DNA of 64,000 nt from Bacteroidales bacterium. Lineage in GTDB: Bacteria > Bacteroidota > Bacteroidia > Bacteroidales > Salinivirgaceae. The first letter of the stretch is position 1. Every line of letters starts with the position of its first letter. A program made the translations under genes and the position numbers. Below, in pieces: positions 1-64,000 of the stretch. The stretch covers positions 1 through 64,000 of the forward strand of contig JAAYQU010000021.1 of the NCBI GenBank assembly GCA_012519055.1. Direction: 5' to 3'. Below the pieces are notes generated by a model. The model did no database searches. It saw only the letters and a list, made by a program, of their open reading frames with translations, and was not told where the DNA came from.

Positions 1-106
1 AGGTGGTTATTGCATCGGGGTTCCACCTCTTCCCATCTCGAACAGAGAAGTTAAGCCCGATAGCGCCGATGGTACTGCGATAGTGGGAGAGTAGGTCGCC
101 GCCGAT
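1..106 (+). rRNA. rrf: 5S ribosomal RNA (5' end probably a few bases outside the window)
   Basis: The sequence carries the conserved 5S core, including CGAACAGAGAAGTTAAGCCC and the GGTACTGCGATAGTGGGAGAGTAGGTC-type 3' half (written here only as a class). The 5' bases GGTGG at 2-6 can pair with CCGCC at 99-103 to form helix I. Bacteroidota 5S genes usually begin one to three bases before AGGTGG, so the 5' end is probably clipped by the window edge. A strong terminator follows directly, so this is the last gene of an rRNA operon whose 16S and 23S genes would lie to the left. No tRNA follows it. Confidence 0.95.
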
Positions 107-110
107 TTTT

Positions 111-148
111 AAAAGGGATTGTCTAAAAACAGACAATCCCTTTTTTTT
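111..148 (+). terminator. Intrinsic terminator of the rRNA operon
   Basis: A perfect stem AAAAGGGATTGTCT / AGACAATCCCTTTT with a 6-base loop is followed by a run of T. It lies a few bases after the 5S gene. Facing the minus-strand gene ending at 177, the AAAA side could also stop opposing transcription. Confidence 0.9.
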
Positions 149-176
149 GTTTGTTAAAAATATATTTCTGAACTTC

Positions 177-1586
177 TTATTTAAGCCTATCTTCTAAAAA
201 TTCCTCCAATGATTCAAGAGAAATCCTTTTGGCTAAAATTTTAAAATTTTCATCGAGTAGATATAACGTTGGCGTAGAGTAAACATCGTAAGTATCCCTG
301 AATGACGTAAAATTAAAAGGGTCGTAAACATTTATAAAGTTTTCCATTCCAAGCTTATTAATTGATGTTTTCCACTCTGTTAAATTGCTTTGGGTGTAAA
401 AAGCATATACGTGGAAACCTTTTTGGTGATACTTGTTAAATATTTCTACCATTTGAGGAATCTCTTTCTTACAATGACCACATTCGGGTTCCCAGAAAAC
501 CAAAGCAATAATCTTGCTATTTAAAGAGTGTAAAGGATAGAACATACCTTCAGGAGTTTGCGCTTTATCTAATCGTGGAGCAACAGCACCTATAATATTT
601 GGACGCATTTTATCAACTCTATCTTTAAGTTTTGCAAGATAATCCTCATCAGCCCATGTGGCTTTGCCACTCAAATAATAGTTGTCGGCTAAATGTACAG
701 TAATCTTATCGTGTCCCATTATTTTACTTTGGTTGAATTTATTAAATATAAACTGCAGAGTGTATTGAAACATTTCTGCGTTACCCTCGGTTTTGTTTAA
801 TAGCCTTTCAGATGCACTAATAATACTGTCTGGATTTGGTGATACTATTTGATCGAAGAATCTTACTAAGCGTGTATGATAAACAGGTGTTTTTAAAAGT
901 CTTCTATCCGAAAAATCCACATTTTCAAAATAGTTATCTTTGTAATAGTTGTATTGGAAAAGTGAATCGACATATTGTCCGTTAAATGTTGAACTGTAAG
1001 CAGGAACTTCAGGGTCTCCAAAAGCTTTTAACATCTGAGATAGCAGCTTTTCAGATCCATAGCTTATTATTTTGTTCTGTTTGTCTATTATCTCTTTGTT
1101 CGCTTTCTCTAAATCGGATGTTGCCTTGTTGCGTCTCTTTTCAGATATTGTTTTGTCCATACTGGTAACCCTTAAAAGGTGTGCCTCTTTTGTTTTGTCG
1201 AACATAAATACTTGATACTCACGAAATTCTTTATTTGCTTCCGAACCTTCAATCTTTAATTTTCTTATCATTGTTCTTATATCAGACGATGTATCGGTCT
1301 CTAAAGCAAAGTGTTGATCTTCGTCGATTATGATGTCGAAATAATTTCTTGAGGGTAAAACAATTAGATAAATACCCTCGTCAAGAGTATTATTGCCAGT
1401 AAAGATACCTCTACCCTGTTTGTCTAACTGTGTAGTGTCAACGACATAATTTTTATCTCCAAAATAGTAAGCTAAATAAATTTTTTCGTTTTGAAGTCCA
1501 TTTATTGTTACTGAAATATTGTATTGTCCATATGATGTTGTAAAGTACAATATGCTGACAATTAACAGTTTTATTTTAATTTTCAT
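177..1586 (-). CDS. Exported TlpA-like thiol-disulfide oxidoreductase with DUF4369-type N-terminus
   Basis: The 469-residue protein starts with a signal peptide (about residues 1-20, ending SYG|Q). Residues 22-100 look like the beta-rich DUF4369 domain that Bacteroidota place before thioredoxin folds. A helical middle region (about 110-330) resembles DUF5106. The C-terminus (about 335-469) is a TlpA/AhpC-TSA thioredoxin fold with the redox motif C369-G-H-C372 and the cis-proline segment STPT near 437-440. It probably reduces or rearranges disulfides of envelope proteins in the periplasm. Its partner proteins cannot be seen from context. It is a single gene reading toward the rRNA terminator. 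Confidence 0.85.
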   Translation of the reverse strand: MKIKIKLLIVSILYFTTSYGQYNISVTINGLQNEKIYLAYYFGDKNYVVDTTQLDKQGRGIFTGNNTLDEGIYLIVLPSRNYFDIIIDEDQHFALETDTSSDIRTMIRKLKIEGSEANKEFREYQVFMFDKTKEAHLLRVTSMDKTISEKRRNKATSDLEKANKEIIDKQNKIISYGSEKLLSQMLKAFGDPEVPAYSSTFNGQYVDSLFQYNYYKDNYFENVDFSDRRLLKTPVYHTRLVRFFDQIVSPNPDSIISASERLLNKTEGNAEMFQYTLQFIFNKFNQSKIMGHDKITVHLADNYYLSGKATWADEDYLAKLKDRVDKMRPNIIGAVAPRLDKAQTPEGMFYPLHSLNSKIIALVFWEPECGHCKKEIPQMVEIFNKYHQKGFHVYAFYTQSNLTEWKTSINKLGMENFINVYDPFNFTSFRDTYDVYSTPTLYLLDENFKILAKRISLESLEEFLEDRLK

Positions 1587-2057
1587 ATTATAATTTTTCA
1601 GTTTACGACTCTATGGGATTCACATACTTTAAAATCATCTAATTTTATGCCAAGTTTGGTTTGTATGTTCGCTATATATGTTGATGTTTTTTATGTTTTT
1701 ACAATTTTACTAAAAATCATGGTAGTCTCAAAGATTAAAAAACAAAATTCAAATAAAATTTTACAATCGACATAATTTTGACTAAAATGAAAAATAATAT
1801 CATTTAAACATAAATATTGTGTACTACTTTCAGGAATTTTTACAGTATTGCTTGGTTTTTTTAATAAAAAATAAACAAAATACAATATGATTATCAATAA
1901 AATATAGTTGTCATTGGATTGTTTTTTATTATTTTTCGGTTCAAAGCATGCCAAATGGCAACTTTTTTGCTTATATTTGACTAATGTTAGTTTAGGTTTG
2001 ATGTTTGAGTTTACTTCAATTGCATACAAATTTACACTAAAAATTAACCTTTAACGA
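1587..2057. other. Gene-free divergent intergenic region
   Basis: About 470 bases of AT-rich sequence separate the divergent TlpA-like gene and the hybrid kinase. I see no RNA gene, repeat or convincing promoter match. The only open frame (1691-2029, minus) encodes a Lys/Asn/Ile/Phe-rich string with no recognisable domain and is treated as spurious. Confidence 0.5.
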
Positions 2058-3716
2058 ATGCAAATGAAAGTTTTTAGCAGGTTATTAACACAGAACAGAA
2101 TTATTTCTGATATTATAGCATTATTTACAAACATTAAAAGAATTGAAGAAAACTTATTGCAATTAACTAACTTAATTAGCCAATACGAAAGTGTAGAATC
2201 TGTTGTTCTACTCTCTTTAGATAAAAAAAACAATGTTCTAAGAAAAACATCGGTTTCTGGTAACGCAGATTCTAACAGCCAATGGATTCCAGAATTGATA
2301 AATCTTTCCCAAAATAAAAACTTTTACTCTTTAATTATTACTGAGAGTCTATTCTTATCAGAACAAATTATAACAGTGGAGAATGTTCTATCTCAACGAT
2401 ATAATTGGATAGAGATGAATGATTTATTGTTCGTTCCTTTAAAGCTGTCAAATAGTTTGTTTGGATTATTAATTGTGAAGTATAATGATTTTGCCGAAAT
2501 TGATGAACTTGACGAGTCGTTCTTTAAAACGCTTAGTCTCATTATAGCTTTAATATTTAAAAGAGATAGTGATAATGATTCACTTGAAAAAGCATTGTTG
2601 GAGGCTGAAAATGCCAATAAAATTAAGACATCATTTTTGGCAAATATTTCGCAAGAAATAAGAACCCCGGTAAATTCTATATTAGGGCTTAGTGATTTGC
2701 TAGCCGATCCGGATTTAACTATCGATCAAAGAGAAGAGTTTATTACTTCAATAACAAAAAATGCTAAAGCGTTAGTGAAAATTTTTGATAATATACTAGA
2801 CGCCAGCAAGTTGGATGCAGGACAGTTGACAATAAATATTGAAGAAGTGTCATGGTCGATGCTTTTTAAGGAGCTTGCTTCAGAATATGTAAAATTATAC
2901 GAGAATAATAAAGTAAGTTTAGTAATTAGTGCTCAATCATGCGATTCGGATATCTATTTAAAAACGGATTCATACAGGTTTAAACAAGTTCTTTCGTATG
3001 TTATAGAAAATGCATTTAAATATACAGAATCTGGTCAAGTAACCTTTGGATACGAAATAAATGACGAACAGGAGTTAATAGTTTTTGTCAAAGATACAGG
3101 TATAGGTATAAGCGATGATATCAAAGATAGCGTATTCGATTTCTTTAAAAAGAAGCAGGATAAATACTTTAATCAAAGTGGCAGTACTGGGCTTGGTTTA
3201 GCTCTTGCCAACAATATTACAAATTTATTACATGGAAAAATGTGGTTTGTGACCAATGTCAATGTTGGAACAACTTTTTTTATAAAATTTCCAAATACCT
3301 TAATAAGATGTGTAGAAGATAATAATAAAATATCTAAAAATTTAAAATATCCTGATTTCAGCAGTAAAACTTTCGTTATTGCTGAAGATGTAGAAATAAA
3401 CTACATGCTTATATCTGAATTTCTTGCACCTACAAGGGCAAAAATAATTTGGGCGAAAGACGGCAAGGAAGCGTTGGAAATATTTAAAACATCTAAGCCC
3501 GATTTAATTATTATGGACATACAAATGCCTGTAATGAACGGTTTTCAAGCAATTGAAGCAATAAGAGAATTAGATAAAAATATTCCTATTATAGCACAAA
3601 CTGCTTTCATGATGGATAACGAAAAGCAAAAATCGATTGAAGTCGGAGCTAATGATTTTATTCCCAAACCCATAAAGTTTAAGGATTTAATTGACTCCAT
3701 CAAAAAACACCTTTAA
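2058..3716 (+). CDS. Hybrid histidine kinase/response regulator with Gln replacing the phosphoacceptor His
   Basis: The 552-residue soluble protein has a GAF-like sensory region (about 15-170), a HisKA dimerisation helix (about 185-256), a HATPase domain (about 300-412) and a C-terminal receiver (about 437-552). The ATPase boxes look intact: N318 in the N box, DTGIG 346-350 and GLGL 378-381. The receiver has D487, T515 and K537 and the acidic pair near 443-444. The H box reads FLANISQEIRTP, so residue 199 is Gln (codon CAA at 2652-2654) where active kinases carry His. No transmembrane helix is evident, so it is probably cytoplasmic. It could act as an ATP-binding scaffold or pseudokinase, with its receiver phosphorylated by another kinase. 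Met3 (2064) is an alternative start. Confidence 0.85.
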   Translation: MQMKVFSRLLTQNRIISDIIALFTNIKRIEENLLQLTNLISQYESVESVVLLSLDKKNNVLRKTSVSGNADSNSQWIPELINLSQNKNFYSLIITESLFLSEQIITVENVLSQRYNWIEMNDLLFVPLKLSNSLFGLLIVKYNDFAEIDELDESFFKTLSLIIALIFKRDSDNDSLEKALLEAENANKIKTSFLANISQEIRTPVNSILGLSDLLADPDLTIDQREEFITSITKNAKALVKIFDNILDASKLDAGQLTINIEEVSWSMLFKELASEYVKLYENNKVSLVISAQSCDSDIYLKTDSYRFKQVLSYVIENAFKYTESGQVTFGYEINDEQELIVFVKDTGIGISDDIKDSVFDFFKKKQDKYFNQSGSTGLGLALANNITNLLHGKMWFVTNVNVGTTFFIKFPNTLIRCVEDNNKISKNLKYPDFSSKTFVIAEDVEINYMLISEFLAPTRAKIIWAKDGKEALEIFKTSKPDLIIMDIQMPVMNGFQAIEAIRELDKNIPIIAQTAFMMDNEKQKSIEVGANDFIPKPIKFKDLIDSIKKHL

Positions 3717-3739
3717 TATACTAAATTCTACCCTTGAGA

Positions 3740-3775
3740 GGTATTAAAACTTAGATATAGTTTTAATACCTTTTT
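3740..3775 (+). terminator. Intrinsic terminator after the hybrid kinase
   Basis: GGTATTAAAAC (3740-3750) and GTTTTAATACC (3760-3770) form a perfect 11-bp stem with a 9-base loop, followed by TTTTT. It starts 24 bases after the kinase stop codon. Confidence 0.85.
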
Positions 3776-3945
3776 CAAAATGTAGCTATTTCTATCTATA
3801 TAGTAATAGCTGAGTTCAATAGTATTGGAATTGTATGTCTTGTAGTAGTCAAAACTATTACTATTGTAGTTGTTGATCCGTATATTGGGAAGGATCTTTC
3901 TTAAAGTACTAACTATCACATATCTATGTAAGTTAATTAATTTTC

Positions 3946-5283
3946 TTACTGTACCCAGAAGTATTCAAGTAGCTCGTTAACGTCTTCAACCGTTAAATTT
4001 GATTTAAAGTCGAATACTTTGTCAATGGCTTGACGCATTTCTGCCGGAGAGATCCAACCATCGTTGTTTGCATCAACCTGTTTGAATTTATCAGGCATTT
4101 TATCGTATTTCTTTCTTGTTTTGTCTTTCAAAGATTCGTGATAGTATGTAGTAAGCTCTTTTCTGTCAATTGCTTTTGGGTCGAAAAGTAAAGCTACCAA
4201 ATGGTGTGTTGTAAATCTAACACCTGTTGGTCCTACACCAACAGCATCGGCAGGGGTATTGGGTTGCTCATCCATATAGTCGGGTACTCCGTCGTTGTCG
4301 CTGTCGATTGGGCAACCGCGATAGTCAACTATAACACCGGATTTTGTTCCAGGACATTCATCATTAAAGTCGTCTACACCATCCCCGTCTTCATCTTCGC
4401 CGTCAGTAACAACAAATTTAAGGTTTTTAAACTGTTCAACAGCAGCGATTTCACTTGCGGGACTAAATAAATCTAATCTTAGTGAAGCATATGAATAATT
4501 TAAAATGTCATTTTTTATCAATCCGTCAGTTCCTTCAGTATCGTCAATGTAATCGCTGAAAGTAAATTTTATAGAGTTGGCAACACGGAAAGTCAATCTG
4601 TCAGTGATTGTTATATTTAATCCTAAATCGACGGGAATTGTAAAGGTCATTAGAGAATAGTCCTTATTCGTTGGGTTAACTTCTCTTAAGTTGGTTTCGT
4701 ATGTATAGTCCCGGGAGATTATATTATTGCTCAAATTGCGAATTGTTCCATCAGTTGCATAAACATATAAATTTCCATCTTTGTCTTTAATGTCTCCTCG
4801 TGGCTTGAATTGCATTGTTTCAACTCCCAAAGAGATAAAAGGATGGATAGGTCTTTTCCTTCTGAATATGTGATTAAAGTTATATGAGGCAGAGACACCA
4901 CCAATAAATATCTCTGTTTCAAAATTTTTATTTAAAGACAAGTCTTCAAGTGAACGTCTTTCACCAGATGTTTTTCCAAATAGAGCATATAAATCAACGT
5001 CAAAAAATCGTCCGAGAGATCTAGAAATACTGACACTTGTTCCCCATTTTCCGTTTAATGGAGATTCGTAATTATTTCTGATATCACCATAAAATGTAAG
5101 GATTCCTTGTCCTAATCCGAAAATAGGTTTGAAGGCAGAGCTAAAAAGGTCCGTAGAAGCATCTTCTTCCATCAAAAGAACTGCTTCATAATCTTTGTCT
5201 ATCTCTTGTGCAAACGATTGCTGAATGCCTATAGCTATAAAAAACAAAAGTATAATGAGGAAATTTGTACGCATATGTTTCAA
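3946..5283 (-). CDS. Outer-membrane beta-barrel protein with TSP3 calcium repeats and a C-terminal EF-hand
   Basis: The 445-residue protein has a signal peptide (cleavage near A25) and a barrel-like region of amphipathic strands (about 50-285). Residues 295-341 are thrombospondin type-3 repeats (GEDEDGDGVDDFNDECPG, then DSDNDGVPDY) with two Cys. Residues 404-415 form a perfect EF-hand loop, D-A-N-N-D-G-W-I-S-P-A-E. In most Bacteroidota proteins with a barrel and TSP3 linker the C-terminus is an OmpA peptidoglycan-binding domain. Here that domain is absent and a calcium-binding helical tail takes its place. It lies 7 bases downstream of the SPOR-like exported protein, so the two are probably co-transcribed envelope proteins. 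The specific function is unknown. Met4 is an alternative start. Confidence 0.75.
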   Translation of the reverse strand: MKHMRTNFLIILLFFIAIGIQQSFAQEIDKDYEAVLLMEEDASTDLFSSAFKPIFGLGQGILTFYGDIRNNYESPLNGKWGTSVSISRSLGRFFDVDLYALFGKTSGERRSLEDLSLNKNFETEIFIGGVSASYNFNHIFRRKRPIHPFISLGVETMQFKPRGDIKDKDGNLYVYATDGTIRNLSNNIISRDYTYETNLREVNPTNKDYSLMTFTIPVDLGLNITITDRLTFRVANSIKFTFSDYIDDTEGTDGLIKNDILNYSYASLRLDLFSPASEIAAVEQFKNLKFVVTDGEDEDGDGVDDFNDECPGTKSGVIVDYRGCPIDSDNDGVPDYMDEQPNTPADAVGVGPTGVRFTTHHLVALLFDPKAIDRKELTTYYHESLKDKTRKKYDKMPDKFKQVDANNDGWISPAEMRQAIDKVFDFKSNLTVEDVNELLEYFWVQ

Positions 5284-5290
5284 TTCTTAA

Positions 5291-6757
5291 CTATTTGAAC
5301 CATTTTTGATTAGCTATCATAAGTGCTTCTTGAACTGTTATGCGGTTACCGCTTGAATAAGCACAAACAAATGCATCGGAAATAGGAGTGGTATTCCATA
5401 TTTTTACCCTATAGTCTCGTGCATCTTTATATACTTTAAAGTTTCCTATTGTGTATTTGTGCCATCCTTCATGCAATTCAACATGTACGGTTTCATTTAT
5501 ATTGAATTTTTTAAAATAGTCCTTTTTAACAAGTTTATGTCCTGCTGCTATTTGCACTTTATATGTAATGCCTTGTTCAGCCCATGGAGTTGAGGTTATT
5601 TCAGGTCTTTTCATTTCTCCTACAACATCTTTTGAGTCATCTATTGTTGGATATTCTCCGGTCTCCTTGACTTTTTGGGTTAGTTCCGCATATTTGGCTC
5701 TCTCTTCTGGGGTTAAAGTCTCCTCAAATGTTTTGGAGTCTTTTTCCATCTCTTTTAGTTTATCTGTTGTTGCCAGACCAGAAATTCCTGAAAAGTTGTC
5801 GTTGTCTGCTAGTACGTCAACTTTTTTCTGTTGGCTTTCTTGTTCTAACTCTGCAAATTGCTCTTCTTTAGAAAGTTCGTGCATTTCCAATAGTTCAGCT
5901 TCAAATTCGTTTAAATCAATATTTCTTTCTGCTATACTAATAGTTTGAGTTCTATCATCTTGTGAATAAGAGAACGTTCCATTGATAATAAAAGCTTGAT
6001 TTGGATAATCCTCTGTCTGGATTAACTTATATGATACAATAAACATTTTATCACTCTCTTCTTTGGGTAGTTCCATCCATAAAAACTTTAATATTCTGCC
6101 ACTAACTTGAAAAATAGAACCTTTGGTTTTTAGTGCAACAGCACGATATCCCCTCGGTAGTTGTTCCTCAATTTTTCCAAAACTTGATAATGAACTTTTG
6201 CTAACTAATAGGTTTACAATAATCTCATTATCTTCATTCATGTAGGGTTTTTGTCGAATACAGTCAATGGGTTTTAGGGTAATCTCTTTGTATTTGTATC
6301 GTTTAGATGCCAAAAGATCAGTAACTCCTTCAATTTGAGTTACTTGAATTTTATGTGGTGCTATTGTTTTTTCTTGAATTTGATTGTTGTCAATATAACG
6401 GAACGAACCTGAAATTATCAAGTCTCCGGATATTGGTGGGGCAACATCAAAAACAAGTATTACTTTCAAAACTTCATCATAGGGTAGGTTGTACCAGTGT
6501 ATTATTGCTTTTTGGTCGTCGAATGAAAACTGACCGCCACTTGTTTCTCGCGAGGTTACCTTGAAACCATTTGGAACTTCTAATGTTAGCCTTGCATAAC
6601 GGTCTAGCTCGCCTTTGTCGATTGATATTTCAACTGTAAATTGAGTCCCTGAATTTACTTTGCTTGGGAAACTGTGTTTTATATCAACCCCACCGAAGAT
6701 ATTAGTCAAAAACAACAATAATCCCACATTTAATAACACTATTAACGACTTGAACAT
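5291..6757 (-). CDS. Exported protein with two Ig-like repeats and a C-terminal SPOR-like domain
   Basis: The 488-residue protein has a signal peptide (about 1-22) and two related beta-sandwich repeats (about 25-135 and 155-280). Each contains a phrase of the type LEVPNGFKV / EQLPRGYRAV followed by a hydrophobic WxxLP motif, as in BatD/DUF11-like modules. A charged linker (about 280-395) is rich in Glu and Lys and probably coiled. The last 90 residues (YKVQIAAG ... YTIGNFKVYKDARDYR) match the pattern of a SPOR domain, which binds denuded glycan strands of peptidoglycan. It precedes the TSP3/EF-hand barrel in the same operon. A role in anchoring an outer-membrane complex to the cell wall is an inference. 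Confidence 0.65.
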   Translation of the reverse strand: MFKSLIVLLNVGLLLFLTNIFGGVDIKHSFPSKVNSGTQFTVEISIDKGELDRYARLTLEVPNGFKVTSRETSGGQFSFDDQKAIIHWYNLPYDEVLKVILVFDVAPPISGDLIISGSFRYIDNNQIQEKTIAPHKIQVTQIEGVTDLLASKRYKYKEITLKPIDCIRQKPYMNEDNEIIVNLLVSKSSLSSFGKIEEQLPRGYRAVALKTKGSIFQVSGRILKFLWMELPKEESDKMFIVSYKLIQTEDYPNQAFIINGTFSYSQDDRTQTISIAERNIDLNEFEAELLEMHELSKEEQFAELEQESQQKKVDVLADNDNFSGISGLATTDKLKEMEKDSKTFEETLTPEERAKYAELTQKVKETGEYPTIDDSKDVVGEMKRPEITSTPWAEQGITYKVQIAAGHKLVKKDYFKKFNINETVHVELHEGWHKYTIGNFKVYKDARDYRVKIWNTTPISDAFVCAYSSGNRITVQEALMIANQKWFK

Positions 6758-6923
6758 AATCTATTTGTTAAATATTTGTGCATTGTTAATGCTGATGCTA
6801 ATTTCAAGTGATAAAGATATTAAAAAAAAAATCACATAACAAAGATTTTGAGCGCAATATATGTTTTTTTTTGATAATGCTTTAAAAAAAATGGTCAACG
6901 TCACTATATTGGCTATATAAGTA

Positions 6924-7010
6924 ATACCAATTGGACATCTACTATAATCCAAACTTCACTGCCGTTTGCTTGGACTATGTATCTGTAGCATCGGTATTTA
7001 CAATTGGTAT
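6924..7010. repeat. MITE-like repeat, copy 1 (short form)
   Basis: The copy is bounded by the perfect 10-bp inverted repeat ATACCAATTG (6924-6933) and CAATTGGTAT (7001-7010). It shares the internal core TCCAAACTTCACT...TTGGACTATGTAT...ATCGGTATTTAC with copies at 21642 and 28480, but lacks the A/T-rich second hairpin they carry. It lies between the nucleoside kinase and the SPOR-like gene. Confidence 0.8.
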
Positions 7011-7048
7011 AAGTTAAAAATTACAATTTATTGATTATATGTATGGTG

Positions 7049-8719
7049 TCAATGATATATAAAACTACTACCAAACAGAAACTCTCTTAGGATACTTGTT
7101 GGTGGCACCTCTTTTATTGGTATCGGTTCAAGATATGAGAAAAATTTAAGTAAACGGGTAGCTTCAGAATATTCTTCACTTTGAGGAGATACTTCACGCA
7201 GAATAGGCTCAACGTATTGCTTAAACACGCCTAATTCAAATAGTAACGCTGAATTTGACATAACATCAGCCTCCTCTTGATACGGGAATATATATTTTTC
7301 TTCTCCTCGTCTAACACTGGGCCAACGCCGTATTGTTTCTTCGGCAGAATAGCCTCGATATCTATAGTCACGTACTATCCTTCGTATTAGTCTATTGTCA
7401 GTAGTTGGAATACGGTTATGTTCGTCCATGCAGAGAGAAGTGAGTGCAGAAACGTAAATTTTAAACTTCTCTTTATCAGATATTTGCTTTGTTAACCTTG
7501 GGTTTAGACCGTGAATTCCTTCAATAAGTAAAACCGAATTTTTTGACATTTGTAAAAAATCTCCACAGAAACTCCTTTGTCCTGTTTCGAATGAAAATCT
7601 GGGGACTTCTACTTTTTCTCCATTTAGTAGTTGTAAAAGTTGTTTGTTAAAAAGCTCTAAATCAATAGCTTCGATGTTTTCAAAGTCATAATCTCCGTTT
7701 TCGTCTAATGGTGTGTCTTGTCTGTTAACGAAATAGTTGTCTAAAGATATTACTTGTGGAAAAATTCCCAGTACTTTTAGCTGAACCTCTAAGCGTTTTG
7801 CAGTAGTTGTTTTACCCGATGATGATGGTCCGCTAATCAATATGATGCGGGGCATTGGATTGCGTTCAGCTATTAGATCAGCAATTTTCGCTAACTTCTT
7901 CTCTTGTAACGCTTCCGATACTTTAATGAGGTCTGTTAGCTTTCCGTTTTTAGCAGCTTCGTTTAATAATCCTACAGTACTAACACCAATAATTTCGTTC
8001 CACTCTTTGTGTTCTTGAAAGATTTCAAACATCTTATCTTGTAAGATCATAGGTGCAACTTCTTCGGGATTTGATGTTGTTGGAAATCGTAGTAACATCC
8101 CATCATAGTATTTATACAAATCAAAAGTTTTAACATACTTGGTTGATGGGGCTAAAAATCCATAGAAATAGTCGGCATGATCTTCTAACCAATAAACGCT
8201 AGAATACATATGTTTTCTACCTTTAAGAAGTTTAGCTTTGTTGATGCTACCGTTTTTTTCAAACAGTTCAACAGCTTCCTCGGTTAATATCTCTTTTCTA
8301 ATAAAAGGAATATCAGCATCAATAATTTTATACATTTCAGTTTTTATTTCTGCTATTTCTGATGCTGTAAGCCTTTTTTTATCTCCTTCAAATTCACAGT
8401 AATATCCATTTGATATGGAGTGTTCAATACGAAGTTTCCTATCTGGATAGATGTTATTAACCGCTTTTATTAAGATAAAACTTAAAGAGCGGATATATAT
8501 TCGCATTCCATCGGGGTGTGTTATATCGAAAAATTTTATTGTCTTGGGTTTGTAAATTGCGTAATTAAGCTCTTCGACTTTGTTGTTTACCATGCAACCA
8601 ATGGCAGGATATTTTAAATCTAACTTTAAATCATCCCAAATTTCCATGAGTGTAGTGCCGAATGGATATTTTTTTCGTGTATCGTTATTTTGAATTATGA
8701 TTTCAATTAATTTTTGCAT
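7049..8719 (-). CDS. Nucleoside (uridine-type) kinase with N-terminal TGS and tRNA-synthetase-like domains
   Basis: The 556-residue protein begins with a TGS-like ubiquitin fold (about 1-65). A region resembling the second additional domain of threonyl-tRNA synthetase follows (about 70-210), and the C-terminal half is a uridine kinase/phosphoribulokinase-type P-loop fold (about 285-500). The Walker A motif is G297-PSSSGKT. The LDNYF segment near 326 and the basic stretch RRIVRDYRYRG are typical of the family. This three-part architecture is the common Bacteroidota form annotated as nucleoside kinase. It probably phosphorylates uridine or cytidine in salvage. The TGS/SAD part may be regulatory. 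The PaaK-like gene ends 17 bases upstream, so the two are probably one operon. Confidence 0.85.
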   Translation of the reverse strand: MQKLIEIIIQNNDTRKKYPFGTTLMEIWDDLKLDLKYPAIGCMVNNKVEELNYAIYKPKTIKFFDITHPDGMRIYIRSLSFILIKAVNNIYPDRKLRIEHSISNGYYCEFEGDKKRLTASEIAEIKTEMYKIIDADIPFIRKEILTEEAVELFEKNGSINKAKLLKGRKHMYSSVYWLEDHADYFYGFLAPSTKYVKTFDLYKYYDGMLLRFPTTSNPEEVAPMILQDKMFEIFQEHKEWNEIIGVSTVGLLNEAAKNGKLTDLIKVSEALQEKKLAKIADLIAERNPMPRIILISGPSSSGKTTTAKRLEVQLKVLGIFPQVISLDNYFVNRQDTPLDENGDYDFENIEAIDLELFNKQLLQLLNGEKVEVPRFSFETGQRSFCGDFLQMSKNSVLLIEGIHGLNPRLTKQISDKEKFKIYVSALTSLCMDEHNRIPTTDNRLIRRIVRDYRYRGYSAEETIRRWPSVRRGEEKYIFPYQEEADVMSNSALLFELGVFKQYVEPILREVSPQSEEYSEATRLLKFFSYLEPIPIKEVPPTSILREFLFGSSFIYH

Positions 8720-8736
8720 AATTTATTGTATTTCAG

Positions 8737-9903
8737 TTAGTTGTTAGTTAATACTTTAAAGTTAGATAAGCCTCTGTCTCCTATGAATGAGCTACGATTA
8801 TCAACAACAATAGTTATTCTTATATCTTGTTTCCAATAATTTGCAAACCATGCTTTGTAATCATTAGGGCTTAACTTATCGATTATGTGTTCTTTAATTG
8901 TTATTAATACTTCTCCACCGTAGCTTTGCTCATAATTAACGCCAACAATATTTTCATGTAGTTCTTCGGACAATGGAATAAGCAATTCGGAATTATTCAT
9001 ACCTTTAATTGTTGGGCGCATTGTATATGAAATATTGTCAATTGTTCTGTATGATAATCCGCATGAACATACAGCATTTTTGTTGGGAATTACTTCTATG
9101 CCAGTGTTGTAGCGTATAAGGGATGGTTTGTTTGTGTGGAGTGGTGTTACAACCAGTTGACCACGTCCGTTGGTTACTGCAACGCCGCTTGAATTGACTA
9201 TTTCGTGGTACGCCACAGGTTCGAACAGATGATAGTGTTTGTACCGACATGTAGCAATTATAGAACCATATTGTGGGTCTGTTATCAATCGAACTAAGGG
9301 AACGCTAAAGGTCTCTTTTAATAGATTAAGTGCACCGACTGTAAAATCGTGGTTAAATGCTATTATTAATCTAGGTGTCGGTGTTTGACACTTATTATAA
9401 TGTATGTAAAAAGCAAGTTGCGCAAGTATAGCTGGGCGTGCAGCTAAAACATAGTTTCTATGTTTATTTAATTGCCTGATCAATTCTCCAAAATCTTGTG
9501 GATAATTTAGAATTCTGCTGCTTTTTGTGAAACCGCTATCTTTAATTCTACCTTTGTTTGGTGTTATCCATATTACCTTACTGTTGCTGCAACGATGCCA
9601 TGCTAAGATACGCCGAAGTGCCGCAGACATCACCGATTTACGATACTTTAAAGGATTGTGTTTCTCGTCTGCGTAAATGTTTTGTGTTATTGGAATTGCT
9701 TCTATCTCTTCTAATCCTCTGAATTTGTACCACTTAATATTAAGAGATTTGAGAGCAGATAGTAAAATCTTATTGTTTTTAGCTTTTTTTTGAAGTAAAT
9801 ACTTTAGTTTATGATTGAGAAAACTGTAGATTTCAGGTCTAAGCAGTTTTTCTATTTTTTTTAATTTGACGTTCAGACTTTTGTGTTGAAAAATGAAAGC
9901 CAT
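8737..9903 (-). CDS. PaaK/F390-synthetase-like adenylate-forming family protein, apparently lacking the ATP P-loop
   Basis: The 388-residue protein carries the family signature of phenylacetate-CoA ligase-like enzymes in its second half. This includes GRGQLVVTPLHTNKPSLIRY followed by NTG, and then a Cys pair in the segment CSCGLSYRTI. The upstream region has the weak motif YVLAARPAILAQLA, equivalent to the substrate-side helix. The Ser/Thr/Gly-rich AMP-binding loop (SSGTTG type) expected around residues 95-120 is missing: the segment there reads WITPNKGRIKDSGFTKS. It may be inactive, or bind acyl or CoA ligands without adenylation. There is no signal peptide. It sits just upstream of the nucleoside kinase. 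Confidence 0.6.
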   Translation of the reverse strand: MAFIFQHKSLNVKLKKIEKLLRPEIYSFLNHKLKYLLQKKAKNNKILLSALKSLNIKWYKFRGLEEIEAIPITQNIYADEKHNPLKYRKSVMSAALRRILAWHRCSNSKVIWITPNKGRIKDSGFTKSSRILNYPQDFGELIRQLNKHRNYVLAARPAILAQLAFYIHYNKCQTPTPRLIIAFNHDFTVGALNLLKETFSVPLVRLITDPQYGSIIATCRYKHYHLFEPVAYHEIVNSSGVAVTNGRGQLVVTPLHTNKPSLIRYNTGIEVIPNKNAVCSCGLSYRTIDNISYTMRPTIKGMNNSELLIPLSEELHENIVGVNYEQSYGGEVLITIKEHIIDKLSPNDYKAWFANYWKQDIRITIVVDNRSSFIGDRGLSNFKVLTNN

Positions 9904-9940
9904 AAAAAAGTTGGTTTAAATACCAAGATTACATTTTCTG

Positions 9941-9948
9941 CAAAAATA
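9941..9948 (-). promoter_or_regulatory. Candidate -7 box for the PaaK-like/nucleoside kinase operon
   Basis: On the minus strand the bases read TATTTTTG, matching the Bacteroidota -7 consensus TAnnTTTG. It lies about 38 bases upstream of the start codon. No good -33 TTTG is seen at the usual distance, so this is weak. Confidence 0.35.
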
Positions 9949-10118
9949 GTGTTTTGAATTGTTTTAGCTTCATTTTTAAATCACAAAAAACATATTTATG
10001 TTTAGTTGATTTTAAAATATAAAAATGCTAAACATTGAATCGATAACAATGTCTTTATTCACAATAGCTTATTTAGTTAATCTGTTTTTCGATTTAGATT
10101 TTTTTGAGTGGTTAAACG

Positions 10119-11792
10119 CTATTTGACTTTAAAGTTTTCAGGATATTCTCTAAAGAACTTTGTCTTTTGCTGATATGCCTCTGAGAGTAAAACCAAATCA
10201 GATTCATTGTGCCAATTGGCAATAATGGTAAAGCTTGTGGGAAGATTTTCATCGTTGAAGCCATTGGGTACTAATATTGCAGGATGTCCGGTTAAGTTGG
10301 TCATTAATAACTGATTACCTCCAAAAGACGTGGTTATAATAACGTCAACACTTTTGAAAATTTCTGCAAAAGCGTCAATTAAATTCTGACGTATTCTTTG
10401 GGCTTGTATATATTCAACGGCGGGAATAAATCGTGCCATTCTGAAAGCGTTGGGCCACGCTCTTGCGTGTTGTAGAACCATCATATCGTCTTTGTTTGAG
10501 AGCGTTATGTCGCTAAACGCAGCTGCTGCTTCTGCATCTAAAATTATTGATAATGCGTCGGCAGGAATATCCTTTGGCAGTTCAACAGGAATAAGGTCTA
10601 TTCCTAATGAAATCAGCTCATTAAGTGCTATGCTGTCGTTCATTTTGTTGTGATAACTATCTTCAAACAGCTCTTTAAAGTAGCCTACGCGAAGGGTTTT
10701 GATGTCCTTTTTAGCATTATAGTTGAACGCTATGTTTTGTGAGGCTGGGTCTTTGCTATCAAAGCCGTTAATAGCTTCAAGTACAATTGCGCAATCCTGT
10801 GCCGAACGGCAGATAGGTCCGAGTTTGTCCATGCTCCATGATAGAGTCATGGCTCCGTAGCGACTAACGCGACCAAACGTTGGACGTAATCCTGTAACCC
10901 CGCAAATTGTTGACGGAGAGATAATTGAACCCCACGTTTCAGAACCAATTGAAAATGCCACAAGTCCGGCTGCAGTTGCACTTGCCGAGCCAGCTGATGA
11001 GCCACTTGAGCCACGCTCAGTATTCCATGGATTTCTTGTTTTTCCTCCAAACCAAACATCGCCCATTGCAAATTCGCCCAATGATAGCTTTGCAACTAAT
11101 ATTGCTCCTGCATTGTCTAATTTATCAATTACAGTTGCTGTGTTTTCAGCTATCTGGTCTTTATAAATCGGCGAACCCCAAGTAACAGGATAGCCTTCTA
11201 AAGCCAACATATCTTTCACTCCATATGGAATACCATGTAAAATTCCTTTGTAATTTCCGTTTGAGATTTCTTCGTCAACAATGGCAGCTTGTTGTAGTGC
11301 ACGTTCTTCTAGCAGTGTTACAACACATTTTAGCTCCTTGTCGTACCTTTTTATCCTGTCTAAATAGATTTTAGTTAACTCGGTGGCTGTTATTTTGCGC
11401 TCTTTTATCAGTGATGATAGTTCTGAAACAGTATAGAAACAGAGCTCTTCACGATTTTCAGGTAGTGTTAAATTTTTGGGAATATTGTAATTATTGGTTT
11501 TTTTCTGCACCTCTTGCATATAACCAAACGGAATAGGGTTAAATATAGCGGTGGGAGCGAGGGAGTTAGGAATTTCGTATGAGTGAATTTTCTCGTACAT
11601 CTGTTTTGCTTCGGTTAATCCCGAAACCATGGAATCGCGTTCGTTTTTAGTGAAACTGAGGTTGAACAAACTTTCAGCCATTTCGATTTTATGGTTAAAG
11701 CTGTTGGAGCTCTTCCATTGAGAAATGTTTATCGCTACGGAAAGAATTAGTATTAATACTAAAATTGTCAATAAAAGGTTTTTTGTTTTCAT
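10119..11792 (-). CDS. Membrane-anchored or exported amidase-signature family hydrolase
   Basis: The frame is open from 11828, but the Met at 11792 starts a typical signal/anchor sequence (MKTKNLLLTILVLILILSVA), so I chose it (557 residues). The body is an amidase-signature enzyme related to GatA. By analogy the Ser-cisSer-Lys triad would be K193 (GVKDM), S266 (GSSGSSAGSAS) and S289 (GSETWGSI). The usual GSDTGGS motif here reads GSETWGS, with Trp in place of Gly next to the nucleophile, an uncommon change in the glycine-rich turn. Without gatB or gatC nearby, and with an export signal, a role in tRNA amidation is unlikely. Hydrolysis of periplasmic amides is an inference. Confidence 0.8.
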   Translation of the reverse strand: MKTKNLLLTILVLILILSVAINISQWKSSNSFNHKIEMAESLFNLSFTKNERDSMVSGLTEAKQMYEKIHSYEIPNSLAPTAIFNPIPFGYMQEVQKKTNNYNIPKNLTLPENREELCFYTVSELSSLIKERKITATELTKIYLDRIKRYDKELKCVVTLLEERALQQAAIVDEEISNGNYKGILHGIPYGVKDMLALEGYPVTWGSPIYKDQIAENTATVIDKLDNAGAILVAKLSLGEFAMGDVWFGGKTRNPWNTERGSSGSSAGSASATAAGLVAFSIGSETWGSIISPSTICGVTGLRPTFGRVSRYGAMTLSWSMDKLGPICRSAQDCAIVLEAINGFDSKDPASQNIAFNYNAKKDIKTLRVGYFKELFEDSYHNKMNDSIALNELISLGIDLIPVELPKDIPADALSIILDAEAAAAFSDITLSNKDDMMVLQHARAWPNAFRMARFIPAVEYIQAQRIRQNLIDAFAEIFKSVDVIITTSFGGNQLLMTNLTGHPAILVPNGFNDENLPTSFTIIANWHNESDLVLLSEAYQQKTKFFREYPENFKVK

Positions 11793-11949
11793 GGGTGATA
11801 GTTTATTGAGTTTCTGGCAATATAGCAATAATAGTTAAAAGTTGAAAACAATTAGTAGTTGAGGTGCAAGGTGCAAGGAAAAAGTAGAAAGTTTATAAAG
11901 TTTCTACTTTAACCATTACATAAGGTTGGCATATTCATTTCAGAATAAA

Positions 11950-11965
11950 ATCCCGAAGGGATGAC
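11950..11965 (+). repeat. Short palindromic repeat, copy 1
   Basis: ATCCCGAAGGGATGAC: a CCC/GGG stem with a GAA loop followed by ATGA. Same orientation as copy 2. Confidence 0.7.
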
Positions 11966-12000
11966 ACGATTATAGATATAATAAAGGGAAACGATTAATT

Positions 12001-12019
12001 AACCCCGAAGGGGTGAAAT
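12001..12019 (+). repeat. Short palindromic repeat, copy 2
   Basis: AACCCCGAAGGGGTGAAAT: a 5-bp ACCCC/GGGGT stem with a GAA triloop. Confidence 0.7.
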
Positions 12020-12120
12020 ATCATTTATGACAGACACTATACAACTTGACATATGAAGTATCTTTAGGGTTTGGGGTTAAAAATCCGAAATCCGAAATCA
12101 GAAATCTTTCCTCTTCCTTT

Positions 12121-12138
12121 GTCACCCCTTCGGGGTTT
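12121..12138 (-). repeat. Short palindromic repeat, copy 3 (inverted)
   Basis: GTCACCCCTTCGGGGTTT is the reverse complement of the copy-2 motif. Confidence 0.7.
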
Positions 12139-12171
12139 AATAAACCTTTGGTTTTTACTGTGCTATAATAA

Positions 12172-12190
12172 TTTCACCCCTTCGGGATTA
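12172..12190 (-). repeat. Short palindromic repeat, copy 4 (inverted)
   Basis: TTTCACCCCTTCGGGATTA is the reverse complement of the motif shared by copies 1 and 2. The four units therefore form two head-to-head pairs. Confidence 0.7.
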
Positions 12191-12348
12191 TTGTATTAAC
12201 AAAAACAAATGCCAATGCTCAGAAGATTGATTTCCAACAACTTGCCCAAAGACAAGTTTTACTTTTTTATTAAAAATCAGTAAATTAAGTAGCTTGCGAA
12301 AGTCGAGTTAATCTTTCTTAACTTCTTAATGGTTTAATTATTAAATGT

Positions 12349-13779
12349 TTAAAAATACAAATCGCGTTTGCCGGCTTTGATTTGTTCTAATCTGTCGGTA
12401 ATTTCAGCCAGGTTTTTTTGCTCTTTAAGTTCATTTGTCAATGTTTTTTCAATCAGTTGCCAGCCCTTTTTGTAAGTCTCTTTTGGTGCGTAGTCTTCTA
12501 AATATTCAGCAAGAGTCATAAGGGCGTTTGGAGTGCAAAAACGTTTTATAAAACCTGGAACAGAAAACTCCATAAAGTGCTCTCCTGTGCGGTTTAACCG
12601 ATAACATGCTGTGCAGAACGATGGGATATTATCCTTTTCGATAAGCTCGTCAATAATTTCATTTAGCGAACGATTGTCGTTAATGGCAAACTGTTCGCGA
12701 TTTAGGTTTTGTTTTTCGTTTTTGCTTTCTTGGTAGCTTCCTAACTCCAATTTCGTTCCTCCATCGATTTGTGATACTCCAAATTCAAGAACCTCGTCAC
12801 GTACAGCAGCACTCTCTCTGGCGGTTAAAATCAAGCCTGTATAAGGAACAGCAAGACGAAGTATAGCGATTATTCGTGCTAAATCCTCGTCAGAAACCAT
12901 ATATTCAGATTTTACTTTCATTGAACTTGCATCTTTAATTCGTGGAAACGAAATAGTGTGTGGTCCAACGTTATAGCATGCTTCAAGGTGGTTTGTGTGC
13001 CGAACTAAGCTCATGACCTCGAAACGCCAATCGTATAAACCAAAGAGTGCGCCTATTCCAACATCATCAATACCAGCCTCTTGAGCTCTGTCTAATCCTG
13101 TAAGACGATATTCATAGTTTGTTTTTTTGCCTCCTAAGTGGTACCATTTGTACGCTTCGGGATGGTATGTCTCTTGAAAAACCTGATATGTTCCTATACC
13201 AGCCTCTTTTACAGTTATGTAACCCTCTATTTCTAAGGGTGCTGCGTTAATATTTACTCTGCGTATTTCGCCGTTGCCTTTTTTAACGCCATAAACCAAC
13301 CGTACCGTATGTGCTATATATTCGGCATCATATTTGGGATGTTCGCCATAGACTAAAATTAATCGTTTTTGACCGTTATCTTCAAGAGCTTCAACCTCTT
13401 TAACAATTTCCTCGTCAGTGAGAGTCGTGCGTTGTTGTTTGGTGTTGGCAGTTCTAAATCCGCAGTAAGAGCAGTTGTTAGTACAGTGATTTCCAATATA
13501 TAAAGGTGCGAAAAGTACAATTCTATTGCCGTAAATAGTTTTTTTGATGGTACGCGCTCCATCTTTTATTGCTGCTATTGATTCAGGGTCATTGGCTGCA
13601 ATTAGTATAGCCACCTCTTCGAGATTTAAGCGGTTTTTTGCCAATGATTTTTTAATTATTTCGGCAACTTTCTCGCGTGTAGGGCGGGCTGAATTAATAT
13701 ATTCCCATATTTCGTCTGGTTCAATAAATGGTTTCATTGGTTCGTCGGGAATTCTGTATTTTTCTGGTGAGAATTTCAT
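12349..13779 (-). CDS. hydG: [FeFe]-hydrogenase maturase HydG (radical SAM tyrosine lyase)
   Basis: The 476-residue protein has the radical-SAM cluster motif C99-x3-C103-x2-C106 in NHCTNNCSYCGF. The C-terminal auxiliary-cluster motif is C389-x2-C392-x22-C415. That CX2CX22C signature separates HydG from the related tyrosine lyase ThiH. HydG cleaves tyrosine to make the CO and cyanide ligands for the H-cluster of [FeFe]-hydrogenase. A TM1266-type gene lies 127 bases upstream on the same strand, the usual HydG partner. HydE, HydF and a hydrogenase are not in this window. Downstream lies the repeat-containing gap. Confidence 0.95.
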   Translation of the reverse strand: MKFSPEKYRIPDEPMKPFIEPDEIWEYINSARPTREKVAEIIKKSLAKNRLNLEEVAILIAANDPESIAAIKDGARTIKKTIYGNRIVLFAPLYIGNHCTNNCSYCGFRTANTKQQRTTLTDEEIVKEVEALEDNGQKRLILVYGEHPKYDAEYIAHTVRLVYGVKKGNGEIRRVNINAAPLEIEGYITVKEAGIGTYQVFQETYHPEAYKWYHLGGKKTNYEYRLTGLDRAQEAGIDDVGIGALFGLYDWRFEVMSLVRHTNHLEACYNVGPHTISFPRIKDASSMKVKSEYMVSDEDLARIIAILRLAVPYTGLILTARESAAVRDEVLEFGVSQIDGGTKLELGSYQESKNEKQNLNREQFAINDNRSLNEIIDELIEKDNIPSFCTACYRLNRTGEHFMEFSVPGFIKRFCTPNALMTLAEYLEDYAPKETYKKGWQLIEKTLTNELKEQKNLAEITDRLEQIKAGKRDLYF

Positions 13780-13906
13780 GTTGTGTTATTTATTGTGTTA
13801 AGATAATGTAATTCAATGTCTTATGCTGTTGTGCGTAAGGTTCAAGAGTTTTGGATTTTTATAAGATTATATGAAACAAAATGTCTTGTAATCAGCCACT
13901 TACTTG

Positions 13907-14179
13907 TTAAGTTTGTGTTTTAGTCTCTGTTTCAAGCGATTTCAGTGTGGCTGATTTGATTTGTAAGCCTTGCAAACGCCCGATTTGACCGGTAAGTGAT
14001 CCGATATCGTCTGTGCTCCCCTCAAAAATAAGTGTTATTACGCTGATTCCCTTGTTTGGCAAAGGAACTCCTTGTCTTCCAATAATGATATTGGAGTGTC
14101 GTGAGATAATTTCGTTTAGTTGAGTGGTGGATGATTTATCCTTAATAAGGATAATGGCAGCGCCTATTCTCTTTTCCAT
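13907..14179 (-). CDS. TM1266-type iron-only hydrogenase system protein (ACT-like fold)
   Basis: The 90-residue protein matches the TM1266 family in length and pattern. It begins MEKRIGAAIILIKDK, continues with NEIISRHSNIIIGRQGVPLP, and has a central ISVITLIFEGSTDDIGSLTG strand-helix typical of a ferredoxin-like ACT or nickel-regulator fold. Members are found beside hydE, hydF and hydG and are annotated as putative hydrogenase-system regulators; the role is not established. Its start has a strong AAGGAGG ribosome-binding site 6 bases before ATG, unlike its neighbours. Confidence 0.85.
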   Translation of the reverse strand: MEKRIGAAIILIKDKSSTTQLNEIISRHSNIIIGRQGVPLPNKGISVITLIFEGSTDDIGSLTGQIGRLQGLQIKSATLKSLETETKTQT

Positions 14180-14185
14180 TAGAAA

Positions 14186-14192
14186 CCTCCTT
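14186..14192 (-). promoter_or_regulatory. Strong Shine-Dalgarno sequence of the TM1266-type gene
   Basis: On the minus strand AAGGAGG is followed by TTTCTA and then ATG. Bacteroidota genes normally lack such a site; none of the other starts I inspected here (hydG, pckA, iorA, rplS, ferritin, mnmA) has one. Confidence 0.75.
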
Positions 14193-14379
14193 TGGATTAG
14201 TATTTAGTTATTTAATTTTCTTTGGTTACAGATAATTTCCGTTAACCTCAGAGTTTATTTCAAAGAAATTGTTTGATTTTGAAATTTTTACATATGTTTT
14301 TAAACAATATTGCAAAATTAAATATAATCAGAACAAATCCTCAATTTAATTGAGATTAAAAATCTTTCAATATTTGTTC

Positions 14380-14387
14380 TAACTTTG
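14380..14387 (+). promoter_or_regulatory. Candidate -7 box upstream of the TonB-like gene
   Basis: TAACTTTG matches the TAnnTTTG consensus and lies 57 bases before the proposed start. A clear -33 TTTG is not present. Confidence 0.4.
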
Positions 14388-14443
14388 CAAAATCTATACC
14401 AACAAATATTTGTTGGTAGAAGTATAACGTTTTAAATCGATTT

Positions 14444-15199
14444 TTGTTGAAACTTTCTTTTGGGCATAAAAATGGAATTATTGGAACACTTTTGTTTCAT
14501 GTTATTATATTATCCATTGCTTTGACATCTGAAATGAAACAAAATCCACCTGTTACATTTCACGTTTTGGTTGATCAGGAAATGCTTGACGAAACACCTG
14601 AAGAGGAGCTTGAACGCTTGAAAGAGGAGCTTTCAAGGGAGTTGGAGGAATTGTATGAACAATTGGGAGGGGAAGAGATTAGAAATATTGCGGTAAACAG
14701 AGACTATGAAGAGCTGAAGGCTGCAGAATATAAGGCGACAAAGTACAAATCAACAATGACCGATGAGGAGTATGAACGGGAAATTGTCCGAAATGCTTTG
14801 AACCAAGAGGAGTTTGAGAAGTATGTTGAGAATAAACCAGTTTTCGAAGAAGAAGTGTATGTGCCTGAAAAGAGGGAAAAGAAAGAGAAAGAGAAACCTC
14901 AAAAAACTGCGTATAAAGGACCTGCAACAGTTGTCTATTACTTGGATGACAGGACATCAATTTATCTTGATATTCCAGTTTATACGTGTGAGGGGGCTGC
15001 CAAAGTTACTGTTAACATAGAAGTTGCTCCTGATGGTAGCGTAGTTAAAGCTGTTGTTGATCAGAAGAACTCTATTCTTGCTACTGAATGTTATACAAAA
15101 GCAGCGACTGAAAGTGCTAAAAGTGCTTTTTTCTCAGCAGTAAGTAATTCAAAAGGAAATCAAAGTGGAAGTATTGTTTATCACTTTGTTGCCCAGTAA
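14444..15199 (+). CDS. TonB-like membrane-anchored protein of unknown function
   Basis: The 251-residue protein has one N-terminal membrane helix (about 10-27) and a long Glu/Lys-rich, probably coiled, segment (about 40-165). The C-terminal 80 residues contain a TonB-C-like pattern (AAKVTVNIEVAPDGSVVKAVV, then a helix with KAATESAKSAFF). That topology matches energy-transducing or periplasm-spanning proteins, but no ExbB/ExbD genes are nearby. The start is uncertain: two adjacent TTG codons at 14444 and 14447 are the only candidates just before the helix. It converges on the subtilase gene with an 8-base gap. Confidence 0.65.
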   Translation: MLKLSFGHKNGIIGTLLFHVIILSIALTSEMKQNPPVTFHVLVDQEMLDETPEEELERLKEELSRELEELYEQLGGEEIRNIAVNRDYEELKAAEYKATKYKSTMTDEEYEREIVRNALNQEEFEKYVENKPVFEEEVYVPEKREKKEKEKPQKTAYKGPATVVYYLDDRTSIYLDIPVYTCEGAAKVTVNIEVAPDGSVVKAVVDQKNSILATECYTKAATESAKSAFFSAVSNSKGNQSGSIVYHFVAQ

Positions 15200-15207
15200 A
15201 TTTTAAC

Positions 15208-16845
15208 TTAGTAAAGCATTATTTTTTGTGTAATGCCTGTGCTTGTCTGGCCACGAACTGTTACCACAACAACTTGTGGCATATTTAGTTGTGGAATAGA
15301 AATAACAAGAGAAAGAGGAAAACCGGGTGTTGTATCTTTAACAATGCTCTGTAGGGTACGCCCCAGAGAATCGAAAACATCAATATAAACTGTTCTGTCC
15401 TTAGTATTTACAATATCAATATTTAGCGTATTTGACGTTTTGTCGTAAAACAGCTTGTTTATTGTAATTGTGTTGTTTTCGGGAGGAGATATGTTTTGGA
15501 GTTTGTAAAAAGCATTGTAAAAATCGGGAAATCCATAACCTATATAGTTGTTGGGAGAATCAGAGTTTTTTGCGGTCTCTTTTAGTGCTTGCTTGATTTG
15601 TAGAGGCGACTTATCGCTGTAATATTGTAGTAGACAAGCAACACCGCCTGCAAAAATAGGAGCAGAGTATGATGTTCCTGTGCTTTTGTAAAATCCTTCT
15701 GATATGGTTGACGGTACCCAAACATCAGCTCCACGTGACATAAAGTCGGGTTTGTAGGCGTGGAACGGCATTCCAATTGAGCTCCCAGACCAACGAACTC
15801 CATCTGAGTCGGTTGCTCCGATTGTGAAAATATGGGGGTTATCTGCGGGAAAGTTTAAGTATCGCCATTGGGTTTCTCCATCATTTCCGGCACTTGAAAC
15901 AACTACCATTCCTTTGCTTGCTGCAATTCCTGCGGCTTTTGAACATATAGCGACATTGCCTGTAAGGTCGTTAATAGTGTAGTTATCAGCTTGATTGTCA
16001 AAAAGATTGTATCCTAATGATGAGTTTAATATATCGGCTCCTAAGCTGTCGGCATATTCGGCACCTGCAAGCCAGTTAAACTCCTCTAAACGAGATTCAT
16101 ACGCCGCATTTTCCGTGCGAATTAATATATAATTAGCCTCTGGAGCCGAGCCTCTATAACTGTCGGGAATTACTCCCGCAAGCAAAGCCAGTACAGCTGT
16201 TCCGTGATTGTGGTGGCTATAAATGGTACTGCTTTTCGCTGCAAAATCGCGAGTAGCTATTATCTGTTCTCTGTCTCTGAGCGAATCGAAGATTGGTAGG
16301 GTATTTACGCTACGATAACCTGCATCTAAAACTGCAATTAAAACGCCTTTGCCTGTTAGTCCCATGCTATGGAGCTTTGAAACACCAATCTCATCGAGCT
16401 GTTTTTCTGTCAGGTTGTCGTTGCGTGTGGAAACGTTACCTTCGTAAAAGCTTGATGAATAGCTGTTTCTCCTTTTACGTTTGATTGTTACTAAAGAGTA
16501 ATTTTTAATCCAAATTTGAGAAATATGTTTCTCGTATCTTGCTTTTGGTCTTACTAGGGCGCAGTTAAGCCAACGTGAAGTATATAGTAGTTCCTCGGCA
16601 ATATTAAGTTTGAAAAGTGAGTCGATATAGTTCTGATTTACAGGTAAATCGGTGCTGTCGATTGGAATTGAAAAACGAGTGCGGCGGTCGATAGCACGTT
16701 CAGTAAGAAATTCGGCAGGATTTTCTAAGCTGTATGGGGTGTTGTTTTTTGAGTCAAAATATATAACTAAATAAGAATCAGTGTTTTGTGAAAAACCTTT
16801 GTAAAAAAGAGAAAATGCTATAAACAAAAATATTGTTCTGTACAT
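15208..16845 (-). CDS. Secreted subtilisin-like (S8) serine peptidase
   Basis: The 545-residue protein has a signal peptide (about 1-19) and a propeptide-like region to about residue 140. The S8 catalytic domain shows D174 (AVLDAGY), H214 (HHNHGTAV) and S392 (GTSYSAP), plus the oxyanion Asn region SSAGNDG near 317-323. The last 85 residues form a beta module ending in ITQKIMLY, which resembles a type IX secretion sorting domain, though it is not a textbook match. It is the third gene of a minus-strand run after mnmA and a lipoprotein, with 12 bases between it and the lipoprotein. Confidence 0.88.
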   Translation of the reverse strand: MYRTIFLFIAFSLFYKGFSQNTDSYLVIYFDSKNNTPYSLENPAEFLTERAIDRRTRFSIPIDSTDLPVNQNYIDSLFKLNIAEELLYTSRWLNCALVRPKARYEKHISQIWIKNYSLVTIKRKRRNSYSSSFYEGNVSTRNDNLTEKQLDEIGVSKLHSMGLTGKGVLIAVLDAGYRSVNTLPIFDSLRDREQIIATRDFAAKSSTIYSHHNHGTAVLALLAGVIPDSYRGSAPEANYILIRTENAAYESRLEEFNWLAGAEYADSLGADILNSSLGYNLFDNQADNYTINDLTGNVAICSKAAGIAASKGMVVVSSAGNDGETQWRYLNFPADNPHIFTIGATDSDGVRWSGSSIGMPFHAYKPDFMSRGADVWVPSTISEGFYKSTGTSYSAPIFAGGVACLLQYYSDKSPLQIKQALKETAKNSDSPNNYIGYGFPDFYNAFYKLQNISPPENNTITINKLFYDKTSNTLNIDIVNTKDRTVYIDVFDSLGRTLQSIVKDTTPGFPLSLVISIPQLNMPQVVVVTVRGQTSTGITQKIMLY

Positions 16846-16857
16846 TGTAAGTTGCTG

Positions 16858-17568
16858 TTATTTGGCCTTTTGTGGCCCAAACATTTTTCTTTGCATTTCG
16901 AAAATTGTTCCTATTTCAATTCTTTGGCGAATAGGAATTGTAAAATCTAAATTAGGATTGTTCGATATTATATCAACCTTTTCAGAGTAAATCAGTCCGT
17001 AGCCAGCTGCCCAAATCTCTTGATTAGCTTTCAAATGTATAAGTGAACTGTCGTAGCTGTGAAAGACTTTAAATGTAGAGTCGTAGTATCTGCTATCTTT
17101 TGTGGAAGGTGTGTGTGCCGATACAATTTTTGAAATTTCGTTATTGTCTGACGTTATACAATATATTTGTGAGTTCCATGAAGCGCCCTTTTTTATTGGT
17201 AATAAAGTCTTTACCATTCTACAGTTATTCCAGTTTTCAATATACGAACCAACTGGGGAAGATAGTTCTCTAACCAATCTTCCAATTGGTATTTTTACGC
17301 TATCGCCTTTTAGCAGAGTGTAATGACCGACAGTTGTGTCGCCCGAATTAAAAAGTGAGTCGGTAACTATGCTTAGGGTATAAATAGTTGTATCATAGAT
17401 GTTTAACGGTGCATCAATTGAAATCTCTTTTACCTCAAAGTATTGTACTTCGTTTCTGTAAAAAGGGAAATACGTGCTGTGATTTGGCGGATTGGGCTGT
17501 TCGGTTTTGTTATTGCAAGCCGTTATTGCAATAGTGCTGAAAATAAGTAAATTAAATATATGTTTCAT
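16858..17568 (-). CDS. Lipoprotein of unknown function
   Basis: The 236-residue protein has a lipobox ending ITAC18 followed by Asn-Asn, so it should be lipidated. The mature part is beta-rich with no recognised domain. It begins 4 bases after the mnmA stop and 12 bases before the subtilase, suggesting co-transcription with both. Confidence 0.7.
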   Translation of the reverse strand: MKHIFNLLIFSTIAITACNNKTEQPNPPNHSTYFPFYRNEVQYFEVKEISIDAPLNIYDTTIYTLSIVTDSLFNSGDTTVGHYTLLKGDSVKIPIGRLVRELSSPVGSYIENWNNCRMVKTLLPIKKGASWNSQIYCITSDNNEISKIVSAHTPSTKDSRYYDSTFKVFHSYDSSLIHLKANQEIWAAGYGLIYSEKVDIISNNPNLDFTIPIRQRIEIGTIFEMQRKMFGPQKAK

Positions 17569-17572
17569 GGTT

Positions 17573-18664
17573 TTATGCTTTAGCTTTTGTTATAATTCCT
17601 CCGCCAACCACATCATTGCCTTCGTAGAAAACTGCTGATTGTCCGGGGGTTAACGCGGTTACAGGCTTTTTGAATACTATTTCAGCATACTCACCTCTGT
17701 AAAATATAGTTGCATTTTCAGGGGTGTTTCTATAACGTATTTTTACAGTAACATTAAGTCCTTCTGGCGGAATTGTTGTGTATTTCATTAAGTTAATGTC
17801 TGTTACGATTGCGCTTGCAACTTCAAGTTCTTCGCGCTTGCCCAACGTTATTGTGTTTGTAGTTGCGTCAATATCAGTCACATAGTAAGGCTCTCCGAGA
17901 GCTACGTTTAAACCTTTTCGTTGCCCAATGGTGTAAAATGGGTATCCCTGATGTTTGCCGACAACTTTACCGTTTGCAAGAATAAAATCGCCGGGTCCGA
18001 TATTTGTAATCTTTTCGGGAGCCATTTCGGTTAAAAAACGGCGATAATTATCGTCAGGTATAAAGCAAATTTCCTGACTTTCAGGCTTTTGGCTTAGACT
18101 TACAAACCCTTTCTTTTCGGCAATTTCTCTTATTTCAGATTTTTTATAGTTCCCAATTGGAAACATGGTGCGTGAAAGTGCTTCTTGTGTTAATTTCCAC
18201 AGAAAATATGTCTGATCTTTTGTTTTGTCAACCCCCGCAGACAGATAGTATCGACCATTTTCATTTTTAATTTGTGCGTAGTGACCTGTTGCGATTTTGT
18301 CGCAACCGAGCTTGTCGGCAATTTTAAGCAGTTGACCCCATTTAATTGTCGAATTGCATATTACACAGGGGTTTGGAGTATTACCAGTAAGATATTCAGT
18401 AACAAAATCTTTAATTATGGTCTGCTTGAACTCCTCGCGGAAGTCAACAACAGTATGGCTTATTCCAAGTTTTTCACTCAAATGTTTTGCTTCCATAATT
18501 GAATTGTCTGTGTGACAATCTGTTAGCTCGGACGTTGAACTTTCTGGTATTGAATCAAATGTACGATATGTAACTCCGTAAACATCAAACCCTTGCTCCT
18601 TTAAAAGCATGCCACATACTGAACTATCAAGTCCGCCACTCATGGCTAAAAGTACCTTTTTCAT
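17573..18664 (-). CDS. mnmA: tRNA-specific 2-thiouridylase MnmA
   Basis: The 363-residue protein opens with the ATP-pyrophosphatase loop SGGLDSSV (9-16). Its two functional cysteines align as C103 (NPCVICN) and C200 (SQEICFIP), corresponding to E. coli C102 and C199. The segment ATGHYAQ near 125 is also typical. It inserts sulfur at position 2 of the wobble uridine of Lys, Glu and Gln tRNAs. Length is normal for the family. C100 is an extra Cys in the active loop. Confidence 0.95.
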   Translation of the reverse strand: MKKVLLAMSGGLDSSVCGMLLKEQGFDVYGVTYRTFDSIPESSTSELTDCHTDNSIMEAKHLSEKLGISHTVVDFREEFKQTIIKDFVTEYLTGNTPNPCVICNSTIKWGQLLKIADKLGCDKIATGHYAQIKNENGRYYLSAGVDKTKDQTYFLWKLTQEALSRTMFPIGNYKKSEIREIAEKKGFVSLSQKPESQEICFIPDDNYRRFLTEMAPEKITNIGPGDFILANGKVVGKHQGYPFYTIGQRKGLNVALGEPYYVTDIDATTNTITLGKREELEVASAIVTDINLMKYTTIPPEGLNVTVKIRYRNTPENATIFYRGEYAEIVFKKPVTALTPGQSAVFYEGNDVVGGGIITKAKA

Positions 18665-18703
18665 CTTAATGTGTTGGTGTTTGATGTAATTGCTTGTTAA
18701 ACA

Positions 18704-19528
18704 CTATCTTAATGGTCTTCTTAAAAAATCTAAAGGGTCTTCGAATTGGTTGATATCAGGAAATGTGCCTTTTACTTTCTCAATCTCCTCAAGCTCTTTT
18801 GATTTCTTTAGCTCAATTGCAGGGTCGGTGCAACGTCCGTTTTCGTAAGGAATTTCGCTTGTTACTTTTCCCGATTCGCTGTAGTTTTTTTCGATTCCAT
18901 TGCGCAAGTCGTTTTTGTAAGGAATTTCTGATTCAATTCTTCCGCTTGGATAGTATAGCTTCATTGTGTCGCACATCAAGCCGTCACAATAGGTTGCACG
19001 CATTCTAATTCTGCCGTCTGAGTAATATTTTTCGTACAAACCATGTTTTTTCCCATCTTTATATGGGATTATTTCGTGCAGATTTCCAGATGGGTAGTAA
19101 AAGGTTTTGCTGATGCCATGTAAAATACCATTATTATACTCCTCTTGTGCAATTTGCATTCCGTTATCGAGATAGAAAATCCAGATACTATCCTTGTTTT
19201 GGTCGCAATATCGACCTCTGCCAATTATACGTTCGGCAGTGTTATACATTTTTACGCTGCTGTATTTACTGTTATCGTAAAAATAAGCTTCTGAGAAGAG
19301 TTTTCCACTTTCGTAGTAACGAGTAAATTTCCCAACGGGCTTATTGTTTTTAAAATATCCTACATAAGCGATTTGTCCGTTTGGATATTTTACTTCCCAT
19401 GGTCCTTGTTTCATTCCGTTGATATCGGTGTAGTTTTTTATTTCATCGCCCTTTTGTCCAACGTTTTGACCGAATGAGTTTAAAATAAGCGTTACTCCAA
19501 AGATTGGTATTAATATCTTTTTTATCAT
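18704..19528 (-). CDS. Exported YwqK/MORN-variant repeat protein
   Basis: The 274-residue protein has a signal peptide (about 1-20) followed by about nine repeats of the form YYxSGxLxxExxYKxGxxxG, the MORN_2 or YwqK pattern. Databases often label this family as a toxin-antitoxin antitoxin, but nothing here supports that. The signal peptide points to the periplasm or surface. It lies 39 bases upstream of mnmA on the same strand. A second, longer relative is at 48763-50511. Confidence 0.75.
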   Translation of the reverse strand: MIKKILIPIFGVTLILNSFGQNVGQKGDEIKNYTDINGMKQGPWEVKYPNGQIAYVGYFKNNKPVGKFTRYYESGKLFSEAYFYDNSKYSSVKMYNTAERIIGRGRYCDQNKDSIWIFYLDNGMQIAQEEYNNGILHGISKTFYYPSGNLHEIIPYKDGKKHGLYEKYYSDGRIRMRATYCDGLMCDTMKLYYPSGRIESEIPYKNDLRNGIEKNYSESGKVTSEIPYENGRCTDPAIELKKSKELEEIEKVKGTFPDINQFEDPLDFLRRPLR

Positions 19529-19567
19529 AAGTGAAGTTCGTTTTTCAAATTACATCTGCTAAAATAA

Positions 19568-19597
19568 CAAAAATACAAAACTTACTTTAAAAGCAAT
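19568..19597 (-). promoter_or_regulatory. Candidate promoter for the YwqK-mnmA run
   Basis: On the minus strand the -7 box TATTTTTG (19568-19575) has an ATTG -33-like element at 19594-19597, separated by 18 bases. It is 40 bases upstream of the YwqK start. Confidence 0.4.
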
Positions 19598-19621
19598 TAA
19601 CAATTAGCAATGAACAATTTG

Positions 19622-21571
19622 TTAATTTCCTAAGTTTTTCCAACAACGCAAAATTATGTTTATATCGTTTGTAATTCTGTAATCTTTTGCATATAAGCGG
19701 TTTAGTTTGTCGATTGATTTGTCAGAGAGCTCCTGTTTCCTTATCATTGCAGGGTTTAGTACACCTTCTCTAATTGGTGGGAGTGTGGCTCTTGTATCTG
19801 GAATATATCCGACCCATGTTTTTTTGCCCAGCAGCACACTAAAAGCGTTTGAAATTATTTTTGACTTGTTATTATATGAGTAAAAAAGTATGGGGTAGGT
19901 GATCAGAATAAAGAGTGCCAGAGCAACGTCAATAGTTCTTTTAAACCTTAGATTGGTAGGTTTAGCAATACTGTTTAATTTAATGTTATATAGTTCATCG
20001 TCAGTTTGTATTGAGCTGCTTCCAACTACGGCAATACCATCTGGCGACAGTATTTTGAATTTAACTCCCGAAAGTTCAGTTAACATCATTGAATCGATAA
20101 TTTCCGACGCGCTTAATGTCGATGAACAAAACACGATTTCGTCAACATTGTGTAACCGTGATATTTCGGGCATATCTGCTAGTGAGCCAAGTTTTTCGGT
20201 ATCATCCATGTCGTTATTTACTCTACCTATAATCGTAAATGCTTCGGGTGAATTACTAATTGTTTGACGTGTTTTTTCAGCCTCTTCTGAGCTTCCTGCA
20301 ATTAAAACGTTAAGATTTTTAGGTATAATTTTACTGTAGCCTTTTATGCCAATAGCTCCATAAAAAACTCGCAACAGTGGCAAAACAGTTGACGCAAAGA
20401 TTGTTGAGAAGATAATCATTGCACGTGAAAAACGCAACTCTTCGTTTAACAGACTGTAAAACAATAATATAGAACCCGAACCAATTAAAATGCCTCTTAA
20501 ATATGCTATATTTTTGTAAGGCTTATCGTAACCACCTGAATATAACACAGATACAAGAAAAATAAGTATATATATAGGAACAGCAAATGTTATATAAGAG
20601 GGGGGATAACTGCCTGCCGCTCCGAATTTAAAGACTTCCCAAAATGGTAAAACAAAATAGAAGAACAACCATATTAAAATACCATCTATAAGGGGGATTG
20701 TAATTGATGCAATTACTCTTTTTAAGATTGCTAAAAAAGCGCGGAAATATATTGCAAACTTGACGCATATAGAAAATATTCCAATCAGGCGGTTTTGGAA
20801 ATGTTTTTTGAAAAATATCTCCATTGCATTGTAAAACACCATTACGTAGTTTACACTGCTTTTTTTGGTGCTTTCCCCTTTGTAGTGGACTATTGTTGTA
20901 TGTGGGAAATAGTAATTTTTGTAGCCTCCAAGTTGTAGTCTGTATGAAAGGTCAATATCTTCGCCGTACATGAAGAATGTTTCATCTAAAAGTCCAACTT
21001 TATCTAATGCCGATTTCCGCATTAACATAAATGCACCGGAAAGGACATCTACTTCGTGCGTTTCGTTTGGGTCTAAATAGCTTAGATGATATTTCCCAAA
21101 AGTTTTCGATTTAGGGAAGAGTGCGCTAAGACCGAATATTTTATAAAAAGCGGTCATTGGCTTTGGTAATCCACGTTTTGATTCAGGAAGAAAATCTCCG
21201 TTGCCGTCAATCATTTTTACACCAAGACCGCCGGCATCATGTGTTGATTCCATGAAGTTTACGGTCTTAGTAAAAGTGTCTTCTTGTACAATGGTATCGG
21301 GATTTAATAGCAAAACATATTTACCTTTAGATTTCCTGATAGCAAGATTGTTAGCCTTGGAAAATCCCAAATTTTCTTTGTTCTCAATTAGTTTTACCTC
21401 TGGAAATAGATTGCGAACCATCTCGCAACTATTGTCATATGAATTGTTATCGACAACAAATATTTCACAACTTATGTCTTGAGACGCCTTTCTAACCGAG
21501 TGGAGACACTGTTCGAGAAAATACCTAACATTGTAATTTACTATAATAACCGAAAGTATAATATTGTCCAT
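19622..21571 (-). CDS. Family 2 glycosyltransferase fused to a degenerate WbaP-like sugar-transferase module
   Basis: The 649-residue protein begins with a GT-A family 2 domain (about 1-240). It shows VIIVNYN, VVDNNSYD, the metal site NPDT near 95 and the base motif MYGEDIDLSYR near 207-217, as in rhamnosyltransferase-like enzymes. A set of about five membrane helices follows (about 265-400), then a Rossmann-like region (about 425-545) resembling the CoA-binding domain of WbaP/WcaJ proteins. The last 100 residues start like a phosphoglycosyl transferase (LRFKRTIDVALALFILITYP), but the catalytic DE-containing segments are missing. So only the GT2 part looks active. It probably builds cell-surface polysaccharide. 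Confidence 0.8.
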   Translation of the reverse strand: MDNIILSVIIVNYNVRYFLEQCLHSVRKASQDISCEIFVVDNNSYDNSCEMVRNLFPEVKLIENKENLGFSKANNLAIRKSKGKYVLLLNPDTIVQEDTFTKTVNFMESTHDAGGLGVKMIDGNGDFLPESKRGLPKPMTAFYKIFGLSALFPKSKTFGKYHLSYLDPNETHEVDVLSGAFMLMRKSALDKVGLLDETFFMYGEDIDLSYRLQLGGYKNYYFPHTTIVHYKGESTKKSSVNYVMVFYNAMEIFFKKHFQNRLIGIFSICVKFAIYFRAFLAILKRVIASITIPLIDGILIWLFFYFVLPFWEVFKFGAAGSYPPSYITFAVPIYILIFLVSVLYSGGYDKPYKNIAYLRGILIGSGSILLFYSLLNEELRFSRAMIIFSTIFASTVLPLLRVFYGAIGIKGYSKIIPKNLNVLIAGSSEEAEKTRQTISNSPEAFTIIGRVNNDMDDTEKLGSLADMPEISRLHNVDEIVFCSSTLSASEIIDSMMLTELSGVKFKILSPDGIAVVGSSSIQTDDELYNIKLNSIAKPTNLRFKRTIDVALALFILITYPILFYSYNNKSKIISNAFSVLLGKKTWVGYIPDTRATLPPIREGVLNPAMIRKQELSDKSIDKLNRLYAKDYRITNDINIILRCWKNLGN

Positions 21572-21641
21572 TTGGGATTTTTAGTATAATAGAAACGCAA
21601 AAGTATAAAAAATATGCATTCTATTTGTAAAAATTGTATTT

Positions 21642-21769
21642 ATACCGATTGGACAGCTACTATAGTCCAAACTTCACTATTGTTTGTTTGGACTATGTAT
21701 ATGTAACATCGGCATTTACCATTGTAAAATTTTAAAAAGATTGGACTATTTTAAAATTACAATTGGTAT
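21642..21769. repeat. MITE-like repeat, copy 2 (full form)
   Basis: This 128-bp copy starts ATACCGATTGG and ends CAATTGGTAT. It folds into two hairpins. The first nests ACCGAT/ATCGG(C/T) around AGTCCAAA/TTTGGACT. The second pairs ACCATTGTAAAATTTTAAAA with TTTTAAAATTACAATTGGT. It lies between the GT2 fusion and the TPR protein. Confidence 0.85.
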
Positions 21770-21825
21770 AAGCAGTGGTATTATAGACAAAAATCAGCTT
21801 GAATGTAGAGTCTGTTTTATCAAGA

Positions 21826-23253
21826 TTAATGTCCAGTTTCCGTTTGAAATACTACTTTAGAAATATTTTGTCCATTGCGGTAATAGAGTGTGTCAGAGTC
21901 TGATACTGTCTTTACATATTCTCGTGCTTCTCTGCCGTCATTAATGATAATCCTAACAACCTTTTTCCCATCCCATTCGTGAAACTCTTGTGTTAAGCCA
22001 GTATCATATGTTTTTGCCAAATTGGCAATGAATTCTTTGGTTCTACTTTCAGGGGAGAATGAGAACTGTTTAAATAGTTCCTTTTTTCTATTTATCTTAT
22101 CAATCTGAATTTTAACATATTGGTCTGATTGGTTGATAGTTAGAGCCTCATTATAATATTGTTCGGCTTTGTCGTAGTCAGAGTTTTGAAAACATCTGTC
22201 GCCGTTTTCAATTAGCTTTCTGTATTGTTCGCTATCACTCCGATCAACAGATATATTCAGTTGTGTACCGAGAAACTTTATCTGTTTAAAAACGTACTCA
22301 TCGTTTGGATTTAACTTAGATGCTAACTCGTAGTGATACAAAGAGTTAATATAGTCGCGATTACTTATATATTTATCGGCAAGAGAGACATGATGATTGT
22401 ATTGTAATTTTATATACATCGAGTTGTCGAACCTGCTGTTTAAAGTGTCTGCCAGGTTAGCTTTATACCATGCGTAATCGTTTTCAGGATACATAGAAGC
22501 TGATTCAGTATAGAATACCGATGCCTTTGAAAAATCATGCCCTCGCATACAGGAATCGCCTAATTGTTGTAATTCAATAAAGGCTTTGTATTTATTACTC
22601 TTTCTTAATAACTGTGTCTCAAGAGAGTTTATTTGCTCTGTGGGATACAAAACATAGGGATCATATACTCGTGCCATCAAATAATGGTCGATTGCCTTTA
22701 CAAAATCGCCACTCTTTTTTCCGTTATCTGCAAGAGATATATGTTTGTTGTACTGTGCGTATCGTTCCTTTTTTACGTATGAAATAAGATTATTGCTTAA
22801 GTTTTTAAATTTTCCGGAATAGTTGTAATCAAAATCAAATTCGCCAAAATTTGGTGAGTAGTAAATTTTGGCAACTGGCAGTTGAAAGACTGAGAAGTCT
22901 GTATTTGGGATTTCAGGAAAAATCTCCATATTAAACCAATATACCCACTCCCTCTCCTCATTTTCACGAACATTGGTGTCTATTGTCAATCTTTTGGTAA
23001 CATAACCGTAGGCGGCAAATATCAGTTGATATTCACGATTTAACTCTAACTCAAAACTAAATCGTCCGGCTAAATCTGTTTCAGCAACCATTAACAGCGA
23101 GCCATAAGAGTACAGCTGCACCATGCTACCCGATATAGGCTTCCAGCCATCGCGCAAAAATCCGCTAATCTGTAAGCCTCCATTTTGAGCTGATACATAG
23201 CTAAATAGATTGATGAAAATAACAAGTAAAAGTATCTTGGAAAAGTTTCTCAT
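21826..23253 (-). CDS. Exported TPR protein with N-terminal carboxypeptidase-regulatory-like domain
   Basis: The 475-residue protein has a signal peptide (about 1-22) and a CarboxypepD_reg-like beta domain (about 26-105) with the phrase TDLAGRFSFELELNREYQLIF. At least three tetratricopeptide-like helical pairs follow between about 165 and 385 (for example DKAEQYYNEALTINQSDQYV). The C-terminal 75 residues (HEWDGKKVVRIIINDGRE) are a small beta module found in envelope proteins of the phylum. No enzyme motif is seen. A scaffold role is inferred. Confidence 0.7.
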   Translation of the reverse strand: MRNFSKILLLVIFINLFSYVSAQNGGLQISGFLRDGWKPISGSMVQLYSYGSLLMVAETDLAGRFSFELELNREYQLIFAAYGYVTKRLTIDTNVRENEEREWVYWFNMEIFPEIPNTDFSVFQLPVAKIYYSPNFGEFDFDYNYSGKFKNLSNNLISYVKKERYAQYNKHISLADNGKKSGDFVKAIDHYLMARVYDPYVLYPTEQINSLETQLLRKSNKYKAFIELQQLGDSCMRGHDFSKASVFYTESASMYPENDYAWYKANLADTLNSRFDNSMYIKLQYNHHVSLADKYISNRDYINSLYHYELASKLNPNDEYVFKQIKFLGTQLNISVDRSDSEQYRKLIENGDRCFQNSDYDKAEQYYNEALTINQSDQYVKIQIDKINRKKELFKQFSFSPESRTKEFIANLAKTYDTGLTQEFHEWDGKKVVRIIINDGREAREYVKTVSDSDTLYYRNGQNISKVVFQTETGH

Positions 23254-23455
23254 TAACTAACTTTAAGTCTATCGTTTTATAAGATGGCTAAATGCAATAA
23301 TTGTACCTAATATCGATATTGCATAACTATTTATTGCAATTATATACAATTTTCATCAAAATTTGTGTTAACGTAGTTTTAACTTATAATCAGAAATTTA
23401 TTTTTATTTTGGATTTGCCAGTAAATATTGATGTATGAAACAGTGTGGTATCGCT

Positions 23456-23809
23456 TTATTTTATTCTCTCTCCAAGAATTATTTTTGGCATTGTTGTTAA
23501 ACATCGGTTGAATCGTTTGTAGAATTTTTCTAATCCTGATCTTGTTGCTTCGGCGTGAATCAATTCATTTTCAAGCTCCCAATATGAAATATAAGTTACC
23601 CTTTCTGGTTTTCTTGTCAGTCTGATTGCAGGTTCTCCATTTTTCACCGAATTAAAGTCCTTTTGCCTGTGTGTTCTTTTGATGTATTTAACATCAATCA
23701 CACCTGCAAAGGATTTATGATGTTCTGCGACCTCTTTAATAAGTTTTTCAAATTCATCGACCTTGTCAGGTTTTACCTCATAAATGCAAATTTCCGAAAA
23801 AGTACTCAT
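23456..23809 (-). CDS. Dimeric alpha-beta barrel (ABM-like) protein
   Basis: The 117-residue protein starts MSTFSEICIYEVKPDKVDEFEKLIKE in form (here split in description), then AVIDVKYIKR and VTYISYWELENE. This is the beta-alpha-beta pattern of antibiotic-biosynthesis-monooxygenase-like or NIPSNAP-like proteins. Such proteins may bind heme or small aromatics; no catalytic assignment is possible. Its ATG overlaps the stop of the upstream small membrane protein by 4 bases (ATGA), so the two are translationally coupled. Confidence 0.6.
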   Translation of the reverse strand: MSTFSEICIYEVKPDKVDEFEKLIKEVAEHHKSFAGVIDVKYIKRTHRQKDFNSVKNGEPAIRLTRKPERVTYISYWELENELIHAEATRSGLEKFYKRFNRCLTTMPKIILGERIK

Positions 23810-24129
23810 TTTTTAGTCAAAGTTTTATTAATTGAAAATCCAAGTAGTCCACCTAAAATTGTTGTCATTATTGCTATTGGTACTAGTGAAACAGGCTCTT
23901 TCCATCCAATCAAAACAGCAGAAGGCAATAAAACTAAGAAAGCGATCAAAATACCTTTGATTACCGAGTTGATTTTTAAATCAATAGTTGCAATTAGGAA
24001 TCCAACAACTATCCACATGGTAAATGCAGATAGATTTGCATCCCATGTCAGGTTTTGAATAATCATGGGAATTACATCAATAACTCCTGCAATAATGCCA
24101 AACAATAATCCAATTTTAATTTTTTTCAT
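23806..24129 (-). CDS. Small membrane protein of unknown function
   Basis: The 107-residue protein has four predicted hydrophobic helices (about 5-22, 35-50, 57-75, 81-100) and no soluble domain. The frame is supported by its 4-base ATGA overlap with the downstream ABM-like gene and by a position 53 bases after the barrel protein gene. I do not recognise the family. Confidence 0.6.
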   Translation of the reverse strand: MKKIKIGLLFGIIAGVIDVIPMIIQNLTWDANLSAFTMWIVVGFLIATIDLKINSVIKGILIAFLVLLPSAVLIGWKEPVSLVPIAIMTTILGGLLGFSINKTLTKK

Positions 24130-24182
24130 ACGTTTAATTGTTTTTTCAGTTCAAGGTTATATAGAGTTTTTTGTTTATACCC

Positions 24183-24854
24183 TTATTTTATCAGTTTATT
24201 AATATTCAACCCAATTTTTGCTCCCCAGCAGTTATCTTTAACGCTCAATCCTTTATTATCAAGGTTTTTTGTGAAATTTGGATTGTACTCCACTTCAAAA
24301 TATATCAAATCTTTGATATTAATTCCGACTCCTATTAATCCGCCTAAGTTGAATTTGTTAAACTCCTTAAATTCAGGTTCAAAAAAATTAAATGTCATTC
24401 CTGAAGCTGGTTCTTTAAACATGATACAACTATTAGAAATCATATAGTCGCCCCGTAATCCTGCTAAAAGATATGGAGAAAAATCACTTTTTAATGGCTT
24501 TGCTTTTAAGCCAATATTTAGTGCTAAGTCGTGTAATACTGCATTTTCATTTATTAATTCTGCCGTAGTTCCGTCTGCAAATTTTAGATCTATACTATTG
24601 TTTTTAAATCCCTTTTGTATATATCCAAATTCAGTTCGTAACGCCAAAAAGTCTCCAAAATCTTTTTCTGCCTGAAGAAACGCCTGAAAACCAAATTTAT
24701 ATTTATTATCACTGTCAAAAGAGATTAGTTTATAATCCCATGTCTGAGTGGAGTACGAAAGTCCGGTGTTAAATCCGTATCTGTCAATTATTTGACTGTG
24801 CGAAAGTTTTGCTGTTAAAATTAATGCAATAATAAGTAATAGTTTCTGTTTCAT
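24183..24854 (-). CDS. Outer-membrane beta-barrel (porin-like) protein
   Basis: The 223-residue protein has a signal peptide (about 1-20) and alternating hydrophobic strands ending in an aromatic or hydrophobic C-terminus. Phrases such as LALNIGLKAKPLKSDFSPYL and GLIGVGINIKDLIYFEVEY are typical of the small OMP_b-brl_2 barrels of Bacteroidota. Function unknown. It lies 12 bases downstream of the next gene and 53 bases before the small membrane protein. Confidence 0.7.
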   Translation of the reverse strand: MKQKLLLIIALILTAKLSHSQIIDRYGFNTGLSYSTQTWDYKLISFDSDNKYKFGFQAFLQAEKDFGDFLALRTEFGYIQKGFKNNSIDLKFADGTTAELINENAVLHDLALNIGLKAKPLKSDFSPYLLAGLRGDYMISNSCIMFKEPASGMTFNFFEPEFKEFNKFNLGGLIGVGINIKDLIYFEVEYNPNFTKNLDNKGLSVKDNCWGAKIGLNINKLIK

Positions 24855-24866
24855 CTCTTTATAGTT

Positions 24867-25559
24867 TTAATTTTCTGTTAATATGTCCGGTTGACTATTA
24901 GTAAGTGTTTGTTCTTTTAAAATCTCATTATCTAGAATTTTAATTATTTCATCAGTTGGTTCAAATTCAATGACAAAGCTCACTGGAATACCTTTCTTTA
25001 CTTCCTTAGTATTTATTTTGCAATTCAAACTTTCCAATAGTTTTATCAAGCATTCATATCTTTTAGGAGAGTTGTATAACGACAGCCTGTACCCTTTTTC
25101 TGTTTTTTCTCCAGCTGTAAGAAATTGTCCTGCAAGAAAAGAAATCTGATGCTTATGAGTTGCGTTTAAAACTTTATCACATTCTAATTGTCCATTAAAA
25201 AATGCAAATCCTAATAAGTCTTTCCATTCCTTCATTTTGGTAAAATTATAAAATGAATTAATTTCTCTAGCCAGACAAAAGGATTTAAGGATAAAAAACT
25301 CATGGCAGTTGCGACAGTCTTTTCGCTTTTTCATGCGACTGAATTTTGAACCAGTTATTTCTTCAATTCGTTTGATTTCTCCAATTCTTTGTTGATGAAG
25401 TATAAGAATGTAACCCCATTGTTTTGGATTGTTTTTAGGATAATGTCTTCCCATGTAGTCTTCCAATGAACCTAATAAGTAAAAGGTTCTGTCAAGTTCC
25501 TGTCCAAATGTCCATAGACCTAAAATTGATAGTAACAATATTGTGAATACTTTTTTCAT
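24867..25559 (-). CDS. Exported protein of unknown function with a CxxCH motif
   Basis: The frame is open from 25634, but the Met at 25559 begins a clean signal peptide (MKKVFTILLLSILGLWTFGQ), so I use that start (230 residues). The mature protein contains KKRKDCRNCHEFF, a CxxCH sequence (C82, C85, H86) that would bind heme c if used. No distal Met/His pattern is evident, and a zinc or structural role is equally possible. I do not recognise the family. It is the promoter-proximal gene of a four-gene minus-strand run down to 23456. Confidence 0.6.
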   Translation of the reverse strand: MKKVFTILLLSILGLWTFGQELDRTFYLLGSLEDYMGRHYPKNNPKQWGYILILHQQRIGEIKRIEEITGSKFSRMKKRKDCRNCHEFFILKSFCLAREINSFYNFTKMKEWKDLLGFAFFNGQLECDKVLNATHKHQISFLAGQFLTAGEKTEKGYRLSLYNSPKRYECLIKLLESLNCKINTKEVKKGIPVSFVIEFEPTDEIIKILDNEILKEQTLTNSQPDILTEN

Positions 25560-25793
25560 ATACATCTGTTGATACATAATCCCAAAAACAAAAGTAGCAA
25601 TAAAGTAGCTCAAACCATTTAAAACTTCAATCAAAACTAAATGTTTTCTCTAAACATAGTGTATATCAGCAATCTACAAACTTCTCCAAATAATTATTAT
25701 TGGATTTTCTTTTTTCAAGTACCAAAAAAACCAAAGGTTTGAGTAATTTTGGAGTTTTGATAAGTAAAACAGAAATATTATAACCTGATAAAA

Positions 25794-28424
25794 ATGAAAA
25801 TAATAACAAAACAAAGCTCTTTTGTAGTACTTGCAATTACTTTATTAGCCCTAATATTAACTAGCTGTAAATCAGACAAAACAGATTGTGGAGCAGTAAC
25901 CAAGCATACAAATATCCCCGAAGGATACTATGTTGAAACTATTCCCTATTCGGTGTTTAAAGGCATTTTTGATGAGCGGATACAATACGAAAACATTGTA
26001 TCAAGAGGAGCTGCAATTCCAATAAAGACAGAGGCACAGTTTTACATAAAAGCGTGGAACGACCTGTTTATCCAAAAATTAATAGAACCCGAAATCGAAT
26101 ACTTAGGTTTGAGAGTCTCTGATTACGAAATTGATGATATGGTTTTTGGAGCTCATCCTCATTCAAATCTGACTTCAATGCCATTTTTGTGCGATGCAAA
26201 TGGAGTTTATCAACCCGAAGAAGCCAAAAGGTTTGTAGAGCTTATTAAGAGTGATACTGCAGGCGATCCGAAAATAACTTGGGATGTTTTTGTTAAAGAT
26301 ATGGTTTATGAACACCAGATAAAAAAGATGAGAAGCATCGTCTCTTCATCGTTTTTTGTTTCGCCGGCAGAAGAGAAGTTTTATGACAAATATTTGAGTA
26401 CTGAAATAGATTTTGACTATATATTTATTCCTTACACTGAGGCACAAATAACCCCAAGCCACGACTCTTTATTAGTGAAATTATATGAAGATTACCAAGA
26501 AGACTACTATAAGCAAGAAACAAGGGATGTTACGATTGTAACTATAAAACCAGAGGTAGATTCAGCTAATCATATTGAAGAGTTGAAACGTTTCGAGGCT
26601 CTTAAAAACTTTGCTGATTCTGATTTTAGAACTCTTGCTGATAAAAACGAGTCTATAAAATTCTATTCTGCTGATTATAATTTGAATACAACACAAAAAG
26701 AGTTGTTAGGATTTTTCGAAAACGGAAAAGTTGGAGATCTTAGAGGTCCTTATCTACAAGACAATTCGTATAGATTAATGAAAATTATTGAGAAATATAC
26801 AGCTCCCGATTCTGTAAAAGTTAGGCATATTATGCTAAGAGGAGAGGACACTTCTCTTGTTGTGGAATTAATGAAAAAAATCAACGATAATAAAGATGTT
26901 TTTGGAAAATTAGCAGAAAAATATAGTGCCGATACAAGGTCAAACGAAAATGGTGGCGAAATAGGCTGGATAAAACCCGGAGATTTGGTTGAGCCTTACA
27001 ATACCGCATGTTTTTCAGCTCCAAGTGATTTTTATTTTGAAATAGAATCACATAACAAGAGACATATAATGCATGTTATGGAAACATCACAAACATCACA
27101 AAGTCACGTGATAGTCGATGTATTATATATGGATGTTGAGCCAAACGACCGCGATATTGAGAGGATGAAAAAGAAGGCAAATTCAATCTCCAAAAAATCT
27201 AAAACTGGTGATGATTTGCTTGTTAAAGCTGTTGAAAACAGGTATGCTACAACTAATTTGAATTTAGTCAATACATATTATTTCTTAAACGATATTCCCA
27301 ACTCAATTGATATGCTTCAATGGTGTTTTAAAAACACTATTAATACAGTATCTCCGCCTTTCTTTAGAGACAATTTAGCATATATACTAACTGTAACCGA
27401 CATTGTCCCAACAGGATATATTCCCTTTGAAAAAGTAAGAGACATTGTACGAGATGATTACATAGTTTTATACAGAAAAGACACCTTATACAATAGAATA
27501 GCACAGCGTGTAAAAAAAGGAGACACGCTGGAAGAGAATGGAAACATATTGAAACGAGAAGTTATTGGGATAAAAAATATGCTATTGTCCTCATATACCA
27601 TTCCAACACTCGGCATAGAATATAATTTACGAGGAGTATTGATGGGATTAAAAGTTGGCAAAACTTCTGACTTATTTAAAGGAGATAAAGGAGTGTTTAT
27701 GGTTAGAAAAACAGCAGAGAGAAAAATTAAACAGACAATGGATTCGGAAACTCGTCTAAACAACCAGTTTATGGCAAATGTTTCCAATGATATATATTTA
27801 GGCGATATAACAAAAAAAGCATATCCAATTATAAATATAGCCAGAGAACAAGACAGTTACATGCTTCTAAAAGAGTACAATGATGAACTTCCTTACGACA
27901 GCACAGCTTCTAAAGAGATAATTCCTGCAGAATACGCATTTAGAGATGAAAATTGGGCATTAGCTCTTAACGGAAACTCTGATTTTAAAGGTTTTGTTAA
28001 TTTTTATGAAAACATTGAAAAGGAGACAAAACAGAGCCGCTTGGCTAAAATATACGCGGGCATATGTTTTATGAAGTTAAATGAGAATCAGAAAGCTATT
28101 CAAGTTTTATCGACAATAGGTAAAACAGAAGATTTTTATACACCTTCAATAATTCCGATTCTTTTAGGAGATGCTTACTCATTTATTGGGAAAAACCAAG
28201 AAGCTATCGATAGCTACAAGAGAGCAATTGACAACAGTAACTCTCCATTTTTTAGCGGAATAGCAATGCATAAACTTGCGCTATTGGATTATATGTTAGG
28301 CAATTATGACGAAGCAATTAAATATTGTGAGATATTGATTAATACAAATATTAAGCATTTCAACTCACAGGTAATGACTGAGCTGTTAGGTGCATTAAAA
28401 GAAAAAAAGAAGAATAATAACTAA
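25794..28424 (+). CDS. Lipoprotein peptidyl-prolyl isomerase (PpiD/SurA-like) with C-terminal TPR repeats
   Basis: The 876-residue protein has a lipobox LILTSC25. Residues about 45-330 look like a SurA/PpiD chaperone region. One parvulin domain covers about 338-430 (VRHIMLRG, FGKLAEKYSADTRSNENGGEIGW, then a less typical C-terminal half). A second stretch around 570-650 resembles another degenerate rotamase or chaperone segment. Residues about 725-870 hold TPR-like repeats (YSFIGKNQEAIDSYKRAI and NYDEAIKYCEIL). It probably aids folding of outer-membrane or secreted proteins in the periplasm. It differs from classical PpiD by lipid anchoring instead of a membrane helix and by its TPR tail. Confidence 0.8.
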   Translation: MKIITKQSSFVVLAITLLALILTSCKSDKTDCGAVTKHTNIPEGYYVETIPYSVFKGIFDERIQYENIVSRGAAIPIKTEAQFYIKAWNDLFIQKLIEPEIEYLGLRVSDYEIDDMVFGAHPHSNLTSMPFLCDANGVYQPEEAKRFVELIKSDTAGDPKITWDVFVKDMVYEHQIKKMRSIVSSSFFVSPAEEKFYDKYLSTEIDFDYIFIPYTEAQITPSHDSLLVKLYEDYQEDYYKQETRDVTIVTIKPEVDSANHIEELKRFEALKNFADSDFRTLADKNESIKFYSADYNLNTTQKELLGFFENGKVGDLRGPYLQDNSYRLMKIIEKYTAPDSVKVRHIMLRGEDTSLVVELMKKINDNKDVFGKLAEKYSADTRSNENGGEIGWIKPGDLVEPYNTACFSAPSDFYFEIESHNKRHIMHVMETSQTSQSHVIVDVLYMDVEPNDRDIERMKKKANSISKKSKTGDDLLVKAVENRYATTNLNLVNTYYFLNDIPNSIDMLQWCFKNTINTVSPPFFRDNLAYILTVTDIVPTGYIPFEKVRDIVRDDYIVLYRKDTLYNRIAQRVKKGDTLEENGNILKREVIGIKNMLLSSYTIPTLGIEYNLRGVLMGLKVGKTSDLFKGDKGVFMVRKTAERKIKQTMDSETRLNNQFMANVSNDIYLGDITKKAYPIINIAREQDSYMLLKEYNDELPYDSTASKEIIPAEYAFRDENWALALNGNSDFKGFVNFYENIEKETKQSRLAKIYAGICFMKLNENQKAIQVLSTIGKTEDFYTPSIIPILLGDAYSFIGKNQEAIDSYKRAIDNSNSPFFSGIAMHKLALLDYMLGNYDEAIKYCEILINTNIKHFNSQVMTELLGALKEKKKNNN

Positions 28425-28479
28425 AAAACAGAGCATTTTTTTATTGTAAAAAACTTGTTGTCACTATGTTTCTGATTTT

Positions 28480-28608
28480 ATACCGATTGGACAACTACTT
28501 ATAGTCTAAACTTCACCATCATTCGTTTGAGCTATGTATCTGTAACATCGGTATTTTCCATTGTAAAATTTTAAAAAGATAGGACTATTTTAAAATTACA
28601 ATTGGTAT
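28480..28608. repeat. MITE-like repeat, copy 3 (full form)
   Basis: The copy begins ATACCGATTGG and ends CAATTGGTAT. By eye it differs from copy 2 at roughly 15 positions. It lies just upstream of the AP2/HNH-derived gene, downstream of the PpiD-like gene. Confidence 0.85.
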
Positions 28609-28614
28609 TAAATG

Positions 28615-28645
28615 TTGCATATTGTTATTTTATTATCTATTTTTG
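28615..28645 (+). promoter_or_regulatory. Candidate promoter of the AP2/HNH-derived gene
   Basis: A TTG at 28615-28617 is followed after 20 bases by TATTTTTG (28638-28645), near the Bacteroidota -33/-7 pattern. The start codon is 48 bases further on. Confidence 0.4.
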
Positions 28646-28693
28646 TTAATGAAAAGTTAATATATTGAGAGCAAATCACTAAATCAGAAAGTT

Positions 28694-29230
28694 ATGACAT
28701 GCAAAATTCCTTTGAAGAACAGTGATTATTATGCAGTTGTTGACGCAAGAGTTTATGAATATCTTGTGAATGATCCGCATTTGGCAAAAATCAAATTTTT
28801 AGATAATCTTCGTCGTCACAGTAAAGGGTACGCTTTTTTTCAAAAAAATTGGAAACAGTCTGATGGTACATATCGTAATGAGACCATATATCTGCAAAAA
28901 GTGATAGCTGAAAAATTTATTGCTCTACCAGATAAGGTTAATCGTTACTGGGTGCGTTTTAAAGATGGAAATCCAAATAATTGTAAATTAGATAACTTAG
29001 AATGGAGCTCTTTGTCGAACGTTGTTAGAAACACGTCAAAAACAGACAATCAATTTGGGTACAGAGGTGTAGTTAAAAGCGGAAACAAGTATCAGGCTAT
29101 TATTTATGTTAACCGCAAAGCACTGAACTTAGGTACATTTTCAACACCTGAGGAGGCTGCCGAAGCTTATAATAAAAAATCAATTGAATTGTTCGGAGTT
29201 ACACGTAGTCTGAATAAAATAAGAAAATAA
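28694..29230 (+). CDS. AP2-domain DNA-binding protein with a degenerate HNH-like region
   Basis: The 178-residue protein has a C-terminal AP2 domain (about 121-169: FGYRGVVKSGNKYQAII ... LGTFSTPEEAAEAYNKKS). Before it (65-106) is the scaffold of an HNH_3 homing-endonuclease domain: IYLQKVIAEKFIALPD, then WVRFKDGNPNNCKLDNLEW. In active relatives these segments read roughly YLHRLVAEAFI and VNHKDGN. Here Gln and Phe stand where the histidines are expected, so nuclease activity is unlikely. It is probably a DNA-binding protein descended from a mobile endonuclease. It stands alone next to a MITE copy. Confidence 0.7.
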   Translation: MTCKIPLKNSDYYAVVDARVYEYLVNDPHLAKIKFLDNLRRHSKGYAFFQKNWKQSDGTYRNETIYLQKVIAEKFIALPDKVNRYWVRFKDGNPNNCKLDNLEWSSLSNVVRNTSKTDNQFGYRGVVKSGNKYQAIIYVNRKALNLGTFSTPEEAAEAYNKKSIELFGVTRSLNKIRK

Positions 29231-29352
29231 ATAAATCAGGAGTTGTTAATGAATTTGAAAATATGCCGTTATATGTGCAATTTTAAGTATTTCTTAATAA
29301 CACCGCATTACAGTATTTAAAAAGCAAAACAACAAAAATGTTGATTTGAGAA

Positions 29353-30774
29353 ATGGATATAAAATCAGAACTTCAAATACAATTTGCATCACACACAATT
29401 CTTGGTAAAGAAAAAAAGTATAATACCGATATTTGTGAAAGCTTTGAGCTTGTTGGCGGAATGGGTATCGTCCTTTGTGACGGTGTTGATGGTATTAACA
29501 ATGAGGGAGGAGCATTAGCTGCCAAACTTGCTTTAGAGGGTGTGAAGCGACATTTTAAGCGGAATCCCATAAAAAATCCTATAAAAGCATTGCAGGGAGC
29601 TATGATGTTAGCTAACTTTTCGGTCTATGACCATGCAATGAAAAACGAACGTTTTTTACAAATGGGAGTGAATATCCTTTTAGTAATTGTTGTTGACAAC
29701 TTAATTTATTACGCATCTACAGGAAACAATGCTCTTGTTCTTCAACGTGAAGGTGTTCTTTATCAATTGGTTAAACCAAATGTTGATGATCAGTTGTCAG
29801 TTGTTCTTTTAGGTCGCGAAAAATATACACGCTTTTCTATTTGCAAAAATCCTATTCAAGCGATTAATAATGATGTTATCCTTTGTGCATCAGACGGTGT
29901 GTTTACCGTATTTTCGGATCAACAAATAGCTGAACTTTTATATCAAGACGATATTTCTATCGATTTGCTTAGTTATCAGATTATCTTCAAGTTAGAGGAA
30001 CAACAAACATCCGATAATGCTACTGTAGCACTTGCAAGATTGACAGATAAAAATGATCTGCCTCCTGAAGGTAAATCCGTAAAGTCAGAAGTAGTTGATT
30101 TGAATGATATGCCAGAGATTAATCATTTCAACTCAGAGTTTGATCACACAGATGATGATACAGACAATCAAAATCACAGCGAAGAAACAAAAGAGGACGT
30201 TAAACAAGTTAAACAAGATAAGCCCCTATCAATCATCAAAAACAAAAGGGTAATAACTGTTTTTGCTTTAGTATTGTTAGCGTCTATAATATTGATTTTA
30301 TCATTAGATTATTTTCTAAACAGTGGCGATAAAGATGACGCGTTGGTTAAAAAACGAACTGAAACAACTGAGAAACAGGTGCAAAAGCAGAAACAAGAGC
30401 CAGAAACAAAAGAGATAAAAAAACAGAAAGAGAAGGAAATTAAGGAGGAAACACCTGCAAAACAGACAGAACATCAGTTTTATGAACATAAAGTTCAAAA
30501 AGGAGAAAACCTGTTTCGTATAAGTAAAAGGTATAATGTTACATTTGCGCAAATTAAAGAGGCAAACAATTTAACGTCAGAAACTCTACGATACGACCAA
30601 AAAATAAAGATACCTGTTAAGGCAATTCATACGGTTAGCTCTGGTGAATCAGTAGGCACGATAGCACAACGCTATAAATCAAGTACTCAAGATATATTGA
30701 AAGCTAATGAAATAACTAATGAGAACCAACTTAAAGTTGGTGCCAAAATCATTATCCCTTTATCTAATAATTAG
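29353..30774 (+). CDS. Membrane PP2C-family phosphatase with two extracytoplasmic LysM domains
   Basis: The 473-residue protein has an N-terminal PP2C/SpoIIE-like fold (about 5-232). Its metal-binding aspartates appear as D26 (YNTDI), D43 (LCDGVDG), D181 (CASDGVF) and D221 (SDNATVAL). An acidic linker (about 235-290), a single membrane helix (300-320) and a Lys/Glu-rich spacer follow. Two LysM domains occupy about 378-421 and 426-470 (YEHKVQKGENLFRISKRYN and HTVSSGESVGTIAQRYK). The predicted topology puts the phosphatase in the cytoplasm and the LysM domains in the periplasm, where they would contact peptidoglycan. It is followed after 9 bases by a membrane-Nudix gene. No Ser/Thr kinase gene is in the window. 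Confidence 0.8.
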   Translation: MDIKSELQIQFASHTILGKEKKYNTDICESFELVGGMGIVLCDGVDGINNEGGALAAKLALEGVKRHFKRNPIKNPIKALQGAMMLANFSVYDHAMKNERFLQMGVNILLVIVVDNLIYYASTGNNALVLQREGVLYQLVKPNVDDQLSVVLLGREKYTRFSICKNPIQAINNDVILCASDGVFTVFSDQQIAELLYQDDISIDLLSYQIIFKLEEQQTSDNATVALARLTDKNDLPPEGKSVKSEVVDLNDMPEINHFNSEFDHTDDDTDNQNHSEETKEDVKQVKQDKPLSIIKNKRVITVFALVLLASIILILSLDYFLNSGDKDDALVKKRTETTEKQVQKQKQEPETKEIKKQKEKEIKEETPAKQTEHQFYEHKVQKGENLFRISKRYNVTFAQIKEANNLTSETLRYDQKIKIPVKAIHTVSSGESVGTIAQRYKSSTQDILKANEITNENQLKVGAKIIIPLSNN

Positions 30775-30783
30775 CTTTTTGTA

Positions 30784-31857
30784 ATGAAAAAACAATCATC
30801 TTCCTTTACGAGCCAACTTTTTTGGGGGCTTATTCCTTTAGTTGTTTTTATTCTCGCGGAAAGTCTGTTTGAGACTACTACATCGGCAATAATATCGGTA
30901 TCGTGCGGGTTAATTATTTTTGCTGTTCAGTATATTAGAGAGAGGTTTTTAGACAAATTCTTAATTATTGATATAATTGTCTTGTCAATTTTAGGAGCCG
31001 CCACAGCTCTCTTTAAAAGTGAACTTTTCTTAAAATTAAAACCAGGATTTACACAGACACTTTTTTTAATCTATTTGGGCATCATTGTATTTGGAAGCCA
31101 CGATGTATTCAAGCAGTTTACAGAACGATTCTCTTTTGGTAGATTTAAACTTAGTGATGACAATATCAGCTTATTAAGAAAAAATATGAAGATTATGCTG
31201 TATGTTTTGATAGCACATACAGCCTTAGTTTTTTATGCGGCTTTTCACTGGAGTATGACTGTTTGCGTATTTATTTCGGGAGTTGGTTTTTTCCTTGCAG
31301 CAATAATCGCGGTTTTAGCTCCTTTTGTAATAAAATGGATAAAATCTTGGGGTGTTGAGTATGTTCCAATTCTCGATGAAAAAGGGAACGTTATCGGTAA
31401 AGCTACGCGTGAATATGTCCACACAGGCTCTTTTGCACTACACCCGGTTGTTCATGTGCAAATTCTTAATCCATCGGGGCAAATATTTCTTCAAAAACGT
31501 TCGGAGAATAAAAAAACACAACCCAGCAAATGGGATTCTGCAGTAGGAGGTCATGTAAAGTGGAAAGAGACCATAGAACAAGCCTTGGAACGTGAGATGT
31601 TTGAAGAGACAAAACTTAAACCTTCGAACATAAGTTTGAGGGCGCAATATATTTGGAAAGACCATGAGGAGTCGGAAATGGTCTTTTCGTTTGTTCAAGT
31701 AACTGAGCAAGAACCGAAGGTTAACCCTAAAGAGGCTTCTCAAGGACGATGGTGGACAGTGTCGCAAATTGAAGAGTCACCACAAGAGATTTTTACTTCA
31801 AATTTTTTGCACGAACTGCCAGAAATTAAAGCTATCATTAGGAAAATCAGGAAATAA
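30784..31857 (+). CDS. Fusion of a YciB-like membrane domain with a Nudix hydrolase
   Basis: The 357-residue protein has five or so membrane helices in residues 1-185. Phrases such as LIPLVVFILAE and ALFKSELFLKLKP resemble the septation-associated protein YciB/IspZ. The C-terminal 160 residues are a Nudix domain of the isopentenyl-isomerase-like (YfcD) type (FLQKRSENKKTQPSKWD, and a Nudix box spanning 256-278 with G256, E262, R270-E271 and E274-E275). The box has Lys where the consensus Gly stands near its end. Substrate unknown; a lipid-linked or nucleotide pyrophosphate is an inference. It is in an apparent operon with the PP2C-LysM gene. Confidence 0.75.
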   Translation: MKKQSSSFTSQLFWGLIPLVVFILAESLFETTTSAIISVSCGLIIFAVQYIRERFLDKFLIIDIIVLSILGAATALFKSELFLKLKPGFTQTLFLIYLGIIVFGSHDVFKQFTERFSFGRFKLSDDNISLLRKNMKIMLYVLIAHTALVFYAAFHWSMTVCVFISGVGFFLAAIIAVLAPFVIKWIKSWGVEYVPILDEKGNVIGKATREYVHTGSFALHPVVHVQILNPSGQIFLQKRSENKKTQPSKWDSAVGGHVKWKETIEQALEREMFEETKLKPSNISLRAQYIWKDHEESEMVFSFVQVTEQEPKVNPKEASQGRWWTVSQIEESPQEIFTSNFLHELPEIKAIIRKIRK

Positions 31858-31870
31858 AACGGTGCAAATG

Positions 31871-31900
31871 TTTGTAGTAACAAAATACATCCTATCTTTG
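31871..31900 (+). promoter_or_regulatory. Promoter of pckA
   Basis: TTTG (31871-31874), an 18-base spacer and TATCTTTG (31893-31900) give a near-perfect Bacteroidota promoter. It predicts a start site near 31907, leaving a 5' leader of about 180 bases before the pckA ATG. Confidence 0.65.
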
Positions 31901-31966
31901 TATTTAAAATGGTGTTTTACTTACGGTAAAAACATATGTAAGAGAAATATATAGGAAAACGAACAG

Positions 31967-32041
31967 TCACCCTTGTCATAAAAAAGCTTGAAACCTATAA
32001 AGGTGCAATTTTTAAGGTCAGGGTGATTTTATTTTTATAGG
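31967..32041 (+). promoter_or_regulatory. Candidate switching structure in the pckA leader
   Basis: TCACCCT (31967-31973) can pair with AGGGTGA (32020-32026), which is followed by TTTTATTTTT, a terminator-like arrangement. CCTATAAA (31994-32001) can instead pair with TTTATAGG (32034-32041). The two pairings interleave, so they exclude each other unless a pseudoknot forms. The first could also simply be the terminator of the Nudix gene. Confidence 0.45.
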
Positions 32042-32086
32042 CGTGCAAATTTTTTATAAAAGAGCAAACAGAAAAAATATAAACAT

Positions 32087-33739
32087 ATGAAAGATAAAAA
32101 TTTTAAAGAACAGATCGGCGAAATGCTGAAAAAGCACGGTAATGTTGCTAAAAATATTAGCCGTCGCAAAATGATTAAACTTAGTGTTAAAAAGCGTGAA
32201 GCAATGATAATGGAGTGTGGTGCCTTGGCAACGTGGACAGCCCCTGAATCAACAGGGCGTAGCCCAAAAGATACCTACATGGTAAAACATCCTGAAAGTC
32301 AACACTTAATTGACTGGACATCACCCAACAATATCCCAATGGCACCAGACACTTTTGATATGCTATTTGAAGATGCTATCAAAACACTCGAAAAATCAGA
32401 CAAAATATATGAAACTGATCGTGTTGTAGGTGCCGATTCAGCATATGCACTTCCTGTTAAAACAGTGACAAACAAAGCTTTATCAAGCCTCTTTGTAGAT
32501 AATATGTTTCGTCCAGTTCCGAGTGATATTAAAAATAGTATTTTCGCTGAAAAGCCATTTATTTTGATATCGCTGCCTGATTGCAAGGTAAACACTGAAA
32601 GATATGAAGGACGACTTCGCAAGAACGAAAAAGGTGAAGTATCTAATTTAGCAGTTGCAATGGATTTCGATCGCCGTGTAGGTATCGTTTACGGTTCGGC
32701 ATATATGGGAAGTATGAAAAAATTGATTTTTACCGTAATGAACTACTATTTGCCATTAGAAGGTATTCTTCCTCTACACTGCTCTGCAAATGAGGGAACT
32801 GACGGTCGTACAGCACTTTTATTAGGATTGTCGGGCACAGGTAAAACAACACTTTCAGCCGATCCAAAACGAGCATTATTAGGCGATGATGAACATGGTT
32901 GGAGCAAAAATGGCATTGCCAATTTTGAAAATGGTTGCTATGCAAAAATGATAGATATTACGCACGAAGCAGAGCCCGAAATTTGGAACGCTGTTATGCA
33001 CAAAGACGACTATTTAAAACATGGTGCTATTGTTGAGAATGCAATGGTTTATCCAAATGGAAAGGTTGACTATTTTGATACAAGATATACTGAAAACAGT
33101 CGCTCATCGTATCCGTTGGAGTTCCTGACAAATATTAAGAAATCGTCGGTTGGAGGACACCCCACAACAATTCTATTTTTAACAGCAGACGCTTATGGTG
33201 TATTACCTCCGATTTCACGTTTGGATGAAAGTCAAGCAATGTTCTGGTTTTTAATGGGCTACACCTCAAAACTTGCTGGAACAGAAACTGGAGTAACCGA
33301 ACCTCAAGCAACATTTAGCCGTTTCTTTGGAGCTCCTTTTATGCCAGCTCAACCAGCCGTTTATGCACAAATGTTGGGAGACAAAATGAAAGAGCATAAT
33401 GTTAAGGTCTTCTTAGTAAATACAGGTTGGAGTGGTGGCAAGTATGGAGTTGGCTCACGTATTAAATTGCGTTACACTCGCGCAATGGTAGATGCAGCGT
33501 TAAACGGCGATTTAAATAATGTTCAATATACAACTGACCCAATTTTCCATGTTAGCATACCACAATCGTGTTCAAATGTGCCACAAGAGATTTTGACACC
33601 TAAAAATGTATGGGCTGACAAAAACGATTTCGATGTCACAGCCAAAATGTTAGCAGGTAAATTTAGCGAACAGTTCGACAAGGCTTATGGTAGCCATGGT
33701 CTTGATAAGGAAATAGTTAAACAATGCCCAGGAAAATAG
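32087..33739 (+). CDS. pckA: ATP-dependent phosphoenolpyruvate carboxykinase
   Basis: The 550-residue protein has the kinase P-loop GLSGTGKTTLS (about 247-257) and the second metal/ATP segment LLGDDEHGW. It also has the oxaloacetate-binding residues in TGRSPKD (about 56-62) and the late motif TGWSGGKYGVG. It interconverts oxaloacetate plus ATP with phosphoenolpyruvate, CO2 and ADP. In fermentative Bacteroidota it commonly runs toward oxaloacetate on the route to succinate. Length and motifs are normal for the ATP family. It is monocistronic, with its own promoter, a long leader and a terminator. Confidence 0.97.
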   Translation: MKDKNFKEQIGEMLKKHGNVAKNISRRKMIKLSVKKREAMIMECGALATWTAPESTGRSPKDTYMVKHPESQHLIDWTSPNNIPMAPDTFDMLFEDAIKTLEKSDKIYETDRVVGADSAYALPVKTVTNKALSSLFVDNMFRPVPSDIKNSIFAEKPFILISLPDCKVNTERYEGRLRKNEKGEVSNLAVAMDFDRRVGIVYGSAYMGSMKKLIFTVMNYYLPLEGILPLHCSANEGTDGRTALLLGLSGTGKTTLSADPKRALLGDDEHGWSKNGIANFENGCYAKMIDITHEAEPEIWNAVMHKDDYLKHGAIVENAMVYPNGKVDYFDTRYTENSRSSYPLEFLTNIKKSSVGGHPTTILFLTADAYGVLPPISRLDESQAMFWFLMGYTSKLAGTETGVTEPQATFSRFFGAPFMPAQPAVYAQMLGDKMKEHNVKVFLVNTGWSGGKYGVGSRIKLRYTRAMVDAALNGDLNNVQYTTDPIFHVSIPQSCSNVPQEILTPKNVWADKNDFDVTAKMLAGKFSEQFDKAYGSHGLDKEIVKQCPGK

Positions 33740-33817
33740 ATTTTGGAATGCGGATTTAGGATTTACCGAATAATACGGGTAGCGCAATTAGGATTTTTTT
33801 AATCTTTCCATAATGAT

Positions 33818-33857
33818 AGTCGGCAACAAAATTTTAGTTGCCGGCTATTTTTGTTTT
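33818..33857 (+). terminator. Intrinsic terminator of pckA
   Basis: CGGCAAC (33821-33827) pairs with GTTGCCG (33837-33843), extended by TAG/CTA, and is followed by TTTTTGTTTT. Confidence 0.85.
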
Positions 33858-33878
33858 ATCTTTAAATGGCTAACTTTG
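33850..33878 (+). promoter_or_regulatory. Promoter of the C1 aminopeptidase gene
   Basis: TTTG (33850-33853), 17 bases and TAACTTTG (33871-33878). The -7 box lies inside the longest open frame beginning at 33866, which supports the later ATG at 33902 as the true start. The -33 box overlaps the tail of the pckA terminator. Confidence 0.6.
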
Positions 33879-33901
33879 TAGGTAAACTAAAAAATAATAT
33901 C

Positions 33902-35290
33902 ATGAGAGTAAAATTTTTAACGCTGATAGTCCTTTCTATTTCCACAATTTACTCATTTGCTCAACAGGGCACTATCGGCAACGACGAACTATTCCAATTA
34001 CGTAAAAGCTACGACAAAAACGATCTTGCAACACGTGCAATTACCAACGCTTTAACACACAATAGTTTAAAAGATTTGGTTGTAAATCTTGAAAATGAAG
34101 GCAAAACCGATCACCTGTTCAAATACAAAGTAAAAGTAAGTGGTATAACTGATCAAAAAAGCTCTGGTCGCTGTTGGGCATTTGCAAGTCTTAATACATT
34201 GCGTCCCGCAGTGATGGAAAAATTGAATGTCTCATCGTTCGAATTCTCATTGAACTACCTCTACTTTTGGGATATTTTAGAAAAATCAAACCTATTTCTC
34301 GAAAATGTTATTGCAACTATTGATAAACCCTGGGATGATCGCTATGTAGAGTGGTACTTTAAATCGCCAGTTGATGACGGAGGTGTGTGGAATCTTTACG
34401 TTAATTTGGTTCAGAAATATGGATGTGTTCCCAAGTCTGTAATGCCTGAAACCAATAGTAGCAATAGTACAAGACAACTTACAAGTATCATAAAAACAAA
34501 ACTCAGAGAACACGGCTACAATTTACGCGAGGAGTTTGGTGGTAAAAAGACTGACAGAAAAAATATTGAAAAACAGAAACTTACAATGCTGTCAGATATT
34601 TACCGTATTTTATGTTTTCACTTAGGCGAACCTCCAGCTGAATTTACATGGCGTTACGAGACTAAAGATGGCGAAATAAAATCGTTTGAAAAATATACTC
34701 CATTACAGTTTATGCAGGAGATACTGCCAGATGTAAAATATGATGAGTATGTGATGATTATGAACGACCCAACGCGTCCTTATTATCAATACTTCGAGAT
34801 TGAAAACTACAGAAATACCAAAGAGGGCGTAAATTGGAAATACGTAAACCTGCCTAACGATGTTATTAAGCAGATATGTGTGGCATCAATAAAGGGAAAT
34901 GAGTCAATGTACACGTCAAGCGACGTGGGCAAGCAACTAAACAACAAAGAAGGGATATTGTCTTTAGACAATTATGATTATGAGTCAATTTATGGTATTC
35001 CGTTCGGAATGGATAAAAAAGCGAGGATTATTACACGTGAAAGCGGTTCGGCACATGCTATGACACTAATTGCTGTTGATGTTGACGAGAACGAGAAACC
35101 AACCAAATGGCAATTCGAAAACAGCTGGGGAAGCAGTAGCGGATATAACGGATACTTAACGTTTACCGATGCTTGGTTCGACGAATATATGTTCCGTTTC
35201 GTTGCTCATAAGAAATATCTTTCGGCTGATGTGCTTAAAGTATTAGAGAAGAAACCAATAATGTTACCACCTTGGGATCCAATGTTTTAG
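33902..35290 (+). CDS. Exported bleomycin-hydrolase/PepC-type C1 aminopeptidase
   Basis: Using the ATG at 33902 gives a 462-residue protein with a signal peptide (MRVKFLTLIVLSISTIYSFAQ). The catalytic Cys is in SSGRCWAFASLN (about residue 95), the His in SGSAHAMTLIAVD and the Asn in FENSWGSS. These match the bleomycin hydrolase/PepC branch of papain-like peptidases. Unlike cytosolic PepC, this protein is exported, so it probably trims peptides in the periplasm. The C-terminal tail (MLPPWDPMF) is longer than the self-inserting tail of PepC, so exo- versus endo-specificity is uncertain. Confidence 0.88.
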   Translation: MRVKFLTLIVLSISTIYSFAQQGTIGNDELFQLRKSYDKNDLATRAITNALTHNSLKDLVVNLENEGKTDHLFKYKVKVSGITDQKSSGRCWAFASLNTLRPAVMEKLNVSSFEFSLNYLYFWDILEKSNLFLENVIATIDKPWDDRYVEWYFKSPVDDGGVWNLYVNLVQKYGCVPKSVMPETNSSNSTRQLTSIIKTKLREHGYNLREEFGGKKTDRKNIEKQKLTMLSDIYRILCFHLGEPPAEFTWRYETKDGEIKSFEKYTPLQFMQEILPDVKYDEYVMIMNDPTRPYYQYFEIENYRNTKEGVNWKYVNLPNDVIKQICVASIKGNESMYTSSDVGKQLNNKEGILSLDNYDYESIYGIPFGMDKKARIITRESGSAHAMTLIAVDVDENEKPTKWQFENSWGSSSGYNGYLTFTDAWFDEYMFRFVAHKKYLSADVLKVLEKKPIMLPPWDPMF

Positions 35291-35333
35291 CAATTTAGAA
35301 GAACTCTATTAAAGTCCTCATAGCAACTGTTTT

Positions 35334-36254
35334 ATGTCAAACGATACATACGATTCCCGAGCCAAAATATTAGCTATTGGAGCAGTTTTGTGTTGGTCAA
35401 CTGTTGCAACAGCTTTTAAATTAGGATTAGAGGGTTTGTCGCCGATAAGTTTTCTTTTTTACGTAATAATATCATCGATAATATTTCTGTGCGTATTTAT
35501 TACGTTGACAGATCGTTGGAAAGGATTTAAAAATATTAAGTTCTCAGATTTTTTGGTGGCAGTTCTTTCGGGACTATTAAATCCATTTGCGTATTATCTG
35601 ATTCTTTTCGAAGCTTATGATAGACTTCCGGCACAAGTAGCTCAAACACTTAACTATACGTGGCCCATTGTTTTGGTTTTAATGTCAGCTTTTATTAATA
35701 AGCGAAAAGTTGCGAAAAACGTTATTTGGGGTTTATTGCTTGGGTTTTTAGGCGTTATGTTTATTGCATCGCGCGGACACATATTTGTTTTATCGTTTGA
35801 TGGAGTAGGTGTTTTTCTCGCTGTTTTTAGCAGTTTGGTGTGGGCAACATATTGGATTATAAGTAAGTCATCTAAAGTAGAGCCTGTGCGGTTTCTGTTT
35901 ATAAATCAGGTCGTTGGATTATTAGCAACGTTATTATGGATAACGGTTTTTGATATTAAAATTGCTATACCAAATACTCAGTCGGCATTAGCCACAATAT
36001 ATTCAGGATGGTTTGAAATGGGTATTGCCTTTGTTTTGTGGATAACCGCATTAAGATATGCTTCGAAGCCTGAAAAGATATCGCATTTTATATTTTTTGC
36101 TCCATTTTTATCACTGTTTTTTATACGATTTATTCTTTCAGAACCAATTATGTTCTCAACATTAGTAGGACTTGTACTTATTATTTCAGGCGTATTAATT
36201 GTTGAATATGGTTCTGATGTATTTAAAAAGATTCGCAAAAAGCTATCTGTTTAG
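35334..36254 (+). CDS. EamA/DMT-family transporter
   Basis: The 306-residue protein has ten predicted membrane helices in two EamA repeats, each with the pattern of a conserved W/P-rich helix (AVLCWSTVATAFKLGLEGLSP in repeat 1, VFSSLVWATYWIISK in repeat 2). EamA proteins export amino acids, nucleobases or other metabolites; the substrate cannot be told here. Confidence 0.85.
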   Translation: MSNDTYDSRAKILAIGAVLCWSTVATAFKLGLEGLSPISFLFYVIISSIIFLCVFITLTDRWKGFKNIKFSDFLVAVLSGLLNPFAYYLILFEAYDRLPAQVAQTLNYTWPIVLVLMSAFINKRKVAKNVIWGLLLGFLGVMFIASRGHIFVLSFDGVGVFLAVFSSLVWATYWIISKSSKVEPVRFLFINQVVGLLATLLWITVFDIKIAIPNTQSALATIYSGWFEMGIAFVLWITALRYASKPEKISHFIFFAPFLSLFFIRFILSEPIMFSTLVGLVLIISGVLIVEYGSDVFKKIRKKLSV

Positions 36255-36262
36255 GCCGATTT

Positions 36263-36390
36263 ATACCGATTGTACATATTCTTTGGTTCAAATTTAGCAG
36301 TAGTTCTTTTGGATAATGTATATGTTATATCGGTATTTACTACTGTATTATTTTATAAAAGATTGAATTTCGTTGAAATTACAAATGATT
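36263..36390. repeat. MITE-like repeat, copy 4 (diverged)
   Basis: The copy begins ATACCGATTG and keeps the order of the family: TTTTGGATAATGTATATGTTATATCGGTATTTAC (given as a class), then an A/T-rich hairpin with TTTTATAAAAGATTGAA and GAAATTACAAATGATT. It shares the TTTTATAAA(A/G)GA(A)TGAA variant with copy 5, so the two form a subfamily. Confidence 0.6.
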
Positions 36391-36425
36391 TAAAAAAGTT
36401 AATTTACCTTTTTGTTAATTTTATA

Positions 36426-36433
36426 TATCTTTG
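36426..36433 (+). promoter_or_regulatory. -7 box of the first rtcB gene
   Basis: TATCTTTG lies 22 bases before the ATG at 36456 and would put the start site near 36440. This excludes the upstream TTG start at 36435. Confidence 0.5.
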
Positions 36434-36455
36434 AGTGTTGCACAAGCTAAAAAAG

Positions 36456-37628
36456 ATGAAAAAAGTAATAGATACAGAAAGAATACCAATCAAGCTTTGG
36501 CTTGATGAGATTGACGCAAATACGCTTCAACAGGCAAAAAATCTTGCTAATCTGCCTTTTGCATTTAAACACATTTGTTTGATGCCAGATGCGCACTCTG
36601 GATACGGAATGCCTATCGGGGGAGTAATGGCTACAGAAGGAGTGATTGTACCCAATGCCGTGGGAGTAGATATAGGTTGCGGCATGTGTGCAGTCAAGAC
36701 AGATTTAAAGAATGAACCACATATTCGGAAAAAATTAAAAGATATTGTAGATGATATAAGAAAAATAATTCCAGTTGGGTTTTCGCATCATGATAATGCT
36801 CAAGATGAAAACCTTATGCCTCAAAACTACAATATTGATAATTTGTATATAATAAAAAATCAATATGCTTCAGCATTAAAACAAATTGGAACACTTGGGG
36901 GTGGAAATCACTTTATAGAAATTCAAAAAGATAGCGAGGATATTATTTGGATTATGATACACTCGGGAAGTAGAAATTTGGGTAAAAAAGTTGCAGAACA
37001 TTATAACAACATAGCAAAGAACCTGAATAATCTTTGGTACTCATCAATTGACTCCAAGACTGACCTCGCTTTTCTACCTTTTAAAACTGAAGAGGCACGA
37101 AAATATTATAACGAAATGAAATATTGTGTCGATTTTGCATTTGCAAATCGTCAGTTGATATTAAAAAGAGTACAAGAGGTGTTTGTTGATTATTTCCCAG
37201 AAATCAATTTTGGCGAAATTATTAATATTGCTCACAATTATGCTCAATGGGAAAATCACTTTGGCAAAGATGTGGTTGTACACCGTAAAGGTGCTACTTC
37301 TGCACATAAAGGTGAAATTGGAATTATTCCCGGCTCGCAAGGTACAAACTCCTATATTGTTGAGGGATTAGGAAATCCCGAAAGTTTCGCAAGCTGTTCA
37401 CATGGTGCAGGTCGTAAAATGGGACGAAACGAAGCAATACGAACATTAGACCTTGAAGAGGAACAGCGAAAGCTCGATAGATTAGGAATTGTTCATGCTG
37501 TAAGAAGTAAAAGTGATTTAGAAGAAGCGCCTTCCGCCTATAAAAACATTGCACATGTTATGGCAAACCAAGAAGATTTGGTAAAAATAAAGGTGGAACT
37601 ATCGCCACTCGCAGTAGTTAAGGGGTGA
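36456..37628 (+). CDS. rtcB: RtcB-family RNA-splicing ligase (paralog 1)
   Basis: From the ATG at 36456 the protein has 390 residues. It contains the RtcB metal and catalytic motifs: MPDAHSGYGMPIGG, D72-I-G-C75 (GVDIGCGMCAV), GTLGGGNHFIEI, HSGSRNLGKK, HRKGAT and the guanylylated-His segment SHGAGRKMGR. RtcB joins 2',3'-cyclic phosphate or 3'-phosphate RNA ends to 5'-OH ends using GTP. In bacteria it is linked to RNA repair. A second copy at 45553 lines up position for position in the first 80 residues. No archease or RtcR is nearby. Confidence 0.95.
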   Translation: MKKVIDTERIPIKLWLDEIDANTLQQAKNLANLPFAFKHICLMPDAHSGYGMPIGGVMATEGVIVPNAVGVDIGCGMCAVKTDLKNEPHIRKKLKDIVDDIRKIIPVGFSHHDNAQDENLMPQNYNIDNLYIIKNQYASALKQIGTLGGGNHFIEIQKDSEDIIWIMIHSGSRNLGKKVAEHYNNIAKNLNNLWYSSIDSKTDLAFLPFKTEEARKYYNEMKYCVDFAFANRQLILKRVQEVFVDYFPEINFGEIINIAHNYAQWENHFGKDVVVHRKGATSAHKGEIGIIPGSQGTNSYIVEGLGNPESFASCSHGAGRKMGRNEAIRTLDLEEEQRKLDRLGIVHAVRSKSDLEEAPSAYKNIAHVMANQEDLVKIKVELSPLAVVKG

Positions 37629-37763
37629 TTGAGAATATGTCAAAATATCACTTATATTTTTCAATAATATAAAAATTTGAACATTTAAAGATAAAAATTG
37701 ACTAAATTTAGGGGTTGATAACTGATTTATTAATAATAACTACATAATTAAATCTATAACACA

Positions 37764-39368
37764 ATGCAAAAATTACTTTTAGGCGACGAGGCATTAGCTC
37801 AAGGAGCTATTGACGGTGGATTGTCGGGTGTATATGCATATCCCGGAACTCCATCGACCGAAATTACCGAGTATATCCAAGATAGCAAACAGGCTAAGGA
37901 TAGAAAAATACGTAGTGATTGGTCTGCCAATGAAAAAACTGCAATGGAGGCTGCATTAGGTATGTCATATGCCGGAAAACGTTCAATGTCGTGTATGAAA
38001 CACGTAGGAATGAATGTTGCAGCAGACTGTTTTATGAACGCAGCCGTAACAGGCGTTAATGGTGGCATGCTAACAGTTGCAGCCGATGACCCAGGAATGC
38101 ACTCATCACAGAATGAGCAAGATAGTAGATATTTTGCAAAATTTGCGCTTGTTCCAGTACTTGAACCATCGTCACAACAGGAGTGTTACGATATGGCTTA
38201 CGAGGGATTTGAGCTGAGCGAAAAATTCAATGTTCCCGTGATGATTAGACTTACAACTCGTATTGCTCACTCAAGAGCAGGTGTTGCTACACGTGAAACA
38301 AAAAAACAGAACGAGATTTTGTTACCGAAAGATCCTCGTCAATACGTTTTACTGCCAGGAATTGCAAGACGAAACTACAAAAAGTTGCTTTCAATACAAG
38401 GAGAACTTGAAAAAGCAAGTGAAGAGTCGAAATGGAACAAATACTTTGACGGAAAAGATAAATCAAAAGGCGTAATTGCTTGCGGTATAGCTTATAATTA
38501 TTTTCGCGAAAATTATCCCGAAGATAAATGTCCATATCCTGTGATTAAAGTTTCTCAATATCCGTTGCCACGCAAAATGGTCGAGAAGATGGCTAAGGAG
38601 GTAAAAGAGATTATTGTTCTCGAAGATGGCTATCCGTTGGTTGAAGAGCAAATTAAAGGATTTTTGGCAAAAGAGCCTGTACGAGGACGTTTAGATGGCA
38701 CTCTGCCACGTGATGGAGAGTTAAATCCCGCTCTTGTTGCAGCAGCCTTTGGCGTAAAAATCAATCCGGGTGCTGATATACCGGCAGTTGTGGTTGGTCG
38801 TCCCCCTGCAATGTGTACAGGATGTTCGCATATCGATATGTACACTGCTCTAAAAGAGGTAATGCAAAAATATGGTACAGGACGCGTATTCTCTGATATT
38901 GGTTGCTATACGCTTGGAGCGTTGCCACCTTATGGTGTTATCAACTCTTGCGTTGATATGGGAGCGTCAATTACAATGGCAAAAGGTGCTGCCGATGCAG
39001 GATTAGTTCCTACCGTTGCAGTTATTGGTGACTCAACATTTGCACATTCGGGCATTACAGGTTTGATTGATGCTGTAAGAGAGAAATCACCAATTACCAT
39101 AATAATTTCCGATAACGAATCAACGTCAATGACCGGAGGTCAAGATTCGTCGGCTGTTGGTATTATTGAAAAAGTTTGCGAAGCCGTGGGAGTTGAGCCT
39201 GAGCATATTCATGTTTTACTGCCATTGAAGAAAAACCACGAAGAGATGGTTGAGGTATTTAGACGTGAGATTGAATATAAAGGCGTTTCTGTTATAATTC
39301 CGAGACGTGAGTGTATCCAAAAAGCCGTTCGTAGAAAAAAGAAAGAAGCTAAAGAGAAAAAGCAGTAA
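37764..39368 (+). CDS. iorA: Indolepyruvate:ferredoxin oxidoreductase alpha subunit, lacking the C-terminal ferredoxin domain
   Basis: The 534-residue protein has the pyruvate-oxidoreductase domain I pattern (GVYAYPGTPSTEITEY, EAALGMSYAGKRSMSCMKHVG). A TPP-binding domain contains GDSTFAHSGITGL and DNESTSMTGGQ, and there is a CTGCSH motif near 353. Archaeal IorA ends with a two-cluster ferredoxin domain. Here the protein stops after VIIPRRECIQKAVRRKKK with no Cys cluster. Together with IorB, 39 bases downstream, it oxidatively decarboxylates aryl-pyruvates to aryl-acetyl-CoA with ferredoxin as acceptor. Confidence 0.93.
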   Translation: MQKLLLGDEALAQGAIDGGLSGVYAYPGTPSTEITEYIQDSKQAKDRKIRSDWSANEKTAMEAALGMSYAGKRSMSCMKHVGMNVAADCFMNAAVTGVNGGMLTVAADDPGMHSSQNEQDSRYFAKFALVPVLEPSSQQECYDMAYEGFELSEKFNVPVMIRLTTRIAHSRAGVATRETKKQNEILLPKDPRQYVLLPGIARRNYKKLLSIQGELEKASEESKWNKYFDGKDKSKGVIACGIAYNYFRENYPEDKCPYPVIKVSQYPLPRKMVEKMAKEVKEIIVLEDGYPLVEEQIKGFLAKEPVRGRLDGTLPRDGELNPALVAAAFGVKINPGADIPAVVVGRPPAMCTGCSHIDMYTALKEVMQKYGTGRVFSDIGCYTLGALPPYGVINSCVDMGASITMAKGAADAGLVPTVAVIGDSTFAHSGITGLIDAVREKSPITIIISDNESTSMTGGQDSSAVGIIEKVCEAVGVEPEHIHVLLPLKKNHEEMVEVFRREIEYKGVSVIIPRRECIQKAVRRKKKEAKEKKQ

Positions 39369-39406
39369 GCATTAAATAATAACTATTAATCACTAAAAAC
39401 ATTATC

Positions 39407-39991
39407 ATGAAAATTGATTTAATATTATGTGGAGTAGGAGGGCAGGGTATTCTGTCAATTGCAGCTGCTTTAGGTGCTGCCGCTCTACGCAACAACCTAT
39501 ATTTAAAACAAGCCGAGACTCACGGAATGAGCCAACGTGGAGGTGACGTGGTTTCACATATGCGCATAAGCGACAAGCCAATTCATTCAGATTTAATTCC
39601 TATTGGAGCTGCCGATATGATTTTGTCGGTCGAGCCAATGGAGGCATTGCGCTATCTGCCATTTTTATCGCCCAAAGGATATGTTGTTACAAACACAACT
39701 CCTATTAAAAACATTCCAAACTATCCATCGGAAGATGAGATTATGAAAGAGTTGAAAAAACTACCCAACGTTGTAATTATCGATGCCGATACCATAGCAG
39801 AAGATATGGGATCTAAACGTTCAATGAACATTGTTATGCTCGGGGCAGCCGCTCCTTTCTTAGATATGCCGTATGAAAGTTTTGAGAATGGTCTTCGAGA
39901 TATTTTCGGACGTAAAGGCGATGATGTCGTTAACTCTAATCTTGCTGCACTGAAAGCTGGTTATGACTTTTCGGTGAAAAACCGTAAATAA
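39407..39991 (+). CDS. iorB: Indolepyruvate:ferredoxin oxidoreductase beta subunit
   Basis: The 194-residue protein is a gamma-type pyruvate oxidoreductase domain, with GVGGQGILSIAAALG near the N-terminus and the conserved ETHGMSQRGGDVVSHMRI. It pairs with IorA and lies directly after it. A terminator follows, so iorAB form a two-gene operon. Confidence 0.95.
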   Translation: MKIDLILCGVGGQGILSIAAALGAAALRNNLYLKQAETHGMSQRGGDVVSHMRISDKPIHSDLIPIGAADMILSVEPMEALRYLPFLSPKGYVVTNTTPIKNIPNYPSEDEIMKELKKLPNVVIIDADTIAEDMGSKRSMNIVMLGAAAPFLDMPYESFENGLRDIFGRKGDDVVNSNLAALKAGYDFSVKNRK

Positions 39992-40012
39992 TAATTTAAG
40001 TTGATATAGAAG

Positions 40013-40046
40013 CGGGGTATACTGGATTGTGACCCCGTTTTTTTTG
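40013..40046 (+). terminator. Intrinsic terminator of iorAB
   Basis: CGGGGT (40013-40018) pairs with ACCCCG (40032-40037), followed by eight T. Confidence 0.85.
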
Positions 40047-40064
40047 ATTTATATCTTTTAACTT

Positions 40065-40538
40065 TTACATATCGTCCTTTGCAGCTACAGCAATCATCCT
40101 CGCTTTGGCATGAGCAACTCCGCCTACTTCCATTTCCATATTAACTATGGCTTTTCTTTCTTCAATCTCTTCAACAGTAGATGTAACTGTTATTTCTTCG
40201 TTCATAGGTAGCGGCTTTTTAAAATCAATTTCCAATTTTGCTGTAACAAAGCGACCTATTACAGTATCTTTTGTAAGTTTAAGCCCCTTGTTTTTATGGG
40301 CAAACCAAGCCGCAGAAGCAGTACCATGGCAATCAAAGATAACTGCCATCATACCTCCAAAGAGGTTATCCGGAACGCCACCTGTAAACTTGTCAGCTGG
40401 CGTAAACTTGCAGACACATTTGTCTCCATATTCAATGGGATAGCTTTTTATGTGTAAACCCTCTTTATTTTTGGGTCCACAACCCCAGCAGTGTTGAAAT
40501 CTTTCTCCGTAAGTGTCTTGAATAGCAATTTTTTTCAA
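40065..40538 (-). CDS. PaaI-like hotdog-fold thioesterase
   Basis: The 157-residue protein has the hotdog pattern GGVPDNLFGGMMAVIFDCHG (catalytic Asp and the helix-capping Gly) and the strand pair RFVTAKLEIDFKKPLP. An N-terminal HCWGCGPKN motif recalls PaaI-like thioesterases that carry a Cys pair. It should hydrolyse an acyl-CoA; the neighbouring aryl-acetyl-CoA-producing iorAB is on the opposite strand and may be coincidental. The start is a TTG that overlaps the stop of the DnaX tau frame (TTGA), so its expression may depend on translation through tau. Confidence 0.75.
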   Translation of the reverse strand: MKKIAIQDTYGERFQHCWGCGPKNKEGLHIKSYPIEYGDKCVCKFTPADKFTGGVPDNLFGGMMAVIFDCHGTASAAWFAHKNKGLKLTKDTVIGRFVTAKLEIDFKKPLPMNEEITVTSTVEEIEERKAIVNMEMEVGGVAHAKARMIAVAAKDDM

Positions 40539-41110
40539 TTTCCGTTATCTAAGTTTAACAAATCTGCTAATTTCTTGAAGGAGGGATTTCGTTCGGCAAA
40601 TATTTCAAAAACCTCGTCACCGCTTTTTTGTTCATTGGGGATGTCGATAGCTTCATCAATAATCCACTCTAATTCAACAGTTTCTAAGTTGTATTTCTGC
40701 TTAATAACATTCTCAATTTTTGATTTGATTTCGTTAACTAAATCAACTTGAGAATCACTTTTAAATGTAAGTTTAATTGTTGACGGGGCTTCAAAAACAG
40801 GTTCCGATGTTTTTAGAGCTACGTAAAGTCGAGTCTGCTCCTCAAAAGGTTTTATTACATCAAGCCAGGTTTCTGATAAGTTTGCAATGTCAAAAACAGT
40901 CTCTTTAGGTGTTTGTGGTACACTATCGCTGTCAACCATTGATGTGTCAGGCGATCCACTTTCTGCTACTACATTGTTACTCTCTGTCAATGTAGCTTTT
41001 ATATTGACCTGTGATTGAGGTTTTGGAGGAAGTTTTACCGTTTCGGGTTTGCGCACATGAGCTGTCTTTGAACTACTTACCCTTTGCGGATTTTTTTTTT
41101 TTGTTTTCAA
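40535..41110 (-). CDS. dnaX: C-terminal tau extension of DnaX, in a shifted frame
   Basis: This frame encodes about 185 residues after the A12 run. They end in LSETWLDVIKPFEEQTRLYV (a helical clamp-loader tail) and FAERNPSFKKLADLLNLD, a tail typical of full-length Bacteroidota DnaX. There is no sensible independent start codon (only a TTG inside the overlap), and the sequence continues DnaX naturally. Losing one A from the 12-A run, or adding two, would fuse 368 residues of DnaX to this part for a protein of about 556 residues. It ends overlapping the thioesterase start by 4 bases. Confidence 0.75.
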   Translation of the reverse strand: MKTKKKNPQRVSSSKTAHVRKPETVKLPPKPQSQVNIKATLTESNNVVAESGSPDTSMVDSDSVPQTPKETVFDIANLSETWLDVIKPFEEQTRLYVALKTSEPVFEAPSTIKLTFKSDSQVDLVNEIKSKIENVIKQKYNLETVELEWIIDEAIDIPNEQKSGDEVFEIFAERNPSFKKLADLLNLDNGN

Positions 41111-42206
41111 TATTAAACTGAAAAAATCCGATATCCATTAAGGTTAACTCAACGTGTAACCGTTGATTTTTGCTTGTTTTGTAATTAAATTCGCATTCTC
41201 GGAGCTTTTGTAATGCCCCAAACAGCAAGTTCGTGGAGCATTTTGTTGCTTGTTGCAAATATTTTTGCTCCATATCGGCACCGGCATCAATCAGCTTAAC
41301 TGTTGTCGGATTTTTGCTCATCATTAAGTTTCGAAAATGAGATGATAGTCCCGATATAAATATCAGACCATCAAAACCTTTACGAAGAATATCATCGTAA
41401 ATCAACATTAATTCCGATATTTTATTCTCAAGAATACAATCTACGACTTTGAAATAGTATTCATAGTCGAGAATATTTAGGTTTTCAATGGTTTTTTGAT
41501 AAGTTATATCTCCTCCGGTAAAGCTCACCAATTGGTCGAATATCGAAAGTGCGTCACGCATTCCGCCGTCACTTTTTTGAGCTATAACTCTTAACGCCTG
41601 ATCTTCAGCCTTGATGTTTTCGCTTTGTGCAACGTGTTTTAGATGATTTACTGTATCTTCAATCCTAATACGGTTAAAATCAAAGACTTGACACCGTGAT
41701 AAAATTGTAGGTAAGACTTTATGTTTTTCGGTTGTAGCCAGAACAAATATTGCGTGTGCAGGAGGCTCTTCCAATGTTTTCAAAAAAGCGTTAAACGCCG
41801 AGGTTGACAACATATGAACCTCATCAATGATATAAACGTTGTACTTCCCAATTCTTGGAGTAATTCTAACCTGTTCGATTAAATTGCGAATATCTTCGAC
41901 GGAATTGTTTGAAGCGGCATCAAGTTCATGGATATTATATGAGCGGTTGCCGTTAAAAGCTTCACAACTTTCGCATTGGTTGCAGGGCTCATTTTCTTCT
42001 GTTGGCGAGAAACAGTTAATGGCTTTGGCAAAAATCCGCGCACAGGTGGTTTTACCAACACCACGAGGTCCGCAAAATAGATAGGCATGTGCTAACTGAT
42101 TGTTTTTTACAGCACTTTTTAAAGTTTGAGTAATACTTAATTGTCCAACCACAGACTTGAAGGTCTGAGGTCTGTATTTCCGAGCCGACACAACAAAACT
42201 TTCCAT
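41073..42206 (-). CDS. dnaX: DNA polymerase III gamma/tau subunit, in-frame product ending as gamma
   Basis: The 377-residue frame encodes a complete clamp-loader ATPase: Walker A GPRGVGKTT (46-54), zinc cysteines C65, C75, C78 and C81, Walker B YIIDEVHML, the sensor LATTEKHK and the SRC arginine finger LSRCQVF. A collar-like domain III runs to about residue 360. It ends FNIEN-KKKK-SAKGK, with a stop shortly after a run of 12 A. The equivalent genes in relatives continue in one frame to about 600 residues. The in-frame product therefore resembles gamma, and tau needs a frame change. Confidence 0.92.
   Translation of the reverse strand: MESFVVSARKYRPQTFKSVVGQLSITQTLKSAVKNNQLAHAYLFCGPRGVGKTTCARIFAKAINCFSPTEENEPCNQCESCEAFNGNRSYNIHELDAASNNSVEDIRNLIEQVRITPRIGKYNVYIIDEVHMLSTSAFNAFLKTLEEPPAHAIFVLATTEKHKVLPTILSRCQVFDFNRIRIEDTVNHLKHVAQSENIKAEDQALRVIAQKSDGGMRDALSIFDQLVSFTGGDITYQKTIENLNILDYEYYFKVVDCILENKISELMLIYDDILRKGFDGLIFISGLSSHFRNLMMSKNPTTVKLIDAGADMEQKYLQQATKCSTNLLFGALQKLRECEFNYKTSKNQRLHVELTLMDIGFFQFNIENKKKKSAKGK
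41091..41102 (-). promoter_or_regulatory. A12 slippage site within dnaX
   Basis: The coding strand reads GAAAAC followed by twelve A and then TCCGCAAAGG. In the dnaX frame the run encodes KKKK and the stop follows five codons later. In the tau frame the last two A begin AAT. RNA polymerase is known to slip on A runs of nine or more, notably in Thermus thermophilus dnaX. Confidence 0.7.
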
Positions 42207-42222
42207 TACTCAAAGGTTTCTG

Positions 42223-42230
42223 CAAATATA
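42223..42230 (-). promoter_or_regulatory. Candidate -7 box of dnaX
   Basis: On the minus strand this reads TATATTTG, 17 bases upstream of the dnaX ATG. MITE copy 5 begins just upstream at 42239 and would supply the -33 region. Confidence 0.4.
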
Positions 42231-42238
42231 ACTATTTT

Positions 42239-42315
42239 ATACCAAATGTAATTTTATAATACTTCATTCCTTTATAAAATTTTACAATGTTTAATTCCGA
42301 TGTACAAACTGTATT
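42239..42315. repeat. MITE-like repeat, copy 5 (reverse orientation, truncated)
   Basis: ATACCAAATGTAATTTTATAAT, then TTTATAAAATTTTACAATG and TTCCGATGTACA (given in pieces), is the reverse complement of the right half of the family. The left end of the element is lost or unrecognisable. It lies between dnaX and the ferritin gene. Confidence 0.6.
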
Positions 42316-42373
42316 TAGCTTTTATCTGAAAAACGTTTTATTTTTGTTTGTAGAAATTTTTGTGAAAAGCAAG

Positions 42374-42402
42374 TTAGCATAAACAAAATCTATCTATATT
42401 TG
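42374..42402 (+). promoter_or_regulatory. Candidate promoter of the ferritin gene
   Basis: TTAG (42374-42377), 17 bases, TATATTTG (42395-42402). The ATG follows 73 bases later. Confidence 0.4.
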
Positions 42403-42475
42403 TTACTAACTAAATATCCCGGAGATATTTATATAACTATGAATTTTAAACTAATTAACTAAAAAATAGAAAATT

Positions 42476-42964
42476 ATGATTTCGTCAAAATTAGAAAGTG
42501 CAATTAATGAACAAATTAATGCCGAACTATGGTCAGGATATATGTATCTTAGTATGAGTGCATATTTTGAAGAAAAAGGGTTGACAGGATTTGCAAAGTG
42601 GATGAGACTCCAGGCAGAAGAGGAAAAAGATCACGCTTACAAATTTTTCGATTATGTTAATGAGCGTGGAGCGAGAGTTATACTTAAACCCATTGCAAAG
42701 GTTCCAACAACATGGAAAAATCCTCTCGATGTTATGAAAGAAACCTTAAATCACGAAAAACATGTTACTTCATTGATATACAAATTAATGGATTTAGCTA
42801 TAGCTGAGAAAGATTATGCAACCCAAAGTTTCTTGAATTGGTTTATTGATGAACAGGTTGAAGAGGAGGCAAGTGCATCAGATATCGTTACTCGTTTAGA
42901 GATGATAAGTGATAGTAAAAATGGGCTGTTTATGTTAGACAGGGAACTTGGAAGCCGAGAATAA
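42476..42964 (+). CDS. ftnA: Bacterial non-heme ferritin
   Basis: The 162-residue protein has the ferritin four-helix pattern with ferroxidase residues E17 (NAELW), E50 and H53 (AEEEKDHAYK), E94 (NHEKHV), Q127 and E130 (DEQVEEEA). It oxidises ferrous iron and stores it in a 24-subunit shell. Length is normal. It is monocistronic with its own terminator. Confidence 0.95.
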   Translation: MISSKLESAINEQINAELWSGYMYLSMSAYFEEKGLTGFAKWMRLQAEEEKDHAYKFFDYVNERGARVILKPIAKVPTTWKNPLDVMKETLNHEKHVTSLIYKLMDLAIAEKDYATQSFLNWFIDEQVEEEASASDIVTRLEMISDSKNGLFMLDRELGSRE

Positions 42965-42985
42965 TATAAGATAGTTAGCAGTTTC

Positions 42986-43026
42986 AAAGCCCACTGAATT
43001 TTAATATTTTGTGGGCTTTTATTTTG
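42986..43026 (+). terminator. Intrinsic terminator of the ferritin gene
   Basis: AAAGCCCAC (42986-42994) and GTGGGCTTT (43011-43019) form a 9-bp stem followed by T-rich sequence. Confidence 0.85.
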
Positions 43027-43161
43027 ATCAAAAATGGCAAATAGGGGTAAGGTTGTCAATAAATATTGTAAATTTGTAGATACTGTTTTTTTGCACGATA
43101 CTTGTGAAAACATACTGCAAAAATCAAAGAGCCAAAATATTAACTTTAAAATGAATCAATT

Positions 43162-43641
43162 ATGAGAAAAATACAATCATTTGTAGTTGTTATGTTTTTG
43201 ACTTTGCTCACATCATCTTGTGTGAAAGAGGAACCTGTATATGTTTTGCAAAACAATGGATCAAATACTTATGTTTTTGATAATTTAATAGGAAATGTAA
43301 GAATAACCATCTATAATACCCCAAATAGTTATGATATTACAGTAGTTAATGGACCGGGAAGTGTTATAGGTTGTGCAATCAGAAATTACTCATCTCCATC
43401 AACTATCTATTTCAGCGATGCGTATATTCCAAAAGGAGGTACAGAAACTCAATCTTCCTCTGCAAATGGCATTCCATTAGGACAAAAACTCGAACTGAAA
43501 CTTGTACTTTACAAAACAAATGTTTCATCTGCTGTCTATAGGCTTATTGAGGCTTTAGGACTTGATTTTTGGGACGGTATTAATCGATATAAGGAGAATA
43601 TTGCAGCAGAATATGTTATAGTTTTTAAGATGAGCAATTAA
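43162..43641 (+). CDS. Lipoprotein of unknown function
   Basis: The 159-residue protein has a lipobox LLTSSC20 and a mostly beta mature region with no recognised domain. Phrases such as NVRITIYNTPNSYDITVVN suggest an Ig-like fold. A TAAATTTG -7 box at 43069-43076 may drive it. It is not conserved-looking and could be lineage-specific. Confidence 0.6.
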   Translation: MRKIQSFVVVMFLTLLTSSCVKEEPVYVLQNNGSNTYVFDNLIGNVRITIYNTPNSYDITVVNGPGSVIGCAIRNYSSPSTIYFSDAYIPKGGTETQSSSANGIPLGQKLELKLVLYKTNVSSAVYRLIEALGLDFWDGINRYKENIAAEYVIVFKMSN

Positions 43642-43658
43642 CAATTAAGTTAAAAGTT

Positions 43659-43724
43659 AAAAGGAGAAAGGCACAAGTTTTAGGGTTTGTAACACTTTTT
43701 CTTGTACTTTTTTCCTTTTAATTT
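43659..43724. terminator. Bidirectional terminator between the lipoprotein gene and trxB
   Basis: AAAAGGAGAAAGGCACAAG (43659-43677) is an imperfect inverted match of CTTGTACTTTTTTCCTTTT (43701-43719), flanked by A-rich and T-rich ends. It sits between two convergent genes. Confidence 0.5.
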
Positions 43725-43760
43725 TCCGTTTATTATTAAAAAATTTAGGGTTGAGCGTTT

Positions 43761-44765
43761 TTACAGTTTGTGTTCACCCAACCAACGTTCTGCATCAATA
43801 GCTGCTTTACAGCCGGTGCCTGCCGCTGTTACGGCTTGTCGGTATGAATTGTCCATAACATCGCCACATGCAAAAACGCCGGGAATATTTGTGTAAGTTG
43901 ATGTTCCTTTAGTTTTAATATACCCAACTTCATCTGTTTCGATATAAGGTTTGAATACGTCAGAATTTGGAGTGTGTCCAATTGCAAGGAAAAAACCGTC
44001 AATTTTTATATCAACAATGGTTTCGTCCGGCTCGCCCATACGTTTAATAAGTTTCGCACCTTCGACAACGCTATCTCCGTACAACTCTTTGGTATTGTGT
44101 TCAAAAAGCACTTCGATATTTGGTGTTGACATAACTCTCTCTTGCATTATTTTAGAAGCGCGTAAAAATGGTTTGCGCACAATAACATATACTTTATTGC
44201 ATAGACTTGCTAAATATAAAGCCTCCTCTGCAGCTGTATCGCCACCGCCAACTACGGCAACATCTTTTCCGCGATAGAAAAAACCGTCGCAAGTTGCACA
44301 GGCAGAGACCCCAGAGCCTTTGTATTTTTCCTCACTCTCTAGACCCAAATAGCGAGCTGTTGCGCCTGTGGCAATAATTACTGTATCGGCTGTGATTAAA
44401 GTTTTATCGTCAACCCAAACTTTGTGAGGGTGTTGGCTAAAATCGACCTTTGTAACAATTCCCCAACGAGAATCGGCACCAAAACGCAATGCTTGTTTTT
44501 GCAAATCTTCCATAAGATTGTTCCCTGTTGTGCCTTCGGGATATCCGGGAAAATTTTCAACTTCGGTTGTGGTAGTTAACTGACCTCCGGGCTGAATACC
44601 TTGATAAATAACAGGATTAAGATTTGCACGAGCAGCGTAAATAGCTGCGGTGTAGCCTGCTGGTCCTGAACCAATAATCAAACAGCGAACATGTTCTTGG
44701 GCATCACCCGATGCAGGGCCACTTGATGTGTTTTCTGAAATATCCATTTTTTTAAAAAAACTCAT
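43761..44765 (-). CDS. trxB: Thioredoxin reductase
   Basis: The 334-residue protein has an FAD motif GSGPAG (32-37), the redox pair C156-A-T-C159-D, the NADPH motif GGGDTA (173-178) and the C-terminal FAD motif FACGDVMDN. It reduces thioredoxin with NADPH in the cytoplasm. About 20 N-terminal residues before the FAD domain are poorly conserved; Met7 is an alternative start. Confidence 0.95.
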   Translation of the reverse strand: MSFFKKMDISENTSSGPASGDAQEHVRCLIIGSGPAGYTAAIYAARANLNPVIYQGIQPGGQLTTTTEVENFPGYPEGTTGNNLMEDLQKQALRFGADSRWGIVTKVDFSQHPHKVWVDDKTLITADTVIIATGATARYLGLESEEKYKGSGVSACATCDGFFYRGKDVAVVGGGDTAAEEALYLASLCNKVYVIVRKPFLRASKIMQERVMSTPNIEVLFEHNTKELYGDSVVEGAKLIKRMGEPDETIVDIKIDGFFLAIGHTPNSDVFKPYIETDEVGYIKTKGTSTYTNIPGVFACGDVMDNSYRQAVTAAGTGCKAAIDAERWLGEHKL

Positions 44766-45020
44766 TTTGAATAGTGTTATATGTTAGTGATATTGTTTAT
44801 TTGCAAATTAATGAAATCTAAATAGAAAATAGTAAACATATCAAATTAAATGCCGACATAAATTTGATAGGACTTTTGTTAACTGTTAGGAGTGTTCTTA
44901 TGACAATGTGACATAAAAATATCTATATTTAGCAAATTTAGCATGGTTTAAGTATTTTGTAAAACTTTAGTAAAAATAAAAAAAATATGTCTCTTTTATG
45001 CGCAATTAATTAAAAATATG

Positions 45021-45028
45021 TATCTTTG
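45021..45028 (+). promoter_or_regulatory. -7 box of rplS
   Basis: TATCTTTG matches the consensus; the -33 region (near 44998) is not a good TTTG. The start site would be near 45035, giving a leader of about 78 bases. Confidence 0.5.
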
Positions 45029-45035
45029 CGCTCCG

Positions 45036-45079
45036 ATTGCAATCTCTGGCGAGAACATAGGAGTCCGCTATATTGCAAT
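45036..45079 (+). promoter_or_regulatory. Candidate L19 leader hairpin
   Basis: ATTGCAAT (45036-45043) pairs with ATTGCAAT (45072-45079). An inner stem TGGCG (45047-45051) pairs with CGCTA (45066-45070) around the 14-base loop AGAACATAGGAGTC. The structure fills most of the predicted rplS leader, so it is a candidate site for autogenous control by L19. Nothing in the sequence proves binding. Confidence 0.45.
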
Positions 45080-45112
45080 TGAACATGTTAAAAATCAATA
45101 AATTATACCGAA

Positions 45113-45460
45113 ATGGACTTAATGAATGTTGTTAAAGAACATTTTAAACAGGAAAATGATTTCCCCGCTTTTCGTGCAGGAGACACAATTACCGTACACT
45201 ACAAGATTAAAGAGGGAAATAAAGAGAGGATACAGCAGTACAGAGGCGTTGTTATTCAACGTCGTGGTGTTGGTCTTTCAGAAACTATTACTGTACGTAA
45301 AATGAGTGGTAACATTGGTGTTGAGCGTATTTTCCCCACCAATTCGCCATTTATCGAGAAAATAGAACTTAATAAAGCTGGAAAAGTTCGTCGTGCACGT
45401 ATTTTCTACTTGCGTGGACTTACTGGTAAAAAAGCTCGTATTAAAGAGAGAAGAATGTAA
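45113..45460 (+). CDS. rplS: 50S ribosomal protein L19
   Basis: The 115-residue protein matches L19 throughout: [37 protein letters not shown] and the tail [20 protein letters not shown]19 sits at the 30S-50S interface. It is alone here; the usual rpsP-rimM-trmD neighbours are absent, as is common in this phylum. Confidence 0.97.
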
Positions 45461-45507
45461 TTTGCGAATATGCGTTTACATATGTCTAGAACCTTGTGTT
45501 CTGAGAC

Positions 45508-45549
45508 AAAATCGGACAAAACTACGGATAAGTTTTGTCCGATTTTTTT
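45508..45549. terminator. Intrinsic terminator of rplS, possibly bidirectional
   Basis: AAATCGGACAAAACT (45508-45522) and AGTTTTGTCCGATTT (45531-45545) form a perfect 15-bp stem followed by T. The convergent second rtcB gene ends right after it. Confidence 0.9.
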
Positions 45550-45552
45550 GTG

Positions 45553-46710
45553 TTAACCCTTTATAACAGCTAAAGGCTCTAATTCGACATCAATTTTAAC
45601 CAAATCAGATTGATTTTTCATAACAGTCTCAATATCTTTATATGCACTGGATGCCTCTTCTAAATCACGTTGTGAACGAATGGAGTGTATAACGTTTTTA
45701 GATTCAAGCAGTTCAATCTCTTCTTTAAGGTTTAAAGTTCTGATTGCTTGTTTACGCCCAAGTTTTCTGCCTGCACCATGACTACACGATTTAAAGCTCT
45801 GCTCGTTTCCTAAACCTTTTACAATATAGGATTTACTACCCTGTGAGCCAGGAATTATACAAGTTTCATCTTTCTGTGCGCGAGTTGCCCCTTTACGATG
45901 AACCCAAACTTTCTCTCCAAAATGTGTCTCTAAAGCCGCGTAATTATGCGCTATATCTACAGGACTACCGAATGCGGCATTATTAACAACCTGAGCAACA
46001 GATTCGCAAACTCTTTCCATCATCAGTTTTCTGTTGGCTAAGGCAAATGCAACGCAATAGTTCATTTCATCTATATAGTGTTGAGCCTCAGTAGTATCGA
46101 GTGGGAGATAAGCTAAATCCCAATTAGCAGGAACAATTTCGGGTGTTTTGCTATTCATCCTTTTTGCCGCTTTGTTGTAGTGGTCTGCAACCTTTTTACC
46201 TAGATTCCTGCTTCCCGAATGCACCATCAGCCAAATACGATTGTTGCTACCTTTCTGTATCTCAATAAAATGATTTCCGCCTCCCAACGTGCCTAATTGA
46301 AACATCGCCTGTTCGTATTCTTGAGTTATCATGGTGTGTTTTGGAAGCTTAGGCATTAGAGTTTGATCTTGTTTTTGCTTATGCCATTTGAAACCCAACG
46401 GTATTTTACTTCTTATGATGGACATTATATCCCTTAACTGCTTATTTTCAATATGTTCGATATTAGTTTGAACTGCACACATTCCGCAGCCAATATCAAC
46501 ACCAACAGCGTTTGGAATAATTACTTCCTTCGTTGCTAATATGCCACCAATAGGCATTCCGAAGCCCACATGTGCGTCAGCCATTAGCGCAATATGCGAA
46601 AACGCAAAAGGAAGATTTGCAAGGTTTTTGGCTTGCTTAATTGTGTCTTCGTCGGCATCATCTAACCATAGTTTAATAGGAATTCGTTCGCTATTTATTA
46701 TATCAATCAT
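45553..46710 (-). CDS. rtcB: RtcB-family RNA-splicing ligase (paralog 2)
   Basis: The 385-residue protein has the full set of RtcB motifs: GVDIGCGMCAV with D72 and C75, GTLGGGNHFIEI, HSGSRNLGKK, HRKGAT and SHGAGRKLGR. It aligns with the copy at 36456 without gaps for the first 80 residues, and the C-termini (SAYKxIxxVMxNQxDLVKIxVEL) are alike. Both copies keep all catalytic residues. It is the last gene of a minus-strand run with an aminotransferase (4-base gap) and gmhB. Confidence 0.95.
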   Translation of the reverse strand: MIDIINSERIPIKLWLDDADEDTIKQAKNLANLPFAFSHIALMADAHVGFGMPIGGILATKEVIIPNAVGVDIGCGMCAVQTNIEHIENKQLRDIMSIIRSKIPLGFKWHKQKQDQTLMPKLPKHTMITQEYEQAMFQLGTLGGGNHFIEIQKGSNNRIWLMVHSGSRNLGKKVADHYNKAAKRMNSKTPEIVPANWDLAYLPLDTTEAQHYIDEMNYCVAFALANRKLMMERVCESVAQVVNNAAFGSPVDIAHNYAALETHFGEKVWVHRKGATRAQKDETCIIPGSQGSKSYIVKGLGNEQSFKSCSHGAGRKLGRKQAIRTLNLKEEIELLESKNVIHSIRSQRDLEEASSAYKDIETVMKNQSDLVKIDVELEPLAVIKG

Positions 46711-46714
46711 ATTA

Positions 46715-47575
46715 TCAATTGTTTAGCTCTGTTTTTTTGTTAAGCAGTGAGATTAATGATTTTGATAAATGGTTGTAAAATCTAAAGTTTTTATATGCAA
46801 TAACCCACCGTATTCCATTGGTGGCATTGGTAAGGAACAGTTCGGTGGCATTTTCAATATCGTGTGGAGCTAAGCTCTGATTATCAACAACTTCAATTCC
46901 TGATTCACGTGCAAGCTCTATCACTGTGTTTCGCATTATTCCATTTACGCAACCATCGGATAGAGGTGGGGTATAGAGTATTTTGTTTTTGTAAATAAAG
47001 AGGTTAGACGATGTCGCTTCAACCAAATTTCCTTTATGGTTTATCAACAGAGAGTCGTTTAAATTATTTTTATAGGCATAATTAGCTGCCATAACACGCA
47101 ATATAGCCGATGTGGTTTTAAGTGATGATATTACAGAGGGATATATAGGATTATCGTTGTAAATGCCTACGGATAGACCTTTGGTGTTCAGTTCAAATTT
47201 TCCTTTTTCGATTGGAGATGCTTCAATACAGTATTCTACCTTATTGTATTCTGGATTAAGTCCTCCTGCGCCACTGCGAAAAACTGTAAACCTTAAACTT
47301 GAAGCTACCAAAAACTTATTTCTATAGAGCAGACGACTTACAGCGTTTTCTATTTCTTGAATTGTCGGTAGAGACTCGATGTCCATGTTCATAGCCTTCA
47401 TGCTTTCGCACAAATGCTGATAGTGCTCGTTTAAGAACAATATCCGAGTACCCCGTGCTCGCACGGTTTCATAAATCCCGTCACCATATTTAAAAGAACG
47501 ATTTTGTATTGAAAGCCACGATTTTTCAGGCTCAATATCCCCATTAATGCATACGAATAATGGCTTTTCTGTCAT
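46715..47575 (-). CDS. Fold-type IV PLP aminotransferase (PabC/IlvE-like)
   Basis: The 286-residue protein has the class IV pattern: an N-terminal GDGIYETVRA, the PLP lysine K153 in SSLKTTS, and GNLVEATSSNLFI with the conserved Glu at 186. It ends in NATNGIRWV, the phosphate-binding tail. The length and sequence fit 4-amino-4-deoxychorismate lyase (folate synthesis) or a branched-chain aminotransferase-like enzyme; the sequence alone does not decide. It lies between gmhB (11-base gap) and rtcB paralog 2. Confidence 0.85.
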   Translation of the reverse strand: MTEKPLFVCINGDIEPEKSWLSIQNRSFKYGDGIYETVRARGTRILFLNEHYQHLCESMKAMNMDIESLPTIQEIENAVSRLLYRNKFLVASSLRFTVFRSGAGGLNPEYNKVEYCIEASPIEKGKFELNTKGLSVGIYNDNPIYPSVISSLKTTSAILRVMAANYAYKNNLNDSLLINHKGNLVEATSSNLFIYKNKILYTPPLSDGCVNGIMRNTVIELARESGIEVVDNQSLAPHDIENATELFLTNATNGIRWVIAYKNFRFYNHLSKSLISLLNKKTELNN

Positions 47576-47586
47576 TTTTGCGATAG

Positions 47587-48069
47587 TTATTTTATCTGTC
47601 CAATATACTCAAATATATTGGTATTGGCAGGAACTATGATGGATTTTAGATTTATGGCGTTTGCAGCCTCAAAATCGGTTTTACTATCGCCGACAAACCA
47701 GCTTTTTTCGATATCTATATTGTGTTTGGCTATTAACTTCTCTAACATCAAGGATTTGGGCTTTCGGCACAAACAGTTTTCAAGCAAATTGTGATGTGGA
47801 CAAATGGCTATATCTCTAATCTTAATTCCTTTACTACCAAGAATTTCAAATATTTTGCTGTGCAGTGTTTCCACTTCCTCTTTGGTGCAGATACCGCGAG
47901 ATATCCCCCCTTGATTGCTGACAATAAAAAGTTCGTAACCTAAATCACAAAAATGTTTTAAAACTTTTTCAATTCCAGGGTTGAACGTCCACTGCTCAAA
48001 TTTGTATATGTAGTAGTGTTCGCTGTTATCGTTAATTACTCCGTCACGATCTAAAAAAATAGCTTTCAT
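47587..48069 (-). CDS. gmhB: D-glycero-D-manno-heptose 1,7-bisphosphate 7-phosphatase-like HAD phosphatase
   Basis: The 160-residue protein is a HAD-IIIA phosphatase. It has the nucleophile pair D7 and D9 (FLDRDGV), the second motif VSNQGG, and a zinc loop with C90, H92, C99 and C101. VGDSKTD gives the metal motif. GmhB removes the C7 phosphate in heptose synthesis for lipopolysaccharide. Some Bacteroidota relatives act on other sugar bisphosphates, so the substrate is inferred. Confidence 0.88.
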   Translation of the reverse strand: MKAIFLDRDGVINDNSEHYYIYKFEQWTFNPGIEKVLKHFCDLGYELFIVSNQGGISRGICTKEEVETLHSKIFEILGSKGIKIRDIAICPHHNLLENCLCRKPKSLMLEKLIAKHNIDIEKSWFVGDSKTDFEAANAINLKSIIVPANTNIFEYIGQIK

Positions 48070-48114
48070 TATTTTGGATTGTTTTTTAACGTTTGTAGTA
48101 TTTAATGCTCTTAT

Positions 48115-48729
48115 TTATAAATTAAAAAGTAAAAGTCGGCTAAGAAAATACTTTATCAAATTAGGTTCAAGTAAAATAGGAAACAGAAGTCCGAATATAG
48201 CTCCGTAGAAATGCGCATCGTGACCTATGTTATCTATTCCTTTTTTAGCCATATAGTAGCTATAAACAAGATATAATATTCCAAATACTATCCCCGGAAT
48301 TGGCAGAATCCCGAAAAAAAGTATCATTTGATATGGTTCAAAAAATATTGCAGTAAAAACAACTGCTGACACTGCTCCGCTCGCTCCTACAGCATTGTAA
48401 TAGACGTTGTTACGATGCTTTCTAACACTATATAAACTCGAAATTGCAACTGCAAAAACATAGTACAATATAAATAAAAGGTTGGCATTCATAAATTGAA
48501 AAACGTAGCCAAATGCCGATATAACAAAATTACCGAATGAATAGAGTACTAACATGTTGATTATTAGATGTATCCAACCTCCGTGCAATAAAGCATGAGA
48601 AAATAGCCTGTACCACTCTCGGTTATGCACAATGCGGTATGCATTAAATTGCAATTTACTCATTATGCTATAATCTCTAAATGCGTAAGCAGAAACAATA
48701 GATGTTATAATTATTATTGTAAGAATCAT
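48115..48729 (-). CDS. Rhomboid-family intramembrane serine protease
   Basis: The 204-residue protein has six or so membrane helices. The rhomboid motifs are present: WYRLFSHALLHGGWIHLIINM (L1/TM2 with the HxxxN segment), the catalytic Ser in GASGAVS (S117) and the His in GHDAHFYGAIFG (H173). It cleaves transmembrane helices. It is the first gene of the run, followed by gmhB, the aminotransferase and rtcB. Confidence 0.9.
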   Translation of the reverse strand: MILTIIIITSIVSAYAFRDYSIMSKLQFNAYRIVHNREWYRLFSHALLHGGWIHLIINMLVLYSFGNFVISAFGYVFQFMNANLLFILYYVFAVAISSLYSVRKHRNNVYYNAVGASGAVSAVVFTAIFFEPYQMILFFGILPIPGIVFGILYLVYSYYMAKKGIDNIGHDAHFYGAIFGLLFPILLEPNLIKYFLSRLLLFNL

Positions 48730-48762
48730 AAAGTCTTGTTTATCAGTAGTTAAAACTGTAAT

Positions 48763-50511
48763 TTATCTTCTTCTTTTATCTTTTGCTTTTTCAGGGTCTT
48801 TTTTATCGACAATTGTTTTTACAAGCTTGTCGTTTTTATATTGGGCTTCGTAAACAATAGTGCCGTCTGGTTCGGTAAAGCGTAGTAAGCCGTGTTTCTT
48901 CCCGTTTTGAAAATTCCTTATGCTTTCAACGCTTCCGTACTTATGGCGGGTTATCCACGTGCCGTTTGGTCTGTCGTTAACCCATGTCTCTTCGCGCAAG
49001 GCAACCTTTTCGTTTAGTTGGTCGAAATACTTGAATTCGCCGTGTTTTAGACCGTTTGCGTAATTTCCCGACATGATTATTTTTCCGTTGTGCTGGAATG
49101 TTTTAAAGATCCCGTGAAGCTGTCCGTTTTTGTAATTCTCTTCAGACATTAATTTACCGTTATCGTACCAATATTTCGATTCGCCATTTAAGACATGGTC
49201 GGTATAGTTTACTTCGTAATATTTTTGTCCGTTTTCATACCAACCTGACCAAAGGCTATCCATTAAACCGTTTTTAAAATAGCCACTAACATTTAGTTGA
49301 CCGTTTTCGTACCATGTTTGCCAAAGTCCGTGCTCTTTGCCGTTTTTGTAGTTGCCCTCTTTGAATTTTGTGCTATCTTCATATAAATATAGCCAATGTC
49401 CAACCCTTATACCTCTGTCGTAATAACCTGTTTTCCACATTCTGTTACCGGAGTAGTACCAAGTCCATTTGCCGTCTAATTCGCCTTTATTGTAGTCGCC
49501 TTCGTTGCCTTTGTCTCCGTCTGTGCGGTAATAAATCCAGTGTCCGTGTTGTAGGCTATCCGCAAAATTGCCCTCGATATCGGTCTTCCCATCTTCAAAA
49601 TACCACAGAGCGTGACCGTGCATACGACCGTCAATAAAATTAATCTTGCTTTTTTCAATCCCTGTTTGATAATATGTAATTACTTTGCCATCGTATTTGT
49701 CGGCTTTGTAGGTTGCCTTTTTGATAAGTGTTCCGTTTTCATTCCAAAACGACCAGTCGCCTGTTTTTTTGCCGTTTTCGATGTAGCCTTGGGTTGCTTG
49801 CACTCCATTTTCGAACCATTCACAGTTCTCGCCATTTTGATTGTTGATAGTGCTACGCTTGTTGCCATTTGGAAACCATGAAGTCCAAGTGCCTGTCTTT
49901 AAGCCGTTTGTAAATGTGCCCTCCTCTTTTTTTGCGCCTGAACTAAAGTAAAATATCCATAAGCCTTGAGGTAAACTGTCATTAATAGCTCCCTCCTCCA
50001 ATAGCTTCCCGTTTGGATAAAAACCTTTGTAATAGCCCTTTCCGTTGAAAACAAGTGTATCCTCATTTTTTGATATTGCGGTAATGATACGTGGCTGACC
50101 ATCAATAAAATACTCCTCCTTTTCTAATTTGCCGTTTTCGTAGAACTGTTTCCATGAGCCGATTTTTATTGCAAAATCATATTGTCCAGAGCTTTTTAGA
50201 TTTCCGTTTTCGTACCATTCAAAGAATGCGCCATCATGTATTCCTTGCGAGAAGTGTCCCTCGTTCTGTTTTTTGCCATTTCTGTAGTAGTAGGTAATTT
50301 TACCGTTGGCAACACCTCGGTCATATTCAATCTCTTGCATTAATCTGCCCTCGCGGTCGAAATATTCCCATTTACCATGTTCAAAGCCGTTTAGAGTAAC
50401 CCCTTGAGAAGCAATTTTGCCATTATCCCATTTGGTCGATACTTTTTGAGTTTGAGAGAAAGATACGTTACAGATTAATAATAAAAAAGCAACTGTGATT
50501 GACTTATGCAT
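48763..50511 (-). CDS. Long exported MORN/YwqK repeat protein
   Basis: The frame is open from 50535, but the Met at 50511 starts a signal peptide (MHKSITVAFLLLICNVSFSQ), giving 582 residues. The whole mature region consists of more than twenty repeats of the form G-x-W-x-x-(W/Y)-x-x-N-G-x-x-x-x-x-x-(Y/F). The unit period is about 22-25 residues. No catalytic domain is present. Such repeats form a rigid beta solenoid-like surface in other proteins; here the function is unknown. The shorter relative at 18704-19528 shares the motif. It is 34 bases upstream of the rhomboid gene on the same strand. Confidence 0.78.
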   Translation of the reverse strand: MHKSITVAFLLLICNVSFSQTQKVSTKWDNGKIASQGVTLNGFEHGKWEYFDREGRLMQEIEYDRGVANGKITYYYRNGKKQNEGHFSQGIHDGAFFEWYENGNLKSSGQYDFAIKIGSWKQFYENGKLEKEEYFIDGQPRIITAISKNEDTLVFNGKGYYKGFYPNGKLLEEGAINDSLPQGLWIFYFSSGAKKEEGTFTNGLKTGTWTSWFPNGNKRSTINNQNGENCEWFENGVQATQGYIENGKKTGDWSFWNENGTLIKKATYKADKYDGKVITYYQTGIEKSKINFIDGRMHGHALWYFEDGKTDIEGNFADSLQHGHWIYYRTDGDKGNEGDYNKGELDGKWTWYYSGNRMWKTGYYDRGIRVGHWLYLYEDSTKFKEGNYKNGKEHGLWQTWYENGQLNVSGYFKNGLMDSLWSGWYENGQKYYEVNYTDHVLNGESKYWYDNGKLMSEENYKNGQLHGIFKTFQHNGKIIMSGNYANGLKHGEFKYFDQLNEKVALREETWVNDRPNGTWITRHKYGSVESIRNFQNGKKHGLLRFTEPDGTIVYEAQYKNDKLVKTIVDKKDPEKAKDKRRR

Positions 50512-50699
50512 GATTGTATATTGTATTATTTGCAAAGCAAAAATAATTCTTTTTTCAGAAACTGCGGGGTTTTAGTTGGATATAAGTATTATAAAGCCAG
50601 TTTAAATTGCAATAGTTTTGAGAATCAGAATGCACCGCAATAACCATCCAAATATCTTTTTCAACAAACATACAACATTTAATCAAAATTTCAGTTAAC

Positions 50700-50729
50700 T
50701 TTAGCAGATACAACAATTCATTAAATTTG
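50700..50729 (+). promoter_or_regulatory. Promoter of the nitroreductase gene
   Basis: TTTA (50700-50703), 18 bases and TAAATTTG (50722-50729). It overlaps the longer open frame that begins at 50727, supporting the ATG at 50751 as the start. Confidence 0.5.
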
Positions 50730-50750
50730 CAAACAAAAAACACAAATAAT

Positions 50751-51500
50751 ATGTTAGAGACAATTTCAAAACATCGTTCAATTCGCAAGTTCAAACCGGA
50801 TGCTATTAGCGATAGCATTCTTACAGAGATTTTAGAGGCTGGTACAAGGGCTTCCAACACTGGTAACATGCAGTTATACAGCGTTGTAGTTACCAAAGAC
50901 AAAGAGATAAGGGAGAAGCTGTGGGAGACTCACTTTAAACAAAATATGGTGTTGCAAGCACCAGTGCACATTACTATCTGCGCCGATGTAAACAGATTTC
51001 ACAAATGGTGTGAATTAAACCAAGCCCCTGTCTCTTACGACAACTTTTTCTGGTTTATAAATGCAACTATTGATGCCACGCTTGCGTCACAAAATATCTG
51101 TTTAGAGGCTGAAAATAACGGACTTGGAATTTGTATATTGGGAACCGTTCTGTATAATGTGGATAAAATTATTGAGATATTGGAACTGCCCAAAGGTGTT
51201 ATTCCTCTGACTGCCATAGTTTTAGGTTATCCAGATGAAAACCCTCCACTGACTGACAGACTACCTTTGGATGCTGTTGTTCACTACGAGAAATATAAAG
51301 ATTATTCTCCCCAAGCAATTGAAAAACTGTTCTTTGAGAAAGATAATTCAGAGTTTTACAAAAATATTGTAGAGGAGAATGGTCTTAAAAACTTATCATT
51401 AGTTTTTACTGAAAGGAGATACCCTCGTGCCAGCAATATCGAAAAAAGTGAAGAACTCCTTGAAACATTAAAAAAGCACGGGTTTTTTAATCACAAATAA
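50751..51500 (+). CDS. Nitroreductase-family flavoprotein
   Basis: From the ATG at 50751 the protein has 249 residues. It carries the FMN-binding nitroreductase pattern: HRSIRKFKPDAIS near the N-terminus, AGTRASNTGNMQLY, and GLGICILGTVL with the FMN-contacting Gly-rich turn. The last 50 residues form an extra tail (KNLSLVFTERRYPRAS) as seen in NfsA-like enzymes. The natural substrate is unknown. The following BamA-like gene begins 24 bases later. Confidence 0.85.
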   Translation: MLETISKHRSIRKFKPDAISDSILTEILEAGTRASNTGNMQLYSVVVTKDKEIREKLWETHFKQNMVLQAPVHITICADVNRFHKWCELNQAPVSYDNFFWFINATIDATLASQNICLEAENNGLGICILGTVLYNVDKIIEILELPKGVIPLTAIVLGYPDENPPLTDRLPLDAVVHYEKYKDYSPQAIEKLFFEKDNSEFYKNIVEENGLKNLSLVFTERRYPRASNIEKSEELLETLKKHGFFNHK

Positions 51501-51524
51501 AAATTGTCACGAGATGATTGGTTA

Positions 51525-53189
51525 ATGAAGTTATCAATATCAAATATCATAGCTGTTAGAGCAATTTACATTGTTTTATTGTTAACCTTTTTCGTTTGCC
51601 TTACTGTGCAGGGTTTTCCGAACAATAAAAATAACAATTTTGAACTAATTCAGAGTGATACCGTTAAATTTAAAAAGATAGATAGACGGATTGAAAGACT
51701 TCATAATCAAGGATTTATAACAGCATCGTTTGATTCTATATTTAATGATTCGGGTGCTGTATCAACAGCATTTCATAAAGGGGAGGTTTACAGGTGGGGT
51801 AATTTTCTCTTCAACGACTCTTTGAAAGAGGATTTGCGAGCATTAAAAAAGTTGCAGGGCAAAAAAGTTAATTTAAAGAGATTAGAGAGAATATTAAACT
51901 CAATACTTTTTAAGAAAGTATCTACTGGCTACCCCTTTTTTAAGTTGCAATTGTCGCCACAAGTTGCTGATAATTACATTATTGACTGTAATGTCGAGAC
52001 CGATGGGTATAGCTCTCCGGTTTATATTGATACCATTGTTTTGCCCACTAAAGCCAGAATTTCTAAGGGATACATTACCAACTACTTAGATATTAAAGAG
52101 GGCAATCTCTACAATCACGTTATATTAATGTCTGTCGAGGAGAAAATCGAGAAGTTGAGTTTCCTTGAATTAAAAACACCCTTAATCAGCAGATTTTCAA
52201 CGCAAGGGGCGATTATTGAATTGCCAATTGAGGCAAAGATGTCGGGTTCTTTTGGTGGTATGCTTGGCTTTACAACTTCCGAGACCGACAACAAGCTACA
52301 GATAACAGGCGATATATCGCTTAAACTGCAAAATGCTTTTAAAAGAGGAGAATTTATAAATCTATCGTGGAAAAGTGCAGCAAACAAGAGCCAGACATTG
52401 TTAGTAAAATCTGAGTTTCCGTATCTGTTCAGCTCGCCATTTGGGTTATACGCAAATATTAATATTCAAAAAAAGGATACGACACTTATTAACACTGACA
52501 ACGAGTTTTCGGGTATCATACACCTAAAAGGTTTAAATCAACTCAGAGCAGGGATTAACTATCGGACTAACAGCTTTTTAACCTCAACAGACACGACGCT
52601 GTTTGATACCAAAACAGTTTTTTATAACGGTGCCTATATTTTCAATAATGTTGATAATTGGTATAATCCCTCGAAAGGAGTTGAGTTTGAGATAAATCTA
52701 AAAGTTGGTAACCGACAAAAAAGGGATTCCACTATGGCGAAGAATGCTATCTATAGTCTTTATTCTCATTGTGTTAAGTACTGGAGATTGTCTGCAAGAA
52801 ATGTTTTGGCAACATCTATTGAGGCGGGAGCATTAAAATTCAAGGATAAACTTTGGGCAAGCGAGTTGTTTAAAATAGGAGGGATGTACTCAATTCGCGG
52901 ATTCGACGAAGAGGCAATTTTCGCATCAGAGTTTATTTTCAGTACAATTGAATACCGTTATCGTTTCGAGCAAAGAAGTAACGCCTTTGTTTTCTTTCAG
53001 TTTGGAGGCTATAAGTCGGAATCGATATTAAGAATCACAAGTTCGTATCTCTTTTCAGGTGGGATAGGAACAATGCTAAACACTGGCGTAGGTATGTTTA
53101 CAGTGATGTATGCAATGGGCAAATCTAAAGAGCAGGATTTAAGACTGAGAACGGCGAAAATTCATTTTGGGTATGTCACAAGGTTTTAG
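51525..53189 (+). CDS. BamA/TamA-like outer-membrane beta-barrel protein
   Basis: The ATG at 51525 precedes a signal peptide (hydrophobic stretch about residues 10-30), giving 554 residues. A region with POTRA-like beta-alpha-beta turns covers about 75-200. The C-terminal barrel has the Omp85 signature IGGMYSIRGFDEEAIFAS (RGF, near residue 467). The last residue is Phe, typical of outer-membrane barrels. It is shorter than BamA and lacks a full set of five POTRA domains, so it is an Omp85-superfamily protein of unknown cargo. Confidence 0.8.
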   Translation: MKLSISNIIAVRAIYIVLLLTFFVCLTVQGFPNNKNNNFELIQSDTVKFKKIDRRIERLHNQGFITASFDSIFNDSGAVSTAFHKGEVYRWGNFLFNDSLKEDLRALKKLQGKKVNLKRLERILNSILFKKVSTGYPFFKLQLSPQVADNYIIDCNVETDGYSSPVYIDTIVLPTKARISKGYITNYLDIKEGNLYNHVILMSVEEKIEKLSFLELKTPLISRFSTQGAIIELPIEAKMSGSFGGMLGFTTSETDNKLQITGDISLKLQNAFKRGEFINLSWKSAANKSQTLLVKSEFPYLFSSPFGLYANINIQKKDTTLINTDNEFSGIIHLKGLNQLRAGINYRTNSFLTSTDTTLFDTKTVFYNGAYIFNNVDNWYNPSKGVEFEINLKVGNRQKRDSTMAKNAIYSLYSHCVKYWRLSARNVLATSIEAGALKFKDKLWASELFKIGGMYSIRGFDEEAIFASEFIFSTIEYRYRFEQRSNAFVFFQFGGYKSESILRITSSYLFSGGIGTMLNTGVGMFTVMYAMGKSKEQDLRLRTAKIHFGYVTRF

Positions 53190-53218
53190 AAATGAGAATA
53201 GTCCAAATGTAGTGGCTT

Positions 53219-53262
53219 CGATAAACCCAGCCACCGTGCTACCGGTCGCTGAGTGTATCAAA
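53219..53262. repeat. Imperfect inverted repeat, degenerate palindrome
   Basis: TCGATAAACCCAGCCACCG and CCGGTCGCTGAGTGTATCAA form an imperfect stem around TGCTA. It resembles intergenic palindromes with a CAGCCACCG core seen in Bacteroidota genomes; this copy is decayed. Confidence 0.5.
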
Positions 53263-53313
53263 ACGACCTTTTATATTTGAATTAAGTCATTATGCCAATT
53301 TGGATAGAATCAA

Positions 53314-53357
53314 AAAAGCAAGACCAATATTTCTATTAATCTTGCTTTTAATTTATT
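53314..53357. terminator. Bidirectional terminator between convergent genes
   Basis: AAAAGCAAGA (53314-53323) and TCTTGCTTTT (53340-53349) form a 10-bp stem with A-rich and T-rich flanks. It serves the BamA-like gene and/or the C69 dipeptidase. Confidence 0.8.
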
Positions 53358-53375
53358 TTGTTGATTAGTAGCTGA

Positions 53376-55187
53376 TTATCTTCTTCGCTTAATTAAAATA
53401 AACAGCAATAGCACTGATAATGCCACTATTATACCAATCATAATATTAAGATTAGCTTTGCTAATTGTAATTGTAGCTTCGTGTTGCGGCATGTTTTTTT
53501 GTCCGATAACTAACAGTTGATCTTTTGTTTGTTCAGCTATCATGCGTAGGAACCACTCTGGATAACCGGGCTGTTCAACAAGAATAACACCTTCGGGAGT
53601 TGTTTTGAACACACCGTTCTCCTCGGGTTTGACGTTTCCGTCAATATATTTTACAACAAGGAATTGGAATAGATTTTTCCAACGATTAAATAACGCTTGT
53701 CCTGCATTTACCGAGAATTCAGTTAAATATGCAACAGCTTTATTTTGGTCTTTTTTGTAAATCTCCAATGCTTTGGCATCGGTCTCTTCAACTTGTTGTT
53801 TGAACTTGGCTTCCATTTCGTCCATTGCTTTTTTAACATCAGGGTAAACAATGTTATAACGTAAATAAGTCCAGTTTGAAACTAAATTGAAAATCCAAAA
53901 CGCTGATGTTTCTGAGAAAGTAGCCATATCGCCATTTCCTTGTTCGAAAGCGTGTGGGATTTTTGTAATTGATGAGTATAGAGGCACATAAACACTTGTT
54001 GCAGCATCATCTACACCAAACCAAATTATACCACCTATTTTGTCGGGCATCCACGAACGCGACTGAGTTACAAATGAAAATCCTGTTTGCTGTGTGGCTG
54101 TCGTACGCTCATTGCAATATTCGACACCATCAATTTCCCATGTCATCGGACGCCAACGATAAGGCATTGCAAAAGGTCCTGCACCAACGTCGTTAGCCAT
54201 GTTAAGCTCAGTTCCTTCAAGGTGGTCGCGCATATAGTGCATTAAATCTTGAGGAGAGACTTTGTTTTCAGGCTTAATCCATAAGGGCATACGGTTTGTT
54301 CCTATTCCGTGCTCATCTTTTTGAATGTGACCTTTGATATAATCGAAGTGTTGCCACATATCTTTGTTTACGTCTTTGAAGAATGTCCAAACTCTCAATT
54401 CGCAAGCACGAACACCACCAAAATCAAGCGGATTGTATATATCTGAGAAGCTAAAATTTTCGTCTGAACCGTTGTAATATCCCATTTCGCGTGCGAAGGT
54501 TATTACGTCGGGTGAGTTAAATGTAGTTTGATTTTCGTCAAACCAGTTATTTTCTGTAGCAAATGGGAAAGTCGTAATACGAGCTTGGTTGGCGTGTCCC
54601 GAAACATATCCATCGGGAATCATTCTTGCTACCCAAACAGCTCCTTTATTTCCTACTCCCTTGCCAATCAACTCCATAATCCAAACTTCATTTGGGTCGG
54701 CAATTGAAAAGGATTCGCCTGAACTGTAATAGCCATACTCAGCAACAAGTTCTGTCATAATTTTCATGGCTTCGCGAGCATTTTTAGCGCGCTGTAAAGT
54801 AACGTAAATCAGACTACCATAGTCCATAATTCCAAGAGTATCAATAAGTTCTTCCCGACCCGTAAAGGTGGTTTCGCCAATTACTAACTGAAACTCGTTC
54901 ATATTACCTACAACGTTATATGTTTCAAGGGCTTGAGCAATTTCACCAAGATATTTGTGGCTATCCCATTCATATATTTTCAACATTGTTCCGGGCTTGT
55001 ATTTAGCTGCTGGCCAATAATATACTTCTCCGTACAGCTGATGCGAATCGGCTGAATAAGTTACCATTGTTGAACCGTCGGTTGAAGCACCTTTGGTTAC
55101 TAAATAGTTCGTACATGCATCGGTCGTGTTTGTTGTTGAAAAAACCAATATAACAGATGCTAAAATTGCAATAGGTTTAATTCTCAT
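53376..55187 (-). CDS. Family C69 (PepD-like) dipeptidase with C-terminal membrane anchor
   Basis: The 603-residue protein has a signal peptide ending TTDA, so C25 (ACTNYLVTKGAS) becomes the N-terminal nucleophile of this Ntn hydrolase. The DGSTM segment follows. Further family phrases include FSIADPNEVWIMELIGKG and VGAGPFAMPYRWRP. Residues about 578-598 form a membrane helix (IMIGIIVALSVLLLFILI) followed by KRRR, an unusual tail. It cleaves dipeptides outside the cytoplasm. Monocistronic. Confidence 0.9.
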   Translation of the reverse strand: MRIKPIAILASVILVFSTTNTTDACTNYLVTKGASTDGSTMVTYSADSHQLYGEVYYWPAAKYKPGTMLKIYEWDSHKYLGEIAQALETYNVVGNMNEFQLVIGETTFTGREELIDTLGIMDYGSLIYVTLQRAKNAREAMKIMTELVAEYGYYSSGESFSIADPNEVWIMELIGKGVGNKGAVWVARMIPDGYVSGHANQARITTFPFATENNWFDENQTTFNSPDVITFAREMGYYNGSDENFSFSDIYNPLDFGGVRACELRVWTFFKDVNKDMWQHFDYIKGHIQKDEHGIGTNRMPLWIKPENKVSPQDLMHYMRDHLEGTELNMANDVGAGPFAMPYRWRPMTWEIDGVEYCNERTTATQQTGFSFVTQSRSWMPDKIGGIIWFGVDDAATSVYVPLYSSITKIPHAFEQGNGDMATFSETSAFWIFNLVSNWTYLRYNIVYPDVKKAMDEMEAKFKQQVEETDAKALEIYKKDQNKAVAYLTEFSVNAGQALFNRWKNLFQFLVVKYIDGNVKPEENGVFKTTPEGVILVEQPGYPEWFLRMIAEQTKDQLLVIGQKNMPQHEATITISKANLNIMIGIIVALSVLLLFILIKRRR

Positions 55188-55266
55188 ATTATTAATTTTT
55201 AGGTTTATATTACTCTGATTTTAATTTTAGATTATAATGACGTGCTATTTTGCTTTCATAATATTA

Positions 55267-55298
55267 CAAAGATAAGAAAACTAATAAATTACTACAAG
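55267..55298 (-). promoter_or_regulatory. Candidate promoter of the C69 dipeptidase
   Basis: On the minus strand CTTG (55295-55298), 20 bases and TATCTTTG (55267-55274). It predicts a start site near 55260 and a leader of about 70 bases. Confidence 0.45.
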
Positions 55299-55425
55299 GA
55301 TAGATTAGGTTTTTAAGTAAATTTCGCACATTTTTGCAGTTGGAAGTAGGAAGATTGAAACCGAAGTCCAAAGACAGACGGTAGTGCAGTAGATTGCTTG
55401 GTAATTGAGAGGAGGCTAAGATATT

Positions 55426-55453
55426 GTAGAGACGGAGCATGCTCCGTCTCTAC
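55426..55453. repeat. 28-bp perfect palindrome
   Basis: The left half GTAGAGACGGAGCA is followed directly by its exact reverse complement, with no loop. Palindromes of this kind recur between genes in Bacteroidota. It is 39 bases before the PepSY start. Confidence 0.85.
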
Positions 55454-55491
55454 TTTAAACTTTATAAACTTTAAACTTTTAACTCAAAGAT

Positions 55492-56061
55492 ATGAAAACC
55501 AGAAAGTTTTTTCGTTTGATACACAGGGAGTTTGGCTATTTCTTTGCGGCTATGACAATCATTTACGGTATTTCAGGTGTTGCGTTAAATCATCGCAACG
55601 ATTGGAACCCAGATATGGTAATAACACAATATAAAGATACGATTGACGATAATATTAGTCTTGTAAATGTCAAAAAAGCAGAAGCAAATTCTATTCTTAA
55701 AACGTTGAATATCAGCGATGAATATAAAAGTCACTACTATCCTTCAGAAAACAGTCTAAAAATATTTTTAGATATCTCTGGCGGTAATGGTTCGGTTGTA
55801 ATTAATACAGAGACGAGAATATGTGAAGTTGAGAAACTTGAACGGCGTTATTTCTTTTATCCAATCAATCAAATGCACCGCAATTCATTTAGAAAAGTGT
55901 GGACTTGGGTAGCCGATATTTTTGCCGTAACGTTGATTGTATTTGCTGTTACCGGTATCTTTATGATGAAGGGAAAATATCAATTGTCGAATTACGGAAT
56001 ATATAGGGTTATTGCGGGTGCGCTTATACCTTTAATCTTTTATTTTGTTTATTTATTTTGA
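55492..56061 (+). CDS. PepSY-associated membrane protein
   Basis: The 189-residue protein opens with FFRLIHREFGYFFAAMTIIYGISG, the first helix and histidine typical of PepSY_TM proteins. A periplasmic PepSY-like domain follows (about 55-120), then a helix pair with FAVTLIVFAVTGIFMM and a short C-terminal helix. Members take part in iron or flavin-linked electron transfer across the membrane, but this copy is short. Function is not assigned. Confidence 0.75.
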   Translation: MKTRKFFRLIHREFGYFFAAMTIIYGISGVALNHRNDWNPDMVITQYKDTIDDNISLVNVKKAEANSILKTLNISDEYKSHYYPSENSLKIFLDISGGNGSVVINTETRICEVEKLERRYFFYPINQMHRNSFRKVWTWVADIFAVTLIVFAVTGIFMMKGKYQLSNYGIYRVIAGALIPLIFYFVYLF

Positions 56062-56083
56062 TTTACAAGGGCTTTCATATAAT

Positions 56084-56123
56084 AAAAAATCGCAGTTCTG
56101 TTTTAATAGAACTGCGATTTTTT
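56084..56123. terminator. Bidirectional terminator between convergent genes
   Basis: AAAAAATCGCAGTTCT (56084-56099) pairs with AGAACTGCGATTTTTT (56108-56123), a perfect 16-bp stem with an 8-base loop. Confidence 0.9.
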
Positions 56124-56137
56124 TAATTACAGAAAAA

Positions 56138-57565
56138 CTATTTTACAAATCTTTTTCCAACCAAATCGAATGCTCTGACACATGCAGGACAGAATTCCAA
56201 TGTACGTGTAAACATTGTGCAGTTGTGAGATGAACGATAAACGCCAAGCGCATGATATTGAGCTCCTTCAAACAGTCCTACTTTACCGAAATAGTCCATG
56301 GTTTGGAAAAGACTATCCTCAAAGCGTTGTTGATCTCTGAACAGTTTTGTCATTTCAGCCTCTGGGGCTTTGTTTTGTCTCAACTCAACCCTGATTTTTT
56401 GAATACCCATGCTGTGCTCATCAAAAACCGCTTTATTCCAAGGGGTTGGAACAGGGGTCTCGGCTTCAATTAAGTCACCCCATTTAATTTTGTCACGTTC
56501 AGTTTGTATAGTTACATTTAGTTCCCATGGCTCAATCAAGGTGCTACCCATTTCATAACTTGTGGCAGATGTGTAGTATTCATCAGCTAAATCGGCGAAA
56601 TGGTGACCAAACTCGTGTACAAACAGGTACTCTTTAAAATCGTTTGAGGCTGCCGCGGTTATGTAAAGGTTGTAAATACCTCCACCGCCGTAGGTTGTAT
56701 CATTCATTAATATTGCTGTAAACTCGTATGGAACAGCTGAAGCAACATTTCTTACTACTTTGTTTTCGTATGTTAAAGCATATCTTTCGCTATCAAAAGC
56801 ACCGTAAGTAACGCCGAGTGCAGAGCCTTTATATAAATCCTGATGTGGGTGGTTGCAACCTGATGTTGGAGAAGGGGTAAACACTGCGCGTACGTTAAAT
56901 TTATCTTTAAGGTTCTGAAATACATTCGATTCCGACATTACTTTTGCAAAGTAATTAGCGTCACTTAGGAATTTCTCTTTTTCGTTTGTGGTATATCCAT
57001 CGCCAAGAACAACAATATCAATGCACTCTTCGGGAGCTCCGCTGATGTAAATAGGGAACGTCTCGTTGCAAGCAGGTGCGTAGGCATGGTTTACTCTGTG
57101 ATGTTTCAGGCTTAGGGCGTATTCCCAGCACACATCAAATTCGTTTTTGTCGTTGCGTTTGTAAATAACGATTTTTACATCGTTTTGGGGCCATGGAAAT
57201 CTGAGTGATTCGTGAAATGAACCCCACTGCTCTTTAGCTTCGGGAATTGTTTCCCATTCGCCGTAAATACTTGCATACCCTTGTGAATAAAGCACTTTGC
57301 CTTCATTGTCTTGAACCTCAAAAAAGTATTTTCCAAGTCTTAGGTCATCAATGTTATTCGATTGGTTTCCAGCCCATGGACCATCGTTAACAGCCTCGTC
57401 GAATGTGAAATGTTCGGTGGTAGCGTTGCCAATGTGATAGTAGTCAAATCGCATGGTTTGTAAGTTGCCTTGTGGAGCAATGTCTGTTGGTTTTTGCGGT
57501 TGTGGCTCCGTACAACCTTGCAATATCGCAACAAGAAGTGCGACTAATAAAATAGAGTTTCTCAT
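56138..57565 (-). CDS. M64-family (IgA peptidase-like) metallopeptidase lipoprotein
   Basis: The 475-residue protein has a lipobox LQGC18, then a beta-rich N-terminal domain (about 30-160) and a catalytic domain. The zinc motif is H317-E-F-G-H321 with D328 downstream (HEFGHHFADLAD), the metzincin-like HExxHx6D pattern of family M64. The segment IDIVVLGDGYT is conserved in the family. It should act on the cell surface or in the periplasm. The upstream GT-C-like gene ends one base before it, so the two are probably co-transcribed. Confidence 0.88.
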   Translation of the reverse strand: MRNSILLVALLVAILQGCTEPQPQKPTDIAPQGNLQTMRFDYYHIGNATTEHFTFDEAVNDGPWAGNQSNNIDDLRLGKYFFEVQDNEGKVLYSQGYASIYGEWETIPEAKEQWGSFHESLRFPWPQNDVKIVIYKRNDKNEFDVCWEYALSLKHHRVNHAYAPACNETFPIYISGAPEECIDIVVLGDGYTTNEKEKFLSDANYFAKVMSESNVFQNLKDKFNVRAVFTPSPTSGCNHPHQDLYKGSALGVTYGAFDSERYALTYENKVVRNVASAVPYEFTAILMNDTTYGGGGIYNLYITAAASNDFKEYLFVHEFGHHFADLADEYYTSATSYEMGSTLIEPWELNVTIQTERDKIKWGDLIEAETPVPTPWNKAVFDEHSMGIQKIRVELRQNKAPEAEMTKLFRDQQRFEDSLFQTMDYFGKVGLFEGAQYHALGVYRSSHNCTMFTRTLEFCPACVRAFDLVGKRFVK

Positions 57566-57566
57566 G

Positions 57567-58946
57567 TTAATTATGTTTTTGAATTATATCGTTCGTAAAA
57601 ATTAAATTCTTGCATTTTTCTACACTTGAATCACAAAATCTCATAATCCTGTTGAGTTTCAGTGAGTTCATTATTTTTCTATATTTGTTCGTATCAAATG
57701 TAGTGATAAAAATTGCAACGATAAAAGGTAAAGCAGGTAATTTATATCGTACTAAAGCACCTAAAACTGGGGTTGTGATTCCAATAATCGTGAGTAATAT
57801 AACTGAAAATGATATACCGAAGAATATGTGTGGGGGATATTTTTTTGAATAATTTGCAAAAACTAATCCCAATATAATAAATACAACGATAAACAGATTC
57901 TCTAATGCGGCAGCAAATGTCATAATATTGTGACATTCAAACAGATGAGGGCGAAAAAGAGCGTTGCAAAATCCCATAGGCATAAGTTTAAATATAGCTG
58001 ATAGTGAACCATCTAACCGAGGTAAATCGACGGCGCTACCCACATCTGTCATATTTGTTATCATATTGATAAAATCATTTTGTTTGCCCGATATTACATT
58101 AATTAAATTATAGTTCGGACTTATTAAATGTATGTTAAATGCAATTAGTGCCACTGCAACATGTATGGCTGTGAATGTTAAAAATCTGTGTTTGCTGTAA
58201 AAACGATTTAAAATTAACCACAGCAATCCCGGTACTACTGATAAAACAACATATATTTTTGTATGTGCAAAGAGATATCCTGAGATTAATAGTACGATCC
58301 AGGCTTTCCAGTTTTTACAATTATCAAGAATAAGTTTTAGTGACCACAATAGAAGCCCAAGAGCAAATATTGTAATGCTCTCCTTAAGTATTGCCGACCC
58401 CCAAAACAAGATGGTTGGCATAAAAAATATAATTAGAAATAGTGGTGTTAATCGTTTGTTACTTAATTCATTAGATAGAAATCGGAAAATGGCAATTAAT
58501 CCAATAAAAGAGATTAAATTAAAAAACAGATTGTGTGTGTGGATATTGCCACCCGAAAACAGCCTTATAAATCCATTAAATCTGATAACGGTTTTATTTT
58601 CGTTGTACATATCGTAATCATAAGGTTTTTTCCAGCGAGGTATAGTTTTGTTATACTTAGCTAAATGTGGTTGATCGTCATTAATTCCTGTGAGCAATGA
58701 AAAATAGTCAGAGGGAGACTCTTTCAACGAACTGTGAAGAACTTCTCCAGCTTTGAAATAGATGTGCATATCCGATGTCTCTTCTGAATAATAATTTGAA
58801 TAAATAAATAGGGATATAGCTCCAAACACCACTTTTATCAGGAACAAAACACGCAAGACATTTGGTTTTATGTTGGAATTACGTAGAAAAGGCAGTCTCC
58901 CTACAAGCCACAGTACTGCAATTAGATAGATAAAATATAAAATCAT
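57567..58946 (-). CDS. Polytopic membrane protein, GT-C glycosyltransferase- or polymerase-like
   Basis: The 459-residue protein has about ten hydrophobic helices. A large loop (about 50-125) after the first helices contains DMHIYFKAGEVLH and FNGFIRLFSGG, the place where GT-C enzymes carry their acidic motif. Mid-protein phrases such as PTILFWGSAILKESI resemble O-antigen polymerase-like proteins (Wzy/EpsG class). A role in surface polysaccharide assembly is inferred. Confidence 0.6.
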   Translation of the reverse strand: MILYFIYLIAVLWLVGRLPFLRNSNIKPNVLRVLFLIKVVFGAISLFIYSNYYSEETSDMHIYFKAGEVLHSSLKESPSDYFSLLTGINDDQPHLAKYNKTIPRWKKPYDYDMYNENKTVIRFNGFIRLFSGGNIHTHNLFFNLISFIGLIAIFRFLSNELSNKRLTPLFLIIFFMPTILFWGSAILKESITIFALGLLLWSLKLILDNCKNWKAWIVLLISGYLFAHTKIYVVLSVVPGLLWLILNRFYSKHRFLTFTAIHVAVALIAFNIHLISPNYNLINVISGKQNDFINMITNMTDVGSAVDLPRLDGSLSAIFKLMPMGFCNALFRPHLFECHNIMTFAAALENLFIVVFIILGLVFANYSKKYPPHIFFGISFSVILLTIIGITTPVLGALVRYKLPALPFIVAIFITTFDTNKYRKIMNSLKLNRIMRFCDSSVEKCKNLIFTNDIIQKHN

Positions 58947-58954
58947 AATTCAAT

Positions 58955-58995
58955 AAAAAAACACTGTGATATTGTTTAGAAACAATATCACAGTG
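58955..58995 (-). terminator. Intrinsic terminator of ndk
   Basis: The 16-bp perfect inverted repeat CACTGTGATATTGTTT (58962-58977) / AAACAATATCACAGTG (58980-58995) has a 2-base loop. On the minus strand it is followed by seven T. Confidence 0.85.
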
Positions 58996-59047
58996 GCAAA
59001 ATTAAAACAATTGAACTAATTATTGACAAATAAAATTGTGATTGTTA

Positions 59048-59485
59048 TTAAATTAAATCATGTTTATAAAACCGATCTTTTCTAGAGAAAAAGAAATCGG
59101 CTTCTATGCGTGCTCTTTCGTCTGAGTCAGAGCCATGTATGGCGTTTTTAGTGATATTTTCAGCATACATTTTTCTGATTGTTCCCTCTTCTGCCTTTTC
59201 GGGATCGGTGTTGCCAATTAGTTTTCTAAAATGCTCAACTGCCTTTGGGCGTTCTAACACGGCTACAACAATTGGTCCCGATGTCATAAAATCGATAAGC
59301 GTGGGATAAAAAGGTTTTCCCTTATGCTCTGCGTAGAAAGTTTCAGCCTCTTTCCTTGTTAGCCACAATGTTTTCATGGCTGCAATATGAAATCCTGCCT
59401 CATCAATTTTAGACAAAATTGGAACAACAAAGTTTTTAGCCACAGCTCCGGGCTTAATTATTGTCAAGGTAATATTACCTGTCAT
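59048..59485 (-). CDS. ndk: Nucleoside-diphosphate kinase
   Basis: The protein shows the family sequence TLTIIKPGAV, FMTSGPIVVAVLE, NTDPEKAEEGTIR and the phosphohistidine in NAIHGSDS (H117). It equalises nucleoside triphosphate pools. The frame extends to 59500 (150 residues), but the Met at 59485 gives MTGNITLTIIKP, matching the usual family start, so I prefer 145 residues. Confidence 0.95.
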   Translation of the reverse strand: MTGNITLTIIKPGAVAKNFVVPILSKIDEAGFHIAAMKTLWLTRKEAETFYAEHKGKPFYPTLIDFMTSGPIVVAVLERPKAVEHFRKLIGNTDPEKAEEGTIRKMYAENITKNAIHGSDSDERARIEADFFFSRKDRFYKHDLI

Positions 59486-59523
59486 ATCTCTCATATACAA
59501 ACAATTAGTTTATAAACGTTAAC

Positions 59524-62500
59524 CTATTTACTTATTCTTACAACCCTTGATTCGGTGCGAGCATTTATAGCATCATTGTACATTTGAGAACAATATACCG
59601 GTGGGAAATAGAACTCGCCTACAAAAGTTGCATTAATTCTAAAACGGAAAACTTTCTTTTCGCCCGAACGCAGGTCAGTAAATGTATATACTTTATTATC
59701 ACGATAATCGCGATAGGTGTAGCTGCTTTCGTTAATCGCATCTTCGCTATCTGTTAGTCGTGGATTAATGATCTCTATTCCTGCAGGTGCGGTAAACTCA
59801 ATTGCGACATTCTCTAAATTCGGCTCTGTCGCTGGGTTTTCGATTATTATCTCAGCAATAAAATCATCGCCTTGCTTGATATTTGTAATATCGATAATAC
59901 GATTATCTGAGTTCAGATATTGGTCTCTTATTACCAATGAGTTACTAACTGCCTCTATATTACTTGGCATTGGTTTACCCGAATTAATTAGCCTTGCGAA
60001 AGTTGCTGCCTTGGACTTATTGGTCACCGTTACGGTTTGATTTTCTGAGCCTTGTATAGGAATTTCAATTCTTGCAAACGGATTTTTGGTCTTTAAAGTT
60101 CTCTCTTTCTCTTTGTTGATACTGTACTTAACTTCAATCGATTCCGCCAAGCCTGCTTTTGTGACATACGTTCCTATTGCTCTGAGCATAAAGCCAATAG
60201 ATTGTGTACTGTGCCAGCCACGTTTGCTCAACTCTTCGCTTAAATTTAGTAGTAAATCAAAGGCTTCTGTGTTATTCTCTACACTTAAAAGTGCAAGAAC
60301 TTTCATAGAGATATCGCGCACCGATGAGCCGAAAGTGTATCGCCACAACTTTTCGTTGTCACTGCTCACAGATGTTGAAATTAGTTCGCGTGCAGTTTTC
60401 GCCCTTCCATTTTCGGCGTAAGCCATTGCGAGCATCAAATTTGTTTGTAGCTCGCTCTCTTTGGAGTTGCGCAGACGGTTCATTGCTCCAACATCAGCCT
60501 TGTTGGCACGTGCCAGAACGTAAAGCCTGTATGCTTGATTGAAACGCGAAACAGCACCTTTATCAACCCATTTGGAAGCTATCTGTCGTTGCACTTTTAG
60601 CCAACTGTTCATAACGTTTTGGTCAACAGCATGACCTTTTTTCTCTGCCTCGATTAAAAAGTCGCCGGCATAGATATCTGCCCATTCGTAATAACATGTG
60701 GTTCCCTGCCAGTAGTTAAGAACGCCTGTGGCATCTTGAAATCCGTAAATTCTTTTGATGGTTTCAGATAGAACGCTGTTTAGCATATTTTTTCTATCCT
60801 CTTCTAAATCAATTAGTTTATCCACGTAAAGTAGTGGAAACCCTATCGAGGTTGTCTGTTCGAGGCAACCGTAAGGGTATCGGATAAGAAAATCCAAATG
60901 TTTTTCCAAATCAATAGGTGGGAGAGTTGAAAGCTCTAACACTGCAGAGTTGGTCAACTGTGCGCCAATGGGTTTGACATCGACTTTCCAACTATCGTCT
61001 GTGCTAAGTGATTTGTTCTCAACTTCATATAAAACAGGTGTCGGGTTCTCGATTGGAATTTTAATATCGTAGGTCGCCTTATGTTTTCCGTCAGTTGCCT
61101 CGATTGTCAAAGCAGCTTGCCCTACAATAGATTTGACATTGCATTGTATTGATTTCGTACCTCTGAAATTATTGTCAAGCGTAACGCTGACGTTATTTTG
61201 AGCGAGCGACAAGTTGCTAATATTTTTCACTTCGATATTGATTTTTCGCTGTGTCTCCTCTGAACCAAAGATATTTAGCGGAATATCAAATTTATCGCCT
61301 GGAGTAAGCACTCGCGGTGTTGAAGCCGTAATTAAAAGCGGACTTGTAATTGTAACTCGCTTATCATCAACGCCCCACGACTTTTCGGTTGAAGCTATTG
61401 CCATAACCCTTACCGCTCCAAGATAGGAGGGGAGCTCAATTTTGTGCGTATCGCTACCTCTTTTTTTCAAATTGAATGGTCCCAAAACCTTAACTACTGC
61501 TTTAAACTGTGTATTCAGCGAGGCGGGGCTTTGTGAAACTTCTCCGTCATCACCGCCAATGCCAATTACTCGCCCAACAACGCCCGACATGGCACCCATA
61601 ACCCAATCGAACAAATCCCACGAGGTTACGCCAAGTGCAACCTTTTTGTGGAAATATTCCCATGGATTTGGTGTTTTGTAACTTGTTATGCCAAGCAAGC
61701 CCTCGTCAACAACGGCTAACATATATCTCATCTCTTTTCCGTTCTGCTCGCTCACTTTGACTACAAACGGTTCGTTGCAGTTGGATTTGTCGGGAGCATC
61801 AATTTTTGGATAAAGCTGCGATTCGGGGTTTACAACCTTACACGGAACGATACCGTAAAGTCTTAAAGGTAAGTCGTTTACAGTTTTTTCAAAGGGTTGT
61901 AAAAAGGTAACGTTAAAGTAAAAGTTTGGCGACATTGCAACCGTTGCTTTTGTGGTGTATGTCGTGTAATTATCGGTGGTTTCAATCCACTCGCTTTTGA
62001 TAATTTCGCTTCCGTTTTCTAATGAAACTAAGGCTTTACCACCTTGCGATGATGGAAATGTAAGTGTAATTGTCTCATCTAAAGCGTATTCCTCTTTGTC
62101 TAATGTGAGTTCAATTATCGAAGCATCTTTTCCTGTTTTACTTCCGGAGTACCCGTCATCGCCGACCCTGATCATTCCTGCAACAACCTGTCCTGTATTG
62201 TTGTTTTCGACATATATTTGGTAATATCCCCAATCATCTTTAATAGCGAAATCGAACGAGCCACTTCCACCGTTTATGCTAACGTTTTTCGAGAAAACCG
62301 GAATAATATTGGCTCCAGTCATATATGAGTAATCATTGCGTGATGATTGATACCACCATTGCCAGTTGCGTTTATAGATATCGACCTTAACACTCTGATT
62401 TCTGGCGACTGTTTTTCCCTCTAAGTCGGTTAATATCAACGATACGCTGTACTGTTTGCCCGATTGGAATTGTCCCCACTGTCCGTCTGGTTCGGGTAAC

Positions 62501-64000
62501 TTCATACCTGTCAGGTTGTTATATGGCGATACCACTGTTTGCGCCGATGAGGTTGTAAACTGACCACCCGGTTCGGTTGCTCTAAACGTATATGTTGTTT
62601 TATAAGCCGATGATTTTAAGCCACTTGGTAAGTTAATCCTAAATGAGGTTTTCCCCTCGTTGTTTAATTTTGTTTTCAAAACGTTCCACTCTTCGGCGTA
62701 CTCATCAACATAAGGATTGTTAAATGTGTATCCTTTCAATGAACTAAATCGAATATCGAATGCACTTGTAACGGCATCGACAGAGAAATCCTGATTCGCA
62801 GCCGAGCCTCCGTGTAGCCATTTAACCAAAATATTTGCAGTAAGGTTTTGATTTAGAGTCGTTTGTGCAATATCGTGAATAATCTCCATTCGATTTGGTC
62901 GTATGGTCTCAACCCTAACACGTTTGTAAAACTGTTTCTTCCCGATTGTAAAACGGATTGTCCATCGACCAGTTAGAGCGTCAGGGGCTGTAGGAATATC
63001 AATCCTGTGCATCGATTCACCTTTATATTGAAAACTTGTTTCAAATTCGGGCTGCCCGTTTGAATTGGTTACGTAAACTTGAATAGGGTGGGTCGGAGGA
63101 ATAGTTTTCAGAGCATCGTTAATTATAAATCCAACAAAAACAGTATCGCCCGGACGATATACATCGCGCTCTGTGAAAGCGAAAGCGTTAATGCCGTCTC
63201 GGGTTTCTACTCCTTCAACATCGAAACTGCTAACCGAAAGGCTTTCGTATGGCGGTATTCTCAAATAGTTTCTATCCTCTTTGGTTTCGGCAATAACAAA
63301 ATATGCCTCTTCCATATCGGTAAATTCTGCTTTGCCTTCGCTGTTTGTTTCAACCTCGGCAAGTACTTGCTGTTGATAGTTCAGCACCTTAATCACACAT
63401 TTCGATAAAGGTTGGTTTTGATTTATCGTTGTGGCAAATACCGTAAGTTGATTTTTCCCGTCACGTTTAGCGATAAGCCCAATATTGCTACTTATATAAT
63501 TGTGTTTAATTGCTCTGCGGAACCCGTAGTATGCGTCTTCGCAAGGATTGTCGCTATAATCCCACGAATATTCGCCATAGCTGTACTCTTCGAATCTATC
63601 CCAAAAATCGGTATCATTTATATCGTCACGGTTCTTCTCCTCACTCTCTGAGCAGTCCCAGATTGCGTGTTGCTTACGGAACCCAATCTGTACGTGATAA
63701 AGTGCGCCAATCTCCTTTTTTACCAATTTCGATAAATCTAAGTAATATTTGCTCCAACCCTGATGAGTGCTTTCTGCCTGACCCTCAATGTTTATGGTCG
63801 ATTGATAGACAACTTTACCAACTCTCTCTAACTCCCAATTATCTTGATAATCATTTACTTGCAGAAACTGTATTATATTGTTTTGGAAGATTTGATATAT
63901 TCTGACATCGACAGCTTTTAGGCGTGCGGCTTCAAACTCAAACAAAGCTCCCTGCTGTGTTGGAGCCGAAATAATTTTGCTGCTCGATTTTCTAACCTGT
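59524..64000 (-). CDS. Alpha-2-macroglobulin-like protein with intact thioester motif (5' end outside the window)
   Basis: The frame stays open to the right edge, so the N-terminus, including any signal peptide or lipobox, is missing; at least 1490 residues are seen. The visible part has the bacterial A2M order: macroglobulin-like domains with TERDVYRPGDTVFVGFIIND and QFYKRVRVETIRPNR, a bait-like region, and the thioester PYGCLEQTTS at 60856-60867 (CLEQ, as in E. coli YfhM). An alpha-alpha barrel follows and then a C-terminal receptor-like domain. Such proteins trap proteases in the periplasm. YfhM is often paired with PbpC; no pbpC is seen here, but it would lie downstream of this gene's end or elsewhere. 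Confidence 0.92.
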   Translation of the reverse strand, partial: QVRKSSSKIISAPTQQGALFEFEAARLKAVDVRIYQIFQNNIIQFLQVNDYQDNWELERVGKVVYQSTINIEGQAESTHQGWSKYYLDLSKLVKKEIGALYHVQIGFRKQHAIWDCSESEEKNRDDINDTDFWDRFEEYSYGEYSWDYSDNPCEDAYYGFRRAIKHNYISSNIGLIAKRDGKNQLTVFATTINQNQPLSKCVIKVLNYQQQVLAEVETNSEGKAEFTDMEEAYFVIAETKEDRNYLRIPPYESLSVSSFDVEGVETRDGINAFAFTERDVYRPGDTVFVGFIINDALKTIPPTHPIQVYVTNSNGQPEFETSFQYKGESMHRIDIPTAPDALTGRWTIRFTIGKKQFYKRVRVETIRPNRMEIIHDIAQTTLNQNLTANILVKWLHGGSAANQDFSVDAVTSAFDIRFSSLKGYTFNNPYVDEYAEEWNVLKTKLNNEGKTSFRINLPSGLKSSAYKTTYTFRATEPGGQFTTSSAQTVVSPYNNLTGMKLPEPDGQWGQFQSGKQYSVSLILTDLEGKTVARNQSVKVDIYKRNWQWWYQSSRNDYSYMTGANIIPVFSKNVSINGGSGSFDFAIKDDWGYYQIYVENNNTGQVVAGMIRVGDDGYSGSKTGKDASIIELTLDKEEYALDETITLTFPSSQGGKALVSLENGSEIIKSEWIETTDNYTTYTTKATVAMSPNFYFNVTFLQPFEKTVNDLPLRLYGIVPCKVVNPESQLYPKIDAPDKSNCNEPFVVKVSEQNGKEMRYMLAVVDEGLLGITSYKTPNPWEYFHKKVALGVTSWDLFDWVMGAMSGVVGRVIGIGGDDGEVSQSPASLNTQFKAVVKVLGPFNLKKRGSDTHKIELPSYLGAVRVMAIASTEKSWGVDDKRVTITSPLLITASTPRVLTPGDKFDIPLNIFGSEETQRKINIEVKNISNLSLAQNNVSVTLDNNFRGTKSIQCNVKSIVGQAALTIEATDGKHKATYDIKIPIENPTPVLYEVENKSLSTDDSWKVDVKPIGAQLTNSAVLELSTLPPIDLEKHLDFLIRYPYGCLEQTTSIGFPLLYVDKLIDLEEDRKNMLNSVLSETIKRIYGFQDATGVLNYWQGTTCYYEWADIYAGDFLIEAEKKGHAVDQNVMNSWLKVQRQIASKWVDKGAVSRFNQAYRLYVLARANKADVGAMNRLRNSKESELQTNLMLAMAYAENGRAKTARELISTSVSSDNEKLWRYTFGSSVRDISMKVLALLSVENNTEAFDLLLNLSEELSKRGWHSTQSIGFMLRAIGTYVTKAGLAESIEVKYSINKEKERTLKTKNPFARIEIPIQGSENQTVTVTNKSKAATFARLINSGKPMPSNIEAVSNSLVIRDQYLNSDNRIIDITNIKQGDDFIAEIIIENPATEPNLENVAIEFTAPAGIEIINPRLTDSEDAINESSYTYRDYRDNKVYTFTDLRSGEKKVFRFRINATFVGEFYFPPVYCSQMYNDAINARTESRVVRISK

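Follow-up and report, generated by a model that had tools for sequence, protein, structure and literature searches.

A membrane-anchored PP2C-LysM protein with an incomplete catalytic set in a Bacteroidales bacterium: a possible cell-wall receptor orphaned from its kinase

The locus and its surroundings

The window, i.e., the whole stretch of DNA that was analysed, comprises 64,000 nucleotides of contig JAAYQU010000021.1 (assembly GCA_012519055.1) from a Bacteroidales bacterium of the family Salinivirgaceae. An intact open reading frame on its forward strand encodes a protein of 473 amino acids that combines a PP2C-type domain, a transmembrane helix and a LysM part. The next gene encodes a NUDIX protein and starts 9 bases after the PP2C-LysM stop codon. 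The features of the two genes are as follows.

29353-30774, forward strand: intact frame of the PP2C-TM-LysM protein, 473 aa
29353-30048, forward strand: PP2C-type domain, residues ~1-232 (NF033484, 4e-17; family profile against PP2Cs of the PDB)
30250-30321, forward strand: single transmembrane helix, residues ~300-323 (hydropathy peak; helix 295-324 in the model)
30322-30477, forward strand: low-complexity stalk rich in K, E and Q, predicted periplasmic (sequence; poorly conserved)
30478-30621, forward strand: LysM domain 1, residues ~376-423 (PF01476 at 379-421; model)
30625-30765, forward strand: LysM domain 2, residues ~425-471 (second PF01476 stretch)
30784-31857, forward strand: fusion of an IspA-like membrane domain with a NUDIX hydrolase (PF00293, 4.5e-21; PF04279, 8.9e-7)

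Full-length homologues of the PP2C-TM-LysM protein were found in G000-G005 and G023, where G000 is the window's own genome. An origin of the frame by chance or artefact was rejected on the strength of these orthologues in seven genomes. The protein was also rejected as a component of a defence system, having no PADLOC match.

A protein of 178 amino acids (28694-29230, forward strand) has an HNH_3-like stretch and, by eye, an AP2-like C-terminus, and its gene is strongly conserved beside a SurA-like PPIase gene in G000-G004. Since the HNH histidines appear to be lost (RYWVRF), it may be a domesticated DNA-binding protein derived from a homing endonuclease. The gene of a 475-aa TPR protein (21826-23253, reverse strand) lies apart from the PP2C-LysM gene in the window and is its immediate upstream neighbour in G001 and G002 of the same genus; thus, the gene order varies between members of the genus. 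The window starts with a 5S ribosomal RNA gene (2-107, forward strand), and tRNA genes were not found within it.

The NUDIX gene lies immediately downstream of the PP2C-LysM gene in nine genomes of two families, which makes it a putative operon partner. The spacing is -35 to +9 bases in G000-G005 and G023 and 86-95 bases in G232 and G372; the NUDIX gene does not adjoin the PP2C-LysM gene in G136, G094, G195 and G282. The Nudix box of the window's NUDIX protein is intact, and the G023 version is devoid of the IspA-like part. The protein resembles isopentenyl-diphosphate isomerase, an enzyme whose active-site cysteine lies in the CGHP motif. All seven aligned NUDIX homologues read GGH instead of CGH. 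With the catalytic cysteine missing and a score of 69.1 bits against a curated cut-off of 127, identity with the isomerase was rejected.

Domain architecture and topology

Sequence homology over the PP2C domain places the protein in the PP2C/PPM fold family. The NCBIfam Stp1/IreP model NF033484 matches this domain with an E-value of 4e-17 and 62.5 bits, short of the 230 bits of the equivalog cut-off. A profile of the close family matches solved bacterial PP2Cs (5f1m, 2j82, 2pk0, 2cm1, 1txo) at an E-value of 4.5e-26. The Pfam cut-offs for PP2C are missed by the window protein (PF00481, 12.7 vs 20.3 bits; PF13672, no match) due to sequence divergence. The LysM part is recognized by PF01476 in two stretches above the Pfam cut-off (E-value 1.2e-26, 92.8 bits) and also matches LysM proteins of the PDB. 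The sequence-only reading, which had described a PP2C domain, one membrane helix and two LysM domains, is thereby borne out by NF033484, hydropathy and PF01476, respectively.

The PP2C domain is likely cytoplasmic and the LysM part likely outside. This N-in/C-out topology is suggested by the single strong hydrophobic helix, by the flanking charges (K/R in the KNKR stretch N-terminal to the helix, mostly acidic residues after it) and by the lack of a signal peptide visible by eye. An AlphaFold model of the full protein had a mean pLDDT of 46.7. Its LysM part is confident (pLDDT mostly 80-90), and its PP2C part is poor because the input contained only two sequences.

Two kinds of relatives in Bacteroidales

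The sequence-only reading had suggested looking for the same domain order in other genomes, and the search did find it, in two kinds within Bacteroidales. An order-wide search with a PP2C profile covered 393 genomes, 85 of which had a match at 1e-10; 49 loci were examined in detail. A separate contig scan yielded one locus, apparently on the same contig as that of G002. The domain order is not unique to the window, many Bacteroidales carrying it. A sample of 395 genomes from across the phylum was also searched; there, the best PP2C relatives from outside Bacteroidales had no LysM, which makes the architecture Bacteroidales-specific within this sampling.

The first kind, seen in G021, G388, G258, G060, G328, G331, G089, G171 and G067, has a PP2C-TM-LysM gene that is followed directly by a Ser/Thr kinase gene of ~580 codons (one is cut by a contig end). 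One or two LysM copies were detected in these PP2C proteins, some of them weak. Without exception, they are canonical at the metal positions and have a flap of 29 residues; four of them carry DD in the RDHS motif. The five partner kinases inspected are single-pass proteins. The three partner kinases scanned with Pfam each have a weak SH3_3 match below the cut-off, in the portion predicted to be periplasmic:

L114, 3413-5152, reverse strand: kinase beside a canonical PP2C-LysM gene, weak SH3_3
L103, 2842-4578, reverse strand: kinase beside a canonical PP2C-LysM gene, weak SH3_3
L078, 3797-5533, forward strand: kinase beside a canonical PP2C-LysM gene, weak SH3_3

Genes upstream of the pair encode an FHA domain in the genomes tested (G021, G258, G388). 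Further kinase-linked PP2Cs (G109, G291, G353, G015, G132 and more) have the helix, and LysM was not detected in them by profile.

The second kind has a clear LysM pair and no kinase neighbour. It comprises 13 proteins (G000-G005, G023, G232, G372, G136, G094, G195, G282) that form one branch with support of 98/99. Two canonical proteins with LysM, those of G156 and G323, have no adjacent kinase gene and fall outside this branch. A separate, degenerate PP2C-TM-LysM protein of G031 also lies outside it, on a very long branch. At this G031 locus (L043, 6683-10821, reverse strand), two other genes directly follow that of the degenerate protein. One encodes a small protein that looks secreted, the other a membrane protein that resembles a phosphatase of the SpoIIE type with a tail similar to RsbW and is possibly a replacement output.

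Kinases and serine phosphorylation in the window's genome

No kinase gene adjoins the PP2C-LysM gene of the window. A profile search found no Hanks kinase above the Pfam cut-off in the window's genome, which is estimated to be 100% complete. One candidate for a hidden Hanks kinase (G000:C13:24459) was rejected: it scored 15.9 bits and appeared APH-like, with a RapZ-like C-terminus by eye. Hanks kinases were likewise not found by profile search in G004, G005, G094, G232 and G282 of the 13-protein branch. The other members (G001, G002, G003, G023, G136, G195, G372) have one or two elsewhere in the genome.

The window's genome also encodes two RsbW-like Ser kinase domains and sixteen SpoIIE-type phosphatases. 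Kinases and phosphatases of these two types are usually each other's partners. Because of the two RsbW-like domains, phospho-serine proteins probably exist in this bacterium.

Catalytic residues of the window protein

Residues were compared across 49 aligned PP2C domains. The counts exclude eight of these, which are divergent or degenerate, and refer to 13 domains of the window's clade and 28 others. The positions concerned, all on the forward strand and assigned from the alignment, are listed below.

29413-29415, forward strand: Lys21, replacing the conserved phosphate-contact Arg
29428-29430, forward strand: Asp26 of motif 1, kept
29479-29481, forward strand: Asp43 (DG motif, M1/M2 ligand), kept; Ser in G001, Asn in G094 and G195, Gly in G282
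29725-29727, forward strand: Asn125, replacing the GDSR aspartate (M3 ligand)
29776-29805, forward strand: shortened flap (~9 vs 29 residues), RDHS motif lost
29893-29895, forward strand: Asp181 (SDG motif, M1 ligand), kept; Asn in G002, Thr in G001
30013-30015, forward strand: Asp221 (DN motif, M1 ligand), kept; Glu in G001

The metal-binding aspartates had been described as intact from the sequence alone. This holds for Asp26 and for the M1/M2 ligands Asp43, Asp181 and Asp221, but the GDSR motif has Asn125 in place of its M3 aspartate. Lys21 stands five residues before Asp26, at a position that we take to be Arg33 of PPM1A. The RDHS motif reads KPNV. With Asn125, Lys21 and a 9-residue flap, the window protein departs from the canonical three-metal bacterial PP2Cs (PstP, SaSTP and tPphA type). 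If PPM pseudophosphatases are defined by loss of M1/M2 ligands, the window protein is not among them; G001 is one, and G002, G094, G195 and G282 are so in part.

The GDSR aspartate position corresponds to the M3 ligand D146 of PPM1A (PMC5390078) and to the Motif 5 Asp of bacterial PP2C groups (PMC12088040). Mutants in the M3 aspartate, PPM1A D146E and PPM1B D151E, were reported to be inactive, and M3 of PPM1B was reported to be needed for catalysis and dispensable for substrate binding (PMC13142519, preprint). The minimum for PPM activity has been reported as M1 and M2 (PMC12002173). The need for M3 in bacterial PP2Cs is disputed, some authors holding it non-essential (PMC12088040). The residue losses are therefore not a proof of inactivity.

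Erosion and selection in the 13-protein branch

The M3 aspartate is replaced by Asn or Thr in 12 of the 13 clade proteins and is Asp in all 28 outgroup PP2Cs; the phosphate-contact Arg is replaced in 12/13 and kept in 27/28. These counts come from related sequences of one clade and are not independent. G023, a member of the branch, still has GDSR. Five clade proteins have lost further M1/M2 ligands. Two of them belong to the window's genus: G001, where Asp43, Asp181 and Asp221 became Ser, Thr and Glu, and G002, where Asp181 became Asn. Asp43 is Asn in G094 and G195 and Gly in G282. To judge from the tree, this additional ligand loss is repeated in at least four places.

The reading frames of the eroded members are open. 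Within the genus, the PP2C domain is 50-65% identical vs 36-57% for the LysM part, and is thus about as conserved as the latter or more so. Invariant non-catalytic positions persist across the clade. For the pair G094/G195, both with an altered DG motif, dN/dS is ~0.09-0.15, which points to purifying selection; the estimate is restricted to this pair, since synonymous sites are saturated in the same-genus pairs. The open frames, the level of identity and the low dN/dS argue that the PP2C domain is retained in those species despite an incomplete catalytic set.

Interpretation

It was proposed from the sequence alone that the protein is a wall-sensing phosphatase. The architecture is real and conserved in many Bacteroidales, which makes it reasonable to read the family as wall-responsive PP2C receptors, most of all the kinase-adjacent branch. 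The word phosphatase is doubtful for the window protein, since it has no kinase neighbour and its genome no detected Hanks kinase, since the M3 aspartate, the Arg and the full flap are gone, and since its two same-genus orthologues have lost further essential aspartates. With the kinase neighbour lost and the active site eroding piecewise, the protein may be a wall sensor that signals without dephosphorylation. We give an about even chance to its being a kinase-orphaned, wall-anchored PP2C receptor that is weak or inactive as a phosphatase and signals by binding. Slightly less probable is the extension to the whole clade, i.e., that these proteins are wall-anchored pseudophosphatase receptors in which the LysM-PP2C protein, having lost its partner kinase, became a transmembrane wall sensor limited to binding, which possibly recognizes phosphorylated partners but does not hydrolyse them, and which works together with the NUDIX/IspA-like membrane protein.

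In such a receptor, the two predicted periplasmic LysM domains would bind glycan strands of peptidoglycan, and the single helix would cross the inner membrane and signal inward whether or not they are bound. The ancestor of the PP2C output module would be an active phosphatase whose gene once adjoined that of a transmembrane Ser/Thr kinase. The erosion of the module may have begun with the M3 aspartate, the phosphate-contact Arg and, in part, the flap, the M1/M2 ligands following later. The window protein would represent an intermediate step, possibly still able to bind two metals and a phospho-group, with poor or no hydrolysis of phosphoproteins. The state of the wall would then most likely be signalled by binding a partner, phosphorylated or not. 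The product of the next gene is the first candidate for a member of the same pathway.

Several observations run against this binding-receptor reading. The M1 and M2 ligand set of the window protein is complete, G023 keeps GDSR, RsbW-like kinases are present, and the losses come from one clade. The main rival is that the protein is an active, wall-regulated PP2C with a two-metal centre, whose substrates are phosphorylated by non-Hanks kinases (e.g., RsbW-like) or by kinases that escaped detection. This rival is tentative, and it keeps a real share of probability beside the even chance of the binding receptor because the M1 and M2 ligands are kept, unlike in two same-genus orthologues. It agrees with the fully canonical state of the kinase-adjacent relatives and with the view that bacterial PP2Cs can do without M3 (PMC12088040). 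It fits less well with the loss of M3 aspartate, Arg and flap, with the lack of a detected Hanks kinase, and with the retention of same-genus orthologues devoid of essential aspartates; moreover, the two RsbW-like domains would be expected to pair with the genome's 16 SpoIIE-type phosphatases.

A mainly structural role, with the LysM domains holding the inner membrane, or else the NUDIX/IspA-like partner, to the wall and the PP2C remnant drifting and playing no part in signalling, would explain why the catalytic residues are lost stepwise while LysM is retained throughout. It is unlikely, as a drifting domain would hardly be conserved as well as the LysM part or better within the genus, come under purifying selection in G094/G195 or hold invariant non-catalytic positions across the clade. 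Least probable is a changed chemistry, in which the PP2C domain would serve a NUDIX-linked metal-dependent step or have a small phosphorylated compound, not proteins, as its substrate. The conserved NUDIX neighbour with its intact Nudix box speaks for it, as does the shorter flap, which could open the site; but several clade members are devoid of the metal ligands required for a two-metal site, and G136, G094, G195 and G282 do not have the NUDIX neighbour.

Ser/Thr wall sensing is known mostly from the PASTA kinases of Gram-positive bacteria. The kinase-coupled relatives look like a Gram-negative counterpart, with a LysM phosphatase and a transmembrane kinase encoded side by side, and the kinase and the canonical PP2C-LysM protein are possibly a wall-sensing pair in Bacteroidales. 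The window's branch is a natural gradation of PP2C domains, active-looking at one end and clearly dead at the other, in which the receptor plan is kept. It thereby offers a chance to follow a bacterial signalling enzyme turning into a binding protein.

Comparison with known systems

Transmembrane PP2Cs, PASTA-PP2Cs and eukaryotic PPM pseudophosphatases are known already. No bacterial PP2C-LysM protein and no bacterial PPM pseudophosphatase were found described among the literature matches listed, subscription papers being mostly outside the search. The early remark that there is no well-studied example needs qualifying: PstP, a transmembrane PP2C with an extracellular part, is well studied, and PASTA-bearing PP2Cs have been reported, mainly from Chloroflexota (PMC12088040).

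PstP of Mycobacterium tuberculosis, encoded in an operon with PknA/PknB, is the nearest characterised transmembrane PP2C. Like the window protein, it has a cytoplasmic PP2C domain, one helix and an extracytoplasmic C-terminal part; it is tied to wall synthesis (PMC12088040), and the kinase-coupled relatives found here share with it a gene position beside a Ser/Thr kinase gene. Unlike the window protein, PstP has the third metal and its cognate kinases, and its outer part is putatively PASTA, LysM not being described. The window protein, in turn, has neither a kinase partner nor the M3 aspartate and the phosphate-contact Arg, and its flap is shortened. The Stp1/IreP-type PP2Cs (SaSTP 2pk0, tPphA 2j82, 5f1m) are homologous over the whole PP2C fold; in contrast to the window protein, those solved are phosphatase domains without LysM and with a canonical GDSR. 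The PASTA kinases PknB and PrkC follow the same plan of a cytoplasmic signalling enzyme, one helix and outer peptidoglycan-binding repeats, with a kinase where the window protein has PP2C and PASTA where it has LysM. Finally, the PPM pseudophosphatases PHLPP2 and TAB1 have retained the PP2C fold and lost metal ligands (PMC12002173), but they are eukaryotic proteins and, unlike the window protein, are not membrane receptors with wall-binding domains.
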